A stretch of DNA of 64,000 nt from Candidatus Nitrosomarinus catalina. GTDB lineage: Archaea > Thermoproteota > Nitrososphaeria > Nitrososphaerales > Nitrosopumilaceae. Position numbers and translations under genes: made by a program. The stretch spans positions 1,252,681 through 1,316,680 of the forward strand of contig NZ_CP021324.1 of the NCBI RefSeq assembly GCF_002156965.1. Direction: 5' to 3'. Below the pieces are notes generated by a model. The model saw only the letters and a program-made list of their open reading frames with translations, did not search any database and was not told where the DNA came from. Positions 1 to 64,000 of this stretch are shown here, in pieces; position 1 is the first letter of the stretch; each line of letters starts with the position of its first letter.

Positions 1-207
1 CCCATCAATTACTGATACAGTAATGGTTGGAATTACTGCAAAATTATTTTCGTTCTTTACATTTCCTACTACTGTATAGATTCCATTTGAATCAAAATAA
101 CCAAGATATTCATGTAATGGAACAAAAACTTCAGCAAATGTTGGATTAGGGATGAATAGAAGAATAGTGAATAAACCCAACAGTAGAAGAGTTTGTGGCT
201 GAAACAC
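1..207 (-). CDS. Secreted protein, N-terminal part only (runs off the window)
   Basis: Reading the minus strand from a GTG at 207-205 gives an open frame of 69 codons to the window edge. It opens with a hydrophobic stretch ending TFA and continues with a soluble segment (about residues 26-69), so it looks like a signal peptide plus an exported domain. The GTG lies one base after the stop codon of the regulator gene upstream, so the two are probably co-transcribed. A TTG further upstream in frame (234-232) is a weaker start because it would overlap the regulator. The fold cannot be judged from the fragment. The similar opening of other surface proteins in this window suggests a membrane or surface role, which is inference. 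Confidence 0.6.
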   Translation of the reverse strand, partial: MFQPQTLLLLGLFTILLFIPNPTFAEVFVPLHEYLGYFDSNGIYTVVGNVKNENNFAVIPTITVSVIDG

Positions 208-208
208 T

Positions 209-709
209 CTAGAAAGAGTTGATAATGTCTTCAAATCCAGATGTAGATTTTTCAAGTGAACCTGGTCTGTGCTCTTCAACTAACTTGTCTACAAGCTCTC
301 TTACTTTAATATGATATCTTTTTTTCAAATCTACCATTTTAGTTTCAACTAATTCGTCAGCAACAATTTGTGAAAGATAAAGTGAAACGGTTGAAGGGGA
401 TTTTTTAACCTCCTTTACTAATTCTGTAAATTCTAATCCATCTTCTTTAATTAAAGCAAGTAACAAAGCGCGTGGAGTTTCTTTTCTGAGTGCTTTGATG
501 ACAATTGATTCTTCTTCACTAATATTTGGAGAGTAAAACCTGACTTGTCTTGGACCACGCATTACTTTAACGAGGCCACCGTCTTCTAGTTTTTTTAGAT
601 AATGAGACAAAACTCCATTTTTTAATCCAGATGAACGCATAATTTCACGGAATTGGATTCCAGGATTATCATCAATTAGTTCCTGTAATTTTTGAGATCT
701 ATCAATCAT
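209..709 (-). CDS. Double winged-helix transcriptional regulator (ArsR/MarR-like)
   Basis: A 166-residue protein with two winged-helix units in tandem. The first (about residues 5-60) has a recognition helix around 'GVLSHYLKKLEDGGLV' and a wing around 'RQVRFYS'. The second (about 78-140) has 'SPSTVSLYLSQIV' followed by a basic wing. This two-unit layout is common in archaeal regulators. The start overlaps the end of the membrane-protein gene upstream by 8 bases, and a secreted protein gene follows one base after the stop. The three may form one operon in which the regulator controls an envelope function. No effector domain or metal-binding cluster is visible, so the ligand is unknown. The family assignment is secure only at the fold level. 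Confidence 0.75.
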   Translation of the reverse strand: MIDRSQKLQELIDDNPGIQFREIMRSSGLKNGVLSHYLKKLEDGGLVKVMRGPRQVRFYSPNISEEESIVIKALRKETPRALLLALIKEDGLEFTELVKEVKKSPSTVSLYLSQIVADELVETKMVDLKKRYHIKVRELVDKLVEEHRPGSLEKSTSGFEDIINSF

Positions 710-1094
710 TTCTAAAGACTCCTAAAGCCAATAATCCTAATGTAATAAAAGTCAACAAGTGCCCTACTTCATCTAGCGGCAATATTCCAAAATCAAAAAC
801 ATTTGGATAGCTACTATCAACAAGTAAAGCAGATTCTGCACCAATAAAAGTAGTAAATGCAACTGCACTTAGTAGGAGACGTTTTGTTCTTAATCTAAAA
901 TATGCAGATATTGCAAGTGTGGAAATAAACACAGCAAGTGTAATTCCTCCAATATGCAAAAAGATATGGGCTAAATGATATCCATGAAACAGGTGTGGAA
1001 TAATTATTGGAATTGCTAAAATTGCGATTACTCCAGTAACTACAACAGAAAATAAAGTAGATTTTCTTTCAAGTATGTTTTCAGGCTTAAACAA
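702..1094 (-). CDS. Small integral membrane protein, about four helices
   Basis: A 130-residue protein with hydrophobic segments at roughly residues 16-35, 43-63, 73-92 and 105-126. Several His residues lie in or near membrane segments ('HLFHGYHLAHIFLH', 'DEVGHLL'), which could bind metal or haem, but nothing proves it. I do not recognise a named family. Its end overlaps the following regulator gene by 8 bases (ATGATTGA arrangement), so the two are translationally coupled. The regulator may sense or control this membrane protein; that is inferred from coupling alone. Confidence 0.65.
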   Translation of the reverse strand: MFKPENILERKSTLFSVVVTGVIAILAIPIIIPHLFHGYHLAHIFLHIGGITLAVFISTLAISAYFRLRTKRLLLSAVAFTTFIGAESALLVDSSYPNVFDFGILPLDEVGHLLTFITLGLLALGVFRND

Positions 1095-1153
1095 AGTGAT
1101 CAGATGATTAGATTATCTAAATTTAAACACAACTGGTTCAAACTTCGAATAGA

Positions 1154-2719
1154 TTATGACTGAATTGGAATTATTTGTTTTTGAGTCAAAAATTCAAGAA
1201 TTTCAAAAAAAGTTTCATCATTAATTTCGCCATTGATCCACCAACCAGCAATAATTTGTATCCAAGAAGGTATTTTTTCTACTTCAGAAATTTCAGATGA
1301 ATTGTCATGAATCGTAATAATTTCATTTTCAATTAAATAATTAATGGTATCAATTAACTTAGAATCATTAATTTTTCCTTCTGACCACAACTGTATGTCA
1401 TTTGTAACCCAATCAGGAATTGAATCAGAATCAATATTTTTATTTTCATGAATTGCAATAGGAATACTAGTTGTTGCAAATTCATTACCATCCAAATTTT
1501 TAAAATTAAGGTTCACAATTCCTGAAATATTTTCAGGAATAAAAAAATCTGCAACATTATGCTCAGTCTTGGAATCAGTACTGATTCCATTTTGCTTAAA
1601 AATTAATTGATCATTTTGTGTTATAGAAAATTCATAATTTGTGGAAACAGGTTTGTTTTTCAAGAAAATATCAGTTATATCAAAAATAATTTTAGCATTT
1701 GAATTAGATTCAAGGTATTCAGGTTCCCAAGAAACAAGAATTCTAAACTGTCCATTGTCTGTAACTGAACTAATATGAGTATAATCACGATCTGGTGTAA
1801 TTTCGAAATTCATTCCATTTAGATTTGCACTGTTTTTAAAAATATTTACCAATTCCTTTTGATAGATTATAAAATGAACAACACGGCCTTCAGTAAAAAA
1901 ATCATCAACATTAACAATGTCATCTGATAACTTTATGTCATTTACAGACATTGAAAATCCAGATAAAAGTAGTGCACCAAATTCTTTTGGGATTATAATT
2001 TCTTCATGAACAACTGAAGTTTGGTTAATATTTTTTAATGACCATTCAAAAGGCATCGAATAACTAATTTTTTTTAATTTTGGGTCATATTGAAAATTAG
2101 AAATTTCATCATAATATGTCACTACTTTGATATTTTGATTTCCAAAATCTGGATCAACAAAATCATGAGTAGTTGTTTGTGCAATTGAAATTCCTGCATT
2201 GAAAACAAGAGGGGTTTCTAGTTTTTGAGAATATCCATCAGCCGTAATGATACTAATATCTAATTTGTATAGTCCGCCTTCACTAAGTTTTGGACCTTTT
2301 ACGTCAATTAATCTACTTTCTAAACCTAGTAATGAACCAAAAAAATCTTCACCACTGTCTTTTTCTTCAACAATAATTGAATCGGTATCTTCAGATACAA
2401 AATTGAAAACTAGAAAACCATTATCAGCTTTGAATTCTTTTTCAAAAAGAAATTGTTCTCCACGTTCAGATTTTACTAAAAATGTTACATCACGTAATGT
2501 GATTTTAGAATCAAAATCAATTAAAGCGATTGAAATTTGTTGATCATCATTTTCTACATCATCTTTTGTTGAAGATGAAACTTCTACACTTACAAGTTTA
2601 CCATTTAATTCAACTGGTGGAAATATTTCACTTCCTACTCCATGACCATATGCGTCATAAGAAGTAATTACTAACCCTGAAGAAAATATTAAAAGTAAAA
2701 TTAATAATAAAATTTTCAA
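1154..2719 (-). CDS. Secreted surface protein with two C-terminal W-repeats
   Basis: A 521-residue exported protein starting with TTG at 2719. A signal peptide (residues 1-25, ending near AYG) is followed by 'HGVG', an opening shared with the genes at 2961-4676 and 13651-15375. The middle carries the family signature 'YYDEISNFQYD', 'MPFEWS' and 'VVHEEI'. The last 80 residues hold two degenerate copies of a repeat that begins IP-x-W and has 'LWSEGKIND' or 'GWWINGEIND' followed by a hydrophobic helix. Repeats of this type occur in many surface proteins of ammonia-oxidising archaea. Their function is not known and no catalytic site is seen. The 68-residue gene upstream ends one base before the start, so they are co-transcribed. 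Probably an envelope structural or ligand-binding protein. Confidence 0.75.
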   Translation of the reverse strand: MKILLLILLLIFSSGLVITSYDAYGHGVGSEIFPPVELNGKLVSVEVSSSTKDDVENDDQQISIALIDFDSKITLRDVTFLVKSERGEQFLFEKEFKADNGFLVFNFVSEDTDSIIVEEKDSGEDFFGSLLGLESRLIDVKGPKLSEGGLYKLDISIITADGYSQKLETPLVFNAGISIAQTTTHDFVDPDFGNQNIKVVTYYDEISNFQYDPKLKKISYSMPFEWSLKNINQTSVVHEEIIIPKEFGALLLSGFSMSVNDIKLSDDIVNVDDFFTEGRVVHFIIYQKELVNIFKNSANLNGMNFEITPDRDYTHISSVTDNGQFRILVSWEPEYLESNSNAKIIFDITDIFLKNKPVSTNYEFSITQNDQLIFKQNGISTDSKTEHNVADFFIPENISGIVNLNFKNLDGNEFATTSIPIAIHENKNIDSDSIPDWVTNDIQLWSEGKINDSKLIDTINYLIENEIITIHDNSSEISEVEKIPSWIQIIAGWWINGEINDETFFEILEFLTQKQIIPIQS

Positions 2720-2720
2720 T

Positions 2721-2927
2721 CTATGTCCACTTGTTTGGATCTTTCTTTAGAATTTCTTTTCCATCAATTGTAATTGAATTATTTTCTTCAAACACAGTAT
2801 GCCATTTACCATTATCTGGAAAAATTTTATTCATTTCCTCAAACTTTTTGTTGGTTGGAGGTTTGTTCATTAAAGCTCCCCATCTCATATTTGGTACTTT
2901 TGGCATGATATCATTGATGTCTTTCAT
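2721..2927 (-). CDS. Small soluble protein of unknown function (68 aa)
   Basis: A 68-residue hydrophilic protein with no signal peptide or membrane segment. It is rich in Asn, Lys and Pro and ends with 'DPNKWT'. Its stop codon sits one base before the TTG start of the secreted W-repeat protein, and the gene for the paralogous W-repeat protein lies just upstream, so it is sandwiched between two related surface-protein genes on the same strand. An overlapping plus-strand frame exists but is very hydrophobic and lacks context. I do not recognise this protein; real-gene status rests on spacing and plausible composition. Confidence 0.5.
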   Translation of the reverse strand: MKDINDIMPKVPNMRWGALMNKPPTNKKFEEMNKIFPDNGKWHTVFEENNSITIDGKEILKKDPNKWT

Positions 2928-2960
2928 GTTTATCTATCTCAAATTTTATTTAAAAATCTA

Positions 2961-4676
2961 TTATTGAACCCTCAAAATTCCTTCTTTAACTAAGAATTGA
3001 ATTCCTTGAATGAAAGCATCATCATCAATTGTTCCGTCAGCCCACCAGCCTGCATTGTTTTTTACCCAGGATGGAACATCATTTCCAGAACTAGTTCCTT
3101 GTGTGGTATCTGGAATTTTTAAAATATCCTCTTTAACTAGGAATTGAATTCCTTGAATGAAAGCATCATCATCAATTGTTCCGTCAGCCCACCAGCCTGC
3201 ATTGTTTTTAATCCAGGATGGGATTGTTGAAGTTTCTAAAATCACTGATTCTTTAGGAATAGTAGATTTTGTTGTGCCTGGACCTAGTTCAATTATAGTA
3301 GAACCAATGCCAGAATATGTTGGATCATAATCCAATCCAGTTCCATAAACTAGAATATCAAATCTAATTGGTCCATCAGTTGGAATGTAAATATTTTGGA
3401 TGTCAATTCCTTCTGTTGAAACTATTCCTGGATTTACTGAGTCATCGCCATTATATCTTGCAATTTCATTATCAAATTCATCAATAACTACGTAAGTATA
3501 TCTTACATCTTTGATAAGGTCTCTATTTTCATTGAAAAATGTAAACTCAAAAGGTACATCCTGATTTGCGCCATAATTTCCATCCCATGAAATATTTACT
3601 GTTGTAGGAGTTTGTTCATAATTTTGAGTATCTACAAGATAAAATTCAGTTGAACTTCTTTCAGCTTCATCTAGTGGAACTAATTTGAAATCCATTTGAG
3701 GGTTATCAAAATTATTTGGACCTAATTTATTATTGATGTCTACCAATTCATTTTTAGAAATTAAGAAGTGTACAATGTTTGTGTCATCAGAGGTATAAGG
3801 ATCATTGAGTATTGCTCTTTGATCAATTTCTACACCATTGACATAGCCTTTGAATTGTTTACCTTCCCCATATGGTGCAAATGTTTTTGGAACTCTAATT
3901 TCTTCATGTACAACTTGCACTAAATCAACATAGTCTGGACTCCAATCAAATGGCATGTCAAATGAGATTGAATTGTCAGATGTATCAAATGCAAAGTTAT
4001 CTACCTCATCATAGTAAGTTTTTACAACAATTGGTATTTCTTCAGCATTTGCTGTTTTCAAAAAGAAATCTTGTTCTTGTGCAATACTAACAAAAGTTTC
4101 ATAAGTTAATCTCTCAGCTAATACACTTCGAGGACTAGTAGCTGCTTCAATATCTACAGTAATCTTGTAAAGTCCACCTTGAATAAAGATAGGACCAGTC
4201 ATTGATGGTCTTCCACATATGTCTAAATTTTCATCATTACATTCTGCTCCTTGAACAAACAGAGCACCTGGAGCGCTAGCGTGCTCAGAACCACCATAAA
4301 TTGTACAAGTCTCAATTGGATCTTTGTCACATCCAAGTTGTGGTTTAATTTTTACATCTAGTCTTCCATCATTATCATAAAACAAATTTCTTGCTAAAAG
4401 CTCTCCACTTTGCCAAAGTTCAACTCTATATGTGACCTTATCAAGATTCGTGTCAGTTAACGTATCAAAGAAACGAATTTGCATATTTGTTGGATCAAGA
4501 TATCCAACAGTGATATCAGATGGATCTAGTTGTGTTCTTACAGTTACTTCCATATCACCAAAAGTTATTGGTTCAGCTTGATCCCCACCAAGCCCATGTG
4601 CAAATACATCTGGAATAATCGTAGGAATTGTAAAAATTCCAACTACAATAATCAATAATCCAATTTGCTTAAACAA
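2961..4676 (-). CDS. Secreted surface protein with two near-identical W-repeats
   Basis: A 571-residue exported protein with a TTG start. The signal peptide (residues 1-26, ending VFA) is followed by '[10 protein letters not shown]'. It is a paralogue of the 1154-2719 and 13651-15375 products: it shares '[11 protein letters not shown]', 'DMPFDW' and '[10 protein letters not shown]'. Four Cys residues sit in an insert around residues 115-155, possibly two disulfides outside the cell. The C-terminus carries two copies of a repeat with the core '[16 protein letters not shown]', spaced 49 codons apart and almost identical in DNA. There is no membrane anchor after the repeats, so the W-repeats may mediate attachment to the cell wall or to other proteins (inference). 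No enzyme motif is visible. Confidence 0.75.
2984..3223 (-). repeat. Tandem coding repeat (two W-repeat units, 147-bp period)
   Basis: Units at about 2984-3076 and 3131-3223 are nearly identical in DNA, with only a few base changes over about 93 bp. They are joined by a divergent linker of about 54 bp. Both encode the IPSW/VPSW...GWWADG module in the 3' end of the surface-protein gene. Such high DNA identity inside a gene points to recent duplication or local gene conversion. Confidence 0.85.
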
Positions 4677-4789
4677 TACGAAAATTTGGCTAATTCCATA
4701 TTTAAAGATGATATCAAACTTCTATGCGTGGTAATCTTTTTGGATAAAATTTGAGTATAATTTTTATTTGTTAGATTAAAACTCCTGGT

Positions 4790-5590
4790 ATGAAATTTTT
4801 ATTAGTTTTATTATTAATTCCACTTTTCACAATTCCTGCATTTGCTGAATCTCAAACTTTATCAACAGATCAAGGTACATTAGATGTCAAATTATCTTAC
4901 GAAGATGTTAAAACTGGTGAATTAACTAAGTTACCAATAGAATTCATTAATCCAATGACACAAAAAACTCAAGTTCATATAGATTATAGAATTACAATTG
5001 CAGAATCTGGTGAAACATTATTTCAAACTCCAAATTTAATTCACACATCTGAAGGAATCATAAACGGATTCAAATTTGAATTTCCAAAAGATGGATTGTA
5101 TAATATTCAGATAGATGCTGAAGGAATATTATTCACTCCAATTCCAAAAGAATCGGTAACGTTTGATATCTTAGTAGGTGAAGCTGCTGCTCAACCATCA
5201 GTTCCATCTAATGAAGAAGGAGGCGGCTGTCTAATTGCAACAGCAGCATACGGCTCAGAACTCGCACCACAAGTTCAGATGCTTAGAGAAATTCGTGACA
5301 ACCAATTGATGAACACCGAATCAGGATCTGCATTTATGACAACATTTAACGAATTGTATTACTCATTTAGTCCAACAATTGCAGACATGGAACGCGAAAG
5401 CCCAGTGTTTAAAGAAATTGTAAAGGCTGGATTGACTCCAATGATTAGCACATTATCCATCATGGAAAGTGCTGAAACTGAAAGCGAAGTCTTGGGACTC
5501 GGACTCTCAGTAATTGCATTGAATCTTGGAATGTACATCGGACTTCCAGCATTTGGAATCGTTAAAGTCATTCAATTAAGAAAAAATTAG
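4790..5590 (+). CDS. Secreted CFI-box protein with short ectodomain
   Basis: A 266-residue protein. The signal peptide (1-19, ending AFA) leads into a beta-rich domain of about 115 residues that shows no known active site, then a linker and the tail domain starting 'GGGCLIATAAYGSE' at about residue 146. This tail is the CFI-box type C-terminal domain seen in many archaeal surface proteins. It has a lone conserved Cys, a central helix-rich part and a final hydrophobic segment ending in basic 'QLRKN', so it probably anchors the protein in the membrane. The tail is nearly identical to that of the copper protein at 12610-13593: one residue differs over about 120. The gene is divergent from the W-repeat gene at 4676, with a 113-bp promoter region between them. 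Confidence 0.8.
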   Translation: MKFLLVLLLIPLFTIPAFAESQTLSTDQGTLDVKLSYEDVKTGELTKLPIEFINPMTQKTQVHIDYRITIAESGETLFQTPNLIHTSEGIINGFKFEFPKDGLYNIQIDAEGILFTPIPKESVTFDILVGEAAAQPSVPSNEEGGGCLIATAAYGSELAPQVQMLREIRDNQLMNTESGSAFMTTFNELYYSFSPTIADMERESPVFKEIVKAGLTPMISTLSIMESAETESEVLGLGLSVIALNLGMYIGLPAFGIVKVIQLRKN

Positions 5591-5743
5591 AAAAAGTTTT
5601 TGATAATCCTAGAGAAGTTTTTATGTATCCATGAGAGTAATCTCTTTATGAAGACTAAAGCAATTGGCTCAATTTTTCTATTATTTACTTTTGTAGCTGG
5701 AATGATTGCAATGTCACCAACAGGTTATGCAGATTATCTTCAT
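5507..5743 (+). repeat. Left arm of a 237-bp perfect inverted repeat
   Basis: Bases 5507-5743 match the reverse complement of 13498-13734 over 237 bp with no difference that I can see. The arm contains the last 28 codons of a CFI-box gene, the spacer with 'TTTTTGATAATCCTAGAGA', and the signal-peptide start of a copper-protein gene. It ends exactly where the remnant gene diverges from the intact one. The two arms enclose about 7.75 kb. Confidence 0.9.
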
Positions 5744-5847
5744 TATTGCATTGAATTTGGGAATGTACATCGGACTTCCAGCATTTGGAATCGTTAAAGT
5801 CATTCAATTAAGAAAAAATTAGAAAAAGTTTTTGATAATCCTAGAGA
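5513..5847 (+). repeat. Pair of 103-bp direct repeats, 232-bp offset
   Basis: Copies at 5513-5615 and 5745-5847 differ at two bases near their left ends (CTTGG versus TTGGG). Each spans the end of a CFI-box frame and the following spacer. The second copy belongs to a collapsed gene and leads into the cupredoxin gene at 5872. Recombination between the copies would remove the remnant. Confidence 0.85.
5648..5822 (+). pseudogene. Deletion remnant of a cupredoxin/CFI-box gene
   Basis: The frame starts as the same signal peptide as the gene at 12610-13593 ('MKTKAIGSIF' to 'YADYLH'). After base 5743 it jumps into the final 25 codons of a CFI-box tail, out of frame, and stops at 5797. The matching tail frame ends at TAG 5820-5822. 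The whole cupredoxin domain, linker and most of the tail are missing. The upstream spacer and probable promoter are intact and identical to those of the full gene. It could still make a peptide of about 50 residues from the ATG at 5648, but this is most likely dead. The simplest history is an internal deletion of a duplicated gene copy. Confidence 0.8.
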
Positions 5848-5871
5848 CATTTTTATGGATCACAAACTCCT

Positions 5872-6753
5872 ATGGGATTAATGAAGACTAAAGCAATAAG
5901 CTCAATCTTTGTACTATTTGCTATCGCAGCAGGTATGGCCTCAATGGCACCAGCTGCTTTTGCAGACCACGCCGAAGTTGCAATTGGTGCAGTAGAGGAA
6001 TCTGGATTCTCACAAGCTTGTGTTGAAACAGGTTGTTACACTCCATTAGTTGCAACAGTTGACGTCGGTGGTGTTGTAACCATGACAAATACTGATCCAA
6101 CAGGAGTTCACACATTTACATCAGGAACTGTTGATGGATTCACTCCATCCCCTGACGGTACATTTGATACAGGTGTACTAATGTCCGGAGATGCATTTGA
6201 ATGGAGTCCAACTGAAGCAGGTACAGTACCATACTATTGTATGCTACATACTTGGATGGTTGGAGAAATCATAGTACAAGAAGTAGCTGCTGAAGAACAT
6301 GCAGACGATCACGGTGATGACAAAGGTCACGATGATATGGTGCATGAAGAAGTCGCAGAAGATGTAGAGTTAATGGTAATGATTTCCGACTCACAAGTAA
6401 TGGGAGGAACTCAAATTGAACTTGAATTCAATGTATTACACCTTAACTACGATTTGACTGCAACTCAAAACGGTGAAGTAGTTTTTGAAGAAAAAGGACT
6501 ACACTCTATGGAACTCATTGCAACGCATCAAATTGATGCATTAGGTTCTGATGAAAATCCAATAGATGTTGAAGTTGTATCTTTAGGAATTGGTGCACCT
6601 GGTGATGAAGATTCATGGACTGGACCTGTAGGTCAAGTTACAACAGCAAAAGTTGTTCCAGAATTTGGTACAATTGCCATGATGGTATTAGCTGTAGCAA
6701 TCATCAGCATCGTAGCAGTAACTGCAAAATCTAGAGTCGTTCCAAGATTTTAG
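5872..6753 (+). CDS. Cupredoxin (plastocyanin-like) with PEFG-type sorting tail
   Basis: A 293-residue exported blue-copper protein. The signal peptide is residues 1-31 (from 5872; an in-frame ATG at 5881 gives MKTK, as in its paralogue, and may be the true start). The cupredoxin domain (about 33-137) carries a full type 1 copper set: His80 ('GVHTFTSG'), then Cys123, His126 and Met129 in 'CMLHTWM'. A His/Asp-rich linker (about 143-165) may bind more metal. A second beta domain follows (165-262). The tail has PEFG, a membrane helix and a terminal Arg-rich end, the layout of archaeosortase-processed PEFG-CTERM proteins. Such copper proteins are thought to carry electrons in ammonia oxidisers, where copper replaces cytochrome c. 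This gene lies downstream of a spacer shared with the CFI-box genes. Confidence 0.9.
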   Translation: MGLMKTKAISSIFVLFAIAAGMASMAPAAFADHAEVAIGAVEESGFSQACVETGCYTPLVATVDVGGVVTMTNTDPTGVHTFTSGTVDGFTPSPDGTFDTGVLMSGDAFEWSPTEAGTVPYYCMLHTWMVGEIIVQEVAAEEHADDHGDDKGHDDMVHEEVAEDVELMVMISDSQVMGGTQIELEFNVLHLNYDLTATQNGEVVFEEKGLHSMELIATHQIDALGSDENPIDVEVVSLGIGAPGDEDSWTGPVGQVTTAKVVPEFGTIAMMVLAVAIISIVAVTAKSRVVPRF

Positions 6754-6767
6754 GAATTCCTCTTTTT

Positions 6768-7421
6768 CTATTTTCTTTTTACTAAAGCAATTATCGCTAA
6801 GATAATTGCAGCAGCAGCAATTGACAATCCAAAAATTGCAAAGTCATATGCTTCACCACCATTAGATGAAGTAGTTGTTTCACCAGATTTTAATTTAGAA
6901 ATATCTTGTTGAAGGGAAGAAATTGCGTTTTTCAAAGCAGAAACATCAGCAGATCCCTCACTTGCTTTTGGAGGAAAATCAAGTACGGATGTACTTTCAA
7001 CATCTTCAACAGGAATTTGTATGTCAACTACTACACCACGAATTTCGCCTTGTAAATCTACAAGATAACTTCCAGTTTTAGTTGGGATTATTGGTGAGAA
7101 ATAATATCCAGGCTTTGGATCAGAATTGATTTCAATATTTTTACTTGCACCACCATACATTGCAGTAGCATCTAAATTTTGAAATGCACTAGTGATGCCC
7201 GTGTAGGTGCCTTCTCTTTCTCCAGGTTCTATAATTTTGAAAACAATAGAATTACGAATTCCTACAACAGGTGGTTCTATACCCCATCCTGCTTCAATTT
7301 TGTATTTTTCAACTTCAACTGTAGTATGAGCATAAGATTGTGTGACCATGCCAAAAGAAATCAATAATGCAAATAGACCTAAAATTACTATCTTCACGAC
7401 TATCATATAGCAAATAGCCAT
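6768..7421 (-). CDS. Exported single-anchor protein beside CopCD
   Basis: A 217-residue protein: N-terminal signal segment (start may be the second Met, at residue 6), then a beta-rich extracellular domain starting 'AHTTVEVEKYKIEAGWG', a short coiled-coil region (about 160-178), and a C-terminal membrane helix with a basic end 'VKRK'. The mature N-terminus would begin with His, as in CopC, although the domain lacks other clear CopC ligands. It is divergent from the CopC-CopD fusion gene at 7501 with a 79-bp shared promoter region, which suggests a role in copper handling (inference). I do not recognise a named family. Confidence 0.65.
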   Translation of the reverse strand: MAICYMIVVKIVILGLFALLISFGMVTQSYAHTTVEVEKYKIEAGWGIEPPVVGIRNSIVFKIIEPGEREGTYTGITSAFQNLDATAMYGGASKNIEINSDPKPGYYFSPIIPTKTGSYLVDLQGEIRGVVVDIQIPVEDVESTSVLDFPPKASEGSADVSALKNAISSLQQDISKLKSGETTTSSNGGEAYDFAIFGLSIAAAAIILAIIALVKRK

Positions 7422-7500
7422 TATTATCTTTACGTGGATTGGTACAAATTTCGAATACTTTGAAAACTGTTTAAATTATCAATTAAGAGTAAATTAGTAA

Positions 7501-10296
7501 ATGAAAAAAATTCTCATAGTCTTACTAGTATTATCAGTTTCATCAATTCCATTTGTATCAGCACATCCATTTACAGATGAAACCATTCCTGATTTATCAT
7601 CAAATGCACCAACCGGAGTTTCAGAAGTAATTGTATATTTTTCAGAACCTGTTGAAATAGAATTTAGTGTAATCAAAGTTTTAGATAATAATGGAAACCA
7701 AATTGATAATAAGGACACAAATTATTATGAAGATGAAAAATCATTAATTGTTACAACTGAACCTTTAGAAGATGGAGTATACACAGTTACCACTAAAGTA
7801 TTATCAAAAGTTGATGGTCATCTAGTTCCTGGTGCATTTTTGTTTGCAGTTGGAGATGTTGTTATTGATCCAAAGTTATTAGAAGATCAAAGTTCAACTG
7901 ATCTAATATTTTATCCAGAAGCTGGTGCAAGATTTCCAGGAATTGTTGGTCAAACAATTGTTTTAGGAGTTGTTATTGCATCATTAATAATTTGGGGAAC
8001 TCAAAATAAACAATCAATCAAAGAAGAATTAGAACAAGTTCAAATTAAACATCATCGAAAATTCATGACCATTACCGGCATAGGACTGATGCTAGTTTTT
8101 ATTTCTAATATCTTAATGATTGCTGTTCAAACTGTTAGATTAGAAACATCACCAATAGAAGCAATTCAAACTTACTTTGGAACTATTTGGTTAGCTCGAA
8201 TGATAATTACTATTGTTTTACTTGGATTATGGTTTGCATTAGATAGAAAAACGAATGTAACCAAGAAAGTTCAAATTCCAATGCTTGGTGCCATGTTGGC
8301 ATTAATTTCAACTTCAACTCTAATTGGTCATGGTGCTGCAACTGGTGAAGCACCAGCATTAATTCTAGATTATATCCACAATTTAGTTGCTGCAGTTTGG
8401 ATTGGTGGAATATTTTATTTTGTTTTTACATTATTGCCTTCATTATCAAACTTAAAAGAAGAGAGCAGGGAAAAAATGAGTCTTGCATTAATTCCAAGAT
8501 TTTCAATTGCATTTATCATATCAATTGGCATTGTAATAATTACAGGTCCATTACTAATGTGGTTCCTAGAAAGTGATGTAGGATTAATCACTGAATCAGT
8601 TTATGGGCAATTGATAATACTAAAAATTGCAATTGCGAGCGTAATGGTTGCCTTAGGAGGCTTTTTCCAATTTAGGGTACAAAAAACTGCAGAAAAAAAT
8701 TACCATTCTGGAAAAATTAATGTTCATAGAAAATTAAAGAGATCACTCAAAGTTGATGCGGCATTAGGAGTCATTCTATTAGGAGTAGTAGCATTATTGA
8801 CAAACGGCACTTTGCCTGAAGGGGAATTCCAAGATGCCAGTGCACAAGAAATCATCTACGGATTTAAAACAATTGAATTTACTGATAATGCAAAATTTGA
8901 GATTCAAATTACACCATTTTCAAGTGGAGTAAACACAATTTTAGTACAAGTAAGTGACTTTGATAATAATCCAATATACGATGCAAATGCCATTAAAGTA
9001 AAAATGGCAAATCCGTCAAAAAATATTTCACCAATTGAAATTCCAATGGAGATAACTAAAGAAAAAAATGATATTCCAACAGAATTTCAAGGTGAGTTAA
9101 CATTTGGATTTTCTGGAGAATGGCAAATGGAAATTGAAGCTCAAAGAACTGAAAATGCAAATGAATCAAAAATTGTGAATGTACTAATTAAGCCAAGATT
9201 AGAAAATGTTCAAGCTCAAGTAGTTGAATATGAATTTCCAGAAGATGCAAAGCCTCTTTATCCATTATATGATGGGGATAATTCTATTTGGGTAAGTGAT
9301 CCATCTGCACCAAGATTGTGGGAATTTTCACTGGATACACAAGAATTTTCTTCTTATTCATTTGATGGGTCATCTACAACATTTCTAACTATGGATAATT
9401 CTGGAAAAATATGGTTTACAGATTCTCCAGGAAATCAAATTGGATTTATTGATTTAACAACAAAAGAAATTACAACAAAAACAATTCCAAATCTTGCTCC
9501 AGTAACGGTATCAAATACACCAATATTCATTCAAGCAGATTTTGATGGCAATATTTGGATTACAATTGTTAACAAAAATAAAATTATGAAGTATATTCCA
9601 AATGAAGATATTTTCAAAAACGTAGCATTACCTGAAAAAGACTCACTTCCATTTGCATTATCATTAGACAGTGATGGAAATATTTGGTATACTGCTACAG
9701 GCACAGGTAAATTTGGAAAAATTGATCCAGAAGAAGGAAAACTGACTCAATATTCAAAAGAAATTCCTCTTCAGGGTCCAGAATATTTCCTCTTTGACAA
9801 AAATGGGGATGTATGGATTGCTGAACATACAGGTGCAGCAATCACAAAATTCAATCCAGTTTTAGAGACTTTTGAGAGTATTTCTGTATTAGATAAAGAA
9901 GCACTTCCATTCGGAATGACGTTTGATAGATATGGAAATATTTGGTTTGCACAGCACGTAGTTGACAGTATTGGAATTTATGATCCAGATAATAATGATT
10001 TGAAAGAAATTCCAATTCCAACTGAAGGATCTTTTATTCAATTTGTGACATCAGACAAAAATGGAAAAATATGGTTTGTTGAACAAGAAGGAAACAAAAT
10101 TGGTACAATAAACACAATAGAACTTCCAGTAGATCTTTCGCAAGTTAAGACAATTGATAATATTGAGAATAATATTGAAATGAAATATACGGAGATAGCA
10201 TCTCCACTAATTGCTTTAGGAATTATTGCAACTTCCTTATTCTTTATAAAAAGTATTTACGATAAACGTAGATTGAATTCTTTAATTAACTCTTAG
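7501..10296 (+). CDS. CopC-CopD-beta-propeller fusion, copper handling
   Basis: A 931-residue fusion. A signal peptide (1-21) exposes His22 ('AHPFTDE') as the mature N-terminus, matching the N-terminal copper ligand of CopC. The CopC domain ends with 'DGHLVPGAF', giving Asp105 and His107 as likely ligands. Residues about 148-445 are a CopD-type membrane domain with about eight helices. A beta-rich domain (about 455-570) follows. Then comes a propeller of repeats of the type 'DGNIWYT' or 'NGKIWFVE' (about 580-890), resembling virginiamycin-lyase or SMP-30 propellers. A last membrane helix (about 905-922) anchors the end. CopC-CopD pairs import or buffer copper across the membrane. The outer propeller may be a docking or sensor module (inference). 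It overlaps the 3' end of the ABC permease gene by 11 bases, tail to tail. Confidence 0.88.
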   Translation: MKKILIVLLVLSVSSIPFVSAHPFTDETIPDLSSNAPTGVSEVIVYFSEPVEIEFSVIKVLDNNGNQIDNKDTNYYEDEKSLIVTTEPLEDGVYTVTTKVLSKVDGHLVPGAFLFAVGDVVIDPKLLEDQSSTDLIFYPEAGARFPGIVGQTIVLGVVIASLIIWGTQNKQSIKEELEQVQIKHHRKFMTITGIGLMLVFISNILMIAVQTVRLETSPIEAIQTYFGTIWLARMIITIVLLGLWFALDRKTNVTKKVQIPMLGAMLALISTSTLIGHGAATGEAPALILDYIHNLVAAVWIGGIFYFVFTLLPSLSNLKEESREKMSLALIPRFSIAFIISIGIVIITGPLLMWFLESDVGLITESVYGQLIILKIAIASVMVALGGFFQFRVQKTAEKNYHSGKINVHRKLKRSLKVDAALGVILLGVVALLTNGTLPEGEFQDASAQEIIYGFKTIEFTDNAKFEIQITPFSSGVNTILVQVSDFDNNPIYDANAIKVKMANPSKNISPIEIPMEITKEKNDIPTEFQGELTFGFSGEWQMEIEAQRTENANESKIVNVLIKPRLENVQAQVVEYEFPEDAKPLYPLYDGDNSIWVSDPSAPRLWEFSLDTQEFSSYSFDGSSTTFLTMDNSGKIWFTDSPGNQIGFIDLTTKEITTKTIPNLAPVTVSNTPIFIQADFDGNIWITIVNKNKIMKYIPNEDIFKNVALPEKDSLPFALSLDSDGNIWYTATGTGKFGKIDPEEGKLTQYSKEIPLQGPEYFLFDKNGDVWIAEHTGAAITKFNPVLETFESISVLDKEALPFGMTFDRYGNIWFAQHVVDSIGIYDPDNNDLKEIPIPTEGSFIQFVTSDKNGKIWFVEQEGNKIGTINTIELPVDLSQVKTIDNIENNIEMKYTEIASPLIALGIIATSLFFIKSIYDKRRLNSLINS

Positions 10297-11104
10297 ATAA
10301 TAATCCAGCAGACTTTATTCCCATAGTTATTGCAAGTATTGCAACTGAAAGTAAAACAATTGTTCCAGCTGGGGTAATATCAAATACATATGAAATTAAA
10401 ATTCCAGCAACAACAGAAAATACTGATAAGCTCATAGAAATAAGCATAGTTTGTTTAAAGCTTCTGCCATACATTATTGCTGTAACGTTTGGAATTACAA
10501 ATAATGCTGAAATTAACAATACGCCAACAAGTTGAATGGATGTAACGACAGTTAGTCCTGCCAAAATTATAAGTAAATAATTTATTTTTTCTACTGGAAT
10601 TCCACTAACTTTAGCTTGTTTTTCATTAAATGTAGAATAAAGAATTTGTCTAAATAATAACAAAATTATCATTAAAATCACTCCAGCTAATGCTACAATT
10701 GCGACTGTATCATCTACACTAACAAGAAGTATGCTACCAAATAGAAAACTAAAGATATCAAGTGTAAATCCACCTGAAAAACTAATAATTACAAGCCCAG
10801 CTGCTATGCCTGATGATAAAAGAACAGCAATTGAGGCATCGCCAGAGATGTTGTATCTATCCTTAATTTTTGTAATAATTAATGCACTAACTATCGATAC
10901 CCCATAAGCAGTCCATAATGGATAAATTCCAGCAAATAGACCCAGAGCAATTCCACCAAATGAGGAATGTGCAAGTGCATCACCAAATAAGGAATAACGT
11001 CTTAAAACTAAAAACAATCCTATTACAGAACATAAAATTGCTATTACAGCTCCAGCAATTAATGCTCTATGCATAAATCCATACGTTAGAATTTCAAAAG
11101 ACAT
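10286..11104 (-). CDS. Metal ABC transporter permease (ZnuB/MntB type)
   Basis: A 272-residue membrane protein of the ABC-3 permease family, which moves Zn, Mn or Fe ions. About eight hydrophobic segments are visible. The conserved start region 'FMHRALIAGAVIAILCSVIGLFLVLR', shown here only for its opening motif around residues 10-35, and 'FGDALAHSSFGGIALG' (about 40-55) are typical of the family. It follows the ATPase gene with a 2-bp gap and is usual length. The metal-binding protein of the system is not encoded nearby. The NikR-like regulator facing this operon suggests control by a transition metal. Confidence 0.9.
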   Translation of the reverse strand: MSFEILTYGFMHRALIAGAVIAILCSVIGLFLVLRRYSLFGDALAHSSFGGIALGLFAGIYPLWTAYGVSIVSALIITKIKDRYNISGDASIAVLLSSGIAAGLVIISFSGGFTLDIFSFLFGSILLVSVDDTVAIVALAGVILMIILLLFRQILYSTFNEKQAKVSGIPVEKINYLLIILAGLTVVTSIQLVGVLLISALFVIPNVTAIMYGRSFKQTMLISMSLSVFSVVAGILISYVFDITPAGTIVLLSVAILAITMGIKSAGLLSKS

Positions 11105-11106
11105 GA

Positions 11107-11829
11107 TTAATGATGGTGCATGTGTTCCTGCATAGATGCTTCAGAATACTGTTTCACAAGTTCGTCATCAGAAAAGAATTTTTCAGATTCGCCATGAAAA
11201 AACAATGTTCGATTTAAGCATGCAACATGGTTTGCCAATTTGTTTACAGCATCTAAATCATGAGATGACCAAATGATTGTAATTCCTTGTTTAGAATTTA
11301 ATTCCTTTAAGATGCTAAAAAATAAATTTATGTTTTGTTGATCAACTCCCGTATTAGGTTCATCTAAAATCAAAATTTTTGGATCATGAACTAATGCTTT
11401 TGCAATAAATACACGTTGTAGTTGTCCACCAGATAATGCGCCAATTCGTCTATCACGAAGTTCATGTAACATTAGTTGTTGTAAAATTTCATCTACTTTT
11501 TTATCATCAGATTTTTTTCTCAAACCCATTCTTACAACATCACTAACTGTTGCAGGAAAGTTATTTTCAAATTCAGGTTTTTGTGGAACATAACCAATTT
11601 CTTTTTGGTAAGTTTTTGATTTTTTAATATCCTGATCAAAAAATTTGATTGTTCCACTATATGTTGTATTTAGACCCAACATTGAATCAAAAAGAGTGGA
11701 TTTACCTGCACCGTTAGGTCCAATAATTCCTAAAAAATCACCTTGTTTAATTACAAAACTAACATCATCTAATGCTACTACTTCGGGATATTTGACTGTG
11801 AGATTTGAAATTTCAACTGCATTTAACAT
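11107..11829 (-). CDS. Metal ABC transporter ATPase (ZnuC/MntA type)
   Basis: A 240-residue ABC ATPase. The Walker A is 'GPNGAGKST' (about residues 37-45), the signature is 'LSGGQLQR', the Walker B is 'ILILDEP' and the switch His lies in 'SSHDLDAV'. The protein ends in 'EHMHHH', a short His-rich tail that could bind metal, as in some zinc transporters. Its start overlaps the end of the 86-residue gene upstream by 7 bases, and the permease follows after 2 bp, so the three form an operon. It energises uptake of a divalent metal together with the permease. Confidence 0.92.
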   Translation of the reverse strand: MLNAVEISNLTVKYPEVVALDDVSFVIKQGDFLGIIGPNGAGKSTLFDSMLGLNTTYSGTIKFFDQDIKKSKTYQKEIGYVPQKPEFENNFPATVSDVVRMGLRKKSDDKKVDEILQQLMLHELRDRRIGALSGGQLQRVFIAKALVHDPKILILDEPNTGVDQQNINLFFSILKELNSKQGITIIWSSHDLDAVNKLANHVACLNRTLFFHGESEKFFSDDELVKQYSEASMQEHMHHH

Positions 11830-12083
11830 AACCCTTCTCCATTTGTTAAATCTCCAACTTTCTTAATCTTTGGATTTTTAGCTATCTGTCTTGCTTCGAG
11901 AGCTCGTTTCATAGCTATCTTTGATAATTCTTCTGGATTTATTTCGCATTTACCATCTGTGATTCTTACTGAAATATTGTGATTGTATGCATCTGAATTA
12001 TCATTAATCAAAATTTGCACTTCATTGGGAACTTGATAATCCTCATTTTTCAAATCATCATTTTTCTTGGGTGCTAATTTCAT
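11823..12083 (-). CDS. Unknown 86-aa protein heading the metal-transport operon
   Basis: An 86-residue soluble protein: a Lys/Asp-rich start, a short beta segment ('VQILINDN', 'ISVRITDGKCEI') and a basic helix ('AMKRALEARQIAKN'). There is one mid-chain Cys and one near the C-terminus ('GEGLC'). It is the first gene of the Znu-type operon and overlaps the ATPase start by 7 bases. I do not recognise a family. Position suggests a metal-related accessory or sensor role, but the sequence offers no clear binding site. Confidence 0.6.
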   Translation of the reverse strand: MKLAPKKNDDLKNEDYQVPNEVQILINDNSDAYNHNISVRITDGKCEINPEELSKIAMKRALEARQIAKNPKIKKVGDLTNGEGLC

Positions 12084-12146
12084 TTTCTACTTAGCATTTA
12101 TTTTATTATTAATAAATCTATAAAAAGTTAATAATATTTGTGCTAA
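12071..12146. promoter_or_regulatory. Candidate operator half-sites between metal operon and NikR gene
   Basis: GTGCTAA occurs at 12071-12077 and 12140-12146, and its inverse TTAGCA at 12091-12096. The first two form a dyad with a 13-bp gap across the start codon of the 86-residue gene; the second pair is spaced 43 bp. The position, between a divergent metal-transport operon and a ribbon-helix-helix regulator, fits an autoregulated operator. This is visual pattern only. Confidence 0.35.
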
Positions 12147-12176
12147 ACTTATATGATATTTAATAAGATATACCAT

Positions 12177-12545
12177 ATGACAATTGTTTCAATATCATTG
12201 AATGAAGAAATTTTATCAGAATTAGACAAATTACAATCTACAATGGGATTTTCAGGAAGATCAGAAGCAATTAGAGCTGGAATCAGAAGTTTTGTTTCTG
12301 AAGAAAAACAAAATTCAAATTTATCAGGAAATATTCACGCCATTCTTTTAGTTGTTCACAATGATGAATTTGATCAACTTGTGTCAGGGATTACTCATAA
12401 TTTTGAAGACCTAATCACAACACATCTTCACAGTAAAATTGACAAAGAAAAGTGTATGGAATTATTTGTCATTGATGGAGATGCAGAACAAGTTACAACA
12501 ATGACACAAGATTTTCATAGAAATAAAAATATGGATACACAATGA
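12177..12545 (+). CDS. nikR: NikR-like metal-responsive regulator, C-terminus altered by duplication
   Basis: From the ATG at 12177 the product is 122 residues; an ATG at 12153 would add eight. The N-terminus ('TIVSISLNEEILSELDKL', 'GRSEAIRAGIRSF') is a ribbon-helix-helix DNA-binding domain. The rest is the NikR-type regulatory domain. Counting from the longer start, His82, His93 and Cys101 match three ligands of the bacterial nickel site, while the position of the fourth (E. coli His89) is Lys95. So the metal or affinity may differ. A perfect 41-bp tandem duplication spans the stop region, so the protein ends 'MDTQ'; without it the frame would read 'MDTVKLVAL'. It lies divergent to the Znu-type operon. 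Confidence 0.85.
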   Translation: MTIVSISLNEEILSELDKLQSTMGFSGRSEAIRAGIRSFVSEEKQNSNLSGNIHAILLVVHNDEFDQLVSGITHNFEDLITTHLHSKIDKEKCMELFVIDGDAEQVTTMTQDFHRNKNMDTQ

Positions 12546-12579
12546 CACAAGATTTTCATAGAAATAAAAATATGGATAC
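12498..12579 (+). repeat. Perfect 41-bp tandem duplication at a gene end
   Basis: 12498-12538 and 12539-12579 are identical 41-bp units in direct contact. The length is not a multiple of three, so the second unit shifts the frame and creates an early TGA at 12543-12545. The 3' part of the second unit still reads the presumed original end of the NikR-like protein. Confidence 0.95.
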
Positions 12580-12609
12580 AGTAAAACTAGTAGCACTTTA
12601 AATTAAAAA

Positions 12610-13593
12610 TTAATTTTTTCTTAATTGAATGACTTTAACGATTCCAAATGCTGGAAGTCCGATGTACATTCCAAGATTCAATGCAATTACTGACAAACCA
12701 AGTCCCAAGACTTCGCTTTCAGTTTCAGCACTTTCCATGATGGATAACGTGCTAATCATTGGAGTCAATCCAGCCTTTACAATTTCTTTAAACACTGGAC
12801 TTTCACGTTCCATGTCTGCAATTGTTGGACTGAATGAATAGTATGCTTCATTGAATGTTGTCATGAATGCGGATCCTGATTCTGTGTTCATCAACTGGTT
12901 GTCACGAATTTCTCTTAACATCTGAACTTGTGGTGCGAGTTCTGAGCCGTATGCTGCTGTTGCAATTAGACAACCGCCGCCTTCTTCGGATGACTCTTGA
13001 GGTGCTGCAACTGGTTCATCTACAACTTGTTCAACTGCTGCAAGATTCTTCATGACTTCTTCAACTTTAACTGGTTCATCTACAACTTCTTCAATAATTT
13101 TTTCTTCTACAACTTTTTCTTCAGTGTGAGTTTCTTTTTCTGGATGAGCTTTGTCTCCTCCTTCTTGTACGATAATTGTTCCTTGCATCCAAGGATGAAT
13201 CATATCAAAATAAGTAAATTCTCCAACATTTTCAGGAGTCCATTCTGCAGAAGCACCTGGCTCTAACATTCCTGAATTAAATTCTGTACCAATAACATCA
13301 TCTGATGGAGAGCCTGAAGTGAATGTGTGTTTAACGTTATCTGTATTTGAGAATATTATGAGGCTGCCGACATATACTGTGACAGTATTAGGACTGTAAC
13401 ATCCTTTATCAGTTAATTCACAACCTGGACCAGAACCTGAACCTGATACTGGAGTAATTGTAACTTCATGATGGTCTGCAAAAACAGGATGTATAGGATG
13501 AAGATAATCTGCATAACCTGTTGGTGACATTGCAATCATTCCAGCTACAAAAGTAAATAATAGAAAAATTGAGCCAATTGCTTTAGTCTTCAT
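12610..13593 (-). CDS. Cupredoxin-CFI-box protein lacking the copper Cys
   Basis: The probable start is ATG 13593, giving 'MKTKAIGSIF' like the paralogue at 5872 (327 residues); the frame is open to 13641. The signal peptide ends near 'GYADYLH'. The cupredoxin domain (about residues 45-145 from 13593) keeps the first His in 'KHTFTSG' and His and Met in 'DMIHPWM', but the residue aligned with the Cys ligand is Asp. A Glu/Val-rich linker (about 150-205) follows, then the CFI-box tail from 'GGGCLIATAAYG' to the basic end. With Asp in place of Cys a blue type 1 site cannot form; a colourless site, another metal or loss of binding is possible. The 5' end lies inside the right arm of the inverted repeat. 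Confidence 0.85.
   Translation of the reverse strand: MKTKAIGSIFLLFTFVAGMIAMSPTGYADYLHPIHPVFADHHEVTITPVSGSGSGPGCELTDKGCYSPNTVTVYVGSLIIFSNTDNVKHTFTSGSPSDDVIGTEFNSGMLEPGASAEWTPENVGEFTYFDMIHPWMQGTIIVQEGGDKAHPEKETHTEEKVVEEKIIEEVVDEPVKVEEVMKNLAAVEQVVDEPVAAPQESSEEGGGCLIATAAYGSELAPQVQMLREIRDNQLMNTESGSAFMTTFNEAYYSFSPTIADMERESPVFKEIVKAGLTPMISTLSIMESAETESEVLGLGLSVIALNLGMYIGLPAFGIVKVIQLRKN
12611..12765 (-). repeat. 155-bp tract identical to 13652-13806
   Basis: The last 51 codons of the cupredoxin-CFI-box gene are identical base for base to those of the neighbouring CFI-box gene (13652-13806, offset 1041 bp). Just upstream the two tails drop to strong divergence. This sharp edge is typical of gene conversion. 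Deletion between these direct repeats would remove the copper-protein gene. Confidence 0.9.
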
Positions 13594-13734
13594 AAAGAGA
13601 TTACTCTCATGGATACATAAAAACTTCTCTAGGATTATCAAAAACTTTTTCTAATTTTTTCTTAATTGAATGACTTTAACGATTCCAAATGCTGGAAGTC
13701 CGATGTACATTCCAAGATTCAATGCAATTACTGA
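13498..13734 (-). repeat. Right arm of the 237-bp perfect inverted repeat
   Basis: The reverse complement of this stretch equals 5507-5743. It holds the 3' end of the CFI-box gene at 13651, the spacer, and the start and signal peptide of the Asp-type cupredoxin gene. Because the arm contains the cupredoxin promoter and start, inversion would keep an intact gene but place it behind the CFI-box gene at 4790. Confidence 0.9.
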
Positions 13735-15375
13735 CAAACCAAGTCCCAAGACTTCGCTTTCAGTTTCAGCACTTTCCATGATGGATAACGTGCTAATCAT
13801 TGGAGTGATTGCAATCTTTACTGCTTCTTTGAAGTATGGATTTTCACGCTCGTAATCAGCTATAACTGGTGAGAATGAATAGTAGACGTCGTTGAACATT
13901 CCCATGAATGCAGTTCCAGATTCTGTGTTCAGTAATTGGTTGTCACGAAGTTCTCTGAGTTGTTGAACTTGTTGTGACATCTCAGAACCATAAGTTGCAG
14001 TAGCTATCAGACAACCTCCATCTTCTTCAGATGACTCTTGAGGTGATGCAACTGGTTCATCTACAACTTGTTCAACTGCTGCAGATTTCTTTTCTCCAAA
14101 TGTTTTATCAAAAACAACAAAAGCAAATTCTGTTTCTTGTCCAGTATTTCGAATATTTTCAAATTTAACTATTGTAGGTCCTGTCTGACCTTCAGAAAAT
14201 GTGAACTTTTCAAAATCTCCACCTACTTCAGCGTTATCACTTACACGATGAAGTTCTTTGTTGTTTTGAACAATTACAAATGTGTAATCAGAAAGTCTCA
14301 TTGGTGAATCAGTATAACTATCTCTAATAGTGAAAACAAAATTAGTTGGAACTCCAACCTCGATATCCTTAGGATCCCATGCTAAATTGACTTTGAATTC
14401 CTCACTTGCAGTATAGGCAATTAAAGGAAATTTGGTTTCTTCACTTGCAGATAATTTAAACTCAATTTTGTCAGGTAATGGTTGTTCTAATTCACGCATC
14501 TCATTTTTCAAATAACGAAGATGATCTTGCAGTAAAACAAAATGAACAGTACGTTCATCATCATAAGTATAGTCATCTACAGTAACTGAAGATTTGAATA
14601 ATTTGATGTCATTTACATGGCCAGTGTAACTAGGACTCAAAAATTCTTCAAAATCTTTTGGAAACTGTGTTTCAACATGAATAACATTCACGTGAGACAT
14701 TTTACTTTCATTCCAATCAAATGGCATTTCAAAAGTTACTTCTTTTTTATCAGAATCATATTGAAAATTTGAAATTGAATCAAAATATGATTTTGTACCA
14801 AATTCTACATCTTGATTATTTTGATCTTTTTGTGTAAAAGATTTGGACTCGACAATGGTTAAATCAGCAGTATACACACCAGAATCCTCTATGATGTTTG
14901 TGGGCTCATCAATAGTTCTAATCTCAATTTCAAAGGTGTACAATCCTCCTGAATTAAAAATTGGACCTGTGATTTCTACGGGATTGGATTCAGTACCATA
15001 CCATGCTCCAAGTAATGAATCCTTTTCTCCTACAATTGTAATATCCCCATCATTTGTTGGTGTAACAGTAATTGGTAAAATTCCATCTTCGGCGAAAAAG
15101 TAATTTCTCAATATCATTTCATCTTTGTAAAAAATTCCAATAAGATATGTCACATTATTTACATTTTCATCAGTTTCATTATCTGTTGCAGTAATTGTAA
15201 TTTGCTCCTGTTCATTTTCAAAATACATTGGCATTTCTATAGAAACAGAAAATTGTTTTTCTTGAATATTTATTGAAGAAATTGTGTCAATTCCTAAACC
15301 ATGTCCGTAAACACTACTTGCTGGAAATAACAGGCAAAAGATGATTGAAAAAATAAAAATTTTTTTTATTGACAA
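13651..15375 (-). CDS. Secreted surface protein with CFI-box tail
   Basis: A 574-residue exported protein with a TTG start preceded by GGAG. The signal peptide (1-23, ending VYG) leads into 'HGLG', as in the W-repeat proteins at 1154 and 2961, and the shared signature 'YFDSISNFQYD', 'EMPFDW' and 'HVETQFPK' appears in the middle. Instead of W-repeats it ends in a linker 'AAVEQVVDEP' and a CFI-box tail ('GGCLIATATYGSE'). The linker and the last part of the tail match the cupredoxin gene next door, while the first half of the tail is divergent. This is a clear case of one ectodomain family carrying two kinds of tail. The function is unknown; an outer-surface location is likely. Confidence 0.8.
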   Translation of the reverse strand: MSIKKIFIFSIIFCLLFPASSVYGHGLGIDTISSINIQEKQFSVSIEMPMYFENEQEQITITATDNETDENVNNVTYLIGIFYKDEMILRNYFFAEDGILPITVTPTNDGDITIVGEKDSLLGAWYGTESNPVEITGPIFNSGGLYTFEIEIRTIDEPTNIIEDSGVYTADLTIVESKSFTQKDQNNQDVEFGTKSYFDSISNFQYDSDKKEVTFEMPFDWNESKMSHVNVIHVETQFPKDFEEFLSPSYTGHVNDIKLFKSSVTVDDYTYDDERTVHFVLLQDHLRYLKNEMRELEQPLPDKIEFKLSASEETKFPLIAYTASEEFKVNLAWDPKDIEVGVPTNFVFTIRDSYTDSPMRLSDYTFVIVQNNKELHRVSDNAEVGGDFEKFTFSEGQTGPTIVKFENIRNTGQETEFAFVVFDKTFGEKKSAAVEQVVDEPVASPQESSEEDGGCLIATATYGSEMSQQVQQLRELRDNQLLNTESGTAFMGMFNDVYYSFSPVIADYERENPYFKEAVKIAITPMISTLSIMESAETESEVLGLGLSVIALNLGMYIGLPAFGIVKVIQLRKN

Positions 15376-15396
15376 CGTTATTCTCCAATTATAGAC

Positions 15397-16107
15397 CTAT
15401 TTTACTGTCAGTAATTCTTTGGTCGTTTCAATAAGATCTTCCATAGTTGTTGCTTCTAAAAGCGGTTGAAGTTCATTAGGATCCTTTGCACCAAGTGCTG
15501 CTAGAGAGTAAATATAATCAATAGTTGGGGAATCGCTAGTTAGATAGTATTGTTCTAAAACATGATCTAGGGCATGAGATTCAACAATTTGCGGTAAGGC
15601 CTGATGAATAATTTTCTTTTTCCATAATTCAATTAATGACTTCCATCGTACTAAAGAAATATTTTCATCAATTTCAGGGATCAATTCAACTTCAGCTTGT
15701 ATGTACATTTTTTCTTGAGTACCAATTTCCTCATGAATTTTTGATATTTCTTGATGACCCTCAACTGAAAGTGGATCATAATTATCAGGTTGGGAAAGGA
15801 CAGGTGGAATAATTTTTTTTATTCTAAACGAATTTCTGCCCATTGTTTCAATATGAAGTTGTAATCCATCAAGTTCAACATCCTCACATTTACTAATTTT
15901 GGCAATTGTTCCAACTAATTTTGGAGAATTCCATCCATTAACTGAATTTTGTTCATCAATCAAACAAACACCAAATTGGCCATCACCAAGCATGCAATCA
16001 TCTACAAGTTGTTTGTATCGAGGCTCAAAAATCCTAAGAGGTAGTTCCTGTCTAGGAAACAAAACTAAGTCTAATGGAAAAATTGGAATAATTTTTTTTT
16101 CACTCAT
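15397..16107 (-). CDS. Stand-alone LON substrate-binding domain protein
   Basis: A 236-residue protein matching the N-terminal (LON/PUA-like) domain of Lon protease without the ATPase or protease parts. It opens 'IPIFPLDLVLFPRQELPLRIFEPRY', whose PLDLVLFP and LRIFEPRY motifs (about residues 8-30) define the family, followed by 'DGQFGV' and 'GTIAKI'. The helical C-terminal half is normal for the bacterial and archaeal single-domain forms. The role of such proteins is not settled; binding of unfolded protein or RNA-linked work is proposed. It is not clearly in an operon with its neighbours. Confidence 0.85.
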   Translation of the reverse strand: MSEKKIIPIFPLDLVLFPRQELPLRIFEPRYKQLVDDCMLGDGQFGVCLIDEQNSVNGWNSPKLVGTIAKISKCEDVELDGLQLHIETMGRNSFRIKKIIPPVLSQPDNYDPLSVEGHQEISKIHEEIGTQEKMYIQAEVELIPEIDENISLVRWKSLIELWKKKIIHQALPQIVESHALDHVLEQYYLTSDSPTIDYIYSLAALGAKDPNELQPLLEATTMEDLIETTKELLTVK

Positions 16108-16158
16108 TTAATCATCTTTTTCGGTTTCTAAATATATGGAATACGGAAGGTGAAGAAA

Positions 16159-17088
16159 TTAGAATCCATTTTCATTTAATGTTAGACCTAACAATGTAGC
16201 ACGGGTATATTTTCCATATTCAGCTTGTTGGAAATATTTAGCATTTTTTGTTTTATCAACTTCAGTAGAAATTTCATCAATTCTAGGCAATGGATGTAAA
16301 ATAATTGAATCATCCTTCATTTGATTAACTAAATCTTGTCCAACTACATAACTGCCCTTTACTTTTAGATATTCTTCTTCATCTGGAAACCTTTCTTTTT
16401 GAATTCGTGTTACATACAAAACATCTAGTTCATCAATATGATCCTCAAGTTTAGTAGATTCAGTAAAGTCAATATTCTTTTTAATGTCATAAGTTGAATC
16501 AGATCTAATTCTCAAAGACTCTGGTGAAATTAAGCGAACATCAACATCATAGTTACCTAAACCATACAATAGTGAGTAAACTGTTCTTCCATATTTCAAA
16601 TCTCCAACAATACCAATTTTTAATCCATCAATCTTTTTCTTTTCTTTTTTGATTGTATACAAATCTTGAATTGCTTGAGTAGGATGTTCTTCAGTACCAC
16701 TACCAGCATTAATTACAGGCTTGTCTGAAATCTCTGAAGCAAATCTACTTGAGCCATCCAAAGTATGTCTCAAAACAAGAATATCTGAATAAATAGACAT
16801 TATTTTTACAGTGTCTGCGAGACTTTCACCTTTTTGAGTTGATGAAGATGAAATGTTTGAAATTCCTAAGGAGTTGCCTCCAATTGATGCCATTGCAGAG
16901 TCAAAACTTAGACGTGTTCTAGTACTCGGTTCATAAAACAAATACCCCAAAGTTTTTCCTTTACAAATTTCTCGTCTTTGAGATGAATCTAGTTGAATCA
17001 TCTTATCTGTTGATGTAAAGATTTTTTCTAATTGATCCTTGCTAAAATCCTTAATTGAAATAATGTCCTTGTTGTAGAATTCATTCAT
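16159..17088 (-). CDS. pyrB: Aspartate carbamoyltransferase, catalytic chain
   Basis: A 309-residue protein of normal length. It joins carbamoyl phosphate and L-aspartate in the first committed step of pyrimidine synthesis. Motifs include 'EPSTRTRLSFDSA' (carbamoyl-phosphate loop, about residues 53-65), 'HPTQAIQDL' and 'HPLPRIDEIS' near the end. The regulatory chain gene pyrI is on the opposite strand only 20 bp from its start, so the two subunits of the complex are transcribed divergently. In most bacteria and archaea they form one operon. Confidence 0.95.
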   Translation of the reverse strand: MNEFYNKDIISIKDFSKDQLEKIFTSTDKMIQLDSSQRREICKGKTLGYLFYEPSTRTRLSFDSAMASIGGNSLGISNISSSSTQKGESLADTVKIMSIYSDILVLRHTLDGSSRFASEISDKPVINAGSGTEEHPTQAIQDLYTIKKEKKKIDGLKIGIVGDLKYGRTVYSLLYGLGNYDVDVRLISPESLRIRSDSTYDIKKNIDFTESTKLEDHIDELDVLYVTRIQKERFPDEEEYLKVKGSYVVGQDLVNQMKDDSIILHPLPRIDEISTEVDKTKNAKYFQQAEYGKYTRATLLGLTLNENGF

Positions 17089-17129
17089 TCTTTCAATAAT
17101 ATATACAAGTGACTATACAAAGTATTCTG
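17089..17129. promoter_or_regulatory. Shared divergent promoter of pyrB and pyrI
   Basis: Only 20 bp separate the pyrB ATG (17088) from the pyrI GTG (17109), or 41 bp from the pyrI ATG at 17130. The gap is AT-rich with 'AATAATATATA' near 17096-17106. Promoters for each gene must lie partly inside the other gene's start region, so their expression is probably linked. Confidence 0.5.
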
Positions 17130-17591
17130 ATGGAACAGTCTGAACTAATGGTTCGACGAATCAAAGAAGGCACAGTTATTGATCATATTGATGAAGGGAA
17201 GGGCCTACAGGTTCTCGATGCCCTAAGAATTGATGGTCAGGACGGCAGTTTGATCACTTTAGCCATGAATGTTCCAAGTGGAAAATCAAAGAAAAAGGAC
17301 ATAATCAAAGTAGAAAATAAATTTCTAAAAGATGATGATACAAACAAGATTGCAATAATAGCCTCTAAAGCAACAATCAATATTATAAAAAATTACAAAT
17401 TAATTGAAAAAAGACGAGTTGCACTTCCAAATGAAATTGATAAAATATTTCGTTGTACTAATCCCGATTGCATTACAAACAGTACAGAGCATATCGAATC
17501 AATAATGGATGTGATTGACAAAGATGGTATGGTTCTCAAATGCAGATATTGTGCAAGAATATTAGATGTAAGTAAAATAAAATACAATTAG
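17109..17591 (+). CDS. pyrI: Aspartate carbamoyltransferase, regulatory chain
   Basis: A 160-residue chain from GTG 17109, or 153 residues from ATG 17130; the shorter form is closer to the usual length. The N-terminal nucleotide-binding domain ends near residue 105 with 'NEIDKIFRCTNPDC'. The zinc domain holds four Cys: the CTNPDC pair and the CRYC pair close to the end. This subunit holds catalytic trimers together and binds CTP or ATP as allosteric effectors. Divergence from pyrB is the odd point. Confidence 0.93.
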   Translation: MTIQSILMEQSELMVRRIKEGTVIDHIDEGKGLQVLDALRIDGQDGSLITLAMNVPSGKSKKKDIIKVENKFLKDDDTNKIAIIASKATINIIKNYKLIEKRRVALPNEIDKIFRCTNPDCITNSTEHIESIMDVIDKDGMVLKCRYCARILDVSKIKYN

Positions 17592-17628
17592 AAAATAAAA
17601 TTAAAAATTGAAAAGTTTGTAGTAAGGA

Positions 17629-17934
17629 CTATTGTCCTAAGATGATAAACATCATAACTATACCGTAGATTGCGATTGATTCGACCATACCTACGAAGAT
17701 GAATACTTTTGATTGCAATGCTGGGTTTTCACTGATTACTGCAAGACCTGCTGCACCGACTTGACCTAAGCCGATACCTGCACCAAATGCTGCAAGACCA
17801 AATGCTAAACCTGCACCAAGAATTTTCAATGATCCATCACTTGATGCACCATCTTCTTGTGCATATGCTACACCAGTTGATCCGATAACTGAAATTACTG
17901 CTGCTGCCAAAAGTAACAAGACAATAGTTTTCAT
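17629..17934 (-). CDS. atpK: A-type ATP synthase subunit K (rotor ring)
   Basis: A 101-residue proteolipid. An N-terminal signal-like segment ending 'AYAQ' is followed by two membrane helices: a Gly/Ala-rich first helix ('GAGLAFGLAAFGAGIGLG') and a second with the ion-carrying Glu in 'GMVESIAIYG'. The window's other rotor and head subunits lie just upstream on the same strand. A TATA-like box 25-35 bp before its ATG suggests it is also transcribed on its own. That would suit a subunit needed in about ten copies (inference). Confidence 0.92.
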   Translation of the reverse strand: MKTIVLLLLAAAVISVIGSTGVAYAQEDGASSDGSLKILGAGLAFGLAAFGAGIGLGQVGAAGLAVISENPALQSKVFIFVGMVESIAIYGIVMMFIILGQ

Positions 17935-17958
17935 TGTAAATTGGACTCGATAGATTCC

Positions 17959-17968
17959 TTATTTAAAT
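17959..17968 (-). promoter_or_regulatory. TATA-like box for atpK
   Basis: On the minus strand the sequence TGATTTAAATAAGG lies about 25-35 bp before the atpK ATG, in the short gap after the 43-residue gene. The distance fits an archaeal promoter with a leaderless or very short leader transcript. Confidence 0.45.
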
Positions 17969-17985
17969 CATGATAAGAATTTGAA

Positions 17986-18117
17986 TTAAATTTTGGATAG
18001 TGTTTTCTTTTTAAAACTAGATAGATCATCTTTGATAGATTTTGAAAAATTATCTTTATCCTGATCTAAAGATTTCTTGGAATCTTCAATTAGTTTTTTT
18101 ATTTCTTCTTTAGCCAT
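17986..18117 (-). CDS. Small charged helix protein within the ATP synthase operon (43 aa)
   Basis: A 43-codon frame begins at an ATG overlapping the stop of the subunit D gene (TAATG) and ends at TAA 17988-17986. The product is almost all helix-forming, with alternating Lys, Asp, Ser and Leu ('KEEIKKLIEDSKKSLDQD'), so a short amphipathic or coiled-coil helix is likely. Tight coupling to atpD and position before atpK suggest a part of the ATP synthase, for example a very short peripheral-stalk helix. It is far shorter than known H/G subunits (about 100 residues), so this is a guess. Confidence 0.65.
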   Translation of the reverse strand: MAKEEIKKLIEDSKKSLDQDKDNFSKSIKDDLSSFKKKTLSKI

Positions 18118-18749
18118 TATTTCCTACTCTCCATCTTAGCCTTCACTTTTTTTAACTTTGCGAATTCTTCTCTTTCTCTTTCTTCAAGAGTAGCAAGAAT
18201 AAATCTAATTTTATGTTGATATTGAGGAATAATTACATTTTCTAGTGCATTTAGCAGTTTTTGTGTTTTTTCTAGTGCTTTTGCAAGGCTAAAAATAGAA
18301 TTTTCATATTCTGCAGCTTTACAAATTTTTGGCAATAATTCTTTGATTTGTTTTGCCCCTCTATCAATTGAGGAATTAGTATCTGCAAATCCATAAGGCA
18401 TTGATTTTGTATCTTTTTCAGTTACTGACAATGCAGGAATTTTAACATCAACAACTCTTCTAACATTTACATCAACTTCCATTACAGGAGGAGTAGACTC
18501 TGCAACAGAATCAACAGTATTGGTGCCTAATGCCAGATATGCTTCATTAACAGATTTGTAAATATCTTGTAATGGATCCCAAATTCCCCCTCTAGCTTTT
18601 GAAGCCTCTTCAATCATTTCTTCAATATTTTTTAACAAAACTTTACGTTTATCATCTAAAATACCCTGTACCATTACAGCAACTTGACTTGATTTTTTGT
18701 ATTTGAAAAGTTCAATTTTTGTAGCAGCGACATTTTGTCCAAATGACAT
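18117..18749 (-). CDS. atpD: A-type ATP synthase subunit D (central stalk)
   Basis: A 210-residue protein of normal length. N- and C-terminal long helices form the rotor shaft that turns inside the A3B3 head. The start 'MSFGQNVAATKIELFKYKKS' region and the C-terminal 'RRE'-like helix ('NALENVIIPQYQHKIRFI') match the family. It follows atpB by 4 bp and overlaps the next small gene by one base. Confidence 0.92.
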   Translation of the reverse strand: MSFGQNVAATKIELFKYKKSSQVAVMVQGILDDKRKVLLKNIEEMIEEASKARGGIWDPLQDIYKSVNEAYLALGTNTVDSVAESTPPVMEVDVNVRRVVDVKIPALSVTEKDTKSMPYGFADTNSSIDRGAKQIKELLPKICKAAEYENSIFSLAKALEKTQKLLNALENVIIPQYQHKIRFILATLEEREREEFAKLKKVKAKMESRK

Positions 18750-18753
18750 TTTA

Positions 18754-20139
18754 TTATTCGCCCTGATAATATTTTTCTACGTGCTTATCTTTGATTTTAG
18801 TAATCTCGTTCTTTGGTAATTTTGAAACAATCTTCCACAAGATTGCAAGTGTTTCTTCAATTGTTCTATTTTCATCAGTTGCTTGTGAAAGGAATTCTTT
18901 TTCAAAGACATCACCAACATCCATGTATTTCAAATCAATTTCAGTTAATCCTGCTTTACCTACAATTCCTGCTAATGCTCTAACTTCTTGTGCTCTTGAA
19001 TAAGCGTCATAAACTTGGTTAGCAACTTCAGCATGATCATCTCTTGTACTTCCTTCACCAATTCCGTCTTTCATTAATCTACTAAGACTCATCAAAATAT
19101 TGATTGGTGGATATACGCCTTGTCTGAATAAATCTCTACCAACTACTACTTGACCTTCTGTAATGTAACCAGTAAGATCAGGAATTGGGTGAGTAATATC
19201 ATCAGATGGCATTGATAAAATTGGAACTTGTGTTACACTTCCTTTTTTACCATTTAGTTTACCGGCTCTTTCATAAAGAGTTGAAAGGTCAGTGTAAAGA
19301 TAACCAGGATATCCTTTTCTTCCAGGAACTTCCTCTCTTGCTGCACTAATTTCTCTTAATGCTTCTGCATAGTTTGTCATATCTGTAAGAATAACTAAAA
19401 CGTGCATTCCCAATTCAAATGCCAAATACTCTGCAACAGTTAATGCTACACGAGGAGTGATAATTCTTTCAATTGCAGGATCATCTGCTGTATTCAAAAA
19501 TAGAACACTTCTTTTTAGTGCACCAGATTCTTCAAGACTTTTTCTAAAGTATTCTGCTTCACTGTATTGCACACCAATTGCTGCAAAGACTACAGCAAAA
19601 TCATCATCAGTACCAACTACTGATGCTTGTCTTGCAATTTGTGCTGCTAGTAAGTTGTGTGACATACCAGAACCTGAAAAGATTGGAAGTTTTTGTCCCC
19701 TTACAAGAGTAATTAATCCATCAATTACAGATACACCAGTTTGAATGAAATCTTTAGGATATTCACGTTGTTCTGGATTCATTGGTTCACCGTTAATATC
19801 AATAAATTTATCAGCAATTGGATCAGGTAATCCATCTTTTGGTCTTCCTAATCCATCAAAGACTCTACCAAGCACTTCTTTAGATACTGGCATTTCCATA
19901 ACTTTACCAACAAATTTTGCATTGGTTCCAGAAATAGATAATCCAGTAGTTCCTTCAAAGACTTGGACGATTGCTTTTCCGTTTCCAACTTCAAGAACTT
20001 TACCTAGTCTTCTTTCACCATCATTAGTTTCAACTTCTACAAGTTCGTCAAATGCTGCATTTTCTACATCATCAACAACTACGAGAGGTCCTTTAATTTC
20101 AGCAATTTTGCTGTATTGAACTCCGCCTTCGGTGGTCAA
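18754..20139 (-). CDS. atpB: A-type ATP synthase subunit B
   Basis: A 461-residue, non-catalytic but nucleotide-binding head subunit. It lacks a true Walker A, having '[15 protein letters not shown]' in its place as usual for B subunits. It carries '[18 protein letters not shown]' and '[16 protein letters not shown]', both family hallmarks. The start overlaps the end of atpA by 4 bases. Confidence 0.95.
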
Positions 20140-21914
20140 TTTGTTACTTTCACTCCTGAAATATTTTTGAATTGTTCTTTCATATCGTTTTCTAGTTGAT
20201 CAAGTTTTGGCATCTCATCATCTTTGATATCCATTCTTGCTTTAAGCAATGATGTGACAACAGGTAATTCACGAATTGAAGCAAGTGATGCTCCTTCTTT
20301 AAGAGATTGTTGACCTTGTTTGTAGAAATCAACAACTAATTTCAATAATTTGAATTGTTTCTCTGGACTACAGTATGTATCAACATCATCAAATGAGTTT
20401 TGTTGAAGGAGACCAATCTTTACCATTCTTGCAATTTCTAAGATGAGTTTTTCCTCATCAGGTAATGCATCTGGACCTAAGAGTTTTACAATTTCTTTTA
20501 GAGTATCTTCTCTTTGTAAAATTCCATAAGCTTCATTTCTAATTCCAAACCAATCTTCACTGATATTTTCACCCCACCATTTTGCAATATCGCCAAGATA
20601 ACCAGAGTAACTGTTCATCCAGTTAATTGATGGATAGTGTCTAGAGTAAGCAAGTTTTGCATCTAATGCCCAGAAAGTTTTGATAAATCTCATTGTATGT
20701 GTTGTAACTGGTTCTGTAAAGTCACCACCAGATGGTGAAACAGCACCAATCAAAGTTACAGAACCATCACGGTCTGGACTTCCAGCTGCTCTAACACGAC
20801 CTGCTCTTTCATAAAATTCTGCTAATCTAGATGCAAGATAAGATGGATAACCTTCTTCTGCTGGCATTTCTTCTAATCTACCACTCATTTCTCTTAGTGC
20901 TTCAGCCCATCTACTTGTTGAATCTGCTACAAGAACTACGTCTTTACCCATATCTCTGTAATATTCTGCAATTGTAACTCCGGTGTAGATACTTGCTTCT
21001 CTTGCTGCTACTGGCATGTTACTAGTATTTGCAACAAGGACAGTTCTATCCATTAGAGGTTTTCCACTTCGTGGATCTTTAAGATGTGGGAATTCAACTA
21101 ATACTTCAGTCATTTCATTTCCTCTTTCTCCACATCCAATGTAAACAACAACTTGTGAGTTAGCCCATTTTGCAATTTGGTGTAATGTGACAGTTTTTCC
21201 AGTTCCAAATGCTCCAGGAATTGAACCAGTTCCTCCTTTAGCAATTGGGAAGAATGTATCAATTACACGTTGTCCAGTAAGTAATGGAACTGTTGCGTCA
21301 TATCTTGTGTTATATGGACGTGGTTTTCGTACAGGCCATTTATGATACATTTTGAGTGGAACGTTTTGACCGTCTTTTTCAACAGTTGCTAATTCAGTTT
21401 CTAAATTATAATCTCCTTCAGATACGAGATTTGAAATTTTTCCGCCAGGGTGGTTTGGTGGAACCATAATAGAGTGTTCAATAAGATCAGTTTCTTGAAC
21501 AGTTCCAATTACATTACCTGGTAAAACTTCATCGCCATTACTTGCAGTTGGAACAAAGTGGTATGTCTTCTCCATATCAACAGGAGTTGTGGTAATACCT
21601 CTACCAATGAATGATCCAGATGCTTTTGATAATTCTTTTAGTGGTCTTTGAATTCCGTCATAAAGTTGTCCAATAATTCCTGGACCTAATAATACACTAA
21701 GTGGGTTTCCGGTTCCAATTACTGGTTCACCTGGTTTTAATCCACTAGTTGATTCATAAACTTGAATAAATGCTACATCTCCAGTTAGTCTAATTACTTC
21801 ACCGACTAATTTTGAATCTCCAACTGTGACAGTTTCATACATTTTGGCATCAGCCATTCCATCAGCTCTAACTGCTGGACCGCTTACCCATACAATTCTG
21901 CCTTGTGCTGTCAT
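20136..21914 (-). CDS. atpA: A-type ATP synthase subunit A (catalytic)
   Basis: A 592-residue catalytic subunit. The P-loop reads 'GAFGTGKT' (about residues 234-241), where many archaeal A subunits have GPFGSGKT, so the usual Pro is Ala. '[11 protein letters not shown]' supplies the catalytic Glu and '[17 protein letters not shown]' is the Walker B region. The non-homologous insert typical of A-type (about 115-190) is present, and there is no intein. It makes ATP at the A/B interface using the proton or sodium gradient. It begins one base after atpE. Confidence 0.96.
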
Positions 21915-21915
21915 C

Positions 21916-22530
21916 TTATTCTTTTACCCCGAATTTTGTTGCAATTTCTTTCCTAATTAAAGGCTTTAATCGATCGATCTTTGCGTCAATAGTATTATCG
22001 AATTTCATAGCTCCATCTTTAGATTGGATTTTAACACCACCAATGCATTCAATTGTTTCTGATGATAATTCAGAACCAGCAAAACTACCCAAAGTTGATT
22101 GAACTACATCACGATCTTTAGAGTTTGTAAATACTGTAACTTCAGATGTTCCTAAGACTTTGGTGGATTCATCTAATAATGATTTAATGAGATTTGCATA
22201 ATCGCCACTGCGATCAGAATTTGAAATTTCTTCTACTGCTTTTGTGAAAACTCTAGAAACAGCGTCTTCAACGGCTAAAAGTTGTTTATTTCTGGCGTCA
22301 ATGTCAGAACTTCCAACTATTTGTTTTTCTAGTTTGTCTGCCTCTTTTCGTCCATCTGCAACAATTTTGTCATATTCATCCTCTAATTTAGTCACAGAAT
22401 TGTCAAGAGTTTGATGAGAATCGCTAAGTGCTCCATCTAAATTGGACAATACATCCTGTTCAGTCTGATCGAGAATTTTGTCAATCGTCTTTTCAAGAGA
22501 AGAATTTGCCAATATCACGCGTTTACTCAT
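21916..22530 (-). CDS. atpE: A-type ATP synthase subunit E (peripheral stalk)
   Basis: A 204-residue protein with a long N-terminal helix (about 1-100, heptad-like and rich in Asp/Glu/Lys) and a globular C-terminal domain ending '[13 protein letters not shown]'. It is the first gene of the minus-strand cluster E-A-B-D-(43 aa)-K. The subunit I gene starts 76 bp away on the other strand, so this gap carries both promoters. Genes for subunits F and H are not visible in the window. Confidence 0.88.
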
Positions 22531-22606
22531 AATAGATTTTAATGTTTGGAAAAGAAAATTCTGTTGAGAAAGATATTAAAAACTAAGAAATTTTCAGAGG
22601 ATTAAC

Positions 22607-24706
22607 TTGGCAATAGCTGATCTGAAACTCGGAAGTATAATTTTACCAAGATCTGAGTCGCCAAAAGCCATTTCTAGATTAACTGAATTTGAATGGTTTC
22701 ACAAAATTGATACTGATAATGATACAGTAACTCCAGAAATTGATGATTTATTGTTAGAGGCCCAAAAAACATATCAATCCATTGACGATGTAATCAAAGG
22801 CCTAGGAGTTCCACCTATGGTAGGAATTCTTGAGATTATGTTCAAAGGAACAATGATCAAAAAGAAAGACTATGAAGTTGGTGAAATTGAAGACATGGTA
22901 AATGACTTGATTAAAAGAACACCATCAATAATTGATGAACCTGCCAAACTTTTAGAAGAGCAAGCAGATACAAAACGCTCACTTGAAGAATATACATCAC
23001 TTAAAGAAACATTAGAAGTTGCAAAGAAGCTAAACATTGATCTTTCAGGATTTGGATTAATGAAATATTTTTACACAAATCTATTTGTTGTTGATTCAAA
23101 AGATTATGAGGAAATCAGCAGAGCATTAGAGGGTATTACATTTTACAAATATGATTTAGCACTTAAAGAAAAATCTGCAATTTTAGTAATTGCCAGTGTT
23201 GAGGATTCTGATAAAGCACTCAAAGTACTCAGAGGTTTTAATGCAAATCCATTTTCCATTCCTGAAGGAATTCCTCAAGTTCCATCTGAAGCATATTCAA
23301 TGGCTGAGGCTAAAATTAAAGAATTAACTGCAAAGCAATCAACACTTTCAAAACAAGTTGCAAAAATTACAAAGAAAATTAGACGTGATATTTTAGCAAT
23401 TCATGAGGAGGCTCAAGTTGCAAAAGATGTACTTGAAACATTAAGGAAACCAGGTGGAACCAAAAACTTTGCAGTAATTCAAGGATTCATTCCAGTAAAG
23501 ATGGAAGAGAAATTTAAGAATGCAACAAAACAATGGATGTCTGTATCTGAAGACATTACAGATCCTAAATTAAAAGAACAAGTTCCAACTCTATTTGATA
23601 ACAAGAAATTTGTTAGAACATTTGAAGTAATTACAGAAAGTCAGGGAATTCCAAGAAAAGGAGAAGCTGACCCAACACCTATGATTGCTTTGATGTGGCC
23701 AATTTTCTACGGATTAATGTTTGCAGATGTGGGTCACGGATTATTGTTAATGGGAATGGGATTATTATTCAAATTCAAAGGACAAGGTAATCTTTCAAGA
23801 TGGGGAATGCTAATTGCAATCTCTGGAGCATCAGCAGCTATTGCAGGTGTTGGAGCTGGTGAAGCGTTTGGGTTCCACCTAGATCATATGGGACCATTAG
23901 AAGGATTGTTAGAAAAAGGAGGAGCTTTACATTCAGTAAGTTGGCTTGTAGGAATTATCAGTGTTGCAGAATTAACATTTGATCAAGTAATCAATATTCT
24001 AAAAGTATCATTATTCATCGGAATTGTACATTTAGTTTGGGCAATGGTTCTACATGTTAAGAGATTAGCTCAAGAAGGTAAAAAATTCGTAATGTACATG
24101 GAAGCAATTCCAAACATCACACTATACGGCGGAATTGTAGTAATTATGATGTGTGCAATTGGTGCAAACTATGATGTAATGAACATGTATTCTAAAGTGC
24201 ATACAGAAGCAGTTCCTTGGGTAACAGTATTCTTAGGAGATTGGGCTCAAGTTTGGATTATCTCAAGAATTGCAGTAATTATCGTACTTGTATCAATGAC
24301 AATGATGATGATTGGAGGAATTATGCATGCAAAGAAACATCCTGAAGATGGAGGTTCTGCAGCAAATGTCGTAATGGAAGTTTTCCTAGGAAAAACAGTA
24401 GAAGCGTTAGCTCACACAATCAGTTATGCCAGACTTGGAATTATGTTACTTGTGCATGCTGCGTTATTGATGACAGTTAACAATGCATTTAATTCTCTAG
24501 GAGGAATGGAATCAGGTGCAGCAATGGCAATGATCATTGGAGGAAACTTGGGAATTATGATGATTGAAGGATTAATTGTATACATCCAGTCACTCAGATT
24601 GCACTTGTATGAATTCTTTACAAAATGGTACAATGGTGGTTCACAACCATTTAGACAAATTAGACCAGAACTAATTTACAACCAATTCATCTGGAAGAAA
24701 AAATAA
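22607..24706 (+). CDS. atpI: A-type ATP synthase subunit I (membrane stator)
   Basis: A 699-residue subunit with a TTG start. The soluble N-terminal half (1-345) has coiled-coil arms; the C-terminal half has about eight membrane helices starting with 'PTPMIALMWPIFYGLMFADVG' near residue 360. The essential Arg lies in the region 'ALAHTISYARLGIMLL'. It forms the ion half-channels against the K ring. It is divergent from atpE, not in line with the other subunits. Confidence 0.94.
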   Translation: MAIADLKLGSIILPRSESPKAISRLTEFEWFHKIDTDNDTVTPEIDDLLLEAQKTYQSIDDVIKGLGVPPMVGILEIMFKGTMIKKKDYEVGEIEDMVNDLIKRTPSIIDEPAKLLEEQADTKRSLEEYTSLKETLEVAKKLNIDLSGFGLMKYFYTNLFVVDSKDYEEISRALEGITFYKYDLALKEKSAILVIASVEDSDKALKVLRGFNANPFSIPEGIPQVPSEAYSMAEAKIKELTAKQSTLSKQVAKITKKIRRDILAIHEEAQVAKDVLETLRKPGGTKNFAVIQGFIPVKMEEKFKNATKQWMSVSEDITDPKLKEQVPTLFDNKKFVRTFEVITESQGIPRKGEADPTPMIALMWPIFYGLMFADVGHGLLLMGMGLLFKFKGQGNLSRWGMLIAISGASAAIAGVGAGEAFGFHLDHMGPLEGLLEKGGALHSVSWLVGIISVAELTFDQVINILKVSLFIGIVHLVWAMVLHVKRLAQEGKKFVMYMEAIPNITLYGGIVVIMMCAIGANYDVMNMYSKVHTEAVPWVTVFLGDWAQVWIISRIAVIIVLVSMTMMMIGGIMHAKKHPEDGGSAANVVMEVFLGKTVEALAHTISYARLGIMLLVHAALLMTVNNAFNSLGGMESGAAMAMIIGGNLGIMMIEGLIVYIQSLRLHLYEFFTKWYNGGSQPFRQIRPELIYNQFIWKKK

Positions 24707-24729
24707 ATTTTTAAAATTAATTTCAGAAC

Positions 24730-25506
24730 TTATTCTTCTACAGCAAGATCCATATTATTTCCCCATTCACCCCAAGATCCCAAATAGACTTTGACATTTT
24801 GAAATCCAAGTTTTTTTAAAACTAAAAAAGAATTGGCAGCTCTATACGCACCTTGGCAATAAGTAACAATTTCAGAATCTTTTGGAAAGTCATACATTTG
24901 AGATAATTCATCGTCATTTTTGAAAGTACCATCTTCAGAGATATTTTGATTCCAATCAATATTGATGGATCTAGGAACATGACCAGTTTGAGCAGCTCTG
25001 ACTATACTTCCATCATATTCACCAGTAGAACGAGCATCAATTATTTTCAAATTGTCAAGATTGTCTCTAATATGTTCAAATCCAGTAATAATATCGGGAT
25101 TGATTTTTCCTAAGAAATTTGATGGTTTGAAATTATTTGCTTTTGTTTCAATGGACAAGTTTTCTTTTTTCCATTTTGTAATTCCTCCATCTAGCATAGA
25201 GACATTTTGATGTGAAAAATACATCAACATCCATACACCTCTTGCTGCAAGCATTCCAGAGACAGAATCATAAAAGATAACTTTTTTTTCAGAAGTAACG
25301 CCAAGAAATGAAAATAGTTTTCTTGCTTGATCATTAAAATTCTCAATTCCCTTTTTTGTTGTATCAATCCAATGAAATGCAAACAAGTCCAAATGAACTG
25401 CTCCTGGAATATGACCTTCAGAATATTCTTTGAAAGAGCGGGTGTCAGCAATAACAACATCAGGGTTATCTAAAATTGAATTTAATTCAGATGTGGAAAT
25501 CAACAT
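24730..25506 (-). CDS. Two-domain rhodanese-type sulfurtransferase
   Basis: A 258-residue protein with two rhodanese domains. The first (1-120, with 'DTRSFKEYSEGHIPGAVHLD') has Ser/Gly instead of Cys at the active loop ('YDSVSGMLAARG') and is probably structural. The second (130-255) holds the active loop 'YCQGAYRA' with Cys around residue 217. This is the 3-mercaptopyruvate or thiosulfate sulfurtransferase layout, moving sulfane sulfur to an acceptor. The physiological donor cannot be told from sequence. It is convergent with atpI. Confidence 0.9.
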   Translation of the reverse strand: MLISTSELNSILDNPDVVIADTRSFKEYSEGHIPGAVHLDLFAFHWIDTTKKGIENFNDQARKLFSFLGVTSEKKVIFYDSVSGMLAARGVWMLMYFSHQNVSMLDGGITKWKKENLSIETKANNFKPSNFLGKINPDIITGFEHIRDNLDNLKIIDARSTGEYDGSIVRAAQTGHVPRSINIDWNQNISEDGTFKNDDELSQMYDFPKDSEIVTYCQGAYRAANSFLVLKKLGFQNVKVYLGSWGEWGNNMDLAVEE

Positions 25507-25626
25507 AAATTTGATTAAATATTGAAATGTAAATTCATTTGGTTTTGTTCATGAAAATTTTAGGAAAATCCATTACACACAGTGTAAGGGACAATTAAAT
25601 AAAAAGAAGAAAAAAGGGTGTTTTTT

Positions 25627-27195
25627 CTATTCGTTTACGTATGCTCTTTCGCCATGTTGTGCCAAATCGAGACCAATCTCCTCTTCTTTTGGAGTGACTC
25701 TGATTCCGCCAGGCCAAACGGCATCCATTACTTTTAGAATTACAATGGTTACACCAAATGCATATCCTATGGATACTAATGCACCTATGATGCTGATTGC
25801 TTGCTGTTCCATTCCTTCTGCGGTGCCAGTCCATGCTCCGATACCGTCTCCAGTATCCCAAACGTGTGGGCTAGCTAATGTACCAGTCAAAATTGCACCT
25901 GTAAGACCACCCATTCCGTGTATTCCCCATACATCTAATGCGTCGTCCCATTTGCGTGCGTTCTTGAATGCTACACATGCATAACAAACTGTTCCAGCGG
26001 CAATTCCCAAAATAATTGCAGCCATTGGACCTACCCAACCTGAAGCTGGTGTGATTGTTACCAATCCTGCTACTGCTCCTGATGCGGCTCCTACAATACT
26101 TGGTTTTCCTGTATGTGCCCAAGACATGAGCACCCAAGTAACTGCAGCCATACCAGTTGCGGTATTTGTAACAGTCCATGCGCTGACGGTAATGCCGTCT
26201 ACCATTACTTCACTACCTGCGTTGAATCCAAACCATCCAAACCAGAGTATTCCTGTTCCGAGGACTACCATTGGGATGTTGTGTGGTTCCATTGGGACTT
26301 TGCCATATCCAAGACGTCTGCCTAGGACTAAAGCTCCGGCCAATGCCGCAAATCCTGAAGAAATGTGTACTACAGTACCACCTGCAAAGTCTAATGCGTA
26401 GGATGGTGAAAGATCTGGATCGAGGTCTAATGATCCTCCTCCTATGTATCCGCCTCCCCAGACCCAGTGTGCTATTGGGTCATAAACGAAGGTTCCCCAT
26501 AAGAGTACGAATATCATCAATGCGCTGAATTTGATTCTGTCAATCAAACCACCAATAATGAGTACTGGGGTGATGATTGCAAAGGTTCCCTGGAACATTG
26601 CAAAGAGTTGGTGAGGTACTGTACCAGGCCAACTTTGACTACAATAGTCTCCGTCCTTAAATTCATTCATCTGATAAGCTGCAGACCACGTGTCAGCACA
26701 TGCGCCTAGTTCACCTATCGGTGCCCAAGCAGATACCATGTTGAAGCCAACATAATCCAAGTTACCCATGAACATATTTGCGTCAGAATCAATTCCGCCA
26801 AATGCTAGTGAGTATCCCCATAGAACCCATTGTACTGACATGAGACCCATTACAATTAGGGTCATACCAAGTACGTTGACGATGTTCTTTGATCTGGCTA
26901 ATCCGCCATAAAAGAAACCGACTCCGGGTGACATGAGTAGTACCATTGATGTTGCTGTGAGCATCCAGGCTGTATCACCTGTGTCTATAAGACAAGGTAA
27001 ATCTGGAACTCCATCATCATCACTATCGTACCAACATTCGTTAGGATTACCAGTGTAGATACCACTGGTTCCTGCGACGTATCCGTCCATACCATCATCA
27101 ACGCTTTGTGCAAATGCTGTTGACATTGCACCAGTTGCTGTGATAGATACTGCGGCTACAAGTAATAGAGCATACTTGTAGTTTCTAGAATTCAT
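25627..27195 (-). CDS. amt: Ammonium transporter (Amt/MEP family)
   Basis: A 522-residue membrane protein with a signal-like start (ending AFA), a Cys-containing N-terminal loop unique to some archaeal forms, and 11 membrane segments. Family motifs include 'MLMSPGVGFFYGGLARSKN' (about 78-98), 'DFAGGTVVHISSG' (first pore His) and 'WGIHGMGGLTG' (second pore His). The C-terminal tail ('EEEIGLDLAQHGE') matches the gate-regulating tail of Amt. It supplies ammonia, the energy and nitrogen source of this lineage. GC content is clearly above that of its neighbours, as often seen for highly expressed genes. A P-II (GlnK) gene is not next to it. Confidence 0.95.
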   Translation of the reverse strand: MNSRNYKYALLLVAAVSITATGAMSTAFAQSVDDGMDGYVAGTSGIYTGNPNECWYDSDDDGVPDLPCLIDTGDTAWMLTATSMVLLMSPGVGFFYGGLARSKNIVNVLGMTLIVMGLMSVQWVLWGYSLAFGGIDSDANMFMGNLDYVGFNMVSAWAPIGELGACADTWSAAYQMNEFKDGDYCSQSWPGTVPHQLFAMFQGTFAIITPVLIIGGLIDRIKFSALMIFVLLWGTFVYDPIAHWVWGGGYIGGGSLDLDPDLSPSYALDFAGGTVVHISSGFAALAGALVLGRRLGYGKVPMEPHNIPMVVLGTGILWFGWFGFNAGSEVMVDGITVSAWTVTNTATGMAAVTWVLMSWAHTGKPSIVGAASGAVAGLVTITPASGWVGPMAAIILGIAAGTVCYACVAFKNARKWDDALDVWGIHGMGGLTGAILTGTLASPHVWDTGDGIGAWTGTAEGMEQQAISIIGALVSIGYAFGVTIVILKVMDAVWPGGIRVTPKEEEIGLDLAQHGERAYVNE

Positions 27196-27215
27196 TAAAT
27201 TTTAACGAAATTGAA

Positions 27216-27225
27216 TATTATTAAA
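27216..27225 (-). promoter_or_regulatory. TATA-like box for amt
   Basis: The minus strand has TTTAATAATA about 21-30 bp before the amt ATG. This fits an archaeal TATA box with a leaderless transcript. The 128-bp region up to the next gene is otherwise AT-rich with no further clear signal. Confidence 0.45.
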
Positions 27226-27323
27226 GCATTGAAGACCTTAAAATTAATCAAAAAGTAACTTATTATATAATAAAATATTATGATAGTAACATAGAAAATG
27301 AAATTTATGTTAAAGGTGATTAA

Positions 27324-27992
27324 ATGAAGGGAAAGTCAAAAGGGAAATTAGCAATTTTTGATACATTCAAGACTAAAGATAACGATCTAACAGGAGAAGC
27401 AAAAAGACAAAGAGCAATCATCACAATTCTTGGAAGTGGTGGAAATCCCGCTGAAAGAACAAGAACTGGTATTTCACAAAAAATTGCAAAAAAGCAAGAA
27501 ATTGCTTGGAAAAATATCTATTCTGGAATTTTCAGAGATCTAGATGAAATTTTACTCCCTATGGAGATCGCAGAAGAAGATGGCAGATTACCACTAAAAA
27601 GAGGACCTAAAGCATTACAAGAAAAAGGAATTCCATATTATCATTTAACAAAAAAAGGAATTCTAGTTGGATTAGCAATTAATGGAATTGAAAATATGCC
27701 ATTACAGTTAAAAGAATTTTTTTCAATATCAGATTCAAAAGATAAAGAGTTTGAGAAAATTTTGATGAAATTCATGACTAATAGTCCAAATTTCACCTAT
27801 TCAATTTTTCAGAAATATGTAAAAGCATTTTGTGAAGATAAAATTGAGGAATTATTACCATTTGATCTTACAAAATTAAAGGAATTATCAGATGAAAGTC
27901 TAGTTATTCAAAAAGAAATTCTTACAGCATTTTTGAAATTTACAAATCCTGAAAAAAAGGAAGCAACCGCATTTTTAGATAAAATTGGGTAA
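27324..27992 (+). CDS. Unknown protein, possible DNA-binding (222 aa)
   Basis: A 222-residue, Lys-rich soluble protein. The N-terminal half reads like a winged-helix region: a helix 'EAKRQRAIITILGSGG', then 'GISQKIAKKQEIAWKNIYSGIF', then a wing-like 'YYHLTKKGILVGLAI'. The C-terminal half is all helical. It precedes the ATP synthase subunit C gene on the same strand with a 58-bp gap and diverges from amt. A regulatory role is possible but not shown. Confidence 0.6.
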   Translation: MKGKSKGKLAIFDTFKTKDNDLTGEAKRQRAIITILGSGGNPAERTRTGISQKIAKKQEIAWKNIYSGIFRDLDEILLPMEIAEEDGRLPLKRGPKALQEKGIPYYHLTKKGILVGLAINGIENMPLQLKEFFSISDSKDKEFEKILMKFMTNSPNFTYSIFQKYVKAFCEDKIEELLPFDLTKLKELSDESLVIQKEILTAFLKFTNPEKKEATAFLDKIG

Positions 27993-28050
27993 AAATTCAT
28001 CCCAATTGAGATCGCCAAACATTAAAATCCGTAATTCATGACGCTTCATT

Positions 28051-29085
28051 ATGGGCAAAAACGTCTATGCATCTGTTAAATCATACAGTCAAAGAGGAAA
28101 ATTACTCAATAGATCCGATTTTCAGACATTAGCTGAATCAAGAGATCTTGAAGAATTAATGACCAGAATTAAAAATACAATTTATGGTGATGCAGTTTCA
28201 GATGTTCAAAAACCATACACATCACAAGGAATAGAATCAGGCCTACGAGGACATTTAGCAGATGTACATTATTCAATTGCTAAAACAGCCGGAGATTCAC
28301 CAATTTTAGATGCATATTACATGAAATTCATTGTATCAAATTTGAAGTTAATTTTGAAAGGAAAGGTATTAGATAAATCACAAGAAGAAATTGAAACTCA
28401 CATCAACTTACATGCTGAAGAACTTATCAAACAAAGAGACATCATAATCAAAGCACTAGTTTCCAAAGATCTTGAAGAAACAGTTGCCAGTTTGAACTCT
28501 GTACAATTTGGTGAAGAAATTTCAAAAGCAGCAGCATTGTACAATGAACAGAAAAATCTTCAGATTTTTGACACTTATTTTGATAAAATTTTATATCTTC
28601 AGTTAGGTCGTGCTTTAAAAAATACCAGAGACAGAGACGTGATAAAATTAGTTGGAATGGATGTTGACTTCTATAATCTTCTAAGTGTAATTAGAGGAAA
28701 ATTATGGGGTTTGGAGGAAGCACAAATTCAAGATTTGATTGTTGCACAAACAGCAACAATTACAAAAGAATTGTTGGGAAGAATGATTTCTGCTGCATCA
28801 ATTAGAGATGCATTTGGTGAATTAACAAATACAAAATATAAGAATTTGATTTCTCAAAATGAAAATGAATTAGATGCAGTAGCTGAATTTGAAAGAGCAT
28901 TTGAAATGGCACTTTACAACGCATCAACTAGATCATTTTCAAAAATGTTTAGTTTTGCAACAATTGTGGGAATTACAAAATTGACCTCATTTGAAGTTAG
29001 AAACTTGGCAGCAATTGCATATGCAGTAGAACAAAAAATTCCTACTGAAGTAACAATGTCGAAATTAATCGTGCAAGAAGAATAA
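28051..29085 (+). CDS. atpC: A-type ATP synthase subunit C
   Basis: A 344-residue helical protein of the V/A-ATPase subunit C (d) family, which sits between the K ring and the central stalk. The opening 'YASVKSYSQRGKLLNRSDFQTL' region and 'DRDVIKLVGMDVDFYNLLSVIRGKLWG' region are typical. It lies about 3.3 kb from atpI and 6 kb from the main cluster. A small two-helix membrane protein gene follows after 8 bp. Confidence 0.9.
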   Translation: MGKNVYASVKSYSQRGKLLNRSDFQTLAESRDLEELMTRIKNTIYGDAVSDVQKPYTSQGIESGLRGHLADVHYSIAKTAGDSPILDAYYMKFIVSNLKLILKGKVLDKSQEEIETHINLHAEELIKQRDIIIKALVSKDLEETVASLNSVQFGEEISKAAALYNEQKNLQIFDTYFDKILYLQLGRALKNTRDRDVIKLVGMDVDFYNLLSVIRGKLWGLEEAQIQDLIVAQTATITKELLGRMISAASIRDAFGELTNTKYKNLISQNENELDAVAEFERAFEMALYNASTRSFSKMFSFATIVGITKLTSFEVRNLAAIAYAVEQKIPTEVTMSKLIVQEE

Positions 29086-29093
29086 TTTGTAAA

Positions 29094-29330
29094 ATGATTA
29101 GATTCCCTAAAAAGAAAAACGATATTTCAACAGAGACCATGATTAATACAATTTGGGTTAGTACCTTCATGGGTATGATTTTCTCATTACCGCCATTAGG
29201 GATTTTCTTAGGGATTTACTTTGGTACAGGAAATTTAGTAATTGGAGCAGTTTTAGGTTTTGGAATCCATTTTGTAACGTTAGCATTTGCAAGTAAAATC
29301 TCTAAATTTTTAACTCAAATAATGAGCTAA
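29094..29330 (+). CDS. Two-helix membrane protein downstream of atpC
   Basis: A 78-residue protein: a basic N-terminus ('MIRFPKKKND') and two Gly-rich membrane helices (about 18-45 and 48-72). The 8-bp gap to atpC means shared transcription. Bacterial ATP synthase operons often carry small two-helix assembly proteins (AtpI/AtpZ). A similar assembly role here is an analogy, not homology that I can see. Confidence 0.6.
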   Translation: MIRFPKKKNDISTETMINTIWVSTFMGMIFSLPPLGIFLGIYFGTGNLVIGAVLGFGIHFVTLAFASKISKFLTQIMS

Positions 29331-29363
29331 AGTATAAGAGGGCAAAAAACGAGGTAATTTATC

Positions 29364-30020
29364 ATGATGGGAGATCGAGATTTTAGAGCAATTATTCAAA
29401 ATTCCTTGGATTCAATTGGAAGGGAATTACAATTAGACATAGATTCAGAAAATCTTCAAACTATTCATTTACAAGAAGTTGTTCAGTGTTTAAGACGCTC
29501 ATATTTTGACCGAATTGACCCTCTAGAAATAGAAAGAAGGGGATTCAATGAACTTCTATCAGGATTATTAAGAAAACAAAAGTATGGAAGTGAACCTAAA
29601 GAATTCGAAATTGGAGATATCAAACTAAAAGGAGAAACAGACATGCTCGTTGATGATATTGTACTAATTTTTAGATCAGCAGAAAAAGAAATAGAAAATC
29701 CACTTGCAAATGATGTCCTATATCTTAATGCATGTCTATGGATATATGATAAACATGATGGAATTATTGTATATGTTAGTGGAGATAGAAAGGAAACAAC
29801 ATTTTCTGTCACACGAAGTAAGAAAATGTTTGAAGAAGTCATTAGAAGAGTAAGAGTACTAAATAATCTTCTCAAAGAACAAAAAGCACCAATTTTAGAA
29901 CCGTCAACAGAATGTTCTGAATGTCAATATTTTGAAAGATGTTTTATGAAAAAGAAGAATAGTAAACATGTCGACATTGGAGAAATGTTAGGTTTAGGAA
30001 AATTCGGCGGCAAAGATTAG
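29364..30020 (+). CDS. Cas4-like PD-(D/E)xK nuclease with Fe-S cysteines
   Basis: A 218-residue protein laid out like Cas4/Dna2-type RecB-family nucleases. An early Cys lies in 'VVQCLRRSYFDR', the metal-binding Asp lies in 'KGETDMLVDD', and three further Cys close the protein in 'CSECQYFERC', which together would hold a 4Fe-4S cluster. No CRISPR array or other cas gene is in the window, so a role in DNA repair or end processing is more likely than adaptation. It follows the atpC pair by 33 bp. Confidence 0.78.
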   Translation: MMGDRDFRAIIQNSLDSIGRELQLDIDSENLQTIHLQEVVQCLRRSYFDRIDPLEIERRGFNELLSGLLRKQKYGSEPKEFEIGDIKLKGETDMLVDDIVLIFRSAEKEIENPLANDVLYLNACLWIYDKHDGIIVYVSGDRKETTFSVTRSKKMFEEVIRRVRVLNNLLKEQKAPILEPSTECSECQYFERCFMKKKNSKHVDIGEMLGLGKFGGKD

Positions 30021-30064
30021 TTAAAGAAATTAAAAATATTGCAAAGGAAAATTCCTTTGTTGGA

Positions 30065-30175
30065 TTAATCTAGTGGTTCAGGGTGTCCTTTACCACGAAG
30101 AGCGAAACACACTACTGCTAGTGCGATTGCTACACCTGCTGCGGCGCCATAAGCTGCCATTCCTGCTTCTGCCAT
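30065..30175 (-). CDS. 36-residue single-helix membrane peptide
   Basis: A frame of 36 codons from ATG 30175 to TAA 30065-30067. The product has an Ala/Gly-rich start ('MAEAGMAAYGAAAG'), a membrane helix ('VAIALAVVCFALRG') and a charged end 'KGHPEPLD'. The DNA is far more GC-rich than its surroundings. A strong TATA box sits at the right distance for a leaderless transcript, so this looks like a real, well-expressed gene. I do not recognise it. It could be an accessory subunit of a membrane complex such as a respiratory or ammonia-oxidising enzyme (inference). Confidence 0.75.
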   Translation of the reverse strand: MAEAGMAAYGAAAGVAIALAVVCFALRGKGHPEPLD

Positions 30176-30198
30176 TTGATAAAAAATAACCATACGTC

Positions 30199-30208
30199 CT
30201 TTTATAAC
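30199..30208 (-). promoter_or_regulatory. TATA box of the 36-residue peptide gene
   Basis: The minus strand reads ATATATGTTATAAAAGG, with TTATAAAA centred about 28 bp before the ATG at 30175. This is the clearest TATA box in the window and supports transcription of the mini-gene. Confidence 0.6.
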
Positions 30209-30265
30209 ATATATCAATAATTTTTTTCTAAAAACATATTATCATAATTATAAGATTTTATGATA

Positions 30266-30841
30266 CTATCTAAAGAATTCAAATGGAACTGTATTTTCTT
30301 GTCCACTTGTCATTGAGCTTAGATTAAAGTAAACAGTTCCATAAACCCACCATTTTGCGCTACCGGATTCACCATTCTCATATTCAGATTGCAATGAATC
30401 CCATAATTCACTTGAAGAAGCAGTATTTTTTATCACCATTTTCTTTTTTAGAACAATTGAATTATCACCTAATAGTGTGTAGTAATTTGAACCAAATTCT
30501 ACCATTCCTTCAGGTCTACTACCAATAGTTCCACCAGCAAGTTGCTCGTAACTAGAGAAACCAGTTTCAAATAGATTATAATCCATAGTTTGTACAATTA
30601 CAGCTCTAGGATTTGGATTAAAAATTTCAAATGCTATTTCAATTGTAGCTGAACGTTCATTTATTTTGGTTACAGAAAGATCAGCTAACTCAACTTGTAG
30701 TAATTCAATAGTTGGAGCGTTTTCAACAGAATTATTATTTCCCTGACTTGGAGCCTGCATATCAGGTCCAACCAATACAATTGCGCCTAAAATTCCAACA
30801 ATAGTTAAAACTGCTGCAAAAACGAAAACTTTAGGATTCAT
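30266..30841 (-). CDS. Membrane-anchored LEA14/WHy-like protein
   Basis: A 191-residue protein: one N-terminal membrane helix (about 5-25), a short Asn/Ser linker and a beta domain with the WHy pattern ('FEIFNPNPRAVIVQTMDYNLFE', around residues 72-93). This domain is found in water-stress proteins of plants, bacteria and archaea and lies outside the membrane here. The protein at 59062-59550 is a relative. The function in archaea is unknown; stress protection or envelope stability is proposed for the family. Confidence 0.7.
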   Translation of the reverse strand: MNPKVFVFAAVLTIVGILGAIVLVGPDMQAPSQGNNNSVENAPTIELLQVELADLSVTKINERSATIEIAFEIFNPNPRAVIVQTMDYNLFETGFSSYEQLAGGTIGSRPEGMVEFGSNYYTLLGDNSIVLKKKMVIKNTASSSELWDSLQSEYENGESGSAKWWVYGTVYFNLSSMTSGQENTVPFEFFR

Positions 30842-30905
30842 ACTAATTTACCTCAAATATACCAAATATTAGATAGTTATTATACCATTCCAGAAGGGGA
30901 AAATT

Positions 30906-31256
30906 ATGCAATATTTTCAAGCTGTTCAAAAAGGAAAACAACGAGCAAGCAAATCACAAATGAAAATGTTTGATGTTGCTGGATTTTCAATGTTAACTTT
31001 AACAACCAAAAAAATTGATGGAAAATTCTTTCCTGTAGGAGAAGAAGAGTTTACAGCTGTTATTGAATCAGAAGATGGACATGTTGCGGTAATTGTAGAT
31101 AATGATGGCTTTACTAAGGCTCAGTCAAAGGCAGTGGAAAAAGAAGAAGCTATTTCCATATTCAAAAAACTCATGGATTCAGGAATCCCCGAATATTCAA
31201 AAAATGAAATTCAAATTTGGTCTCAAACTAGACCTACAATACAAAACCAAGTTTAA
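30906..31256 (+). CDS. Unknown soluble protein (116 aa)
   Basis: A 116-residue protein with mixed alpha/beta character and no Cys, signal or membrane segment. It ends next to the UMP kinase gene, tail to tail. The N-terminus is basic ('KGKQRASKSQMKM') and the middle has beta strands ('EEFTAVIESEDGHVAVIVDNDG'-type region at about 44-68). Its length and clean start region support a real gene, but I do not recognise it. Confidence 0.6.
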   Translation: MQYFQAVQKGKQRASKSQMKMFDVAGFSMLTLTTKKIDGKFFPVGEEEFTAVIESEDGHVAVIVDNDGFTKAQSKAVEKEEAISIFKKLMDSGIPEYSKNEIQIWSQTRPTIQNQV

Positions 31257-31943
31257 TTATTTTTTAGAAGGTAAGATAATTTCAGTTCCTACTTTTCCAC
31301 CTTTAATGGCTTTTTCAATAATTTTTGGTTCTGCTTTTAAAATCCTAGTTTTAATTTTAGAACGTTCTATTATTTTTAGAGCAACTATATCCATCAAATC
31401 ATATCCTCCAGCTACAGAATCCTCATGAACCAAAATATTTTTCAGATTTTTCAGTTCAATGCTTTTGAATTTTTTTGCTTTTTTGAATTTATTTGGATCC
31501 ATATCATAAACGCCATCAACATCAGTTGCATTAAGAAATTGTTCTGCTTTAATTTTTTCAGCAATTAATGCAGCTGTACCATTAGTACTTTGACCTGGAT
31601 GTAAACCTCCAGCTACTACAATTAATCCATCATTAACTGCGTGTTTAACTTCTTGTAAAGTGGTTGGAGGGTGTGAATATGCTTTATTTTTTAGTGCATA
31701 AATTAACAATTTTGCATTAAGTCTTGAAATTTCAATTCCTAGTTCATCTAATGTTGATTCATCAGCATCAAAATTTCTGGCATGTGAAATATAGTGTCGT
31801 GCAATTACTCCACCACCAGCAATTACGACTGGTTGGCAAAATTTGCTAATTTTTATTAGAAAATCAGCGTATTTTTGGATAATTTTGGCATTGTCCATAC
31901 CAAAAACTCTTCCAGATAGTTTTATCACAATTTTTTTCTTCAT
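31257..31943 (-). CDS. pyrH: UMP kinase (archaeal PyrH)
   Basis: A 228-residue amino-acid-kinase-fold enzyme that turns UMP into UDP. Motifs: '[10 protein letters not shown]' (phosphate loop), '[13 protein letters not shown]', '[17 protein letters not shown]' and '[13 protein letters not shown]'. Short form without the bacterial GTP-effector features. The start overlaps the HD-hydrolase gene by 4 bases (ATGA), and that gene overlaps tmk in the same way, making a three-gene nucleotide operon. Confidence 0.93.
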
Positions 31944-33175
31944 TCTAAATCACCTAGTATCGATTTTGCTGCAATTTCAACTTTTTTCCTGTATTTATCA
32001 TGAGTGTAGATTCTAAGTATGTTCATAAAGCCTGAAATGGCTGAAACCACTGGTATTTCTGAAATTGGGAGTTCTTTTGCAGATGCTTTTCCATTTTCTG
32101 TAGAAATTAATGTTATTGACTTGGATTCATTTTTTGATGGTGCAAGTGGGATAGAGGGAGTGACAGAACTGTCAACATAGATTTCATTTTCATCAATATG
32201 AGATTTCTTTGAAATTTCAAGGCGTAATTCATCTGTCCTAGTTTTTTTCAGATTTTTTTGGCTTGTAAGAATTCTCTCAAATACACATTTGAGTAATTTC
32301 CTATTTTGATAATCCTCAGCTAATTTTTTGGCTTTTTTGAGTTTTGAAGATTTAGATGAAATGATAGATGATAAAACAAATTCATCTGTTAATTCTACAT
32401 ATTCATTTAGATTAAAAGATGTAAAACCAAATTCATCATCAGATAATCTTAATGCTTGGATTAACATGACTTCTGCAGCACGAACTGTTTTATGAAAATA
32501 TACTGCTTTGAACATCTGATATCTAGAATGCATCATAGATTCAAAAGAATACAATGCTGAACGTTCTAATGCAATTTTTTTCTTATGTACACTAAGTGAC
32601 TGTGTAATTCTTTTGTGATCAACCTTTGCATGTTCAGCTCCAGTGAAATAACCATCTCTAAGTAAATAATCCATCATGTCTGCACTTAACGCCCCAGAGA
32701 CAATTTCATTGAGATATTGAAATTTTGATTCTCCAAAAGCGATTTGTGCAATTAGTTTTTTATCAAATCCAGTTTTAGATAAAATATCACCAATTTCAGA
32801 TTTTAAAATTATTTTTTTACCAAAATCCTCATGAGAAATTTTTTTTTCTTGAATTATTTCTTCAAATAAATGAGAGAAAGGTCCATGTCCTATGTCATGT
32901 AAAAGACTTGCTAGGCGTAAAATCTGAACATCGTCAGAATTTAGAAATTCCTTCTCATTTAATGCAAATCCTGCTTCAGTAGCAATATGCATAACACCAA
33001 GTGAATGTTCAAATCGACTATGCTGGGCAGAAGGGTAAGTCAAATGTGCTCCAGAAAGTTGTTTGATACGTCTTAATCTTTGAAAAAGAGGACTATCAAT
33101 TATCGGAAGCTCATAATCATATACACGAATAAAATCATGAATTGGATCAATAATGTCTAAGTAATTTTTTTTCAT
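31940..33175 (-). CDS. HD-domain phosphohydrolase (dNTPase/SAMHD1-like)
   Basis: A 411-residue metal-dependent phosphohydrolase. The HD signature is '[19 protein letters not shown]' (about residues 85-105), preceded by an early His in '[14 protein letters not shown]' and followed by Asp in '[11 protein letters not shown]'. Family members split dNTPs or related nucleotides. Position between the genes for UMP kinase and thymidylate kinase, overlapping each by 4 bases, supports a role in balancing nucleotide pools. The exact substrate is not known. Confidence 0.87.
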
Positions 33176-33774
33176 ATTCCCAGTTTCTTTGAAAATGCTT
33201 TGACAATTTCTTCATGAATTTCTAATTTAGTTTTTGATGCATCAATGATTTTCCAATGTTTTTTCTTTGCAGTAGTACGATAAAGTTTAGATATTTTTCT
33301 TGAAAATTGTTCATTTTTTTCAAATTCATCTCTCTTCATAATTTTTCCTTTTTCATTTCGAGGTGAACGTGAAAAAGATTCTTTCTGTGTAACATCAAGT
33401 AATATTACAAGATCAGCTTTTGGTAAACCATCATCGAGACTTTCAAGCCATTTTTGTTTTAAACCATTTGCTAGCCCATAAACTAAGTTAGATTGGTAAT
33501 ATCTATTCATTATCAAAACAGAATTTTTTTCTTTTGATTTTATTATTTCATCAAATTTTTCCCATCTATTAGCTGCTAAAAGACAATGAATTACTTGTGG
33601 GGGAAATTTACGTTTTCCATCTAGATACTTTCTAATTTCTTTACCTATTGGAGTTTCATAATCAGGAAAATGAAATAATTTTGTTTTGATTTTTTGTTTT
33701 CTAAGAAATTTTTGTAATAAAACTGACTGAGTCAATTTTCCTGCCTGATCTCCACCTTCAATGACAATTATCAT
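33172..33774 (-). CDS. tmk: Thymidylate kinase, with unusual motif residues
   Basis: A 200-residue P-loop kinase that phosphorylates dTMP. The family match is clear ('MIIVIEGGDQAGKLTQS', 'FHFPDYETPIGKEI', 'ADLVILLDV'). Two changes stand out: the P-loop reads GKLT, with Leu where Ser/Thr normally follows the Lys, and the DR(Y) motif reads 'NRYYQSN', with Asn for Asp. The Lys and the fold seem intact. First gene of the overlapping tmk-HD-pyrH operon. Confidence 0.85.
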   Translation of the reverse strand: MIIVIEGGDQAGKLTQSVLLQKFLRKQKIKTKLFHFPDYETPIGKEIRKYLDGKRKFPPQVIHCLLAANRWEKFDEIIKSKEKNSVLIMNRYYQSNLVYGLANGLKQKWLESLDDGLPKADLVILLDVTQKESFSRSPRNEKGKIMKRDEFEKNEQFSRKISKLYRTTAKKKHWKIIDASKTKLEIHEEIVKAFSKKLGI

Positions 33775-33911
33775 AAGCTATCCAAACAGAGGAATTAATT
33801 GATTAAAAATCTATCAAGACAATGATATGTGTGATGATATCAAATCAATAATTTATCAAAATAATCAGGCATAAATTCAAGATTTAAAACAAATGAATCA
33901 AAAATCAAACT

Positions 33912-34082
33912 ATGTCTTGTACTCATACTTTCAAAAATAAAGAAAATCACATGGTTTGTTCAAAGTGTGGCTATATCCGAGAATTCACTAAACCATCCAT
34001 AAAACCAAAAATTCTGGTAATTAGCCTATTAATCTCTGTAATGATTGTAGGGGGTGTTTTCGCACTCTCATTATTTTCCTAA
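33912..34082 (+). CDS. Small zinc-ribbon membrane protein (56 aa)
   Basis: A 56-codon frame from ATG 33912 to TAA 34080-34082. The N-terminal half has Cys/His pairs (Cys3, His5, Cys16, Cys19 in 'SCTHTF' and 'VCSKCGYI') that could bind one zinc ion. A basic 'KPSIKPK' leads into a single membrane helix (about 34-55). The layout is of a soluble zinc knuckle on the cytoplasmic face of the membrane. I do not know its function. Confidence 0.6.
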   Translation: MSCTHTFKNKENHMVCSKCGYIREFTKPSIKPKILVISLLISVMIVGGVFALSLFS

Positions 34083-34112
34083 AAATTAGTTTTGATAAAT
34101 AATCAGTCAAGG

Positions 34113-34119
34113 TTTATAT
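34113..34119 (+). promoter_or_regulatory. TATA box of the hsp20 gene
   Basis: TTTATAT at 34113-34119 lies about 29 bp before the ATG at 34145. An in-between ATG at 34136 opens only a five-codon frame, so a short or leaderless transcript starting near 34140 is likely. Confidence 0.5.
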
Positions 34120-34144
34120 CTAAAAATTTACCACTTATGACAAA

Positions 34145-34525
34145 ATGGGATTAATGAAAGAAATGATGAAAGAAATTGGAAACAAATCTAGAGAATTTTA
34201 TGAATTTGTTTTACCGCCAATAGATATGCATCTAACTGATGAAAATCTTAAAGTGGTAATCGATATTCCAGGATTTTCAAAAAAAGATATCAAACTAACT
34301 TTATGCGGCGATATTCTTTCTATAAAGGCTAAAAAAGTTATGGATGAAAAAGATTCAAAAACATTAATTTCAAATCAGCGACCAAACATGATTAATAAAA
34401 AAATTAGATTGCCAATTGAAATTAAAGAAGGTGAAGAAAAAATTGAATCAGCAAAATATGAAGATGGTGTTTTAGTGTTGGTAATTCCAGTAACTAAAAA
34501 ATCAAAAAATATTACAATTGAATAA
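34145..34525 (+). CDS. hsp20: Small heat-shock protein (Hsp20/alpha-crystallin)
   Basis: A 126-residue chaperone. The alpha-crystallin domain (about 25-118) has 'VVIDIPGFSKKDIKLTLCGDILSI' type strands and the family-ending 'YEDGVLVLVIPV' (G-x-L motif). It ends in 'KSKNITIE', carrying an I-x-I anchor for oligomer assembly. It holds unfolding proteins in a soluble state without ATP. Tail to tail with the UbiB-like kinase gene, 1-bp gap. Confidence 0.92.
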   Translation: MGLMKEMMKEIGNKSREFYEFVLPPIDMHLTDENLKVVIDIPGFSKKDIKLTLCGDILSIKAKKVMDEKDSKTLISNQRPNMINKKIRLPIEIKEGEEKIESAKYEDGVLVLVIPVTKKSKNITIE

Positions 34526-34526
34526 T

Positions 34527-36071
34527 CTAATATTTTCGTAGTAATGCAGATATTCCCATAATAATACCAGAACTAATCATTCCAATTGTTCCAAAATATT
34601 CATTTGATTGAAATAATAACACAGAACCAATGAAAATAGCAGAAGAAAAAATACTTCCACTAATCAACACAACTGGTTTACGTTTTTTCATATATACTTC
34701 AACTTCATTCATTAGTTTCTCCATATCTGAACCAACTCTCAAAGTTGAATTGATTGATTTTAGAAAACTATCAAAAGAAATTTTTAATTCTTCAAGATAT
34801 GCACCTGTGATTAAATTTTCTTGTTCTAAAATATTTTTTAAAACTTTTAAAAATTTAAAATCAACGTCATGTGTTTTGTAAATTCCTTCAATAATTGAAG
34901 CCATTCTCAAATATAATGCCAAATTTTTTGGTAAGATAAATGGAAATTTACTCATAGTTTTATTTGCTAATTCCATCAAACTTTCCACTTCCATTTCATC
35001 AGGTTTATCACCATGCATAGAACGAATTGATAATTCAATTCCTTTTTCAATTACCGATCTATTGTAATCAGGAGTTAACATTTTGAGATCATCCATTGCA
35101 GAAACTACTCTTGAGGGATTCTTTTCCACTAGTGCAAGATACAATCGGATTAAATTAATTCGTGTTTTGTTATTTATTCTTCCAACCATTCCATAGTCAT
35201 ATAGAATTAATTTTCCTTCATCAGTAACTGAAATATTTCCTGGATGCGGATCTGCATGAAAAATTGAATGTTTCAAAAGCATTGTGAAAAAAATCTGATG
35301 AACGTCAATGACTAATTGTTGTCTATCGATGTTTTTTTTATCTAGGGCTTCTACATTTGTGACTTTAATTCCAGGCAAATATTCCATGGTAAGTACATTT
35401 TTTGAAGAAAAGTCATCAAAAACTGAGGGTACAATTACCTTAGAATTGTTTGCCATATCATTTTTAATTTCTTTAAGATTTTTGGATTCATTAGTATAAT
35501 CTAATTCTTCATGAATTGTTTCAATGAATTGTGAGAGCATTGTTTTGGCTGAGTATCTTAAATTTGAATCAACAAATCTTAATGCCAATGGCAGTATTTT
35601 TTTTAGAATTTTAAGATCTTTTTCAACTACTTTTTCAATTCCGGGTCTTTTTACTTTAATTACTATTTGTTGACCAGAAATTGACCCTCTATACACTTGT
35701 CCTAATGATGCTCCTGAAATAGAAGTTGGATCAATATTATCAAATTTTTCATTTATCAATCCAATATCTTTTTCAATTATTGGTTTTACTTGTTCAAAAG
35801 GAGCAGCAGGTACACTATCTTGTAATTTTGATAATTCTTGTAAATATGGTTGTGGTAAAATATCTGCTCTAGATGATAACCATTGTCCTAATTTTATGTA
35901 AACTGGCCCCAATGAAATAAAAGTTTCAAGAACTTTAGTTGCATTTTTTTTAAATTGAGTTGGATCAATTTCATTTTTATTTTGATTGATCCATTTCTTT
36001 CTGTCTTTACGCAATGCCAAAATAGATGGCAAAAGTTTAATCAAAATTTTTACGGTTCTAATGGCATACAT
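34527..36071 (-). CDS. ABC1/UbiB-family atypical kinase
   Basis: A 514-residue member of the ABC1/UbiB/ADCK family. The family-specific KxGQ motif appears in 'YIKLGQWLSSRAD' (about residues 58-70), the Ala-rich loop in 'ASLGQVYRG', the catalytic-loop Asp in 'FHADPHPGN' and the metal Asp in 'ILYDYGMVG'. Two or more hydrophobic segments near the C-terminus anchor it. In other organisms such proteins support quinone or isoprenoid lipid metabolism. It follows the 132-residue gene by 4 bp. Confidence 0.9.
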   Translation of the reverse strand: MYAIRTVKILIKLLPSILALRKDRKKWINQNKNEIDPTQFKKNATKVLETFISLGPVYIKLGQWLSSRADILPQPYLQELSKLQDSVPAAPFEQVKPIIEKDIGLINEKFDNIDPTSISGASLGQVYRGSISGQQIVIKVKRPGIEKVVEKDLKILKKILPLALRFVDSNLRYSAKTMLSQFIETIHEELDYTNESKNLKEIKNDMANNSKVIVPSVFDDFSSKNVLTMEYLPGIKVTNVEALDKKNIDRQQLVIDVHQIFFTMLLKHSIFHADPHPGNISVTDEGKLILYDYGMVGRINNKTRINLIRLYLALVEKNPSRVVSAMDDLKMLTPDYNRSVIEKGIELSIRSMHGDKPDEMEVESLMELANKTMSKFPFILPKNLALYLRMASIIEGIYKTHDVDFKFLKVLKNILEQENLITGAYLEELKISFDSFLKSINSTLRVGSDMEKLMNEVEVYMKKRKPVVLISGSIFSSAIFIGSVLLFQSNEYFGTIGMISSGIIMGISALLRKY

Positions 36072-36075
36072 AAAA

Positions 36076-36474
36076 TCACTCCAAATGTTTTTTTATTTTC
36101 TTAGTTGTCTCATATGCCAGATATCCAGACATTAATGAAGATGCTAATACATTAGCTATGGATAATTTTTTAGAGTTTTTAGATGATAGATTTTTTGCAG
36201 TGTTTATTCCACTGAATATTCCACAAGCAATTCCAATTAATACTTCAGGAGCATCATAAACTAAATGACCAATGGGGTTTACTCTAGGATCAATTTTATC
36301 TGTATGAACTAAAAATTTATCATCATATTCTCTGATATGCAAATTTCCATAACGATATTGTTTTAGAGCTCCATTTTTTTGTCCAAGGATTGTTTCTTCT
36401 GCTTCTTCAAGCATGAATTCACGTAACTCTTTAGGAACTTCAATTTCATCACCAGGCATAAGATGAATATACAA
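36076..36474 (-). CDS. Unknown protein upstream of the UbiB-like gene
   Basis: The frame begins with TTG 36474, but the ATG five codons on (36459, 'MPGDEIEVPKEL') is the more natural start. The N-terminal half is soluble and acidic. The second half has Gly/Ala-rich, weakly hydrophobic segments ('GIACGIFSGINTA', 'IANVLASSLMSGYLAYETT') that may lie in or on the membrane. It precedes the ABC1/UbiB gene by 4 bp, so they probably act together. No family recognised. Confidence 0.6.
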   Translation of the reverse strand: MYIHLMPGDEIEVPKELREFMLEEAEETILGQKNGALKQYRYGNLHIREYDDKFLVHTDKIDPRVNPIGHLVYDAPEVLIGIACGIFSGINTAKNLSSKNSKKLSIANVLASSLMSGYLAYETTKKIKKHLE

Positions 36475-36552
36475 TAATTGCTTATAATCCTAGATCAAAA
36501 AAAAATGTGCCTAGTTTTGATTCCATAGTAATTAATTCTCATTAATTTAATT

Positions 36553-36735
36553 TTACAAATTATTTTTTGTAAATAAAATAAAACTAGCACCAAATGAAAT
36601 TAACATTATAATTCCAGGAATATATGCATAATTAAATTCCATATCAGGATGGTTTTGTTCGTGATAGTAATTAATCGCAAAAGTTAATATCAAAAAAATT
36701 ACTCCAATAAAAGTTAGTTTTCTATGATTTTGCAA
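36553..36735 (-). CDS. Two-helix membrane protein (60 aa)
   Basis: A 60-residue protein with a TTG start and two membrane helices (about 6-22 and 35-54) joined by a His/Asn/Asp loop ('YYHEQNHPDMEF'). It is on the same strand as the coiled-coil and ABC-system genes upstream, 46 bp after them. No family recognised. Confidence 0.5.
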   Translation of the reverse strand: MQNHRKLTFIGVIFLILTFAINYYHEQNHPDMEFNYAYIPGIIMLISFGASFILFTKNNL

Positions 36736-36781
36736 TAATTATCAAATAATTAATTACTATATGAATTTAGAAAAATTAAGT

Positions 36782-37120
36782 TCAAGGATCTGTTTCTATT
36801 TCAGATAATTTAGTAATTATCTGCTCTAATTCTAATTTATTTTCATTTATGACTTGCTTTAAAACTTCAATTTCATTATTTATTTGATTGATATTGACAT
36901 CATCAGAATTTTTAATTTTATTTTCTAATTCGTTTAAAATTTTTTGATTGTATTGATTAATTTTTTCTAATTCATTTTTATATTTTAATAAATTATCATA
37001 TTGATCAGACATTTTGGAAAATTCTGCATAATTAGAATTTGAAATAAAACCTGTTGCAATTATTAAACTTCCTACAGATAATGTTATAATTAAAATAATA
37101 ATTGTTAATCTCAGTTTCAT
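36782..37120 (-). CDS. Membrane-anchored coiled-coil protein (112 aa)
   Basis: A 112-residue protein: one N-terminal membrane helix (about 5-26) followed by about 80 residues of charged heptad repeats ('NQYNQKILNELENKIKNSDD', 'EIEVLKQVINENKLELEQI'). It would stand outside the membrane as a rod. It lies 39 bp downstream of the CARDB-like surface protein gene of the ABC/FtsX cluster and may be a structural partner. Confidence 0.6.
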   Translation of the reverse strand: MKLRLTIIILIITLSVGSLIIATGFISNSNYAEFSKMSDQYDNLLKYKNELEKINQYNQKILNELENKIKNSDDVNINQINNEIEVLKQVINENKLELEQIITKLSEIETDP

Positions 37121-37159
37121 TTCATCACCATACTATTTTTCCTGATTTAAAATTAGTTA

Positions 37160-38476
37160 TTATTTTTGATTGTTCTTATTTTTACGCCTACGAATCATAA
37201 AGACCACAATTCCAATTACAATTATTATAGGAATTGCCACATATCCAGAATTAAAACTATCTTCTTCAACAGGAGAAATTTCATTAACTAAAATTGTAGT
37301 TTCATAGGGAAGGAAAATTTCATCCCTTACACTATCTTTGTATCTTACAGTAATTGTAACATCATGCTCACCATATTCTGGTTCACCCTCAAATTCTATT
37401 GGAATATTAAATGGAACTGGTGCATCTGTTTCGATTTCATCAATAAATTGAGTATTAGATTTAATGTTAGAATTATCGTTGGCATTAAGAGTTACAAAAC
37501 CAAATAATGCATCTTCGTTTCCTTCATTGATTATTTCACCAATTACCATTTGTGTTCCAGATAATTCAATGACTTTTACATTGAAAACAGTAAGATCAAT
37601 CAAACCTCGAATGTAGAAATCAAGAATTTTTGAAATAGTTTCTTTATCACCATGTGTATTATAATATGTAATAGATAATGGAATTCGAAGAGTATCACCT
37701 TTCAATGATTCAGGGACATAAACATCAGCAGTAAAGGAATCATATGATTTTGCACCAATATTTCCCAAATCCCAACTAGACTCAAGAATCAAAACATTCT
37801 CAATATTTGTAATAGATGCGGTATTAGATGAAAGTGATGTTTGTGCATTATCTATAGTAACATCAACTGCAGACATTGGTGCAGTTCCATCATTAACAAT
37901 ATCTATTAGAATATTATTTGATTTCAATGAAGTAAGAAATGTTTCAGATGCTCTAACGTTAATTGTACTATCTCCAGTTACTTTAAAGTCAAAAGTAGAA
38001 AATGATGATCTAACACCCGACTCTCTTAATCTGGAATAATCAACTTTAACAGTTCCAGAATATTGTTGAATGTCAATATTTTCATCAATATTTACATAAA
38101 AAGTCAAATGGAAATTTGTTCCAGCTAAAGAATTAGTGTTGGTGTTAGCATCAATTGTTGAACCAGGTCCATCTGAACCTGAAAATCCAAATGGTAATGA
38201 GAGTTTTCCTTCAATTCCAGTAATATCCTGAGTTCCTACATTAGCAAATTCAATTGTAAATGGAACATTGTTATCCCCACTACCAACTTCTATTTTGCTA
38301 TTCAGTGTACCAAAATATGCATCTAATAATTTTACATCGCCAAAATCTCTTTCAAATGCTGAATCACCAAAGTTTCCAGATTGTATTGGTCCATCTTTCC
38401 AATCAGCAAATGAAGATGAAATAAACAATGGGGAAAGTCCAATTAAAAATAAAGTTAATAGCAATTTAGAATTCAT
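37160..38476 (-). CDS. Membrane-anchored surface protein, CARDB/COG1361-like
   Basis: A 438-residue protein: signal peptide (1-24, ending FADW), several beta-sandwich domains with 'VPFTIEFANVGTQDITG' and 'IVNDGTAPMSAVDV' patterns typical of CARDB-like domains in archaeal S-layer-type proteins, and a C-terminal membrane helix followed by 'RRRKNKNNQK'. Its ATG overlaps the stop of the ABC ATPase gene (TAATG). Archaeal FtsX-type ABC systems are often paired with such a protein, so it is probably the outer partner of this transporter. Confidence 0.75.
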   Translation of the reverse strand: MNSKLLLTLFLIGLSPLFISSSFADWKDGPIQSGNFGDSAFERDFGDVKLLDAYFGTLNSKIEVGSGDNNVPFTIEFANVGTQDITGIEGKLSLPFGFSGSDGPGSTIDANTNTNSLAGTNFHLTFYVNIDENIDIQQYSGTVKVDYSRLRESGVRSSFSTFDFKVTGDSTINVRASETFLTSLKSNNILIDIVNDGTAPMSAVDVTIDNAQTSLSSNTASITNIENVLILESSWDLGNIGAKSYDSFTADVYVPESLKGDTLRIPLSITYYNTHGDKETISKILDFYIRGLIDLTVFNVKVIELSGTQMVIGEIINEGNEDALFGFVTLNANDNSNIKSNTQFIDEIETDAPVPFNIPIEFEGEPEYGEHDVTITVRYKDSVRDEIFLPYETTILVNEISPVEEDSFNSGYVAIPIIIVIGIVVFMIRRRKNKNNQK

Positions 38477-39180
38477 TATACAGTAATCTCCATTGTTGAA
38501 TGTTCTTCATCTTCAAATGCTTTACCATCTTTAATTGTAATAACTTTATCAACATCACCAAAATGATGCCTATCGTGAGTAACAATTACAAAAGTTTGAT
38601 TAAGTTTTTTTGCCATTGATTTCATCAAATCAACAATTAGTTGTGATGTTACTGAATCAAGATTGCCTGTTGGTTCATCAGCTAAAACAATTGAAGGTTT
38701 GTTGATTAAGCCTCTTGCTATAGCTACTCTTTGAGCTTGTCCACCTGAGATTTTATTGGCTCGTTTTTGGACTTGATCCTCTAAACCAACTGCTTTAAGT
38801 AAATCTCGAGCTTCTTTTTCAGAACTTGAATTAGTTCCAGCAATTTGTATTGGCAATAATATATTTTCTAAAACTGAAAGATCAGATAAAAGGTTAGAAA
38901 ATTGAAAAATAAAACCTAATTTCTTATTTCTGAAAGAAGAAATTTGATCATCATTAAGACTAGTAGTATTTGTTTCATCAATGAAAATTTCACCATTTGT
39001 TGGGCTATCTAAAAGCCCAATCATATTCAATAATGTAGATTTTCCAGATCCTGAACTTCCAACAATTAAAACAACATCACCTCTTTCAATTGAAAAAGAT
39101 ACATCATCTAGAGCTTTAACTTCATTGTCTCCGTCACCATAAATTTTGGTTAAATGATTAACTTCAAGTACTTTAGCCAG
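38476..39180 (-). CDS. LolD/MacB-type ABC ATPase with a likely CTG start
   Basis: The first ATG (39030) lies after the P-loop, so it cannot be the true start. Reading upstream in frame adds 'VLEVNHLTKIYG', 'ALDDVSFSIERGD' and a full Walker A 'GSSGSGKST'. The frame is open back to a TGA at 39186-39184, and the only plausible start there is CTG at 39180, giving 234 residues, the usual length. The signature is 'ISGGQAQR' and the Walker B 'IVLADEP'. It would overlap the permease gene by 8 bases. It powers the FtsX-like permease. Confidence 0.88.
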   Translation of the reverse strand: MAKVLEVNHLTKIYGDGDNEVKALDDVSFSIERGDVVLIVGSSGSGKSTLLNMIGLLDSPTNGEIFIDETNTTSLNDDQISSFRNKKLGFIFQFSNLLSDLSVLENILLPIQIAGTNSSSEKEARDLLKAVGLEDQVQKRANKISGGQAQRVAIARGLINKPSIVLADEPTGNLDSVTSQLIVDLMKSMAKKLNQTFVIVTHDRHHFGDVDKVITIKDGKAFEDEEHSTMEITV

Positions 39181-40372
39181 TTCTCATCGCCTCCACAGGT
39201 AGTAATTTTGTTGCTCTATACGATGGGTATAGTGAAGCAATGATGGCTAAGATGAATGATGCCAGAGCTGTTTGAATAATTTTTTCCCAATTGTAACTAA
39301 CTTCAAGTGGCAAACTGTTATTGAAAGACATTTTTGTTTCTTTTGCGTAAATTGTGTATCCTAATCCAGTAGCAGTTCCAACTCCAGCACCAATTGCCCC
39401 AATTAACATACCTTGAAAAATAAAAATTATCAAAATATCTTTTCTTTTTGCACCAATTGCTCTCATTACACCAATTTCCTTAGTTTTTCCATTTACTAAC
39501 ATCATTTGAATTGTGACAATTGCAAATGCTGAGGACATCATTCCAAAGTAACCAATCATGTTAATCATTGCAATACCAGATCTAAAACCAGCAAGTTGTT
39601 GTTCAGCAGATTCCTCAATAGTTTCTGCTAGAAAATCATCATTTGGAAATGATAGTAGGAAGAATTCTTTGACTTCAAATGCTTTAGTTGGATCATTTAA
39701 TTTTACCATAATTGATCCTGTCTGACCTTCTCTATTTGTCATATCACGTAATGTGTCAATATGTATAACTGCACTATAATCAAATCCTTGACCACCTGGT
39801 GATTTTGCAATTCCAGATACAGTAAATCTTTTTGTTTGTTCTTCACCCCATCTATCAATAATTGTAACTTTGACATTATCACCAACTACAGCTCCTCCAA
39901 GATCATTTGAAACAGTATTTCCTAAAACAATAGAATTTCTTGAGAAAACATAAGTTCCTTCTGTGACAGTTTCATGAACAGTTGATGCTCTAATGTCATT
40001 GAATGGATCAACACCCACTACAGGTATTCTAGTTTTTTCAATTAAATTTCCATTCTTTGTTATTTCCATTTCTGCTGTTGCTGAAAGCCGGGGAGTCGCC
40101 GCTACAACATAAGAAATTCTTTCAAACCAACTTACAATAGACGAATCAGATTTATCGATGTAGTCATCTTCATTGGTTACAAGAATATCGCCATTACGAT
40201 ATTCACTGATATCTCTAACAATTGCATCAAAAAGTCCCTGAAAAATTACAAAATTTACGTGAATAACTAAAATTCCGATTGTTACAGCTAAAACTGCACC
40301 GATCAAACTACCTCTTTTGTTGAAAAGCATTCTTTTTGCTAATTTCATTCGGTAATCCATGAAATAATTCAA
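39173..40372 (-). CDS. FtsX/MacB-like ABC permease
   Basis: A 399-residue protein: one N-terminal membrane helix, a large outer domain (about 45-265, 'PRLSATAEMEITKNG', 'VVGVDPFNDIRA') and three C-terminal helices with 'KTKEIGVMRAIGAKRKDILIIF' pattern at about 295-315, which defines the family. TTG start at 40372, or ATG four codons on. With the ATPase it forms a mechanotransmission-type ABC system for export or envelope remodelling. The operon continues with a surface protein, a coiled-coil rod and a two-helix protein. Confidence 0.88.
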   Translation of the reverse strand: MNYFMDYRMKLAKRMLFNKRGSLIGAVLAVTIGILVIHVNFVIFQGLFDAIVRDISEYRNGDILVTNEDDYIDKSDSSIVSWFERISYVVAATPRLSATAEMEITKNGNLIEKTRIPVVGVDPFNDIRASTVHETVTEGTYVFSRNSIVLGNTVSNDLGGAVVGDNVKVTIIDRWGEEQTKRFTVSGIAKSPGGQGFDYSAVIHIDTLRDMTNREGQTGSIMVKLNDPTKAFEVKEFFLLSFPNDDFLAETIEESAEQQLAGFRSGIAMINMIGYFGMMSSAFAIVTIQMMLVNGKTKEIGVMRAIGAKRKDILIIFIFQGMLIGAIGAGVGTATGLGYTIYAKETKMSFNNSLPLEVSYNWEKIIQTALASFILAIIASLYPSYRATKLLPVEAMRTG

Positions 40373-40475
40373 AAAGTCTGATATTTAACATATATCTTTC
40401 CTAGTGCTAAATTACAGACAATTTTATATCATATTAGTTATTTCTATATTTTATGGAGTCACAATAAGTGATAAA

Positions 40476-41378
40476 ATGGACAATTTTGATATACAGATTC
40501 TAAGTAGATTATTAAACAATTGTAGAGAATCTGACAGGCAAATAGGAATAGAATTAGGAATGTCTGGAGGAGCTGTTAACTCAAGGATACGTAAAATGCA
40601 GAAACTAGAGATTATTGAAAAATTTGTAGTGAAAGTTGAACCACCAGTCTTAGGATACGGTGTGTTGTATTTTGTAATATCAGGAGAAAATATGAAAGAA
40701 GTATTAGAACAAGTTAGCTTAGTAGGAGAACCTCATTTTGTGGCACCTTGTGTTGGTGGAATTACAGTTTGTAGTATAATTGTAAAAGAAAATTTAGAAC
40801 AAAAAATCGAACTTGCGAAAAAACTAATGAAGGATTTTAAAGTATTATCAATCTTTGAAGCAGAAAATCCAGGATTTAAAACAAATCTAACAAAAACAGA
40901 TTTACAAATTTTAGATGAATTAATAAAAGATCCTAGAGAAAAAATTGAAACTCTTGCAAAAAATACAAGAATGTCAACAAAAACAATTACAAGATGTATT
41001 GACAAATTACAAAAAAATGAAGGAATTCAATTTACCACAGTATATGATCCTAAAAAAATAAAAAAATTTATCCCATATGCAATCATCACATGGATTGAAG
41101 GGGATTTAAAAGAAACATTAGAAAGAATGAATAAAGAATTTTCTAATGCATATTTACAAATTCCTTTTATTGCAAAAAATCAAATTGTCTTATTTTTGTA
41201 TAGTAATAATATTTACAAAATAGATGAACTAACACAAAAAGTCAGAAATCTTAAAAATATTAAATCTGCAGATCTATTTATTCCTAAAAAGATTTCATTT
41301 TACGATAACTGGATAAAAAAGACAATTATAGATTTTAAAAAATCATCTAAACTACATTTGACGTACCAAACAAATTAA
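40476..41378 (+). CDS. Double-domain Lrp/AsnC-like regulator
   Basis: From ATG 40476 the product is about 300 residues; the frame is open further upstream but the extra part is hydrophobic and unlike the family. It has two Lrp-type units: a DNA-binding helix-turn-helix at the start ('DIQILSRLLNNC', 'GMSGGAVNSRIRKM') with a ligand-type domain, then a second helix-turn-helix ('DLQILDELIKDP', 'RMSTKTITRCIDKL') with another domain. It diverges from the FtsX permease gene and may control it. Confidence 0.82.
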   Translation: MDNFDIQILSRLLNNCRESDRQIGIELGMSGGAVNSRIRKMQKLEIIEKFVVKVEPPVLGYGVLYFVISGENMKEVLEQVSLVGEPHFVAPCVGGITVCSIIVKENLEQKIELAKKLMKDFKVLSIFEAENPGFKTNLTKTDLQILDELIKDPREKIETLAKNTRMSTKTITRCIDKLQKNEGIQFTTVYDPKKIKKFIPYAIITWIEGDLKETLERMNKEFSNAYLQIPFIAKNQIVLFLYSNNIYKIDELTQKVRNLKNIKSADLFIPKKISFYDNWIKKTIIDFKKSSKLHLTYQTN

Positions 41379-41402
41379 ATAATAACAGTATTCAAAAACA
41401 AT

Positions 41403-41918
41403 GTGAAAAAAGAAAAACTGTACAAAGGAAAATTATTTGAATTAAATGCATATTATATGAAAGTAGAGCATAGAAAAGTTCGTAGAGAAGTTATTGAACA
41501 TCCAGGTGCTGCTGCAATGCTTGCTTTTGATGAAAAAGGTAAAGTTTTGCTAGTTAAACAACATCGATATCCACATGGTTATATTCTAGAAATTCCAGCC
41601 GGTACTTTAGAAAAAAAAGAGAAACCAATTGATTGTGCCTATAGGGAATTAATTGAGGAAACGGGATATGAAGCCAAAAAAATGACTAAATTAATTTCAT
41701 ATTTTCCATCAGTAGGCTATAACAAAGAAGAAATTCATATTTTTGTAGCATCAGGTACAAAAAAGAAATTTGATTTAAAATTAGATAATGATGAATTCAT
41801 TACTGTTGTAAAAATGGATATTAAAAAATTAATTGGAATGATAAAATCTGGAAAAATTATTGATTCCAAAACAATTTGTGCAGTAATGGTTTACGCTGCA
41901 AAGAAAAAATTATTGTAA
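41403..41918 (+). CDS. Nudix hydrolase (ADP-ribose pyrophosphatase type)
   Basis: A 171-residue protein with a GTG start. The Nudix box runs 'GTLEKKEKPIDCAYRELIEE' plus TGY (about residues 63-85), with all metal-binding Glu present. The position and spacing fit the ADP-ribose/NDP-sugar branch, which hydrolyses ADP-ribose and similar compounds. It lies 24 bp after the Lrp-type regulator and may be co-transcribed with it. Confidence 0.9.
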   Translation: MKKEKLYKGKLFELNAYYMKVEHRKVRREVIEHPGAAAMLAFDEKGKVLLVKQHRYPHGYILEIPAGTLEKKEKPIDCAYRELIEETGYEAKKMTKLISYFPSVGYNKEEIHIFVASGTKKKFDLKLDNDEFITVVKMDIKKLIGMIKSGKIIDSKTICAVMVYAAKKKLL

Positions 41919-41955
41919 TTATTCTTCACAAGTATTCATTAAAAATAATAATATT

Positions 41956-42933
41956 TTATTGATAACTTGGTTTAACCAAATCAGTAATATCAGACCAGGA
42001 TTGTAAAATCTTTTCAAACATATAGATCAAATCAAACAATGGCAAAGATATTTGCTTCTCACTTTCTAAAGAGGAACGTATTTTTGTAATTTTTGCAGAG
42101 TTAGTTTTTTGTAATCTAATTGCATTAATTGCAAGCATTCTATTATTAGAAATAAATGAATCAATTGATTTAATTTGTATTTCGTCTATGTCTTTTGCAA
42201 AATCATATAATTTTTTTAATTCGTTTTTAGATAAATTTGATTTAATCAGTGATTTAGATAATTCTACAACTGTATCACCTGCTATTTCAAGCGTGTTTGC
42301 AGCAATTCTGTAATCAAGAATATCAATATTTTCTAAATTAAAAATTCCAGCTAGTCTAGTATCCATTATAGTACTTCGAATTAATCTTACAAGAAGAAAA
42401 TATTGTCTATTAATTTCAGCATCACGATTTGCAATTGTTTCAAGATTTGTTTTATCCCCATTTTTTAATGCTAATACAACATCATTAAACATTCCAAGTG
42501 CAATTGAACTCATTCGTTTTAAGATATTTTGTGGATTGATTGATGTTTCATCTAGTAAGAATTGAACGGAGATATTTGTTGCATCTTCGTCAATAATTTC
42601 TAGTCCAACTAATTTTCTCATTGAACCACGAACATTTTCTCTATCATTAATTGAGATTGAGGATTTTCCCACAATACGTATTATGTCAAATCCTAAAAGA
42701 TACGCACCTGTAATTGTTGGCACAATACCCTCACCTTCTGATAAAGGATATGAAATTTCAACTTCTTTTGAAGGCCTCTTACTTAGTTGTGTTCTAATTG
42801 AGAGATTATTTTGATTTGTTTCGATTTCAACTTGATTACTTTTACTTAGTTCATTTGCATCAATCCATTCTTTTGGAAGAGAAACAAGAATACTGCTACC
42901 AATTTTTTGTAGGCGTCGAGTGAACGTAGTCAA
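41956..42933 (-). CDS. PhoU-domain regulator with AbrB-type N-terminus
   Basis: A 325-residue protein, TTG start. An AbrB/SpoVT swapped-hairpin domain ('TRRLQKIGSSILVSLPKEW', residues 4-22 onward) is followed by two PhoU-like helical bundles. Such fusions are frequent in archaea and are thought to link DNA binding to phosphate sensing, but no pst transport gene is nearby. Divergent from the CoA operon, with 57 bp between. Confidence 0.85.
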   Translation of the reverse strand: MTTFTRRLQKIGSSILVSLPKEWIDANELSKSNQVEIETNQNNLSIRTQLSKRPSKEVEISYPLSEGEGIVPTITGAYLLGFDIIRIVGKSSISINDRENVRGSMRKLVGLEIIDEDATNISVQFLLDETSINPQNILKRMSSIALGMFNDVVLALKNGDKTNLETIANRDAEINRQYFLLVRLIRSTIMDTRLAGIFNLENIDILDYRIAANTLEIAGDTVVELSKSLIKSNLSKNELKKLYDFAKDIDEIQIKSIDSFISNNRMLAINAIRLQKTNSAKITKIRSSLESEKQISLPLFDLIYMFEKILQSWSDITDLVKPSYQ

Positions 42934-42990
42934 TTTATATTAATTTAAATTATTTAAGCCAAGTATTAATATTTTCCAAATATCTCAAAT

Positions 42991-43893
42991 TTGATCATTA
43001 TGGCAACAGCATTTTGTCCAGCCCACATCACAGGTTTCTTTAAGGCTGAATTAAGCAAAAAAGATTCAAAACAATTAGGCTCACTGGGTGCAGGATTTTC
43101 CATAGAAAAAGGTGTAAAAACTACAGTTACAGTTAGAGAGAAAACAAAACATGACATTTCAAATTTTACAATCAAAGTCAATGGTTTTGAATCAGGAGAT
43201 ATGAAAGTGTCAGAATTAATTCTAAGCAAATTTTCGGCAGAAGGGAAATTTGTAAATATTATACACGAAATTGAAGTTCCTGTTGGATATGGATTTGGAT
43301 GCAGTGCAGCAGTTGCATTATCACTTGCAATTGCATTAAATGATGCATTAAAATCTAAATTATCTAGAATTGAAGTTGCACAAATAGCACATGATGTTGA
43401 AATAGAATGTAAAACAGGATTAGGAGACGTTTTAGCATCATATCATGGTGGATTTGAAATTAGAGACAAACCAGGTGCACCAGGAATTGGACATGTTCAA
43501 AAAATTAATTTAAATAAAATTTCTATAATCATGATATGTTTTTCTCCAATTTCAACAAGTAAATTTATCAAAGAAAGATTATCAGAAATTAATGGTCTTG
43601 GTGGAAAAATGGTCAATGAATTATTGGAATCAAAGAATTATGAACATTTTCAAGAAATGTCTTTAGAATTTGCAAAATATGTAAATGTGATGACACCTAG
43701 AATGCAAAAAGTAGTCAATGAATTATCAAATAATAATATTAAATGTGGTATAGCATTATTTGGCGAAACAATTTTTTCAATGATTCCAAAAGAAAACGAA
43801 GAAAATGTTTTAAAAATCTTAAAAAAATTTTCGGATGGAATAATTATAAAATCAAAATTAGATGATGTAGGTGCTAGAATTCTTAATAATTAA
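42991..43893 (+). CDS. Pantoate kinase (archaeal CoA pathway)
   Basis: A 300-residue GHMP-fold kinase. It starts 'MATAFCPAHITGFF' (from the ATG at 43000; the frame begins at 42991) and has the ATP loop 'PVGYGFGCSAAVALSLA'. Archaea make 4-phosphopantoate with this enzyme instead of using pantothenate kinase. The next genes encode the rest of the route, which confirms the call. Confidence 0.92.
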   Translation: MIIMATAFCPAHITGFFKAELSKKDSKQLGSLGAGFSIEKGVKTTVTVREKTKHDISNFTIKVNGFESGDMKVSELILSKFSAEGKFVNIIHEIEVPVGYGFGCSAAVALSLAIALNDALKSKLSRIEVAQIAHDVEIECKTGLGDVLASYHGGFEIRDKPGAPGIGHVQKINLNKISIIMICFSPISTSKFIKERLSEINGLGGKMVNELLESKNYEHFQEMSLEFAKYVNVMTPRMQKVVNELSNNNIKCGIALFGETIFSMIPKENEENVLKILKKFSDGIIIKSKLDDVGARILNN

Positions 43894-43898
43894 AAAAT

Positions 43899-44639
43899 AT
43901 GACTACAATTCCCAAATCACATCCAAGATTAAATTCTCTTTTAATTCGTGAAAAATTAGTAAATGGATTTGACAACAATTTGGTTGCCAAAGAGGGACTT
44001 TTAGCTCACGGACGAGGCGAGGCATTTGATTATCTCATAGGTGAAAAAACTTCAAAATCAGCTAAAGAAGCAATAAAGGCTGCAGCAATTATGCTCAAAA
44101 ATGCAGAAAATTCAGTCATTTCAGTTAATGGAAATTTTGCTGCATTGTGTCCAAAAGAAATTATTCAATTAGCAAAAAATACAGATTCAAAAATTGAAGT
44201 AAATTTGTTTTATTCAACTGAAAAACGTAAAAAAGCAATTACTGAGATTTTAAAAAAATCAGGTGCAAAAGAAATTTTTGGATTAAATAAAAAATCATCT
44301 ATTAAATTATCAGGGATTGATAGTGCACGAAGAATTGTAGATAAAAATGGAATATTTTCAGCAGATGTTGTATTAGTTCCATTAGAAGATGGCGATAGAA
44401 CAATTGCATTAAAAAAAGCAAAAAAGAAGATCATTACATTTGATTTAAATCCACTTTCAAGAACTGCCCAAACAGCAGACATTACAATAGTAGATAACGT
44501 AATACGTGCAATGAAATTACTTGTAAAAGAATCAAAAAAGAGTATACGGGGGAATTCTAAATATAATAACAAAAAAAATCTTCAAGTATCAATTTTAGAA
44601 ATTAAAAAAAATTTAGAGAGACAAGCAAAAAATGTATAA
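43899..44639 (+). CDS. 4-phosphopantothenate synthetase (archaeal type)
   Basis: A 246-residue enzyme that couples 4-phosphopantoate to beta-alanine with ATP. Typical parts: 'HPRLNSLLIREKLV', 'GLLAHGRGEAFDYL' and 'NGNFAALCPKE'. Follows pantoate kinase by 5 bp and overlaps panB by 8 bases. Its presence shows the archaeal order of steps: kinase first, then condensation. Confidence 0.93.
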   Translation: MTTIPKSHPRLNSLLIREKLVNGFDNNLVAKEGLLAHGRGEAFDYLIGEKTSKSAKEAIKAAAIMLKNAENSVISVNGNFAALCPKEIIQLAKNTDSKIEVNLFYSTEKRKKAITEILKKSGAKEIFGLNKKSSIKLSGIDSARRIVDKNGIFSADVVLVPLEDGDRTIALKKAKKKIITFDLNPLSRTAQTADITIVDNVIRAMKLLVKESKKSIRGNSKYNNKKNLQVSILEIKKNLERQAKNV

Positions 44640-45447
44640 AAATATTCAAAACATTTTAGAAATGAAAGGTAAAGAAAAAATTACTGTTTTAACTGGGTAT
44701 GATTCAACAATGGTTGCATTATGTGATCAAGTTGATGTAATTTTAGTTGGTGATAGTGCAGGAATGGTTATGTTGGGATATGAAGATACTTCTTCAGTTA
44801 CTATGGAGGATATGATTAGATTTACAACTGCTGCAAAAAATGGAAGAAAAAATTCATTGATTGTTTCAGATTTACCAATTAATTCATACAAAACTGAGAA
44901 TGATGCAATTAGAAATTCATTAAAATTAATTGAAGCTGGTGCAGATGCTGTAAAATTAGAGGGTGGAAAAGAAGTTGCAGAAATTATTAAATCGATTACA
45001 GAGGCAAAGATTCCTGTCATGGGTCATTTAGGACTATTACCACAAACTGCTCAAAAATATACAGTTCAAGGAAAAACAAAAGAGAGTGCAATTGAATTAA
45101 TTGAAGATGCAAAAATAATTACAGAATCAGGCGTATTTAGCATAGTTTTAGAGATGGTTTCCAGTCAAGTTGCAAGAATAATTACAGAAAAAATTTCTGT
45201 CCCTACAATAGGAATTGGTTCTGGAAAATTTTGTGATGGACAAGTTTTAGTTGTTCATGACATGTTAGGATTATTTGAAAAAATTAAACCTAAATTTGCA
45301 AAAAGATATCTATGTTTATCTGACGAAATAAGAAATGCCGTAAAATCATATGCAGTAGAAGTTAAAGAAGAAAAATTTCCATCTATTGAACACGAATTTC
45401 AAATGGATGAGTCAGAATATACTAAACTGAGGGAACACATTGACTAA
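44632..45447 (+). CDS. panB: Ketopantoate hydroxymethyltransferase
   Basis: A 271-residue TIM-barrel enzyme that adds a one-carbon unit to ketoisovalerate. Motifs: 'TGYDSTMVALCDQ', 'VGDSAGMVMLGY', 'AGADAVKLEGG' and 'VMGHLGLLPQ'. Third gene of the CoA operon; overlaps both neighbours by 8 bases. Confidence 0.95.
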   Translation: MYKNIQNILEMKGKEKITVLTGYDSTMVALCDQVDVILVGDSAGMVMLGYEDTSSVTMEDMIRFTTAAKNGRKNSLIVSDLPINSYKTENDAIRNSLKLIEAGADAVKLEGGKEVAEIIKSITEAKIPVMGHLGLLPQTAQKYTVQGKTKESAIELIEDAKIITESGVFSIVLEMVSSQVARIITEKISVPTIGIGSGKFCDGQVLVVHDMLGLFEKIKPKFAKRYLCLSDEIRNAVKSYAVEVKEEKFPSIEHEFQMDESEYTKLREHID

Positions 45448-46678
45448 AAAAGAATTAGAACATCCATCATTAGATATAGTTGAATCAAAAGGAACAGAAC
45501 TTTCTGGCAGAAAAATTGTTTTGTGTGTTTCCGGAAGTGTTGCAGCTTACAAATCAATTGAATTAGCAAGATTACTAATGAGACATGGTGCTAAAGTTAC
45601 ATGTGTAATGAGTGGTGCTTCAACAAAAATGATTCAGCCAGATTACATGAAATGGGCTACTGGAAATGATGTTATTACAAAATTAACAGGTAAATTAGAG
45701 CACATCAATATTGCAGATTATAAAAAATCAGATCTAATTATTGTTTATCCTGCAACTGCCAATACATTAGGAAAACTTGCAAATGGTATTGATGATACAC
45801 CAATTTCAACAGTACTAACAGTAGGATTTGGATCTAAAACACCAATTCTAATGGCTTTAGCAATGCATGCATCAATGTATGAAAATGCTGCAGTAAAAAA
45901 AAATATTTCATTTCTAAAAAATAAAATAGATTTTATTACACCAAACATGATTGAGGGAAAGGCAAAAGTATCAGAGCCAGAAGAAGTTCTTGATTATGTT
46001 TTAACGAAATTTGGTTTATCATCAAAATTACATGGCAAAAAAATCTTGATAACTGCTGGACCAACAATTGAACAAATTGATCCTATAAGGGCAATAACAA
46101 ACCAAAGCTCAGGTAAAACAGGAGTAAGTTTAGCAAAAGAATTAGTGTCTTCAGGTGCAAAAGTTACATTTGTTTATGGACCAGGAAATGAAAAACCACC
46201 AAAAGGTGCTAAAATTATCAATGTTGTAACAAGTAAAGAAATGCACACTGCAGTAAAAAAAGAATTGAAAAATAAATTCGATATTGTCATTATGGCTGCT
46301 GCAATATCAGATTATGTTCCAAAAAATCCAAGTAAAAAGAAAATTAAAAGTTCAAATACAAACCTCACAATTAATCTCAAAAAAGCACCTAAAATTATTG
46401 ATGATATTAAAAAAATACAGAAAAATGTTCTACTTGTTGGTTTTAAAGCTGAAACAAATGTTACAAATATTCAATTAATTAAATCAGCAAAAAGAAAATT
46501 AAAAGATTCATCATCTGATTTAATCATAGCTAATGATATTGGAACAAAACGATACAAAAAAAATTCTCAAAATAATCAAATTATAGTTGTAGATTCAAAA
46601 AGAAGTATTGTGTCAGGTTGGATGAAAAAAGAAAAAATTGCAAAAATTATAAAAAAACAAATTGAATTAAAATTATAA
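45440..46678 (+). CDS. coaBC: Bifunctional CoaBC
   Basis: A 412-residue enzyme with a TTG start. The N-terminal flavin domain (CoaC, about 20-185) decarboxylates phosphopantothenoylcysteine: 'LCVSGSVAAYKSIELARLL', 'HINIADYKKSDL' and 'YPATANTLGKLANG'. The C-terminal domain (CoaB, about 200-410) adds cysteine: 'ITAGPTIEQIDPIRAITN', 'AAAISDYVPK' and 'KAPKIIDDIKK'. Fourth gene of the operon; its stop overlaps the next start (TAATG). Confidence 0.95.
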   Translation: MTKKELEHPSLDIVESKGTELSGRKIVLCVSGSVAAYKSIELARLLMRHGAKVTCVMSGASTKMIQPDYMKWATGNDVITKLTGKLEHINIADYKKSDLIIVYPATANTLGKLANGIDDTPISTVLTVGFGSKTPILMALAMHASMYENAAVKKNISFLKNKIDFITPNMIEGKAKVSEPEEVLDYVLTKFGLSSKLHGKKILITAGPTIEQIDPIRAITNQSSGKTGVSLAKELVSSGAKVTFVYGPGNEKPPKGAKIINVVTSKEMHTAVKKELKNKFDIVIMAAAISDYVPKNPSKKKIKSSNTNLTINLKKAPKIIDDIKKIQKNVLLVGFKAETNVTNIQLIKSAKRKLKDSSSDLIIANDIGTKRYKKNSQNNQIIVVDSKRSIVSGWMKKEKIAKIIKKQIELKL

Positions 46679-47523
46679 TGAAAATAATTCATTCTAAATA
46701 TAAGCAAAGAAATATGAAAATTTGGAACGAGGTTGCTCCAAGATATCATAAAAGATGGGCAAGTGTGAATAAAGGTCCATTTCAAAGTACAAAAAAATTA
46801 ATTGATATTGTAAAAATTGATAAAAAAAATTTGGTATTAGATGTTGCATGTGGAACAGGAGTAGTAACAAAACAAATACAAAAAAAAATTGGCAAGTGCG
46901 GATATGTAGTAGGAATTGACACGTCAACTACTGCAATTAAAATTGCAAAAAAATGGAATGAAAATAATAATAATTTAGATTTCATCAATACTGATGCAGA
47001 AAATTTTGCTTTTTCAAAAAAATTCGATATTATTACTTGTCAATATGCACTATTTTTTTTTCCTAATGCTCAAAAAGCATTAAAAAATATGAAAAATAGT
47101 CTCAAAAAATCTGGTAAAATAGGAATTTCAGTTCATGGAAGTAATGATAATGTACCATTTTTTAGTAGTATTTTAGATTCTGCTGTAAAATACATTCCAG
47201 ATTATGTTCCACCAGGTACACCAGATTTAGACCGATTTGGAAACAAAACTGCATTAAAATCAATTGTTAAGAAAGCTGGATTTTCAAATATTGTTGTAAA
47301 AGAATTTATTTTTAATTACAATCCAGGAAAATTTGAAGATTATTGGAAGAATTACATAAAATACATTGCAAAACCTCTAAAAGAAAAACTAAATGCATTG
47401 GAATATTCTAAACGTAAAGAATTTAGAAATTCTGTAAAAGAGAAAACATTGCAATATACAAAAAAGAATGGTGAAATCGTTTTTCCTTGGCAAGTTTTAA
47501 TTTTAACTGCAAAAAATAATTAA
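46678..47523 (+). CDS. SAM-dependent methyltransferase, class I
   Basis: A 281-residue methyltransferase, UbiE/COQ5-like in outline. SAM motif I is 'VLDVACGTGVVTKQ' (about residues 58-71), motif II 'VVGIDTSTTAIKIAK' and 'INTDAENFAF' before 'FDIITCQYALFFFP'. The target is unknown. Its ATG overlaps the coaBC stop, so it is transcribed with the CoA genes although it has no known place in that pathway. Confidence 0.85.
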   Translation: MKIIHSKYKQRNMKIWNEVAPRYHKRWASVNKGPFQSTKKLIDIVKIDKKNLVLDVACGTGVVTKQIQKKIGKCGYVVGIDTSTTAIKIAKKWNENNNNLDFINTDAENFAFSKKFDIITCQYALFFFPNAQKALKNMKNSLKKSGKIGISVHGSNDNVPFFSSILDSAVKYIPDYVPPGTPDLDRFGNKTALKSIVKKAGFSNIVVKEFIFNYNPGKFEDYWKNYIKYIAKPLKEKLNALEYSKRKEFRNSVKEKTLQYTKKNGEIVFPWQVLILTAKNN

Positions 47524-47596
47524 GATTGTTATAAATTTCTCTAGTTCATTTATTGAATGTACCAATTTATTATTATTCCAGTTAATGTAATTCACT

Positions 47597-47656
47597 TTAA
47601 CCGATCATAGTGATGAGAAGAACAGGAGTCATTTTAGTACCTTTACCGCTTCTCAT
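47597..47656 (-). other. Possible micro-ORF (19 aa) or small RNA
   Basis: On the minus strand ATG 47656 opens 19 codons ending TAA at 47597-47599, with GGGAAG three bases before the ATG. The encoded peptide has a basic start ('MRSGKGTKM') and a hydrophobic end ('TPVLLITMIG'). The stretch 47600-47665 is GC-richer than everything around it and carries the inverted partners ATGAGAAG and CTTCTCAT, so a structured RNA is an equal reading. It begins 12 bases after the stop of the next gene upstream. Confidence 0.3.
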
Positions 47657-47668
47657 TACTTCCCTGTT

Positions 47669-47860
47669 TTAATTAGAATTAATAAAAACTCTAGAATTAG
47701 ATATCGTTATCATTTCTACTGCTTTAATTGACATATTTTCTTTTTTAGAAATTTCTATAATTTCTTTAGTGTGTTCATCCTGAAGATGTTTTAGAAATTC
47801 ACTTTCTTCAATATTATTTTGTTTAAAATTGCATGTAGTAAAAATACAGTTAAAATTCAA
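47669..47860 (-). CDS. Small Cys/His metal-binding-type protein (63 aa)
   Basis: A 63-residue protein with a TTG start. It opens with a CIFTTC pair and continues with 'FLKHLQDEHTKEI', so two Cys and two His are spaced like a small zinc site. The plus-strand gene at 47989 encodes a protein with the same layout (two Cys, then H-x4-H), which supports a real gene. Proteins of this DUF1059-like kind are common in ammonia-oxidising archaea; the function is unknown. Confidence 0.55.
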   Translation of the reverse strand: MNFNCIFTTCNFKQNNIEESEFLKHLQDEHTKEIIEISKKENMSIKAVEMITISNSRVFINSN

Positions 47861-47988
47861 TAATACTAATAATTTTTTTCTAGTAAAAAAAGTCTACATA
47901 AAATTAAGTTTTGAAAAACAGGTAATTTCTTAAATCTAGGCATAAAAATTAACGAATTTCCTAAATAAGCGGAAAAAATTACAAAAAT

Positions 47989-48165
47989 ATGACAAAGTCA
48001 ATTAGTTGTAAAGATGCTGGAAAAGATTGTAATTGGTCAGCATCAGCAGAAAGTGTAGAAGAATTAATGTCTCAAGTAACAGAACATGTCTTAGCAGAAC
48101 ATAAAGAAATTAAATTAAATTCAGATAGCATTACAAGTATCAAATCATTAATCAAAGATGATTGA
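47989..48165 (+). CDS. DUF1059-like small metal-binding protein (58 aa)
   Basis: A 58-codon frame from ATG 47989 to TGA 48163-48165. 'SCKDAGKDCNW' gives two Cys and 'VTEHVLAEHKEI' two His, the DUF1059 pattern. The rest is helical. It is divergent from the related gene at 47860 with a 128-bp gap. Likely a small cytoplasmic zinc protein. Confidence 0.7.
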   Translation: MTKSISCKDAGKDCNWSASAESVEELMSQVTEHVLAEHKEIKLNSDSITSIKSLIKDD

Positions 48166-48245
48166 TTCAGAATATTGATAAAAAATTGGTTAAATCAGTT
48201 TAGTTAATAATAACTTTAGATTTATGATATTTTACAGGGATTTAG

Positions 48246-48731
48246 ATGGGTAAAAAAGATAAAAAAGAAGAACAAAAGCCAAAAAAGAATAATCTTAAAG
48301 CTTTTCTTAAAAAAAGGGCTCCACTATATCTTGCAGGAATTGCGTTAATAGTTATTAGTGCAAACGGTGTTTTATCAGAAAAACATCTAGATGATTTTTT
48401 AATTGATCTTTCAGAGGAGGAACAAATTGTAGTAGATATTTTAATGCAATATAATGGTCCTAATGAATCAGGATTAAATGTAAAAGATGCAATTGAAAAT
48501 AAAATAAATGAAGAATATCCCAATATGAAAATATTTGATGATAGAAATACTAGAATACATGTAGTCGTAACAAATATCACTTTAGAAGAATATCAAGTAA
48601 TATTAAATTTCAAATCGGATAAAGGTAATGATATTAATTATGATTGGAATGTAAATATCGATTCTAAAGAAATTAAATCAAATAACCCTGAATCAAAATA
48701 TATCATAAACTTGGTAGATTTTTACGATTAG
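48246..48731 (+). CDS. Single-helix membrane protein of unknown function (161 aa)
   Basis: A 161-residue protein: a Lys-rich cytoplasmic start (about 1-24), one membrane helix ('APLYLAGIALIVISANGV', about 25-45), then an outer domain of about 110 residues with acidic strands. No cysteine, no known active site. Tail to tail with the peptidase gene, 2-bp gap. Not recognised. Confidence 0.6.
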   Translation: MGKKDKKEEQKPKKNNLKAFLKKRAPLYLAGIALIVISANGVLSEKHLDDFLIDLSEEEQIVVDILMQYNGPNESGLNVKDAIENKINEEYPNMKIFDDRNTRIHVVVTNITLEEYQVILNFKSDKGNDINYDWNVNIDSKEIKSNNPESKYIINLVDFYD

Positions 48732-48733
48732 AT

Positions 48734-49798
48734 TTAGATTGTTAGTAGATCTTTTGTAAATTTATGCATTACAATTGGTTTATTCTTTACAATAAGAGAA
48801 TCCTCTATTCGAATTCCAAATTTATTTTCAATATAGATTCCAGGTTCTACTGTAATAGCCATATTTTCTTTTAATTTAGTATTACTTCGATAAGAAACAG
48901 TTGGAAACTCATGTACTTCTAATCCAATTCCATGTCCAGTTGAGTGAATAAAATATTTACCATAATTTTTTTCTTCAATGTATTTTCTACATGCATCATC
49001 AACATCTTTACAATCAACATTTGGTTTTACAGATTTGAGACCAAGTTTTTGTGATTCTTTAACAATTTCATATGCTTCATTAGCTTGTGAAGAAATTTTT
49101 CCTAATGCAAAAGTTCTAGTTGCATCTGAAACATAACCTTTGTATCTTAATGTTAGATCTGTAACAACAAGATCACCTTTTTTGAATTTACGTTGACTTA
49201 CCTGCGCATGTGGTAATGCCCCATTTGGACCTCCAGCAATAATTAATGGATTAAGAGTTGATTTGTAACCAGTATCAAACATTTCCTGCTCCATAGCATA
49301 TGTCATCAAAATTGTTTGTAATTCGGATTCTTTTTGTCCAACTTTCATTTTTTTAGAACAAATTTCAAACATTTCATCAATAATTCTAGATGCTCTTTTT
49401 AAGATCCTAATTTCTTTTTCATCTTTTATAATTCGAGCATTGTAAAATGGTTCTGTAGAAGATGTAATATTTGAAATCGATTTTTTTAAGCTAATCATCG
49501 TAGAATAATCCTTACAATCAGTACAAACATGATTTTTCTTTATTTTGTCTATAAGAGTAGAAATTAATCCAGATCCGCGTTCGGCAGTAATCACATCACA
49601 ATCTTCGGACTCATCTTTAGCTCTACCAACTTCAAGTTCTGGAGCAATAATGGTAGTTCTTCCATTTTTTTCTAATAATCCTATAGCTTCCCCCCAAAAA
49701 CCAGTCATATAGAAGAGATTTTCAGGCTCAAATGTTACCAATGTATCACAATCTATCTTTTTAGCATATTTTAGAAGATTTTTTCTTCTTTGTTTCAT
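48734..49798 (-). CDS. pepQ: Xaa-Pro aminopeptidase (M24 family)
   Basis: A 354-residue pita-bread-fold peptidase. Metal ligands are visible in 'VVTDLTLRYKGYVSDATRTF' (the two Asp, about residues 206-225), 'HSTGHGIGLEVHE' (His) and 'MAITVEPGIYIE' and 'GIRIEDSLIV' (two Glu). It removes residues ahead of proline, either as prolidase or as aminopeptidase P. The shorter creatinase-like N-terminal domain matches archaeal prolidase length. Confidence 0.92.
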   Translation of the reverse strand: MKQRRKNLLKYAKKIDCDTLVTFEPENLFYMTGFWGEAIGLLEKNGRTTIIAPELEVGRAKDESEDCDVITAERGSGLISTLIDKIKKNHVCTDCKDYSTMISLKKSISNITSSTEPFYNARIIKDEKEIRILKRASRIIDEMFEICSKKMKVGQKESELQTILMTYAMEQEMFDTGYKSTLNPLIIAGGPNGALPHAQVSQRKFKKGDLVVTDLTLRYKGYVSDATRTFALGKISSQANEAYEIVKESQKLGLKSVKPNVDCKDVDDACRKYIEEKNYGKYFIHSTGHGIGLEVHEFPTVSYRSNTKLKENMAITVEPGIYIENKFGIRIEDSLIVKNKPIVMHKFTKDLLTI

Positions 49799-49870
49799 AA
49801 CAAAATATTATATTTTCTCAATTTATGTATGATGCAAAGTTTGTATAAGGAAATTTGAAAATTTATTATC

Positions 49871-50881
49871 GTGACTGAAGAGAAGAAAAAGAAAGTTGTT
49901 GCATTACTTTCTGGTGGGTTAGACAGTCAACTTGCAATTAGGATGATGCAAGAACAAGGTTTTGATGTTTCTGCAGTTGCAATAAAAACTCCGTTTTGTG
50001 ATTTTGATTGTGGAAGAGGATGTGGTTTTGAAATTAGAGAAAGAGCCGATGATCTTGATGTAAATCTAAAAACTGTTTATCTAGGTGATGAGTATATTGA
50101 GATGTTAAAAAAACCAAAACACGGAATTGGTGCAGGATTTAATCCATGTGTTGATTGTAGATCTATGATGTTTGATGCTGCAAAAAAACACATGGAAGAT
50201 ATTGGTGCAGAATTTATTATTTCTGGTGAAGTATTAGGACAAAGACCAATGAGTCAACATGCACCAGCATTGCGTACAATTGAAAAAGAATCAAACTTGG
50301 TTGGAAAGATAGTAAGACCACTATCTGCTGCATTATTACCAGAAACAATTCCTGAAAAAGAAGGTTTAATCAAAAGAGAAAATCTTGGAATGATTGAAGG
50401 AAGAACAAGAAGAAATCAATTAGATATGGCAAAAAAATATGGGATTGAAGATCCACCAAATGCTGGAGGTGGATGTTTGTTAACAGAACCACAATTTGGA
50501 GTTAAAGCTAAAGATTTGTTTGAACATACAAAAAATCCAACAATAAATGATATTGATTTATTAAAAATTGGAAGACATTTCAGATTAGATGAAGAAACAA
50601 AATTTGTTGTTGGAAGAAATGAAGATGAAAATGAAATGATAAAAGCAATTGCATTACCAAATGACATATTACTGGAAGCTAAAGATTTTGTTGGGCCTGT
50701 TTCAATTTTACGTGGAGTAAATTTAAAAAAACATCTTGAATTTGCATCATCAGTGACATTGAGATATTCAGATGCACCAAGTGATAAAACAGCAATTGTT
50801 TCAATCAAACAAAACGAGTCAGTTGAAGAAATAATTTCAAAAACAGCAAAAGAGGAATCATACATTCGATTTAGAATGTAG
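49871..50881 (+). CDS. PP-loop ATPase, probable tRNA thiolation enzyme
   Basis: A 336-residue protein, GTG start. The adenylation loop 'LLSGGLDSQLAIRMM' (about residues 12-26) places it with ThiI/MnmA-type PP-loop enzymes. Cys residues in 'PFCDFDCGRGCGF' and 'NPCVDCRSM' may bind zinc or Fe-S or carry sulfur. The C-terminal third ('GRHFRLDEETKFVVGRNEDEN') is a domain found with these enzymes in archaea. tRNA modification is the likely role; the modified base cannot be told. Confidence 0.78.
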   Translation: MTEEKKKKVVALLSGGLDSQLAIRMMQEQGFDVSAVAIKTPFCDFDCGRGCGFEIRERADDLDVNLKTVYLGDEYIEMLKKPKHGIGAGFNPCVDCRSMMFDAAKKHMEDIGAEFIISGEVLGQRPMSQHAPALRTIEKESNLVGKIVRPLSAALLPETIPEKEGLIKRENLGMIEGRTRRNQLDMAKKYGIEDPPNAGGGCLLTEPQFGVKAKDLFEHTKNPTINDIDLLKIGRHFRLDEETKFVVGRNEDENEMIKAIALPNDILLEAKDFVGPVSILRGVNLKKHLEFASSVTLRYSDAPSDKTAIVSIKQNESVEEIISKTAKEESYIRFRM

Positions 50882-50954
50882 GCGTGAAAAATTTAAAAAA
50901 TTAGTTAAAACTAAGGAAGAGTTTTTGAGGGAGTAGATCTCATTTTTAATTATA

Positions 50955-51233
50955 ATGCAGAAGCAAGAAAACCCTACATATCTCAAAGCAATCACAATTA
51001 GGGATAGTAGTGATGTACATTCGATTAAAGAAGATATCAAAAAAGGAATAATTTTGATACTTAGAGTCACACCGTTGGCACAAAAAGATGTGGATCAATT
51101 ACGAAAAGTAGTGGAAGAACTGTATTCGATTGCTAAAACAGCTGATGCAGATATTGCAAGATTAGGTGAAGAAAGAATTATTGTTACTCCATCTAGCATA
51201 AAGATCTGGAAACCAGAATACGATTTAAAATAA
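50955..51233 (+). CDS. sepF: Cell-division protein SepF
   Basis: A 92-residue protein matching the core SepF domain: 'YLKAITIRDSSDVHSIKEDI', 'GIILILRVTPLAQKD' and 'IARLGEERIIVTPSSIKIW'. Archaeal SepF binds FtsZ and anchors it to the membrane through an N-terminal amphipathic helix. This version has only a very short N-terminus (about 7 residues before the domain), so that anchor is doubtful; an upstream start is not apparent. It overlaps the 3' end of aCPSF1 tail to tail by 9 bases. Confidence 0.87.
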   Translation: MQKQENPTYLKAITIRDSSDVHSIKEDIKKGIILILRVTPLAQKDVDQLRKVVEELYSIAKTADADIARLGEERIIVTPSSIKIWKPEYDLK

Positions 51234-53165
51234 TTTTATAGCTTCTTGTACTTGAGGGTAATGAGCAGGAAGTTTGAATGTTCGTCTAATATTCATTGCA
51301 AGATTTTCTGATTTTGAACGTTCACCGTGATTAACTAGAACACGACGAAGTTTAGGTCTTAGTCTTTGTACAAATGACATTAATTGATTGTAATCACTAT
51401 GTCCACTGAATCCATCTAATTTTTCAACACCACAATTTACAGAAACAACTTCAACTTTACCCTCTTTTCCTAACATAGATACTTGTTTAGAACCATCAAG
51501 AACACGTCTTCCCAAAGTTCCATTTACCTGATAAGAAACAAACACAACTTTATTTTTTGGATCAGGTGCAATATTTTTAAAATATTCTAAAACAGGTCCG
51601 CCTTCTAGCATTCCAGATGTAGCTAAAATAATACATGGAGAGTTTTCTCGCATTGGTTCTTCTCTTGCGTCAGCATGTTCAATATTTGTAAAATATTCAG
51701 AATCAAATGGATTATCATCAGTTTCTAAAATTTTCTGCTTTAATTCTCGTGCAAGGTATTCAGGATAAGATTCATGAATTGCAGATGCTTCAGAAATCAT
51801 ACCTTCAGTAAAAACTGGGGCCTCAACCATTTCACCTGATTTCATATAATGATCAATTACCATCATAATTTCTTGTGCACGACCAACTGCAGGAATTGGA
51901 ATCAAAACTTTACCTCCATCTGCCAAAGTATTGTTTACTGCATTGATAAAGGAAGATTCCACTTGTTGTCTTGTAGGTTGTACATCTTCTCTGAGACCAT
52001 ATGTACTTTCAATTAGTAATGTCTCCACTCTAGGAAAATTCCAACTTGCAGCTTCAAACAAAATACTTTTTCCAAATTTAATATCTCCAGAATACACAAA
52101 ATTATGATCACCATTTCCAATATGGAAATGACATAATGCAGAACCAAGAATATGCCCTGCGTTAGCAAGAACTAATTTTATGTCAGGTGAAATATCAGTT
52201 ACAGTTCCATATGGTAAAGTAATTGTTTGTCGCATTACTTGTTTAACATCTCTTTCAGCGTACATTGGAGTTCTACCTTGTGCTGCTGCAACCTTAATTG
52301 CATCTAATTGGATCAAATTCATCATAGGTAATGTTGGTTCACTACAGTAAATTGGACCTTTGTAACCATATTTGCATAATGCCGGTAAAAATCCTGTATG
52401 ATCTAAATGAGCATGTCCAATTACTACAGCATCAAGTTCATCTAATGTAATATCTAATGAATCAAGTCGTGGGTATGAATCCATTGGAGAACGAGCGCCA
52501 GGATTAATTCCACAATCAACTAAAATTTTACTTTCTGGTGTAGATAACAACATTGAGGATCTACCTACTTGACCAAAACCGCCAAGAGTGTGAAGAGATA
52601 CCTCAGTTCTTTGTGATAAACGAGGTCTAAAAATGTCATCACCAACTTGTTTCATTTGTTTACTTCTTTCAGTAGAAGCCTGTTTTAGAGTTGAATTAAT
52701 TGTTTGAATAGTTCTAGATGGAATTGTAGTAGCTTTTCTAATTCTTAATCTCCATCCAATTTTTTCTGTTAAATCTGCATGATTGAATTCTTTAGCATTT
52801 CTTTGTAACAACCAAGGTCTTTTTGCTTCAATTGATACTTCACCAGTTGAAGTATCAAAAAGAGTAGCTTGTAAGTTAGCTTCATCTGGTACATGTTCAG
52901 CAATAATTTTTCTACATTCATCCTCTGGTTTTCTTATAGATTCATCAGTTCGAATAACAATTCGTTTTTTGATAATATTAACAAGTTTTGAAATTGTTTC
53001 ATTATTTTCTAAAAGATATCTAGGTGAATTTGTATAAAGTGCAATTCTTGGTCCTTCATATTCTATCTTTGTAATACTAGCTTCCTTTGGCATACTTTGC
53101 AGTATGGTTGCCATTATATTCTGGCTGCTAGGAGGTAATTCTTTTGGAGGTTGTTTTTTTTGCAT
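51225..53165 (-). CDS. aCPSF1-type beta-CASP ribonuclease
   Basis: A 646-residue protein from ATG 53165 ('MQKKQPPKELPP'); a 13-codon longer frame to 53204 would overlap the proteasome gene by 32 bases. KH-type RNA-binding domains occupy about the first 175 residues. The metallo-beta-lactamase core has 'GHAHLDHTGFLP' and the beta-CASP region 'TSGMLEGGPVLEYF' and 'GFSGHSDYNQL'. In archaea aCPSF1 cuts RNA 3' ends and ends transcription genome-wide. Length and domain order are normal. Confidence 0.95.
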   Translation of the reverse strand: MQKKQPPKELPPSSQNIMATILQSMPKEASITKIEYEGPRIALYTNSPRYLLENNETISKLVNIIKKRIVIRTDESIRKPEDECRKIIAEHVPDEANLQATLFDTSTGEVSIEAKRPWLLQRNAKEFNHADLTEKIGWRLRIRKATTIPSRTIQTINSTLKQASTERSKQMKQVGDDIFRPRLSQRTEVSLHTLGGFGQVGRSSMLLSTPESKILVDCGINPGARSPMDSYPRLDSLDITLDELDAVVIGHAHLDHTGFLPALCKYGYKGPIYCSEPTLPMMNLIQLDAIKVAAAQGRTPMYAERDVKQVMRQTITLPYGTVTDISPDIKLVLANAGHILGSALCHFHIGNGDHNFVYSGDIKFGKSILFEAASWNFPRVETLLIESTYGLREDVQPTRQQVESSFINAVNNTLADGGKVLIPIPAVGRAQEIMMVIDHYMKSGEMVEAPVFTEGMISEASAIHESYPEYLARELKQKILETDDNPFDSEYFTNIEHADAREEPMRENSPCIILATSGMLEGGPVLEYFKNIAPDPKNKVVFVSYQVNGTLGRRVLDGSKQVSMLGKEGKVEVVSVNCGVEKLDGFSGHSDYNQLMSFVQRLRPKLRRVLVNHGERSKSENLAMNIRRTFKLPAHYPQVQEAIKLF

Positions 53166-53172
53166 TAAATCA

Positions 53173-53805
53173 CTAAAGTTCGATAACTGCTTTCTTTTGT
53201 TCACCGGTCAATAGACGGAATCCATCTTTGTCCATTACTGCGATGTTTATTCCATCACCAGTACCAATGTTTCTAACGATTGCAGCTTTAACAGCTCTTA
53301 AAGCTATTTTTTTTGCCTCTTCAACTGTGAGGTCATTTCTATATTCTTCTTCCAATAAACCATAAGCCACTGGAGATCCACTTCCAGTTGTAACATAAGA
53401 TTTCTCTTCAACAGAGCCAAACATATCAACATTAAACAATGCAGGACCACTTGCATCATATCCACCTAATAAAATATCAGCCATGAAAGGATATCCTCTA
53501 TTTTGATGAAAAATTAATGAACATAGTCTTGCTAGAGAGTGGATAGATATTGAATTTTGTTTATCTACTCTGTGTAAATTAGAATGATATCGTAAAACAT
53601 CTACAATGTTTTGGGCATCTGCAACACCGCCTGCTAGAGTTAAACCTGCATGAAGGTCAATTTGTTGAATTTTCATTGTGTTATTATTTGCAATAAAATA
53701 TCCAGCACTGGCTCTCATATCTGCGCACAAAACAACACCATCTTTTGCCTTGATACCTACAGTGGTAGTCCCATGCAAAATTTTTTCTTCAATATTCGTA
53801 GACAA
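53173..53805 (-). CDS. psmB: Proteasome beta subunit
   Basis: A 210-residue protein with a TTG start. A propeptide of 12 residues ends in Gly, followed by the catalytic Thr13 in 'HGTTTVGIKAKDGVVLCAD'. Lys and Asp of the active site are in 'VLCADMRAS' and downstream. It processes itself and forms the inner rings of the 20S core. It lies just upstream of aCPSF1 on the same strand. Confidence 0.95.
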   Translation of the reverse strand: MSTNIEEKILHGTTTVGIKAKDGVVLCADMRASAGYFIANNNTMKIQQIDLHAGLTLAGGVADAQNIVDVLRYHSNLHRVDKQNSISIHSLARLCSLIFHQNRGYPFMADILLGGYDASGPALFNVDMFGSVEEKSYVTTGSGSPVAYGLLEEEYRNDLTVEEAKKIALRAVKAAIVRNIGTGDGINIAVMDKDGFRLLTGEQKKAVIEL

Positions 53806-53880
53806 AATACACCTTTTAAGATAAAGTAAATGTCATGTCACCCTTTTAAATAACTTTTTGATCCTTTGAAATGATAAATA

Positions 53881-54945
53881 ATGAGGAAAAAGGAGGATCG
53901 CATGCAATCTCACACAATGGAATTACCCAGATTAATAGAGATCGGGGAGAAAAATATCGAAGACTTTGGAAAATTCCTATACTCGTTAAATAAGCCAAAA
54001 AAAGTTTCATTGATTAGTGGAACAAATGTTCAAAATGTTTTAAAATCTAAAATAGAAAAATCATTAAAAATTAAAAAAATTCAACATATTTGGCATACCT
54101 CAATTGACAATCAAATAAAATCCATTGATATAATTCAAAAATCTGTTAAAAAAGATAATTCAGATTTAATTGTAGGAATTGGAGGAGGTCGTTCAGTAGA
54201 CACTGCAAAACTAATTTCATATAATTTATCCATACCATTTGTTAGTTTACCAACTGCTGCATCACATGATGGAATGGCAAGTCCTTTTGTTTCTGTAAAA
54301 AGTGACAAACCTCATTCTATTGTAGCATCAGCTCCATTAGGAGTTTTTGTAGATATAGATGTAATTAAAAAAGCTCCATCAAAATTATTGGCTAGTGGTT
54401 GTGGAGATCTTATTGCAAATATTATAGCGGTAAAAGATTGGCAATTAGGTCATAAAAAGAAAAAAGAATACTATGGAAGATATGCTGCAGATTTAGCTAT
54501 GATGAGTGCAAAAATTGTTATGGAAAATTCTTCAGAATTTTCACGTAAAGGAACAGACCCTCGAGTAATTGTTGAGGGATTAATTAGTGCAGGAGTTGCA
54601 TCATGTATTGCTGGAAGTAGTAGACCATGTTCTGGTGCAGAGCACCTATTTTCACATGCGCTTGATAAAATTGCTCCAGGAATTGGGCTTCATGGAGAAA
54701 AATGCGGGATTGGATCTATAATGATGGCAAAATTACAAGGACAAGATTGGAAAAAAATCACTAAGACATTAAAAGATGTAGGTGCACCGACAACTGCAAA
54801 ACAAATTGGAATTGAACCAGATAAAATTATTGAAGCTTTGATAATGGCACAAGGGTTAAGACCTCAACGTTACACGATTTTAAAAGAAAAAATTATGACT
54901 AAAAAAACAGCATTGAATCTGGCAAAATCAACTAAAGTAATTTAA
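53881..54945 (+). CDS. egsA: sn-Glycerol-1-phosphate dehydrogenase
   Basis: A 354-residue enzyme (later Met starts at residues 8 and 13 are possible) that reduces dihydroxyacetone phosphate to G1P, fixing the archaeal stereochemistry of membrane lipids. Motifs: 'VGIGGGRSVDTAKLIS' (NAD binding), 'SLPTAASHDGMASP', and metal ligands in 'GCGDLIANI', 'CSGAEHLFSHALD' and 'GLHGEKCGIGS'. Divergent from the proteasome gene. A definite archaeal marker. Confidence 0.95.
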   Translation: MRKKEDRMQSHTMELPRLIEIGEKNIEDFGKFLYSLNKPKKVSLISGTNVQNVLKSKIEKSLKIKKIQHIWHTSIDNQIKSIDIIQKSVKKDNSDLIVGIGGGRSVDTAKLISYNLSIPFVSLPTAASHDGMASPFVSVKSDKPHSIVASAPLGVFVDIDVIKKAPSKLLASGCGDLIANIIAVKDWQLGHKKKKEYYGRYAADLAMMSAKIVMENSSEFSRKGTDPRVIVEGLISAGVASCIAGSSRPCSGAEHLFSHALDKIAPGIGLHGEKCGIGSIMMAKLQGQDWKKITKTLKDVGAPTTAKQIGIEPDKIIEALIMAQGLRPQRYTILKEKIMTKKTALNLAKSTKVI

Positions 54946-54946
54946 T

Positions 54947-55678
54947 TTAAGCAGTTTTTTCTTTTGCTTCAGGTTTTTTTGTAGGAGTTTGTTTGTTGAC
55001 ATGAGTTTCAACAAAACTAATTTTTTCTAAAGTATTAACAAACTTGAAAATATCCATTTGGATGAAATGTTTCATTATTTGTAAACCATCTGCTCGTAAA
55101 ATATCCTCAGGAACTGTAATACTAGCTTCTTTATCTTTCAAATCAAAAGCAATTTTACTATCTTCAACTGGAAGTCGTTCTTTTAGAATTGCATCAACTT
55201 TATCGTTTGGTGTGTCTAAAGCTTTGAGTACGTTGACATCATAAAGAATTGTTTTTCCTGCGTATCTATGATTATAATCAATTTGTACTCTGCCTGAACC
55301 AATAAAACGAATAATTCCTCTTTTATTATCAACTTCAATTGTATCACCAACTGAAACCTTTTCAGCATCTTCACCAAGTTTTCTTAGTGGAATCATTCTA
55401 ACTTTAGTAGAATCTCTTGCACCAAAACCTTTGTCTGGTGTAACTTCAATTGTGAGTTTGTCTCCAACTGATGTTTTTGCTAATGCTTCATCAAATCCTT
55501 TTAAAACAGGATAAGATGTTTCACCAATTGAAACTAGTTTAGGATGATATTTTGCATTTTCTTCATGAAGTGAATACTTTTTTGCATCTGCTTCAATAGT
55601 GGTATCAAATACCTCATCATCATCTTTTACTTTTGCAGTATAATCAACTAGAATTAATGAGCCTTTATCAAAAGTCAA
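54947..55678 (-). CDS. FKBP-type peptidyl-prolyl isomerase
   Basis: A 243-residue protein, TTG start. The FKBP domain with an inserted flap (about 1-150, 'VDYTAKVKDDDEVFDTT', 'FDEALAKTSVGDKL', 'GFGARDSTKVRMIP', 'NHRYAGKTILYDV') is the long archaeal SlyD-like form. A C-terminal extension of about 90 residues ends in Lys/Thr/Pro. It speeds proline isomerisation during protein folding. Confidence 0.92.
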   Translation of the reverse strand: MTFDKGSLILVDYTAKVKDDDEVFDTTIEADAKKYSLHEENAKYHPKLVSIGETSYPVLKGFDEALAKTSVGDKLTIEVTPDKGFGARDSTKVRMIPLRKLGEDAEKVSVGDTIEVDNKRGIIRFIGSGRVQIDYNHRYAGKTILYDVNVLKALDTPNDKVDAILKERLPVEDSKIAFDLKDKEASITVPEDILRADGLQIMKHFIQMDIFKFVNTLEKISFVETHVNKQTPTKKPEAKEKTA

Positions 55679-55724
55679 TGTGATCGTTTTCGAATTTCCT
55701 TATATTAGTTAAACGTTCTAAATA

Positions 55725-56882
55725 TTAAGAAGGATTTGGCAGTGCCTTTAATTTGTCTTCAGCGATCTTTAGTCCTGCTTGTGAATCAGTTTCGTAACCC
55801 ATCATAGATAATGTGGAGGATATTCCTGAAATACATCTCATTACATGAGATGCGTTTACTTCACCCATACATCCTACTCTGAAGACTTTGCCCTTTAGAT
55901 TACCGAATCCACCGGCAACTAAAATTCTGAATTTTTTAGCCAATGTATCACGGAATATTTTATCTTCTAGTCCATCAAGATAGTTTAATGCAATAACTAC
56001 AGTTGAACGTGAGTCTTCTTTTGCAAATGGAGTCAATCCAATTGCAGATAATCCAGAATATAGAGCATCAGAACAAATTTTGTGACGTTGAATTCTTTCT
56101 TCAATTCCTTCTTCGAGCATTATTCTCATTGCTTCTCTGTATGCATAAAGAACTGGTAGAGCAGGAGTGAATGGAGTGTGTTTAGCTTCATCATAATATT
56201 TGAAGTATCTTGGTAAATTGAAATACATTGTACTTGGTGGGTTTGCTTCCATGTATTTTCTAGTTCTTGGATTAATACAAATTGGAGAAATTCCTGGTGG
56301 GCATGCAAATGTTTTTTGTGCACCAGTCATTGCAATATCGATACCCCATTTGTCCATGTGAAGTTCTTCACCGCCGACAATGGAAACACCATCTAAAACA
56401 TAGTATGAATCATTTCTGGAAGTAAGATCCTTTATTCTATCAAGATAATTAATCATTGTTCCAGTAGATGTTTCATTCCAAACGCAATAGAATGCTTTTA
56501 CGTCTTTGTTGTTATCAAATGCCTCTTTAACTTGATCATATGTAGGATTAACACCTGGTTCAGTTTCAATTCTTATTGTTTGTCCACCAGCCCATTCAAT
56601 TTGTTGTGCTAAACGAGTACTGAATTCTCCATTTACTGGTATGATTACTTTATCATCTTTTTTAACTAAATTAACAACAGAACATTCTACAGCACCTGTA
56701 CCTGATGCAGATAAACAAACGGCATCTCCTTGAGTATCAAAGATTTTTTTTGTATTGTTTACACATTCTTCATAGAGTGTAACAAAATCGTCACTACGGT
56801 GATTAATAGAAGGTTCAATCATTGCTCGAGTAACACGTTCAGGTACATTTGTTGGACCAGGTAGCATTACTAAATATTCCAA
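55725..56882 (-). CDS. Class V aminotransferase (alanine/serine-glyoxylate type)
   Basis: A 385-residue PLP enzyme (TTG start, or ATG at residue 6). 'MLPGPTNVPERVTRAM' at the start, 'ASGTGAVECSVVNLVK' for the cofactor phosphate, 'DGVSIVGGEELHMDKWGID' and 'GAQKTFACPPG' with the PLP Lys are family hallmarks. It may act in serine, alanine or glyoxylate interconversion. Substrate choice cannot be settled from sequence. Confidence 0.9.
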   Translation of the reverse strand: MEYLVMLPGPTNVPERVTRAMIEPSINHRSDDFVTLYEECVNNTKKIFDTQGDAVCLSASGTGAVECSVVNLVKKDDKVIIPVNGEFSTRLAQQIEWAGGQTIRIETEPGVNPTYDQVKEAFDNNKDVKAFYCVWNETSTGTMINYLDRIKDLTSRNDSYYVLDGVSIVGGEELHMDKWGIDIAMTGAQKTFACPPGISPICINPRTRKYMEANPPSTMYFNLPRYFKYYDEAKHTPFTPALPVLYAYREAMRIMLEEGIEERIQRHKICSDALYSGLSAIGLTPFAKEDSRSTVVIALNYLDGLEDKIFRDTLAKKFRILVAGGFGNLKGKVFRVGCMGEVNASHVMRCISGISSTLSMMGYETDSQAGLKIAEDKLKALPNPS

Positions 56883-56921
56883 AATATCTTCAAAATGAGT
56901 TAGGCTCAGGCTTATTTATAA

Positions 56922-57416
56922 TTAAAGAATTTTTAGTCTGTTTTTTGCATCCAGATTTTCTAAAATAAGTTTGGTTCCTTCAGGAACTAGATCATCCCAT
57001 TTTTGATCGCTTTTAATCAAATCTCTTAATCGAGTTCCAGATAATTGATCTCTTTTTAAAAATGGAATAGCAATTACCTGAACATTTCTTTTTGAATAAA
57101 GATGTTCAGTCATAGGATCGTTTGAAAAAATAATTTCATAATCTGGAACTATGGTATCAATATTTTGAATCCACCTTACATGATTATCTAAATCTGGGAT
57201 TGGAAAAATAAAAATTTTATTTTGAATTGAATCATCAATTGAAGATAAAATCATTTTTTTTCTTTCTTCAATAGAAAATGGATTATTTTTTTCAATAGGT
57301 TTGTTTGAGCTGCCCAATCCTAACCAAAGTTTATCAACTTTTGATATTGCAAATTGTAATGCTGCAAGATGACCTAAATGAAATGGTTGAAATCTACCTA
57401 TGAGTAAACCATTCAT
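56922..57416 (-). CDS. nadM: Nicotinamide-nucleotide adenylyltransferase
   Basis: A 164-residue nucleotidyltransferase: 'GRFQPFHLGHLAAL' (HxGH motif, about residues 7-20) and 'LSGTRLRDLI' (SGTxxR). It adds AMP to NMN to make NAD. Size and motifs match the archaeal NadM group rather than phosphopantetheine adenylyltransferase. Confidence 0.92.
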   Translation of the reverse strand: MNGLLIGRFQPFHLGHLAALQFAISKVDKLWLGLGSSNKPIEKNNPFSIEERKKMILSSIDDSIQNKIFIFPIPDLDNHVRWIQNIDTIVPDYEIIFSNDPMTEHLYSKRNVQVIAIPFLKRDQLSGTRLRDLIKSDQKWDDLVPEGTKLILENLDAKNRLKIL

Positions 57417-57477
57417 AGAAAATATAGGAAATGACTTTTTAAAAAACTATCATAAAGAGTGTAAATAAGTAAAAAAT

Positions 57478-58503
57478 ATGAATTTTTTAAAAATTAATGG
57501 AGCACATGGGGAAGGTGGTGGGCAAATTGTACGTTCAGCTATTACATTATCATGTATTACAAATCAACCAATTCATTTAGAAAACATTAGAAAAAATAGA
57601 AAAAATGAGGGATTAAGGCCTCAACATCTTGCAGCAATTAAAATTTTACAAAAAATTTCAAATGCAAAAGTAATTGGCGATAAACTTGGATCAACTGAAT
57701 TAAAATTTATTCCAGGAGAAATAAAAAAGTTAGAATTAATTGAAGATGTAAAAACAGCTGGAAGTATTTCTTTAATTTTACAAGTTTTAATTCCCACAGT
57801 ATCAATTTCAAAAAAGAAACTAAGTTTGATAATTAAAGGAGGTACTGACGTTATGTGGAGTCCAACAATGAATTATACAAATTATGTACTAAAAGAGGCA
57901 TATTCTAAAATGGGCATAAGATTTGAAATTGAAATAACAAAAAGAGGATATTTTCCAAAGGGTCAAGGAGAAATAAAATTAGAAGTATACCCATCAGAAA
58001 TAAAATCAATAAAATTATCTAAAAGAAAAAAACAAAAATTACAATTGAAATGTTCATTTTCAAAAATTCCAATACAAATAATTGAAGAAAAAATTGAACA
58101 GATTAGAAAAGAAATTCAGAAACATGATTTTGAAATTGAAATTGAAATAAAAGAAGAAGAAGCAAGTGATTCTGGATCTTCAGTATTGATTTACAGTATT
58201 GAAGAAAATTCAATTATTGGAATAGATGGACTATTTAATAAAAAAACACAAAATTTTGATTTGAACATGAAAGAGATTTTTGATAATTCATTTGGAATAG
58301 ATAAAAACATGGCTGACATGTTAGTAGTACCTGCAAGTTTAAGTTCAGGTAAAACAAAATTTGAAGTTCACAATATTACAAAACATTTAGAAACAAATCT
58401 GTTTGTGACATCAAAAATTACCGGATGTAAATATGGAATTGGAAAGATATCAGAAGGTTATGAAGTAATAATTGAAGGAATATCAAACACCAGCATCAAG
58501 TAA
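57478..58503 (+). CDS. rtcA: RNA 3'-terminal phosphate cyclase
   Basis: A 341-residue enzyme. 'GAHGEGGGQIVRSAITLS' (about residues 8-25) and 'NEGLRPQHLAAIKIL' are family motifs. The catalytic His is expected in the last third ('NITKHLETNL'). It converts RNA 3' phosphate to 2',3'-cyclic phosphate with ATP, in RNA repair or processing. The last 21 bases overlap the CopD-like gene on the other strand. Confidence 0.93.
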   Translation: MNFLKINGAHGEGGGQIVRSAITLSCITNQPIHLENIRKNRKNEGLRPQHLAAIKILQKISNAKVIGDKLGSTELKFIPGEIKKLELIEDVKTAGSISLILQVLIPTVSISKKKLSLIIKGGTDVMWSPTMNYTNYVLKEAYSKMGIRFEIEITKRGYFPKGQGEIKLEVYPSEIKSIKLSKRKKQKLQLKCSFSKIPIQIIEEKIEQIRKEIQKHDFEIEIEIKEEEASDSGSSVLIYSIEENSIIGIDGLFNKKTQNFDLNMKEIFDNSFGIDKNMADMLVVPASLSSGKTKFEVHNITKHLETNLFVTSKITGCKYGIGKISEGYEVIIEGISNTSIK

Positions 58504-58980
58504 AGATGCTAAAAATAGAATTGCAAGGGAAATAACGACTGTAATTTCACCAAGAATGATTATCTTTTTTCGTAATTTTTGAATTTCAGGCTCAGACATT
58601 TGGTTTGACATAATTTTTTCCTCAACATCTTTACGAATCACTCTAACATGTATCGCATATGTTATGATTAAAATAACTACAAGAACCATTTTGATGATTA
58701 AAAATTGTCCATAGCTTGTTTCAAAAAGAATAGTTGACTTACCTAAAATTAAATGAGAATTATACATGCCAGTTGCTATTAAAATTATTAGCGCAGGTAC
58801 AGCAATTTTGTTAAATCTTTTTCCAACTCTGATCATTATTTGCATTCTTTCTTGTACAGAGTTAGTCATAGTTTTTAGAAGTGGAGAAAATACAATTCCA
58901 ATAAAGAGTGAACCGCCAACCCAAATTGTAGCTGAAACAAGATGAATCCAAGTAATAATTGCTTGTTCTATTGCAGCCAT
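58483..58980 (-). CDS. CopD-like membrane protein
   Basis: A 165-residue membrane protein with four helices. 'WIHLVSATIWVGGSLF' (residues 12-27) is the CopD hallmark and gives a membrane His. 'LIATGMYNSHLI' adds another. It resembles a half-length copper-resistance D domain and is a second copper-handling candidate besides the large fusion at 7501. The 3' end overlaps rtcA by 21 bases. Confidence 0.78.
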   Translation of the reverse strand: MAAIEQAIITWIHLVSATIWVGGSLFIGIVFSPLLKTMTNSVQERMQIMIRVGKRFNKIAVPALIILIATGMYNSHLILGKSTILFETSYGQFLIIKMVLVVILIITYAIHVRVIRKDVEEKIMSNQMSEPEIQKLRKKIIILGEITVVISLAILFLASLLDAGV

Positions 58981-59061
58981 AATTATTCAGATATTGTATC
59001 AAATATTATGTATTTGGATCTTGACAACGTTTTTTACTTGTAGATTAAAAATCATATCAAA

Positions 59062-59550
59062 TTGGCACTACAAAGTAGATTAACAGTATATGCAGCAATA
59101 GCTGGAGTTTTAGCTTTAATGGGAGGAATTGTGTATTATGCCAGTCTAGATAACGTATCACTTGATCAAGTTGAAGTTGAATTAACAGATGTAACATTAA
59201 GGGAAGCTGGAGAAGATGAAGCAAAATTTGTTTTAACATTTCTTGTAAAAAATCCTAGTGAAAAAATATACGTAGTTCCAGTGATTGCATACGAACTGTA
59301 TGATGATGATGTGTTATTAGGTTCTGGAAAATATTCTACAGAAGATGTAGCATTACCTGGTAGAGCACAAATTTTTGCTGGCGGTGAAGTTCCTCTGAAA
59401 AATACATTCATTTTAAAAAAATCTGAAGTTGGTTCAGAAATTTATCAATCTATGATAAATGGAAAAATAACAGACTATGTTGTTGAAGGAATCATTACAA
59501 CTCAAAGTACTTGGAGTGTAGCAGAAAATGAATTCAGATCTGAAAAATAA
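59062..59550 (+). CDS. Membrane-anchored LEA14/WHy-like protein
   Basis: A 162-residue protein, TTG start. An N-terminal membrane helix (about 9-28) precedes a WHy-type domain ('VKNPSEKIYVVPVIAYELYDD', about 73-93). It is related in layout to the protein at 30266-30841. The domain faces outside. Function unknown; members are tied to desiccation or salt stress. Confidence 0.7.
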   Translation: MALQSRLTVYAAIAGVLALMGGIVYYASLDNVSLDQVEVELTDVTLREAGEDEAKFVLTFLVKNPSEKIYVVPVIAYELYDDDVLLGSGKYSTEDVALPGRAQIFAGGEVPLKNTFILKKSEVGSEIYQSMINGKITDYVVEGIITTQSTWSVAENEFRSEK

Positions 59551-59556
59551 ATAAAG

Positions 59557-59631
59557 TGGGCCGGGAGAGATTTGAACTCTCGATCGCTGCCATGTCGAGG
59601 CAGCATCATAACCAAACTAGACCACCGGCCC
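59557..59631 (-). tRNA. tRNA-Val (anticodon GAC)
   Basis: The minus strand folds into a full cloverleaf of 75 nt: acceptor stem GGGCCGG/CCGGCCC with discriminator A, anticodon stem CTGCC/GGCAG, loop TCGACAT, five-base variable region, T arm GAGAG/CTCTC with loop TTCAAAT. Reading the seven-base loop normally gives anticodon GAC (Val). Position 33 is then C, where T is nearly universal. No intron and no encoded CCA (the next base upstream is not CC). Confidence 0.9.
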
Positions 59632-59704
59632 TTTGAAGTTAAAATCTATGTTCAGACATTATTAACGTTTAAGAAAAGAAAGGCTGAATAAAAAGAGATA
59701 ATGA

Positions 59705-60418
59705 GTGATAGTATTGGAAGATAGTTTTACTGATGAGGAAAAAAGGGGGTTCTATAAGGCGATTTATTCCAGAAGGGATGTTAGATCACATTTCATATCA
59801 AAACCTATTGAAGAGAACAAACTATCAAAAATTCTTCATGCAGCACATCATGCACCATCAGTAGGATTTTCTCAACCATGGAATTTTATTTTAATTAAAG
59901 ATCAAGCAACAAAAAAGAAAATTAAAGAATCATTTGATGAAGAAAAAAGACGTTCATCACAGGTGGTAGATGAACCAAAAAAATCTAAATATTTATCATT
60001 TAAACTAGAAGGAATTTTAGAATCTCCTGTTAATCTTTGCGTAACATATGATCCCACAAAATTTGGTCCATTTGTAATTGGAAGATCTAGTATTCCTGAA
60101 GCTGGACTATACAGTGTGTGTTGCGCAATTCAAAATTTATGGTTGTCAGCAAGAACAGAAGGTGTAGGGTTAGGATGGGTAAGTATTTTATCAAATGAAA
60201 TATTGAAAGAAACTCTCCAATTGCCAGAACATGTAGTTCCAGTGGCATACTTGTGTTTAGGTTATGTGAATGAATTTGCAGATAAACCTGATCTTGAAAC
60301 TGCCAAGTGGTTACCGAGATTAGATCTGAAAGATGTTGTATATTATGAAAAATGGGAAGATAAAGAAAATTCAGATTGGAAAGAAATTCAAGATTTAATT
60401 CAAACTAATCTTGATTAG
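59705..60418 (+). CDS. bluB: 5,6-Dimethylbenzimidazole synthase (BluB)
   Basis: A 237-residue flavin enzyme of the nitroreductase fold, GTG start. 'YSRRDVRSHF', 'HAPSVGFSQPWNFILI' and 'PEAGLYSVCCAIQN' match BluB, which breaks down FMN with oxygen to make the lower ligand of vitamin B12. Ammonia-oxidising archaea are known B12 makers. It stands alone between two tRNA genes, with no other cobalamin gene in the window. Confidence 0.85.
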   Translation: MIVLEDSFTDEEKRGFYKAIYSRRDVRSHFISKPIEENKLSKILHAAHHAPSVGFSQPWNFILIKDQATKKKIKESFDEEKRRSSQVVDEPKKSKYLSFKLEGILESPVNLCVTYDPTKFGPFVIGRSSIPEAGLYSVCCAIQNLWLSARTEGVGLGWVSILSNEILKETLQLPEHVVPVAYLCLGYVNEFADKPDLETAKWLPRLDLKDVVYYEKWEDKENSDWKEIQDLIQTNLD

Positions 60419-60419
60419 G

Positions 60420-60430
60420 CTTAAATAATT
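60420..60430 (+). promoter_or_regulatory. TATA-like box before tRNA-Arg
   Basis: CTTAAATAATT lies about 20-29 bp before the first base of the tRNA, the correct place for an archaeal TATA box. It begins just after the stop codon of bluB. Confidence 0.45.
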
Positions 60431-60448
60431 TAGAAGATTTTTTCTGCT

Positions 60449-60542
60449 GGGCTTGTAGCGCAGAGTCAAATTTGACGCGCAACATGGATAGCGCAGTAGC
60501 CTCCTAAGTTACAGGTCGAGGGATCGAAGCCCTCCAAGCCCG
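60449..60542 (+). tRNA. tRNA-Arg (anticodon CCT) with a 19-nt D-loop intron
   Basis: Acceptor stem GGGCTTG/CAAGCCC with discriminator G, anticodon stem GTAGC/GTTAC with loop CTCCTAA (anticodon CCT), T stem GAGGG/CCCTC. The D region is 19 nt too long. Removing 60464-60482 restores D stem GCGC/GCGC and a normal D loop with GG. The intron ends lie in two 3-nt bulges (AGA 60462-60464 and AAC 60481-60483) around a 4-bp GCGC/GCGC helix, the archaeal bulge-helix-bulge splice signal, and contain a GTCA/TGAC hairpin. The intron sits between positions 15 and 16, not at the common place 37/38. Confidence 0.92.
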
Positions 60543-60593
60543 CTTAATTTTAAAAATTGCAGGGATTAAATACAAAGAATAATAGAAAAAATT

Positions 60594-61121
60594 ATGAAAA
60601 TTGTAGTTATTTCAGCTAGTCCAAGAAAAACTGCAAATACACAGATAATTATGAAGTATGTTAACGAATATACAAAGTCAAAAAATCCAGATACAAAATT
60701 CATCAACCTTTCAGATGGAGAAATTGAATGTTATAGAGGATTTGATGTAGAGTATAATGAAGCAACCAAAAATGCTGCCAAAGACATTATGGAGGCAGAT
60801 GTATGGTTGATTGGTTCACCTATTTACAACTCATTTTTTAGTTCTGCATTAAAAAATCTCTTTGAATATGTTGATTATAAAAAAACAGAAGGTAAAGTTG
60901 CAGGAATGGCAATTTTAGCTGCTGGAAATATTGGTTTTGTTGATGTTCAAACAGTAATTACGCAATTGTTATCATACTTTAGAGTAATTACAAATCCAAA
61001 AGCGGTTTATCTAACAACTGAAATATTTACAGATAATCAAATTTCAAATGAAGATGCAAAAAATAGATTAAAAGAAATGGTAGATGAAACATTACAACTT
61101 GCATCTAAATTAAAAAAATAA
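60594..61121 (+). CDS. Flavodoxin-fold NAD(P)H-dependent FMN reductase
   Basis: A 175-residue protein. 'VISASPRKTANTQIIMKYV' is the flavin phosphate loop and 'IGSPIYNSFFSSALKNLFEYV' the second flavin contact. It belongs to the NADPH-dependent FMN/quinone reductase group. Electron acceptor unknown. A Cys-rich mini-protein gene follows 57 bp downstream. Confidence 0.86.
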   Translation: MKIVVISASPRKTANTQIIMKYVNEYTKSKNPDTKFINLSDGEIECYRGFDVEYNEATKNAAKDIMEADVWLIGSPIYNSFFSSALKNLFEYVDYKKTEGKVAGMAILAAGNIGFVDVQTVITQLLSYFRVITNPKAVYLTTEIFTDNQISNEDAKNRLKEMVDETLQLASKLKK

Positions 61122-61178
61122 TAAAAAAACTAGATTTATTCTAATTTTATAAAAGTCAAATACTATTCGTGTTATCTA

Positions 61179-61304
61179 ATGATATTGAGTTTAAAAAAAG
61201 ATCCAACAGAATTGTGTTCATGTAAATGTCATTATGGTGGAGCAGTAAGTTGTCCTGGATGTAAAAAAAATCACGGCACAGTCACTTGCCACTGTAAAGA
61301 TTGA
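61179..61304 (+). CDS. Cys-rich mini-protein (41 aa), possible metal binder
   Basis: A 41-codon frame from ATG 61179 to TGA 61302-61304. It has seven Cys and three His: Cys13, 15, 17, His18, Cys25, Cys28, His32, Cys37, His38 and Cys39, in 'CSCKCHYGG', 'CPGCKKNHG' and 'CHCKD'. The density recalls metallothioneins, or a compact two-metal zinc or copper site. I do not recognise a family. It lies just after the FMN reductase gene and stops 3 bp before the convergent membrane protein gene. Confidence 0.7.
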   Translation: MILSLKKDPTELCSCKCHYGGAVSCPGCKKNHGTVTCHCKD

Positions 61305-61306
61305 AA

Positions 61307-61774
61307 TTATTTTCTTTTTGAAGATAGGGCTTTAAGATTAGCTAGTTCTGCCTTTAATGATTCAATTTGTACAAGAGTTTTGAGATTAGAAATTTCTTGG
61401 TTTAGTCTTTCAATTTCATCATCTTTTAGCTCTACTGATGACTTTAATCCATTTAATTCTGTAGATAGTTCATCTTGAATTTGTTTAATTTCTGATAAAT
61501 TAACTTGTTTTGGAACTTCAACTTGTAGTGTTTGTGAATTACTCAAGCTTTTTTTTTGATGAACTGCGTACTCATGACCATGATTGGTTGCATAGTCTGC
61601 ACTTTTTTGAGATAACCAACAAGTTAGAGCCATAAACCATGTAATTGGTACTGCCATGATAAAGACAAAATTTAGAATTGGTGCATAATCATAAAATGGT
61701 GGCCACAATCCAGTTAAAACAGCAGCAAATCCTGCTGTAATGATGGTTGCCATATGATTTTTCCAATATCCCAT
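61307..61774 (-). CDS. Two-helix membrane protein with coiled-coil tail
   Basis: A 155-residue protein: two membrane helices (about 9-27 and 33-53), a cytoplasmic or outer His-containing loop ('NHGHEYAVHQ'), then 65 residues of heptad coiled coil ('LKSSVELKDDEIERLNQEIS'). Not recognised. Probably a scaffold or membrane-organising protein. Confidence 0.6.
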   Translation of the reverse strand: MGYWKNHMATIITAGFAAVLTGLWPPFYDYAPILNFVFIMAVPITWFMALTCWLSQKSADYATNHGHEYAVHQKKSLSNSQTLQVEVPKQVNLSEIKQIQDELSTELNGLKSSVELKDDEIERLNQEISNLKTLVQIESLKAELANLKALSSKRK

Positions 61775-61851
61775 GATTTATTGCAAAAATTCATTCTTTA
61801 TAATAGTAATGCTATTTTTTATAAAATAAAAGAATAAAATGGAAAGGAGAA

Positions 61852-62082
61852 TTATTCTGCTTCTTCAGGAGTACTTGATACTTTAGGCATATCAGATTGC
61901 AAAATTTGGATCTTTTGTAATAATTCAGTTCTTAGATCTCTTGCAACCCTTCGTACTGTAGGTCTTGGGACACCAAGTTCATCAACTACTTTTGTATAGA
62001 TGTCTTGTTTGTCAGTAACTCCTTTATCCAAATAGGAATTAATTGCTTCTTTAATTATCGTGCTTTGGTTTGTACGACTCAA
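61852..62082 (-). CDS. Small helix-turn-helix protein (76 aa)
   Basis: A 76-residue protein with a TTG start. Residues 8-50 form a helix-turn-helix: 'IIKEAINSYLDKG', then 'VVDELGVPRPTVRRVARDLR' as the recognition part. An acidic tail follows. Likely a DNA-binding regulator of a type common in this lineage. The 214 bp on to the cyclophilin gene are AT-rich without further signals. Confidence 0.7.
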   Translation of the reverse strand: MSRTNQSTIIKEAINSYLDKGVTDKQDIYTKVVDELGVPRPTVRRVARDLRTELLQKIQILQSDMPKVSSTPEEAE

Positions 62083-62296
62083 TAGATCATATTTCTAATC
62101 GATCTATATAACACTATAACTTGAAAAATTTAAAAAAATAGATATTAAAAATAATTGGAAAAAATTAAATCTTAATTTCTTGACTAACAAATGCAAAAAA
62201 AATTTGTAATTTTTTTAAAAAAATCTAACAAAGTATAGAAAATCTTCAGATGATTTATCAAAAAGACTTTTATGATAATTTAATCTCCAAAACTTT

Positions 62297-62773
62297 GTGA
62301 CTACTGCAAATATTGAAACTAATCATGGAAAAATTTCATTTGAATTATTACCAGACTTGGCTCCAGAAACAGTTAGAAATTTTGAAAAATTAACCAAAGA
62401 TGGATTTTATGACGGAACATTATTTCATAGAGTAATTCCCGGATTTATGATTCAAGGAGGAGACCCAAATACAAAAACTGACAATAAAGGTTCTTGGGGA
62501 ATGGGTGGACCAGGATATAACGTTAAAGCAGAATTTAGTTCAAGATCACATTTACGAGGAATTGTTTCAATGGCAAGAGCACAAGATCCAGATAGTGCAG
62601 GATCACAATTCTTCATTGTAACATCAGATAGTGCATTCTTAGATAGACAATACACAGTGTTTGGTCAAGTCAAAGAAGGAATGGATGTAGCTGATAAAAT
62701 TGTCAATATGGATAAAGATGGAAACGATTGTCCATTAGAAAAAGTTGTAATGACTAAAGTAACTTTAGAATAA
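62297..62773 (+). CDS. Cyclophilin-type peptidyl-prolyl isomerase
   Basis: A 158-residue protein, GTG start. 'FHRVIPGFMIQGGDP' (catalytic Arg), 'GSQFFIVTSDSAFLD' and 'YTVFGQVKEGMDVADKI' are conserved. No signal peptide, so cytoplasmic. Its stop codon is followed directly by the ATG of the PEF-tailed surface protein, with no gap. Confidence 0.95.
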   Translation: MTTANIETNHGKISFELLPDLAPETVRNFEKLTKDGFYDGTLFHRVIPGFMIQGGDPNTKTDNKGSWGMGGPGYNVKAEFSSRSHLRGIVSMARAQDPDSAGSQFFIVTSDSAFLDRQYTVFGQVKEGMDVADKIVNMDKDGNDCPLEKVVMTKVTLE

Positions 62774-63691
62774 ATGAATCACAAAATAATTTCTACAATC
62801 ATAATTTTTGGGCTCATAACTGTAATTCCAACAGTTTATGGTCAATTATCAATTGGTTCTGAAGCACAACAAGAATCAATTGAAGTAAAAATTAATTCAG
62901 ATGGAGAGATTGGGGTTATGCACATAGTAAGTTCTTCAAACATGCCAAGTTCTGTTCCCTTATTTATTGAAGTTGAAAATGAAGAAGATCTTAATGTGAA
63001 GATTACAAACGAATTAGGAGAAGAAATTAATTCAGGAATTGGATATGATGGACTTGGAAAAATAACTATCTTGGTATTACCATCAAAACAGAACACAATA
63101 ATTGAATATAATTTAGAAAATATGAAATTGGAAAATAATTTATTAACTACTGAGATTTCTTATCCTAAAAAATTTTCTGTTTTATTTGATGAAAAAACTA
63201 ATTTGGTATTTGCAAATGACAATATCATATTTTTAGATGATAAAAAAGGATTATCCATTAATGGTGGAGGAAATATGAAAATTCAGTTTTACTCTAATGA
63301 ATCAAAAATAATTAAGAACGTAACATGGGAAGAAAATGAATTTGATGTAGAAATTATTACAGATTCTGAAATTGAAAAATTTAATTTCAATCAACCAGAA
63401 AAAAGTATTAGTTTCCAAGTAAATGATGAAAATAAATTTGTAACAATTACAATGTCAGAAGAATTGTTAGGAGGTCCATATGTTACATTATTAGATGATG
63501 AAAAAATTAAACATGCAAAATCTATTAGAGATGGAGGTATTGTTTCATTGAATTTAAAGCCTGAAACAACAGGTCAAGTTACAATTATTGGAACTACAGT
63601 AATTCCGGAATTTTCGATGTTTATTCCATTAATTATGGGATTTATGATAATTTTGACAGTTCCATTAATGAAAAAGTTTAGTCTCCGCTAG
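62774..63691 (+). CDS. Secreted surface protein with PEF-type sorting tail
   Basis: A 305-residue protein: signal peptide (1-23, ending VYG), a beta-rich ectodomain of about 250 residues without Cys, and a tail 'VIPEFSMFIPLIMGF' followed by a hydrophobic helix and 'MKKFSLR'. This is the PEF(G)-CTERM layout, as at 6660-6753, so an archaeosortase probably processes it. It starts directly after the cyclophilin gene. The 3' end overlaps the zinc-ribbon gene on the other strand by 14 bases. Confidence 0.8.
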   Translation: MNHKIISTIIIFGLITVIPTVYGQLSIGSEAQQESIEVKINSDGEIGVMHIVSSSNMPSSVPLFIEVENEEDLNVKITNELGEEINSGIGYDGLGKITILVLPSKQNTIIEYNLENMKLENNLLTTEISYPKKFSVLFDEKTNLVFANDNIIFLDDKKGLSINGGGNMKIQFYSNESKIIKNVTWEENEFDVEIITDSEIEKFNFNQPEKSISFQVNDENKFVTITMSEELLGGPYVTLLDDEKIKHAKSIRDGGIVSLNLKPETTGQVTIIGTTVIPEFSMFIPLIMGFMIILTVPLMKKFSLR

Positions 63692-63833
63692 AACCACAAG
63701 AGCAAAAACCATATTCATCTATTCTAACATCACACACAGGGCATTTTTCACCATATTCAACTTCCCATGGCTCTTTACCAAAAAGTTTGAAATGATCATC
63801 AATTTCTATTGGAACTTCACGTTTTTTATCCAA
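63678..63833 (-). CDS. Small zinc-ribbon protein (51 aa, TTG start)
   Basis: A frame of 51 codons from TTG 63833 to TAA 63678-63680; an in-frame stop lies 21-24 bases upstream of the TTG, so no longer start exists. Two Cys pairs, CPVC and CSC near the C-terminus, make a likely zinc ribbon. The rest is acidic and aromatic ('HFKLFGKEPWEVEYGEK'). Not recognised. Confidence 0.6.
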   Translation of the reverse strand: MDKKREVPIEIDDHFKLFGKEPWEVEYGEKCPVCDVRIDEYGFCSCGSSGD

Positions 63834-63880
63834 TGATTTGTATAGATATAGAAACTATACATAGATTATCTGAGAAAATT

Positions 63881-64000
63881 ATGAAAATAGAATGCGGTTG
63901 TCATTGTATAAAGTGTAAAAGCACAAATCTGGAATCAAATAAAATAGGAATTACTGAAAAAGATGGATATTTTGACATGCATCACACGTGTCAAGAATGT
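63881..64000 (+). CDS. Cys-rich protein, N-terminal part (cut by window edge)
   Basis: ATG 63881 opens a frame of 40 codons to the window end. It has Cys in 'ECGCHCIKCKS' and again in 'HHTCQEC', with a likely zinc-ribbon fold (CxC, CxxC, then CxxC). It is divergent from the zinc-ribbon gene at 63833. Only the first part is visible. Confidence 0.55.
   Translation, partial: MKIECGCHCIKCKSTNLESNKIGITEKDGYFDMHHTCQEC

Follow-up and report, generated by a model that had tools for sequence, protein, structure and literature searches.

Small metal-binding proteins of archaea and bacteria

Archaeal zinc-finger micro-proteins are the described system that the small Cys/His protein treated here would most closely resemble in its working. 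Of 14 predicted zinc-finger micro-proteins of Haloferax volcanii that were produced, nine bound zinc and five were zinc-free, so that the motif alone is no proof of zinc (PMC11241148). The same study cautions that AlphaFold2 gives no prediction of whether sets of Cys residues of this kind turn tetrahedral, and it states that among the C(P)XCG micro-proteins one member regulates transcription and others give deletion phenotypes (PMC11241148).

The window, i.e., the whole stretch of 64,000 nucleotides analysed, encodes a protein which, like the haloarchaeal C(P)XCG micro-proteins (HVO_0758 and HVO_2753 of H. volcanii and Halobacterium Brz), is archaeal and shorter than 70 aa and has Cys residues predicted to be zinc ligands. 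By its motif, however, the window family lies outside the C(P)XCG group, which is defined by two C(P)XCG or similar motifs in fewer than 70 aa: CxxCG occurs in none of its 95 members, a single CPxC is present per protein, and only in size does the family agree with the definition of the group. To this CPxC it adds a CxCxCH motif, GGA and His residues that are invariant, and a pair of Cys at the C-terminus.

Bacterial metallothioneins (SmtA and BmtA, PF02069), which in the functional sense are metal-induced proteins with several d10 metal ions in thiolate clusters, are similar to the window family in their very short length, in CxC and CxxC spacing and in the use of Cys plus His. In contrast to them, the window family has no PF02069 match and keeps its non-ligand residues strictly. 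Copper chaperones of the CopZ/HMA type are also small, Cys-containing and, as predicted for the window protein, cytosolic, but their size and sequence differ from those of the window family, which has no match to a heavy-metal-associated domain in Pfam. As a candidate copper store, the Cys-rich protein Csp (NVIE_028200, 18 Cys) is reported in Nitrososphaera viennensis (PMC7785015).

Searches of known families give no closer relative. Neither the window protein nor its relatives have a Pfam match above chance, and at E ≤ 1 none of the 95 relatives matches a metallothionein (PF02069) or a heavy-metal domain. No family above chance is found in NCBIfam or PHROGs. A sequence search of the PDB gives nothing above chance, the best profile match being a RING finger (E 0.43, 15 residues). 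AlphaFold2 models of the window protein and of a member of a sister family (family B; see below) are both of low confidence (mean pLDDT of 56.3 and 65.5, respectively), and the latter model has no Foldseek match in the PDB. In the open-licence literature, no paper was recognised as describing a CxCxCH/CxxC/H family.

The small Cys/His gene and its start codon

Translation of the frame at 61179–61304 (+) gives MILSLKKDPTELCSCKCHYGGAVSCPGCKKNHGTVTCHCKD, 41 residues with seven Cys and three His; the opposite strand is interrupted by stops. The preliminary description of a 41-residue frame with a CxCxCH/CxxC/CHC layout is thereby borne out as to the open frame and its composition, but not as to the start, which is more probably TTG 61185. 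In 27 of 28 relatives at a common offset (L001–L028, of which L001 is the window's own copy; both strands of the relatives were read), the codon corresponding to TTG 61185 is ATG, GTG or TTG; the exception, L027, has GTC in this column and ATG two codons further on. ATG 61179 is not kept among relatives (e.g., ACA in L003–L005). L029 and L030 have shorter starts of their own, to which they were set manually, and stand outside this count. A start-codon tally for the 39-aa group is partly circular, as the script favoured a start about 10 codons upstream, and the count of 27 in 28 is the cleaner one. Because the start column is kept at TTG 61185 and ATG 61179 is not, the gene probably extends over 61185–61304 (+, stop included) and encodes 39 aa; translation and alignments A1 and A2 agree with this extent.

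The shortness of the frame and the variation of its start codon among TTG, ATG and GTG would suit a chance open frame from which no protein is made. In 200 first-order Markov windows, however, only 4 of 136,223 ORFs of 25–60 aa have at least seven Cys and at least three His, i.e., about 0.02 such Cys/His-rich small ORFs are expected per window. Further, the protein is conserved across genera of family f1, which we take to be Nitrosopumilaceae from the names of its records, despite synonymous divergence, and the start column is conserved as well. A chance origin is therefore hardly credible, and conservation rules it out. Pooled pN is 0.194 and pooled pS 0.647 in 68 representatives of the 39-aa protein, a ratio that is a rough upper figure only because synonymous sites are near saturation; judged from these substitutions, the gene is under purifying selection. 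The Cys/His ORF is a real gene, one per genome and part of the core in f1; the window genome (1,360,076 bases) has a single copy.

Conservation of the Cys/His pattern

Conservation of the Cys pattern had been named beforehand as the refuting test of the preliminary description, and the pattern is kept in 95 of 95 relatives. These relatives constitute alignment A2, which holds 95 f1 sequences out of 102 distinct cores gathered; the search for relatives sampled 24 genera, all families together. The core pattern, CxCxCH[FY]GGAxSCPxCKxxH, shows little variation. C11, C13, C15, H16, G18, G19, A20, C23, C26 and H30 are invariant in A2, S22, P24 and K27 are each present in 94 of the 95 relatives, and C37 is present in 91. 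All members are 27–48 aa long with seven or eight Cys and two to four His. A Cys occurs at position 34 in 82 relatives, whereas the window protein has Thr 34 and retains Cys 35; thus, the C-terminal CHC of the preliminary description holds for the window itself, and CxHC is the general pattern.

Because the gathering script demanded a motif (first Cys, first His, GG and CxxC), deviant members would escape it, and the invariant status leans on this choice, above all for C11, C13, C15, H16, C23, C26 and the GG pair. Conservation of the A, S, P and K residues, H30 and the C-terminal Cys was unprompted, and profile searches free of the motif brought back the same sequences as the motif gathering. 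The c-type haem-binding motif CXXCH is absent from all 95 members, and haem binding of that type was rejected.

An upstream element at the peptide gene

A TATA-like element specific to the peptide gene, AAAAGTCAAATACTA, is located at 61151–61165 (+) and is the sole copy in the 1.36-Mb genome. The TATA-like stretch is centred about 26 nt upstream of TTG 61185, a distance that fits leaderless transcription, and the transcript probably starts at TTG 61185 without a leader. The window retains only the left part of a longer upstream element, named here by the form AAAAGTCAAATA. In several f1 genera, (AAAA)GTCAAATATTAASATGACG stands ahead of the peptide gene. The 18-nt core, GTCAAATATTAAGATGAC, starts mostly 30–39 nt upstream of the script-chosen start and is matched at 18 of 18 positions in 5 of the 102 members and at 17 or more in 14, and both half-sites of GTCA-N10-TGAC are present in 13 of the 102. 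Members that overlap or closely trail the gene for FMN reductase (see below) mostly lack the element.

A 19-bp form was sought in nine genomes, selected in the knowledge that most of them have the element; in all nine it is found with two mismatches or fewer at the peptide gene only. Two sites elsewhere, with three mismatches, are no more than the background given by the reversed pattern as control (13 in all). Five of eight genomes (the window's included) each have one exact copy of the 15-bp left part, AAAAGTCAAATANTA, always at the peptide gene, with a control count of 0; the other three genomes have no exact copy. As it is found only at the peptide gene, the element points to control particular to that gene. 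A minimal upstream ORF in the element, ATG-ACG-TAG, was considered and dropped, several relatives having AAG, AGG or ATA at the ATG.

Neighbouring genes

Neighbourhoods were counted in the 74 of 80 named loci that have room to judge. On the upstream side, a gene for a BluB-like 5,6-dimethylbenzimidazole synthase (59705–60418, +; TIGR02476, 237.1 bits, cut-off 150) is present in 71 of these loci and is followed in the window by the gene for an NADPH-dependent FMN reductase (60594–61121, +; PF03358, 84.9 bits), an assignment with which synteny agrees. Between the two, a tRNA is matched by Rfam at 60472–60537 (+; 31.2 bits, cut-off 29); there is no ARAGORN call despite this match, and the tRNA gene looks as if it carries an intron. 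An Rfam scan of 59400–62400 found tRNAs only. Downstream, a convergent gene (61307–61774, −) encodes a 155-aa product, apparently a membrane and coiled-coil protein, and is followed by a gene for a small HTH-like protein (61852–62082, −); both are found in 74 of 74 loci, and neither product has a Pfam or NCBIfam family above the cut-off. HTH matches of the latter are sub-threshold only, and its role as a candidate regulator is speculative. A cyclophilin is also among the neighbours of the peptide gene.

The flavin reductase noted beside the peptide in the preliminary description is thus real, and it adjoins the peptide gene in 67 of 74 loci, the other seven being without it. A same-strand FMN reductase lies within the fetched locus of 89 of the 102 distinct members, and in 12 of the 102, belonging to some genera, the two genes overlap or are no more than 30 nt apart, which suggests co-transcription in these 12. 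As a functional link, however, the adjacency is weak: 5 of 11 genomes searched have an FMN reductase copy at 55–100% identity, but six keep the peptide with no such enzyme or with one of only 22–29% identity. Because these genomes bear the peptide without a close copy, the job of the peptide is independent of FMN reductase, which is a real but dispensable neighbour. Functional partnership with the enzyme was accordingly lowered when genomes without it were found.

Two other Cys-containing frames lie near the end of the window. A 51-aa protein encoded at 63678–63833 (−) has CPVC...CSCG and is closer to the C(P)XCG micro-proteins than is the 39-aa protein; its identity is 82–100% in most relatives listed and 71% in the distant L148. 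A frame at 63809–64000 (+), which leaves the window, has a CGCHCIKC cluster and, later, HH/C, and might encode a metal-binding protein.

Distribution in ammonia-oxidising archaea

In a class sample of 400 genomes, 202 match alignment A1 at E ≤ 0.01, of which 200 belong to f1 and two to f8, a family that would correspond to Nitrososphaeraceae. A match to A1 is missing in at least 20 f1 genomes of this sample, all misses listed being of f1, and these include four genomes of 96–99% completeness (G137, G140, G152 and G267); G137, a single contig of 2,045,086 bases, gives no match even at E 10. In a phylum sample of 300 genomes, 52 match A2 at E ≤ 0.05, of which 44 are of f1, and no f1 genome is among the misses listed. 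The eight matches outside f1 (E 0.0018–0.049, short stretches) are taken as chance. A scan of a genome collection gave 171 related stretches, of which 80 were kept; by their names these are mostly Nitrosopumilus or Nitrosarchaeum, and the rest Thaumarchaeota, Nitrosopumilaceae and two Nitrososphaeraceae. No relatives were found among phages (tblastn, three matches only, E 3–5), plasmids (tblastn, zero matches) or viral contigs. At one locus (L090:5893–6117, +), the peptide gene is tandemly duplicated, and the two units are fused in frame as one protein.

The archaeal AmoA (PF12942) is detected in families f1, f2, f3 and f8, and the window organism itself encodes it, so that its earlier characterisation as copper-dependent is fair. 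The Cys/His signature has been seen so far in three of these four AmoA-bearing families; for f2, three genomes of the phylum sample (G037, G053 and G129) have no homologue with A2.

Sister families

Comparison of the sequences would newly delineate a CxCxCH/CxxC/H family in ammonia-oxidising archaea, with the window family (A) in f1, families B and C in f8, and family D in f3 and f8. Family B was reached by way of a weak f8 match in G274. It is about 41–43 aa long with the consensus CDCxCHxKYGxKSICxKCIERHKxSPYYxIxKKF, and is present in 44 of 70 f8 genomes at E < 1e-8 and missing from 26. With its profile, 300 class genomes yield six weak matches besides the 33 found in f8 at E < 1e-15. Family C has the consensus MRQRFSLGNKCECMCHGKxGIxDFCGYCTTSHR and is found in 44 of 70 f8 genomes (E ≤ 0.01, five or fewer matches per genome), with some cross-hits to B. 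The hhalign probabilities are 93% for A and B, 92% for B and C, and 10% for A and C. The signature C-x-C-x-C-H-x(6,8)-C-x2-C-x3-H occurs in A, B and C, and its seven ligands are invariant in 52 sequences of the three families aligned together.

Family D consists of a 128-aa protein in f3 (L250:2219–2608, −) and a 123-aa protein in f8 (L221:961–1332, +), each with a signature of the CxCxCH/CxxC/H type, as compared with A–C by eye only, ahead of a helical-looking part. By BLASTP, the two are 49% identical over 114 columns; the helical-looking part is conserved, and the signatures differ slightly at the first Cys. Fusion of the signature to a second part is as expected of a folded module.

Of 31 loci of family B, among which L169 and L178 represent one place, 26 have a peroxiredoxin next to B. 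In one f8 locus (L243:4068–7686, genome G043), B is flanked by an FAD/NAD oxidoreductase on one side and by a peroxiredoxin with a thioredoxin-like protein on the other. An FMN reductase beside family C is found in G043 only, and the idea that it repeats the pattern of A was dropped as resting on a single genome.

Possible function of the 39-aa protein

Metal binding would be the best explanation of the conserved Cys and His residues, and zinc is the likeliest metal judging from the mixed ligands; we infer zinc in preference to copper, and an interaction or regulatory role. The protein would be a cytosolic mini-protein, as suggested by its charged N-terminus and the lack of a visible signal peptide, with a fold built on one or two metal ions, zinc being the likeliest, bound by the invariant C-x-C-x-C-H...C-x2-C-x3-H ligands and the C-terminal Cys pair. 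It would be transcribed from its own promoter, probably as a leaderless message from TTG 61185 and with a cis-element serving the peptide gene alone. Its task would be interaction or regulation, as a small module of the zinc-finger micro-protein type, and not the bulk storage of metal. This explanation is held with slightly better than even confidence. A folded metal site is preferred to a loose store because GGA, S, P and K are kept, because the number of Cys is nearly constant, and because the signature recurs in fused form. Counting against it are the density of Cys (7 of 39 residues), which is high for a plain zinc finger, the shift of the C-terminal ligand between Cys 34 and Cys 35, and the poor AlphaFold2 models with their empty Foldseek search.

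The preliminary description proposed a miniature metal store or copper chaperone, and a metallothionein-like store or a cytosolic Cu/Zn buffer or chaperone would bind several Cu(I) or Zn(II) ions through its thiols and imidazoles and hand them over. Seven or eight Cys in 27–48 aa with CxC and CxxC spacing would suit such a function, as would the host's being an ammonia oxidiser with AmoA and the presence of AmoA in f1 and f8, the two families in which strict homologues occur; the copper dependence of the hosts leaves room for a copper role. The strict retention of GGA, S, P, K and both His, however, goes beyond the needs of a store, none of the 95 members has a Pfam match above chance, and the neighbours (BluB-type, FMN reductase, HTH-like and cyclophilin genes) include no metal-homeostasis genes. 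The three f2 genomes without a homologue belong to an AmoA-positive family, and for copper storage Csp of N. viennensis is another reported Cys-rich candidate. Thus, of the earlier proposal, metal binding is kept, whereas a metallothionein-like store or copper chaperone is not supported beyond composition; such a store or chaperone is unlikely, though by no means negligible. A zinc-thiol redox switch, or a thiol partner of flavin or peroxide enzymes, in which oxidation of CxC/CxxC would free the metal and alter a partner active in flavin reduction in f1 or in the removal of peroxide in f8, would account for the frequent FMN reductase beside A, at times within 30 nt or overlapping, and for the peroxiredoxin beside B. 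This is more doubtful still, as linkage does not equal interaction: A and B have different neighbours, C has an FMN-reductase neighbour in a single genome, and the peptide persists in the six genomes without a close FMN reductase.

Implications

Ammonia-oxidising archaea run much of ocean nitrification and depend on copper; to our knowledge, their cytosolic metal handling is poorly known. In a wider and rather improbable proposal, the peptide would be the marine representative of a superfamily of mini metal modules in ammonia-oxidising archaea that has so far gone unrecognised and, in f1, a singly regulated core metal/redox sensor, with GTCA-N10-TGAC marking a dedicated or self-controlling switch. 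If this were true, a protein of 39 residues would act as a metal/redox sensor. A core, single-copy 39-aa protein with metal-type ligands and a unique upstream element is a small target that can be synthesised, and it shows that very short genes of ammonia-oxidising archaea are recognisable by protein and promoter conservation combined.
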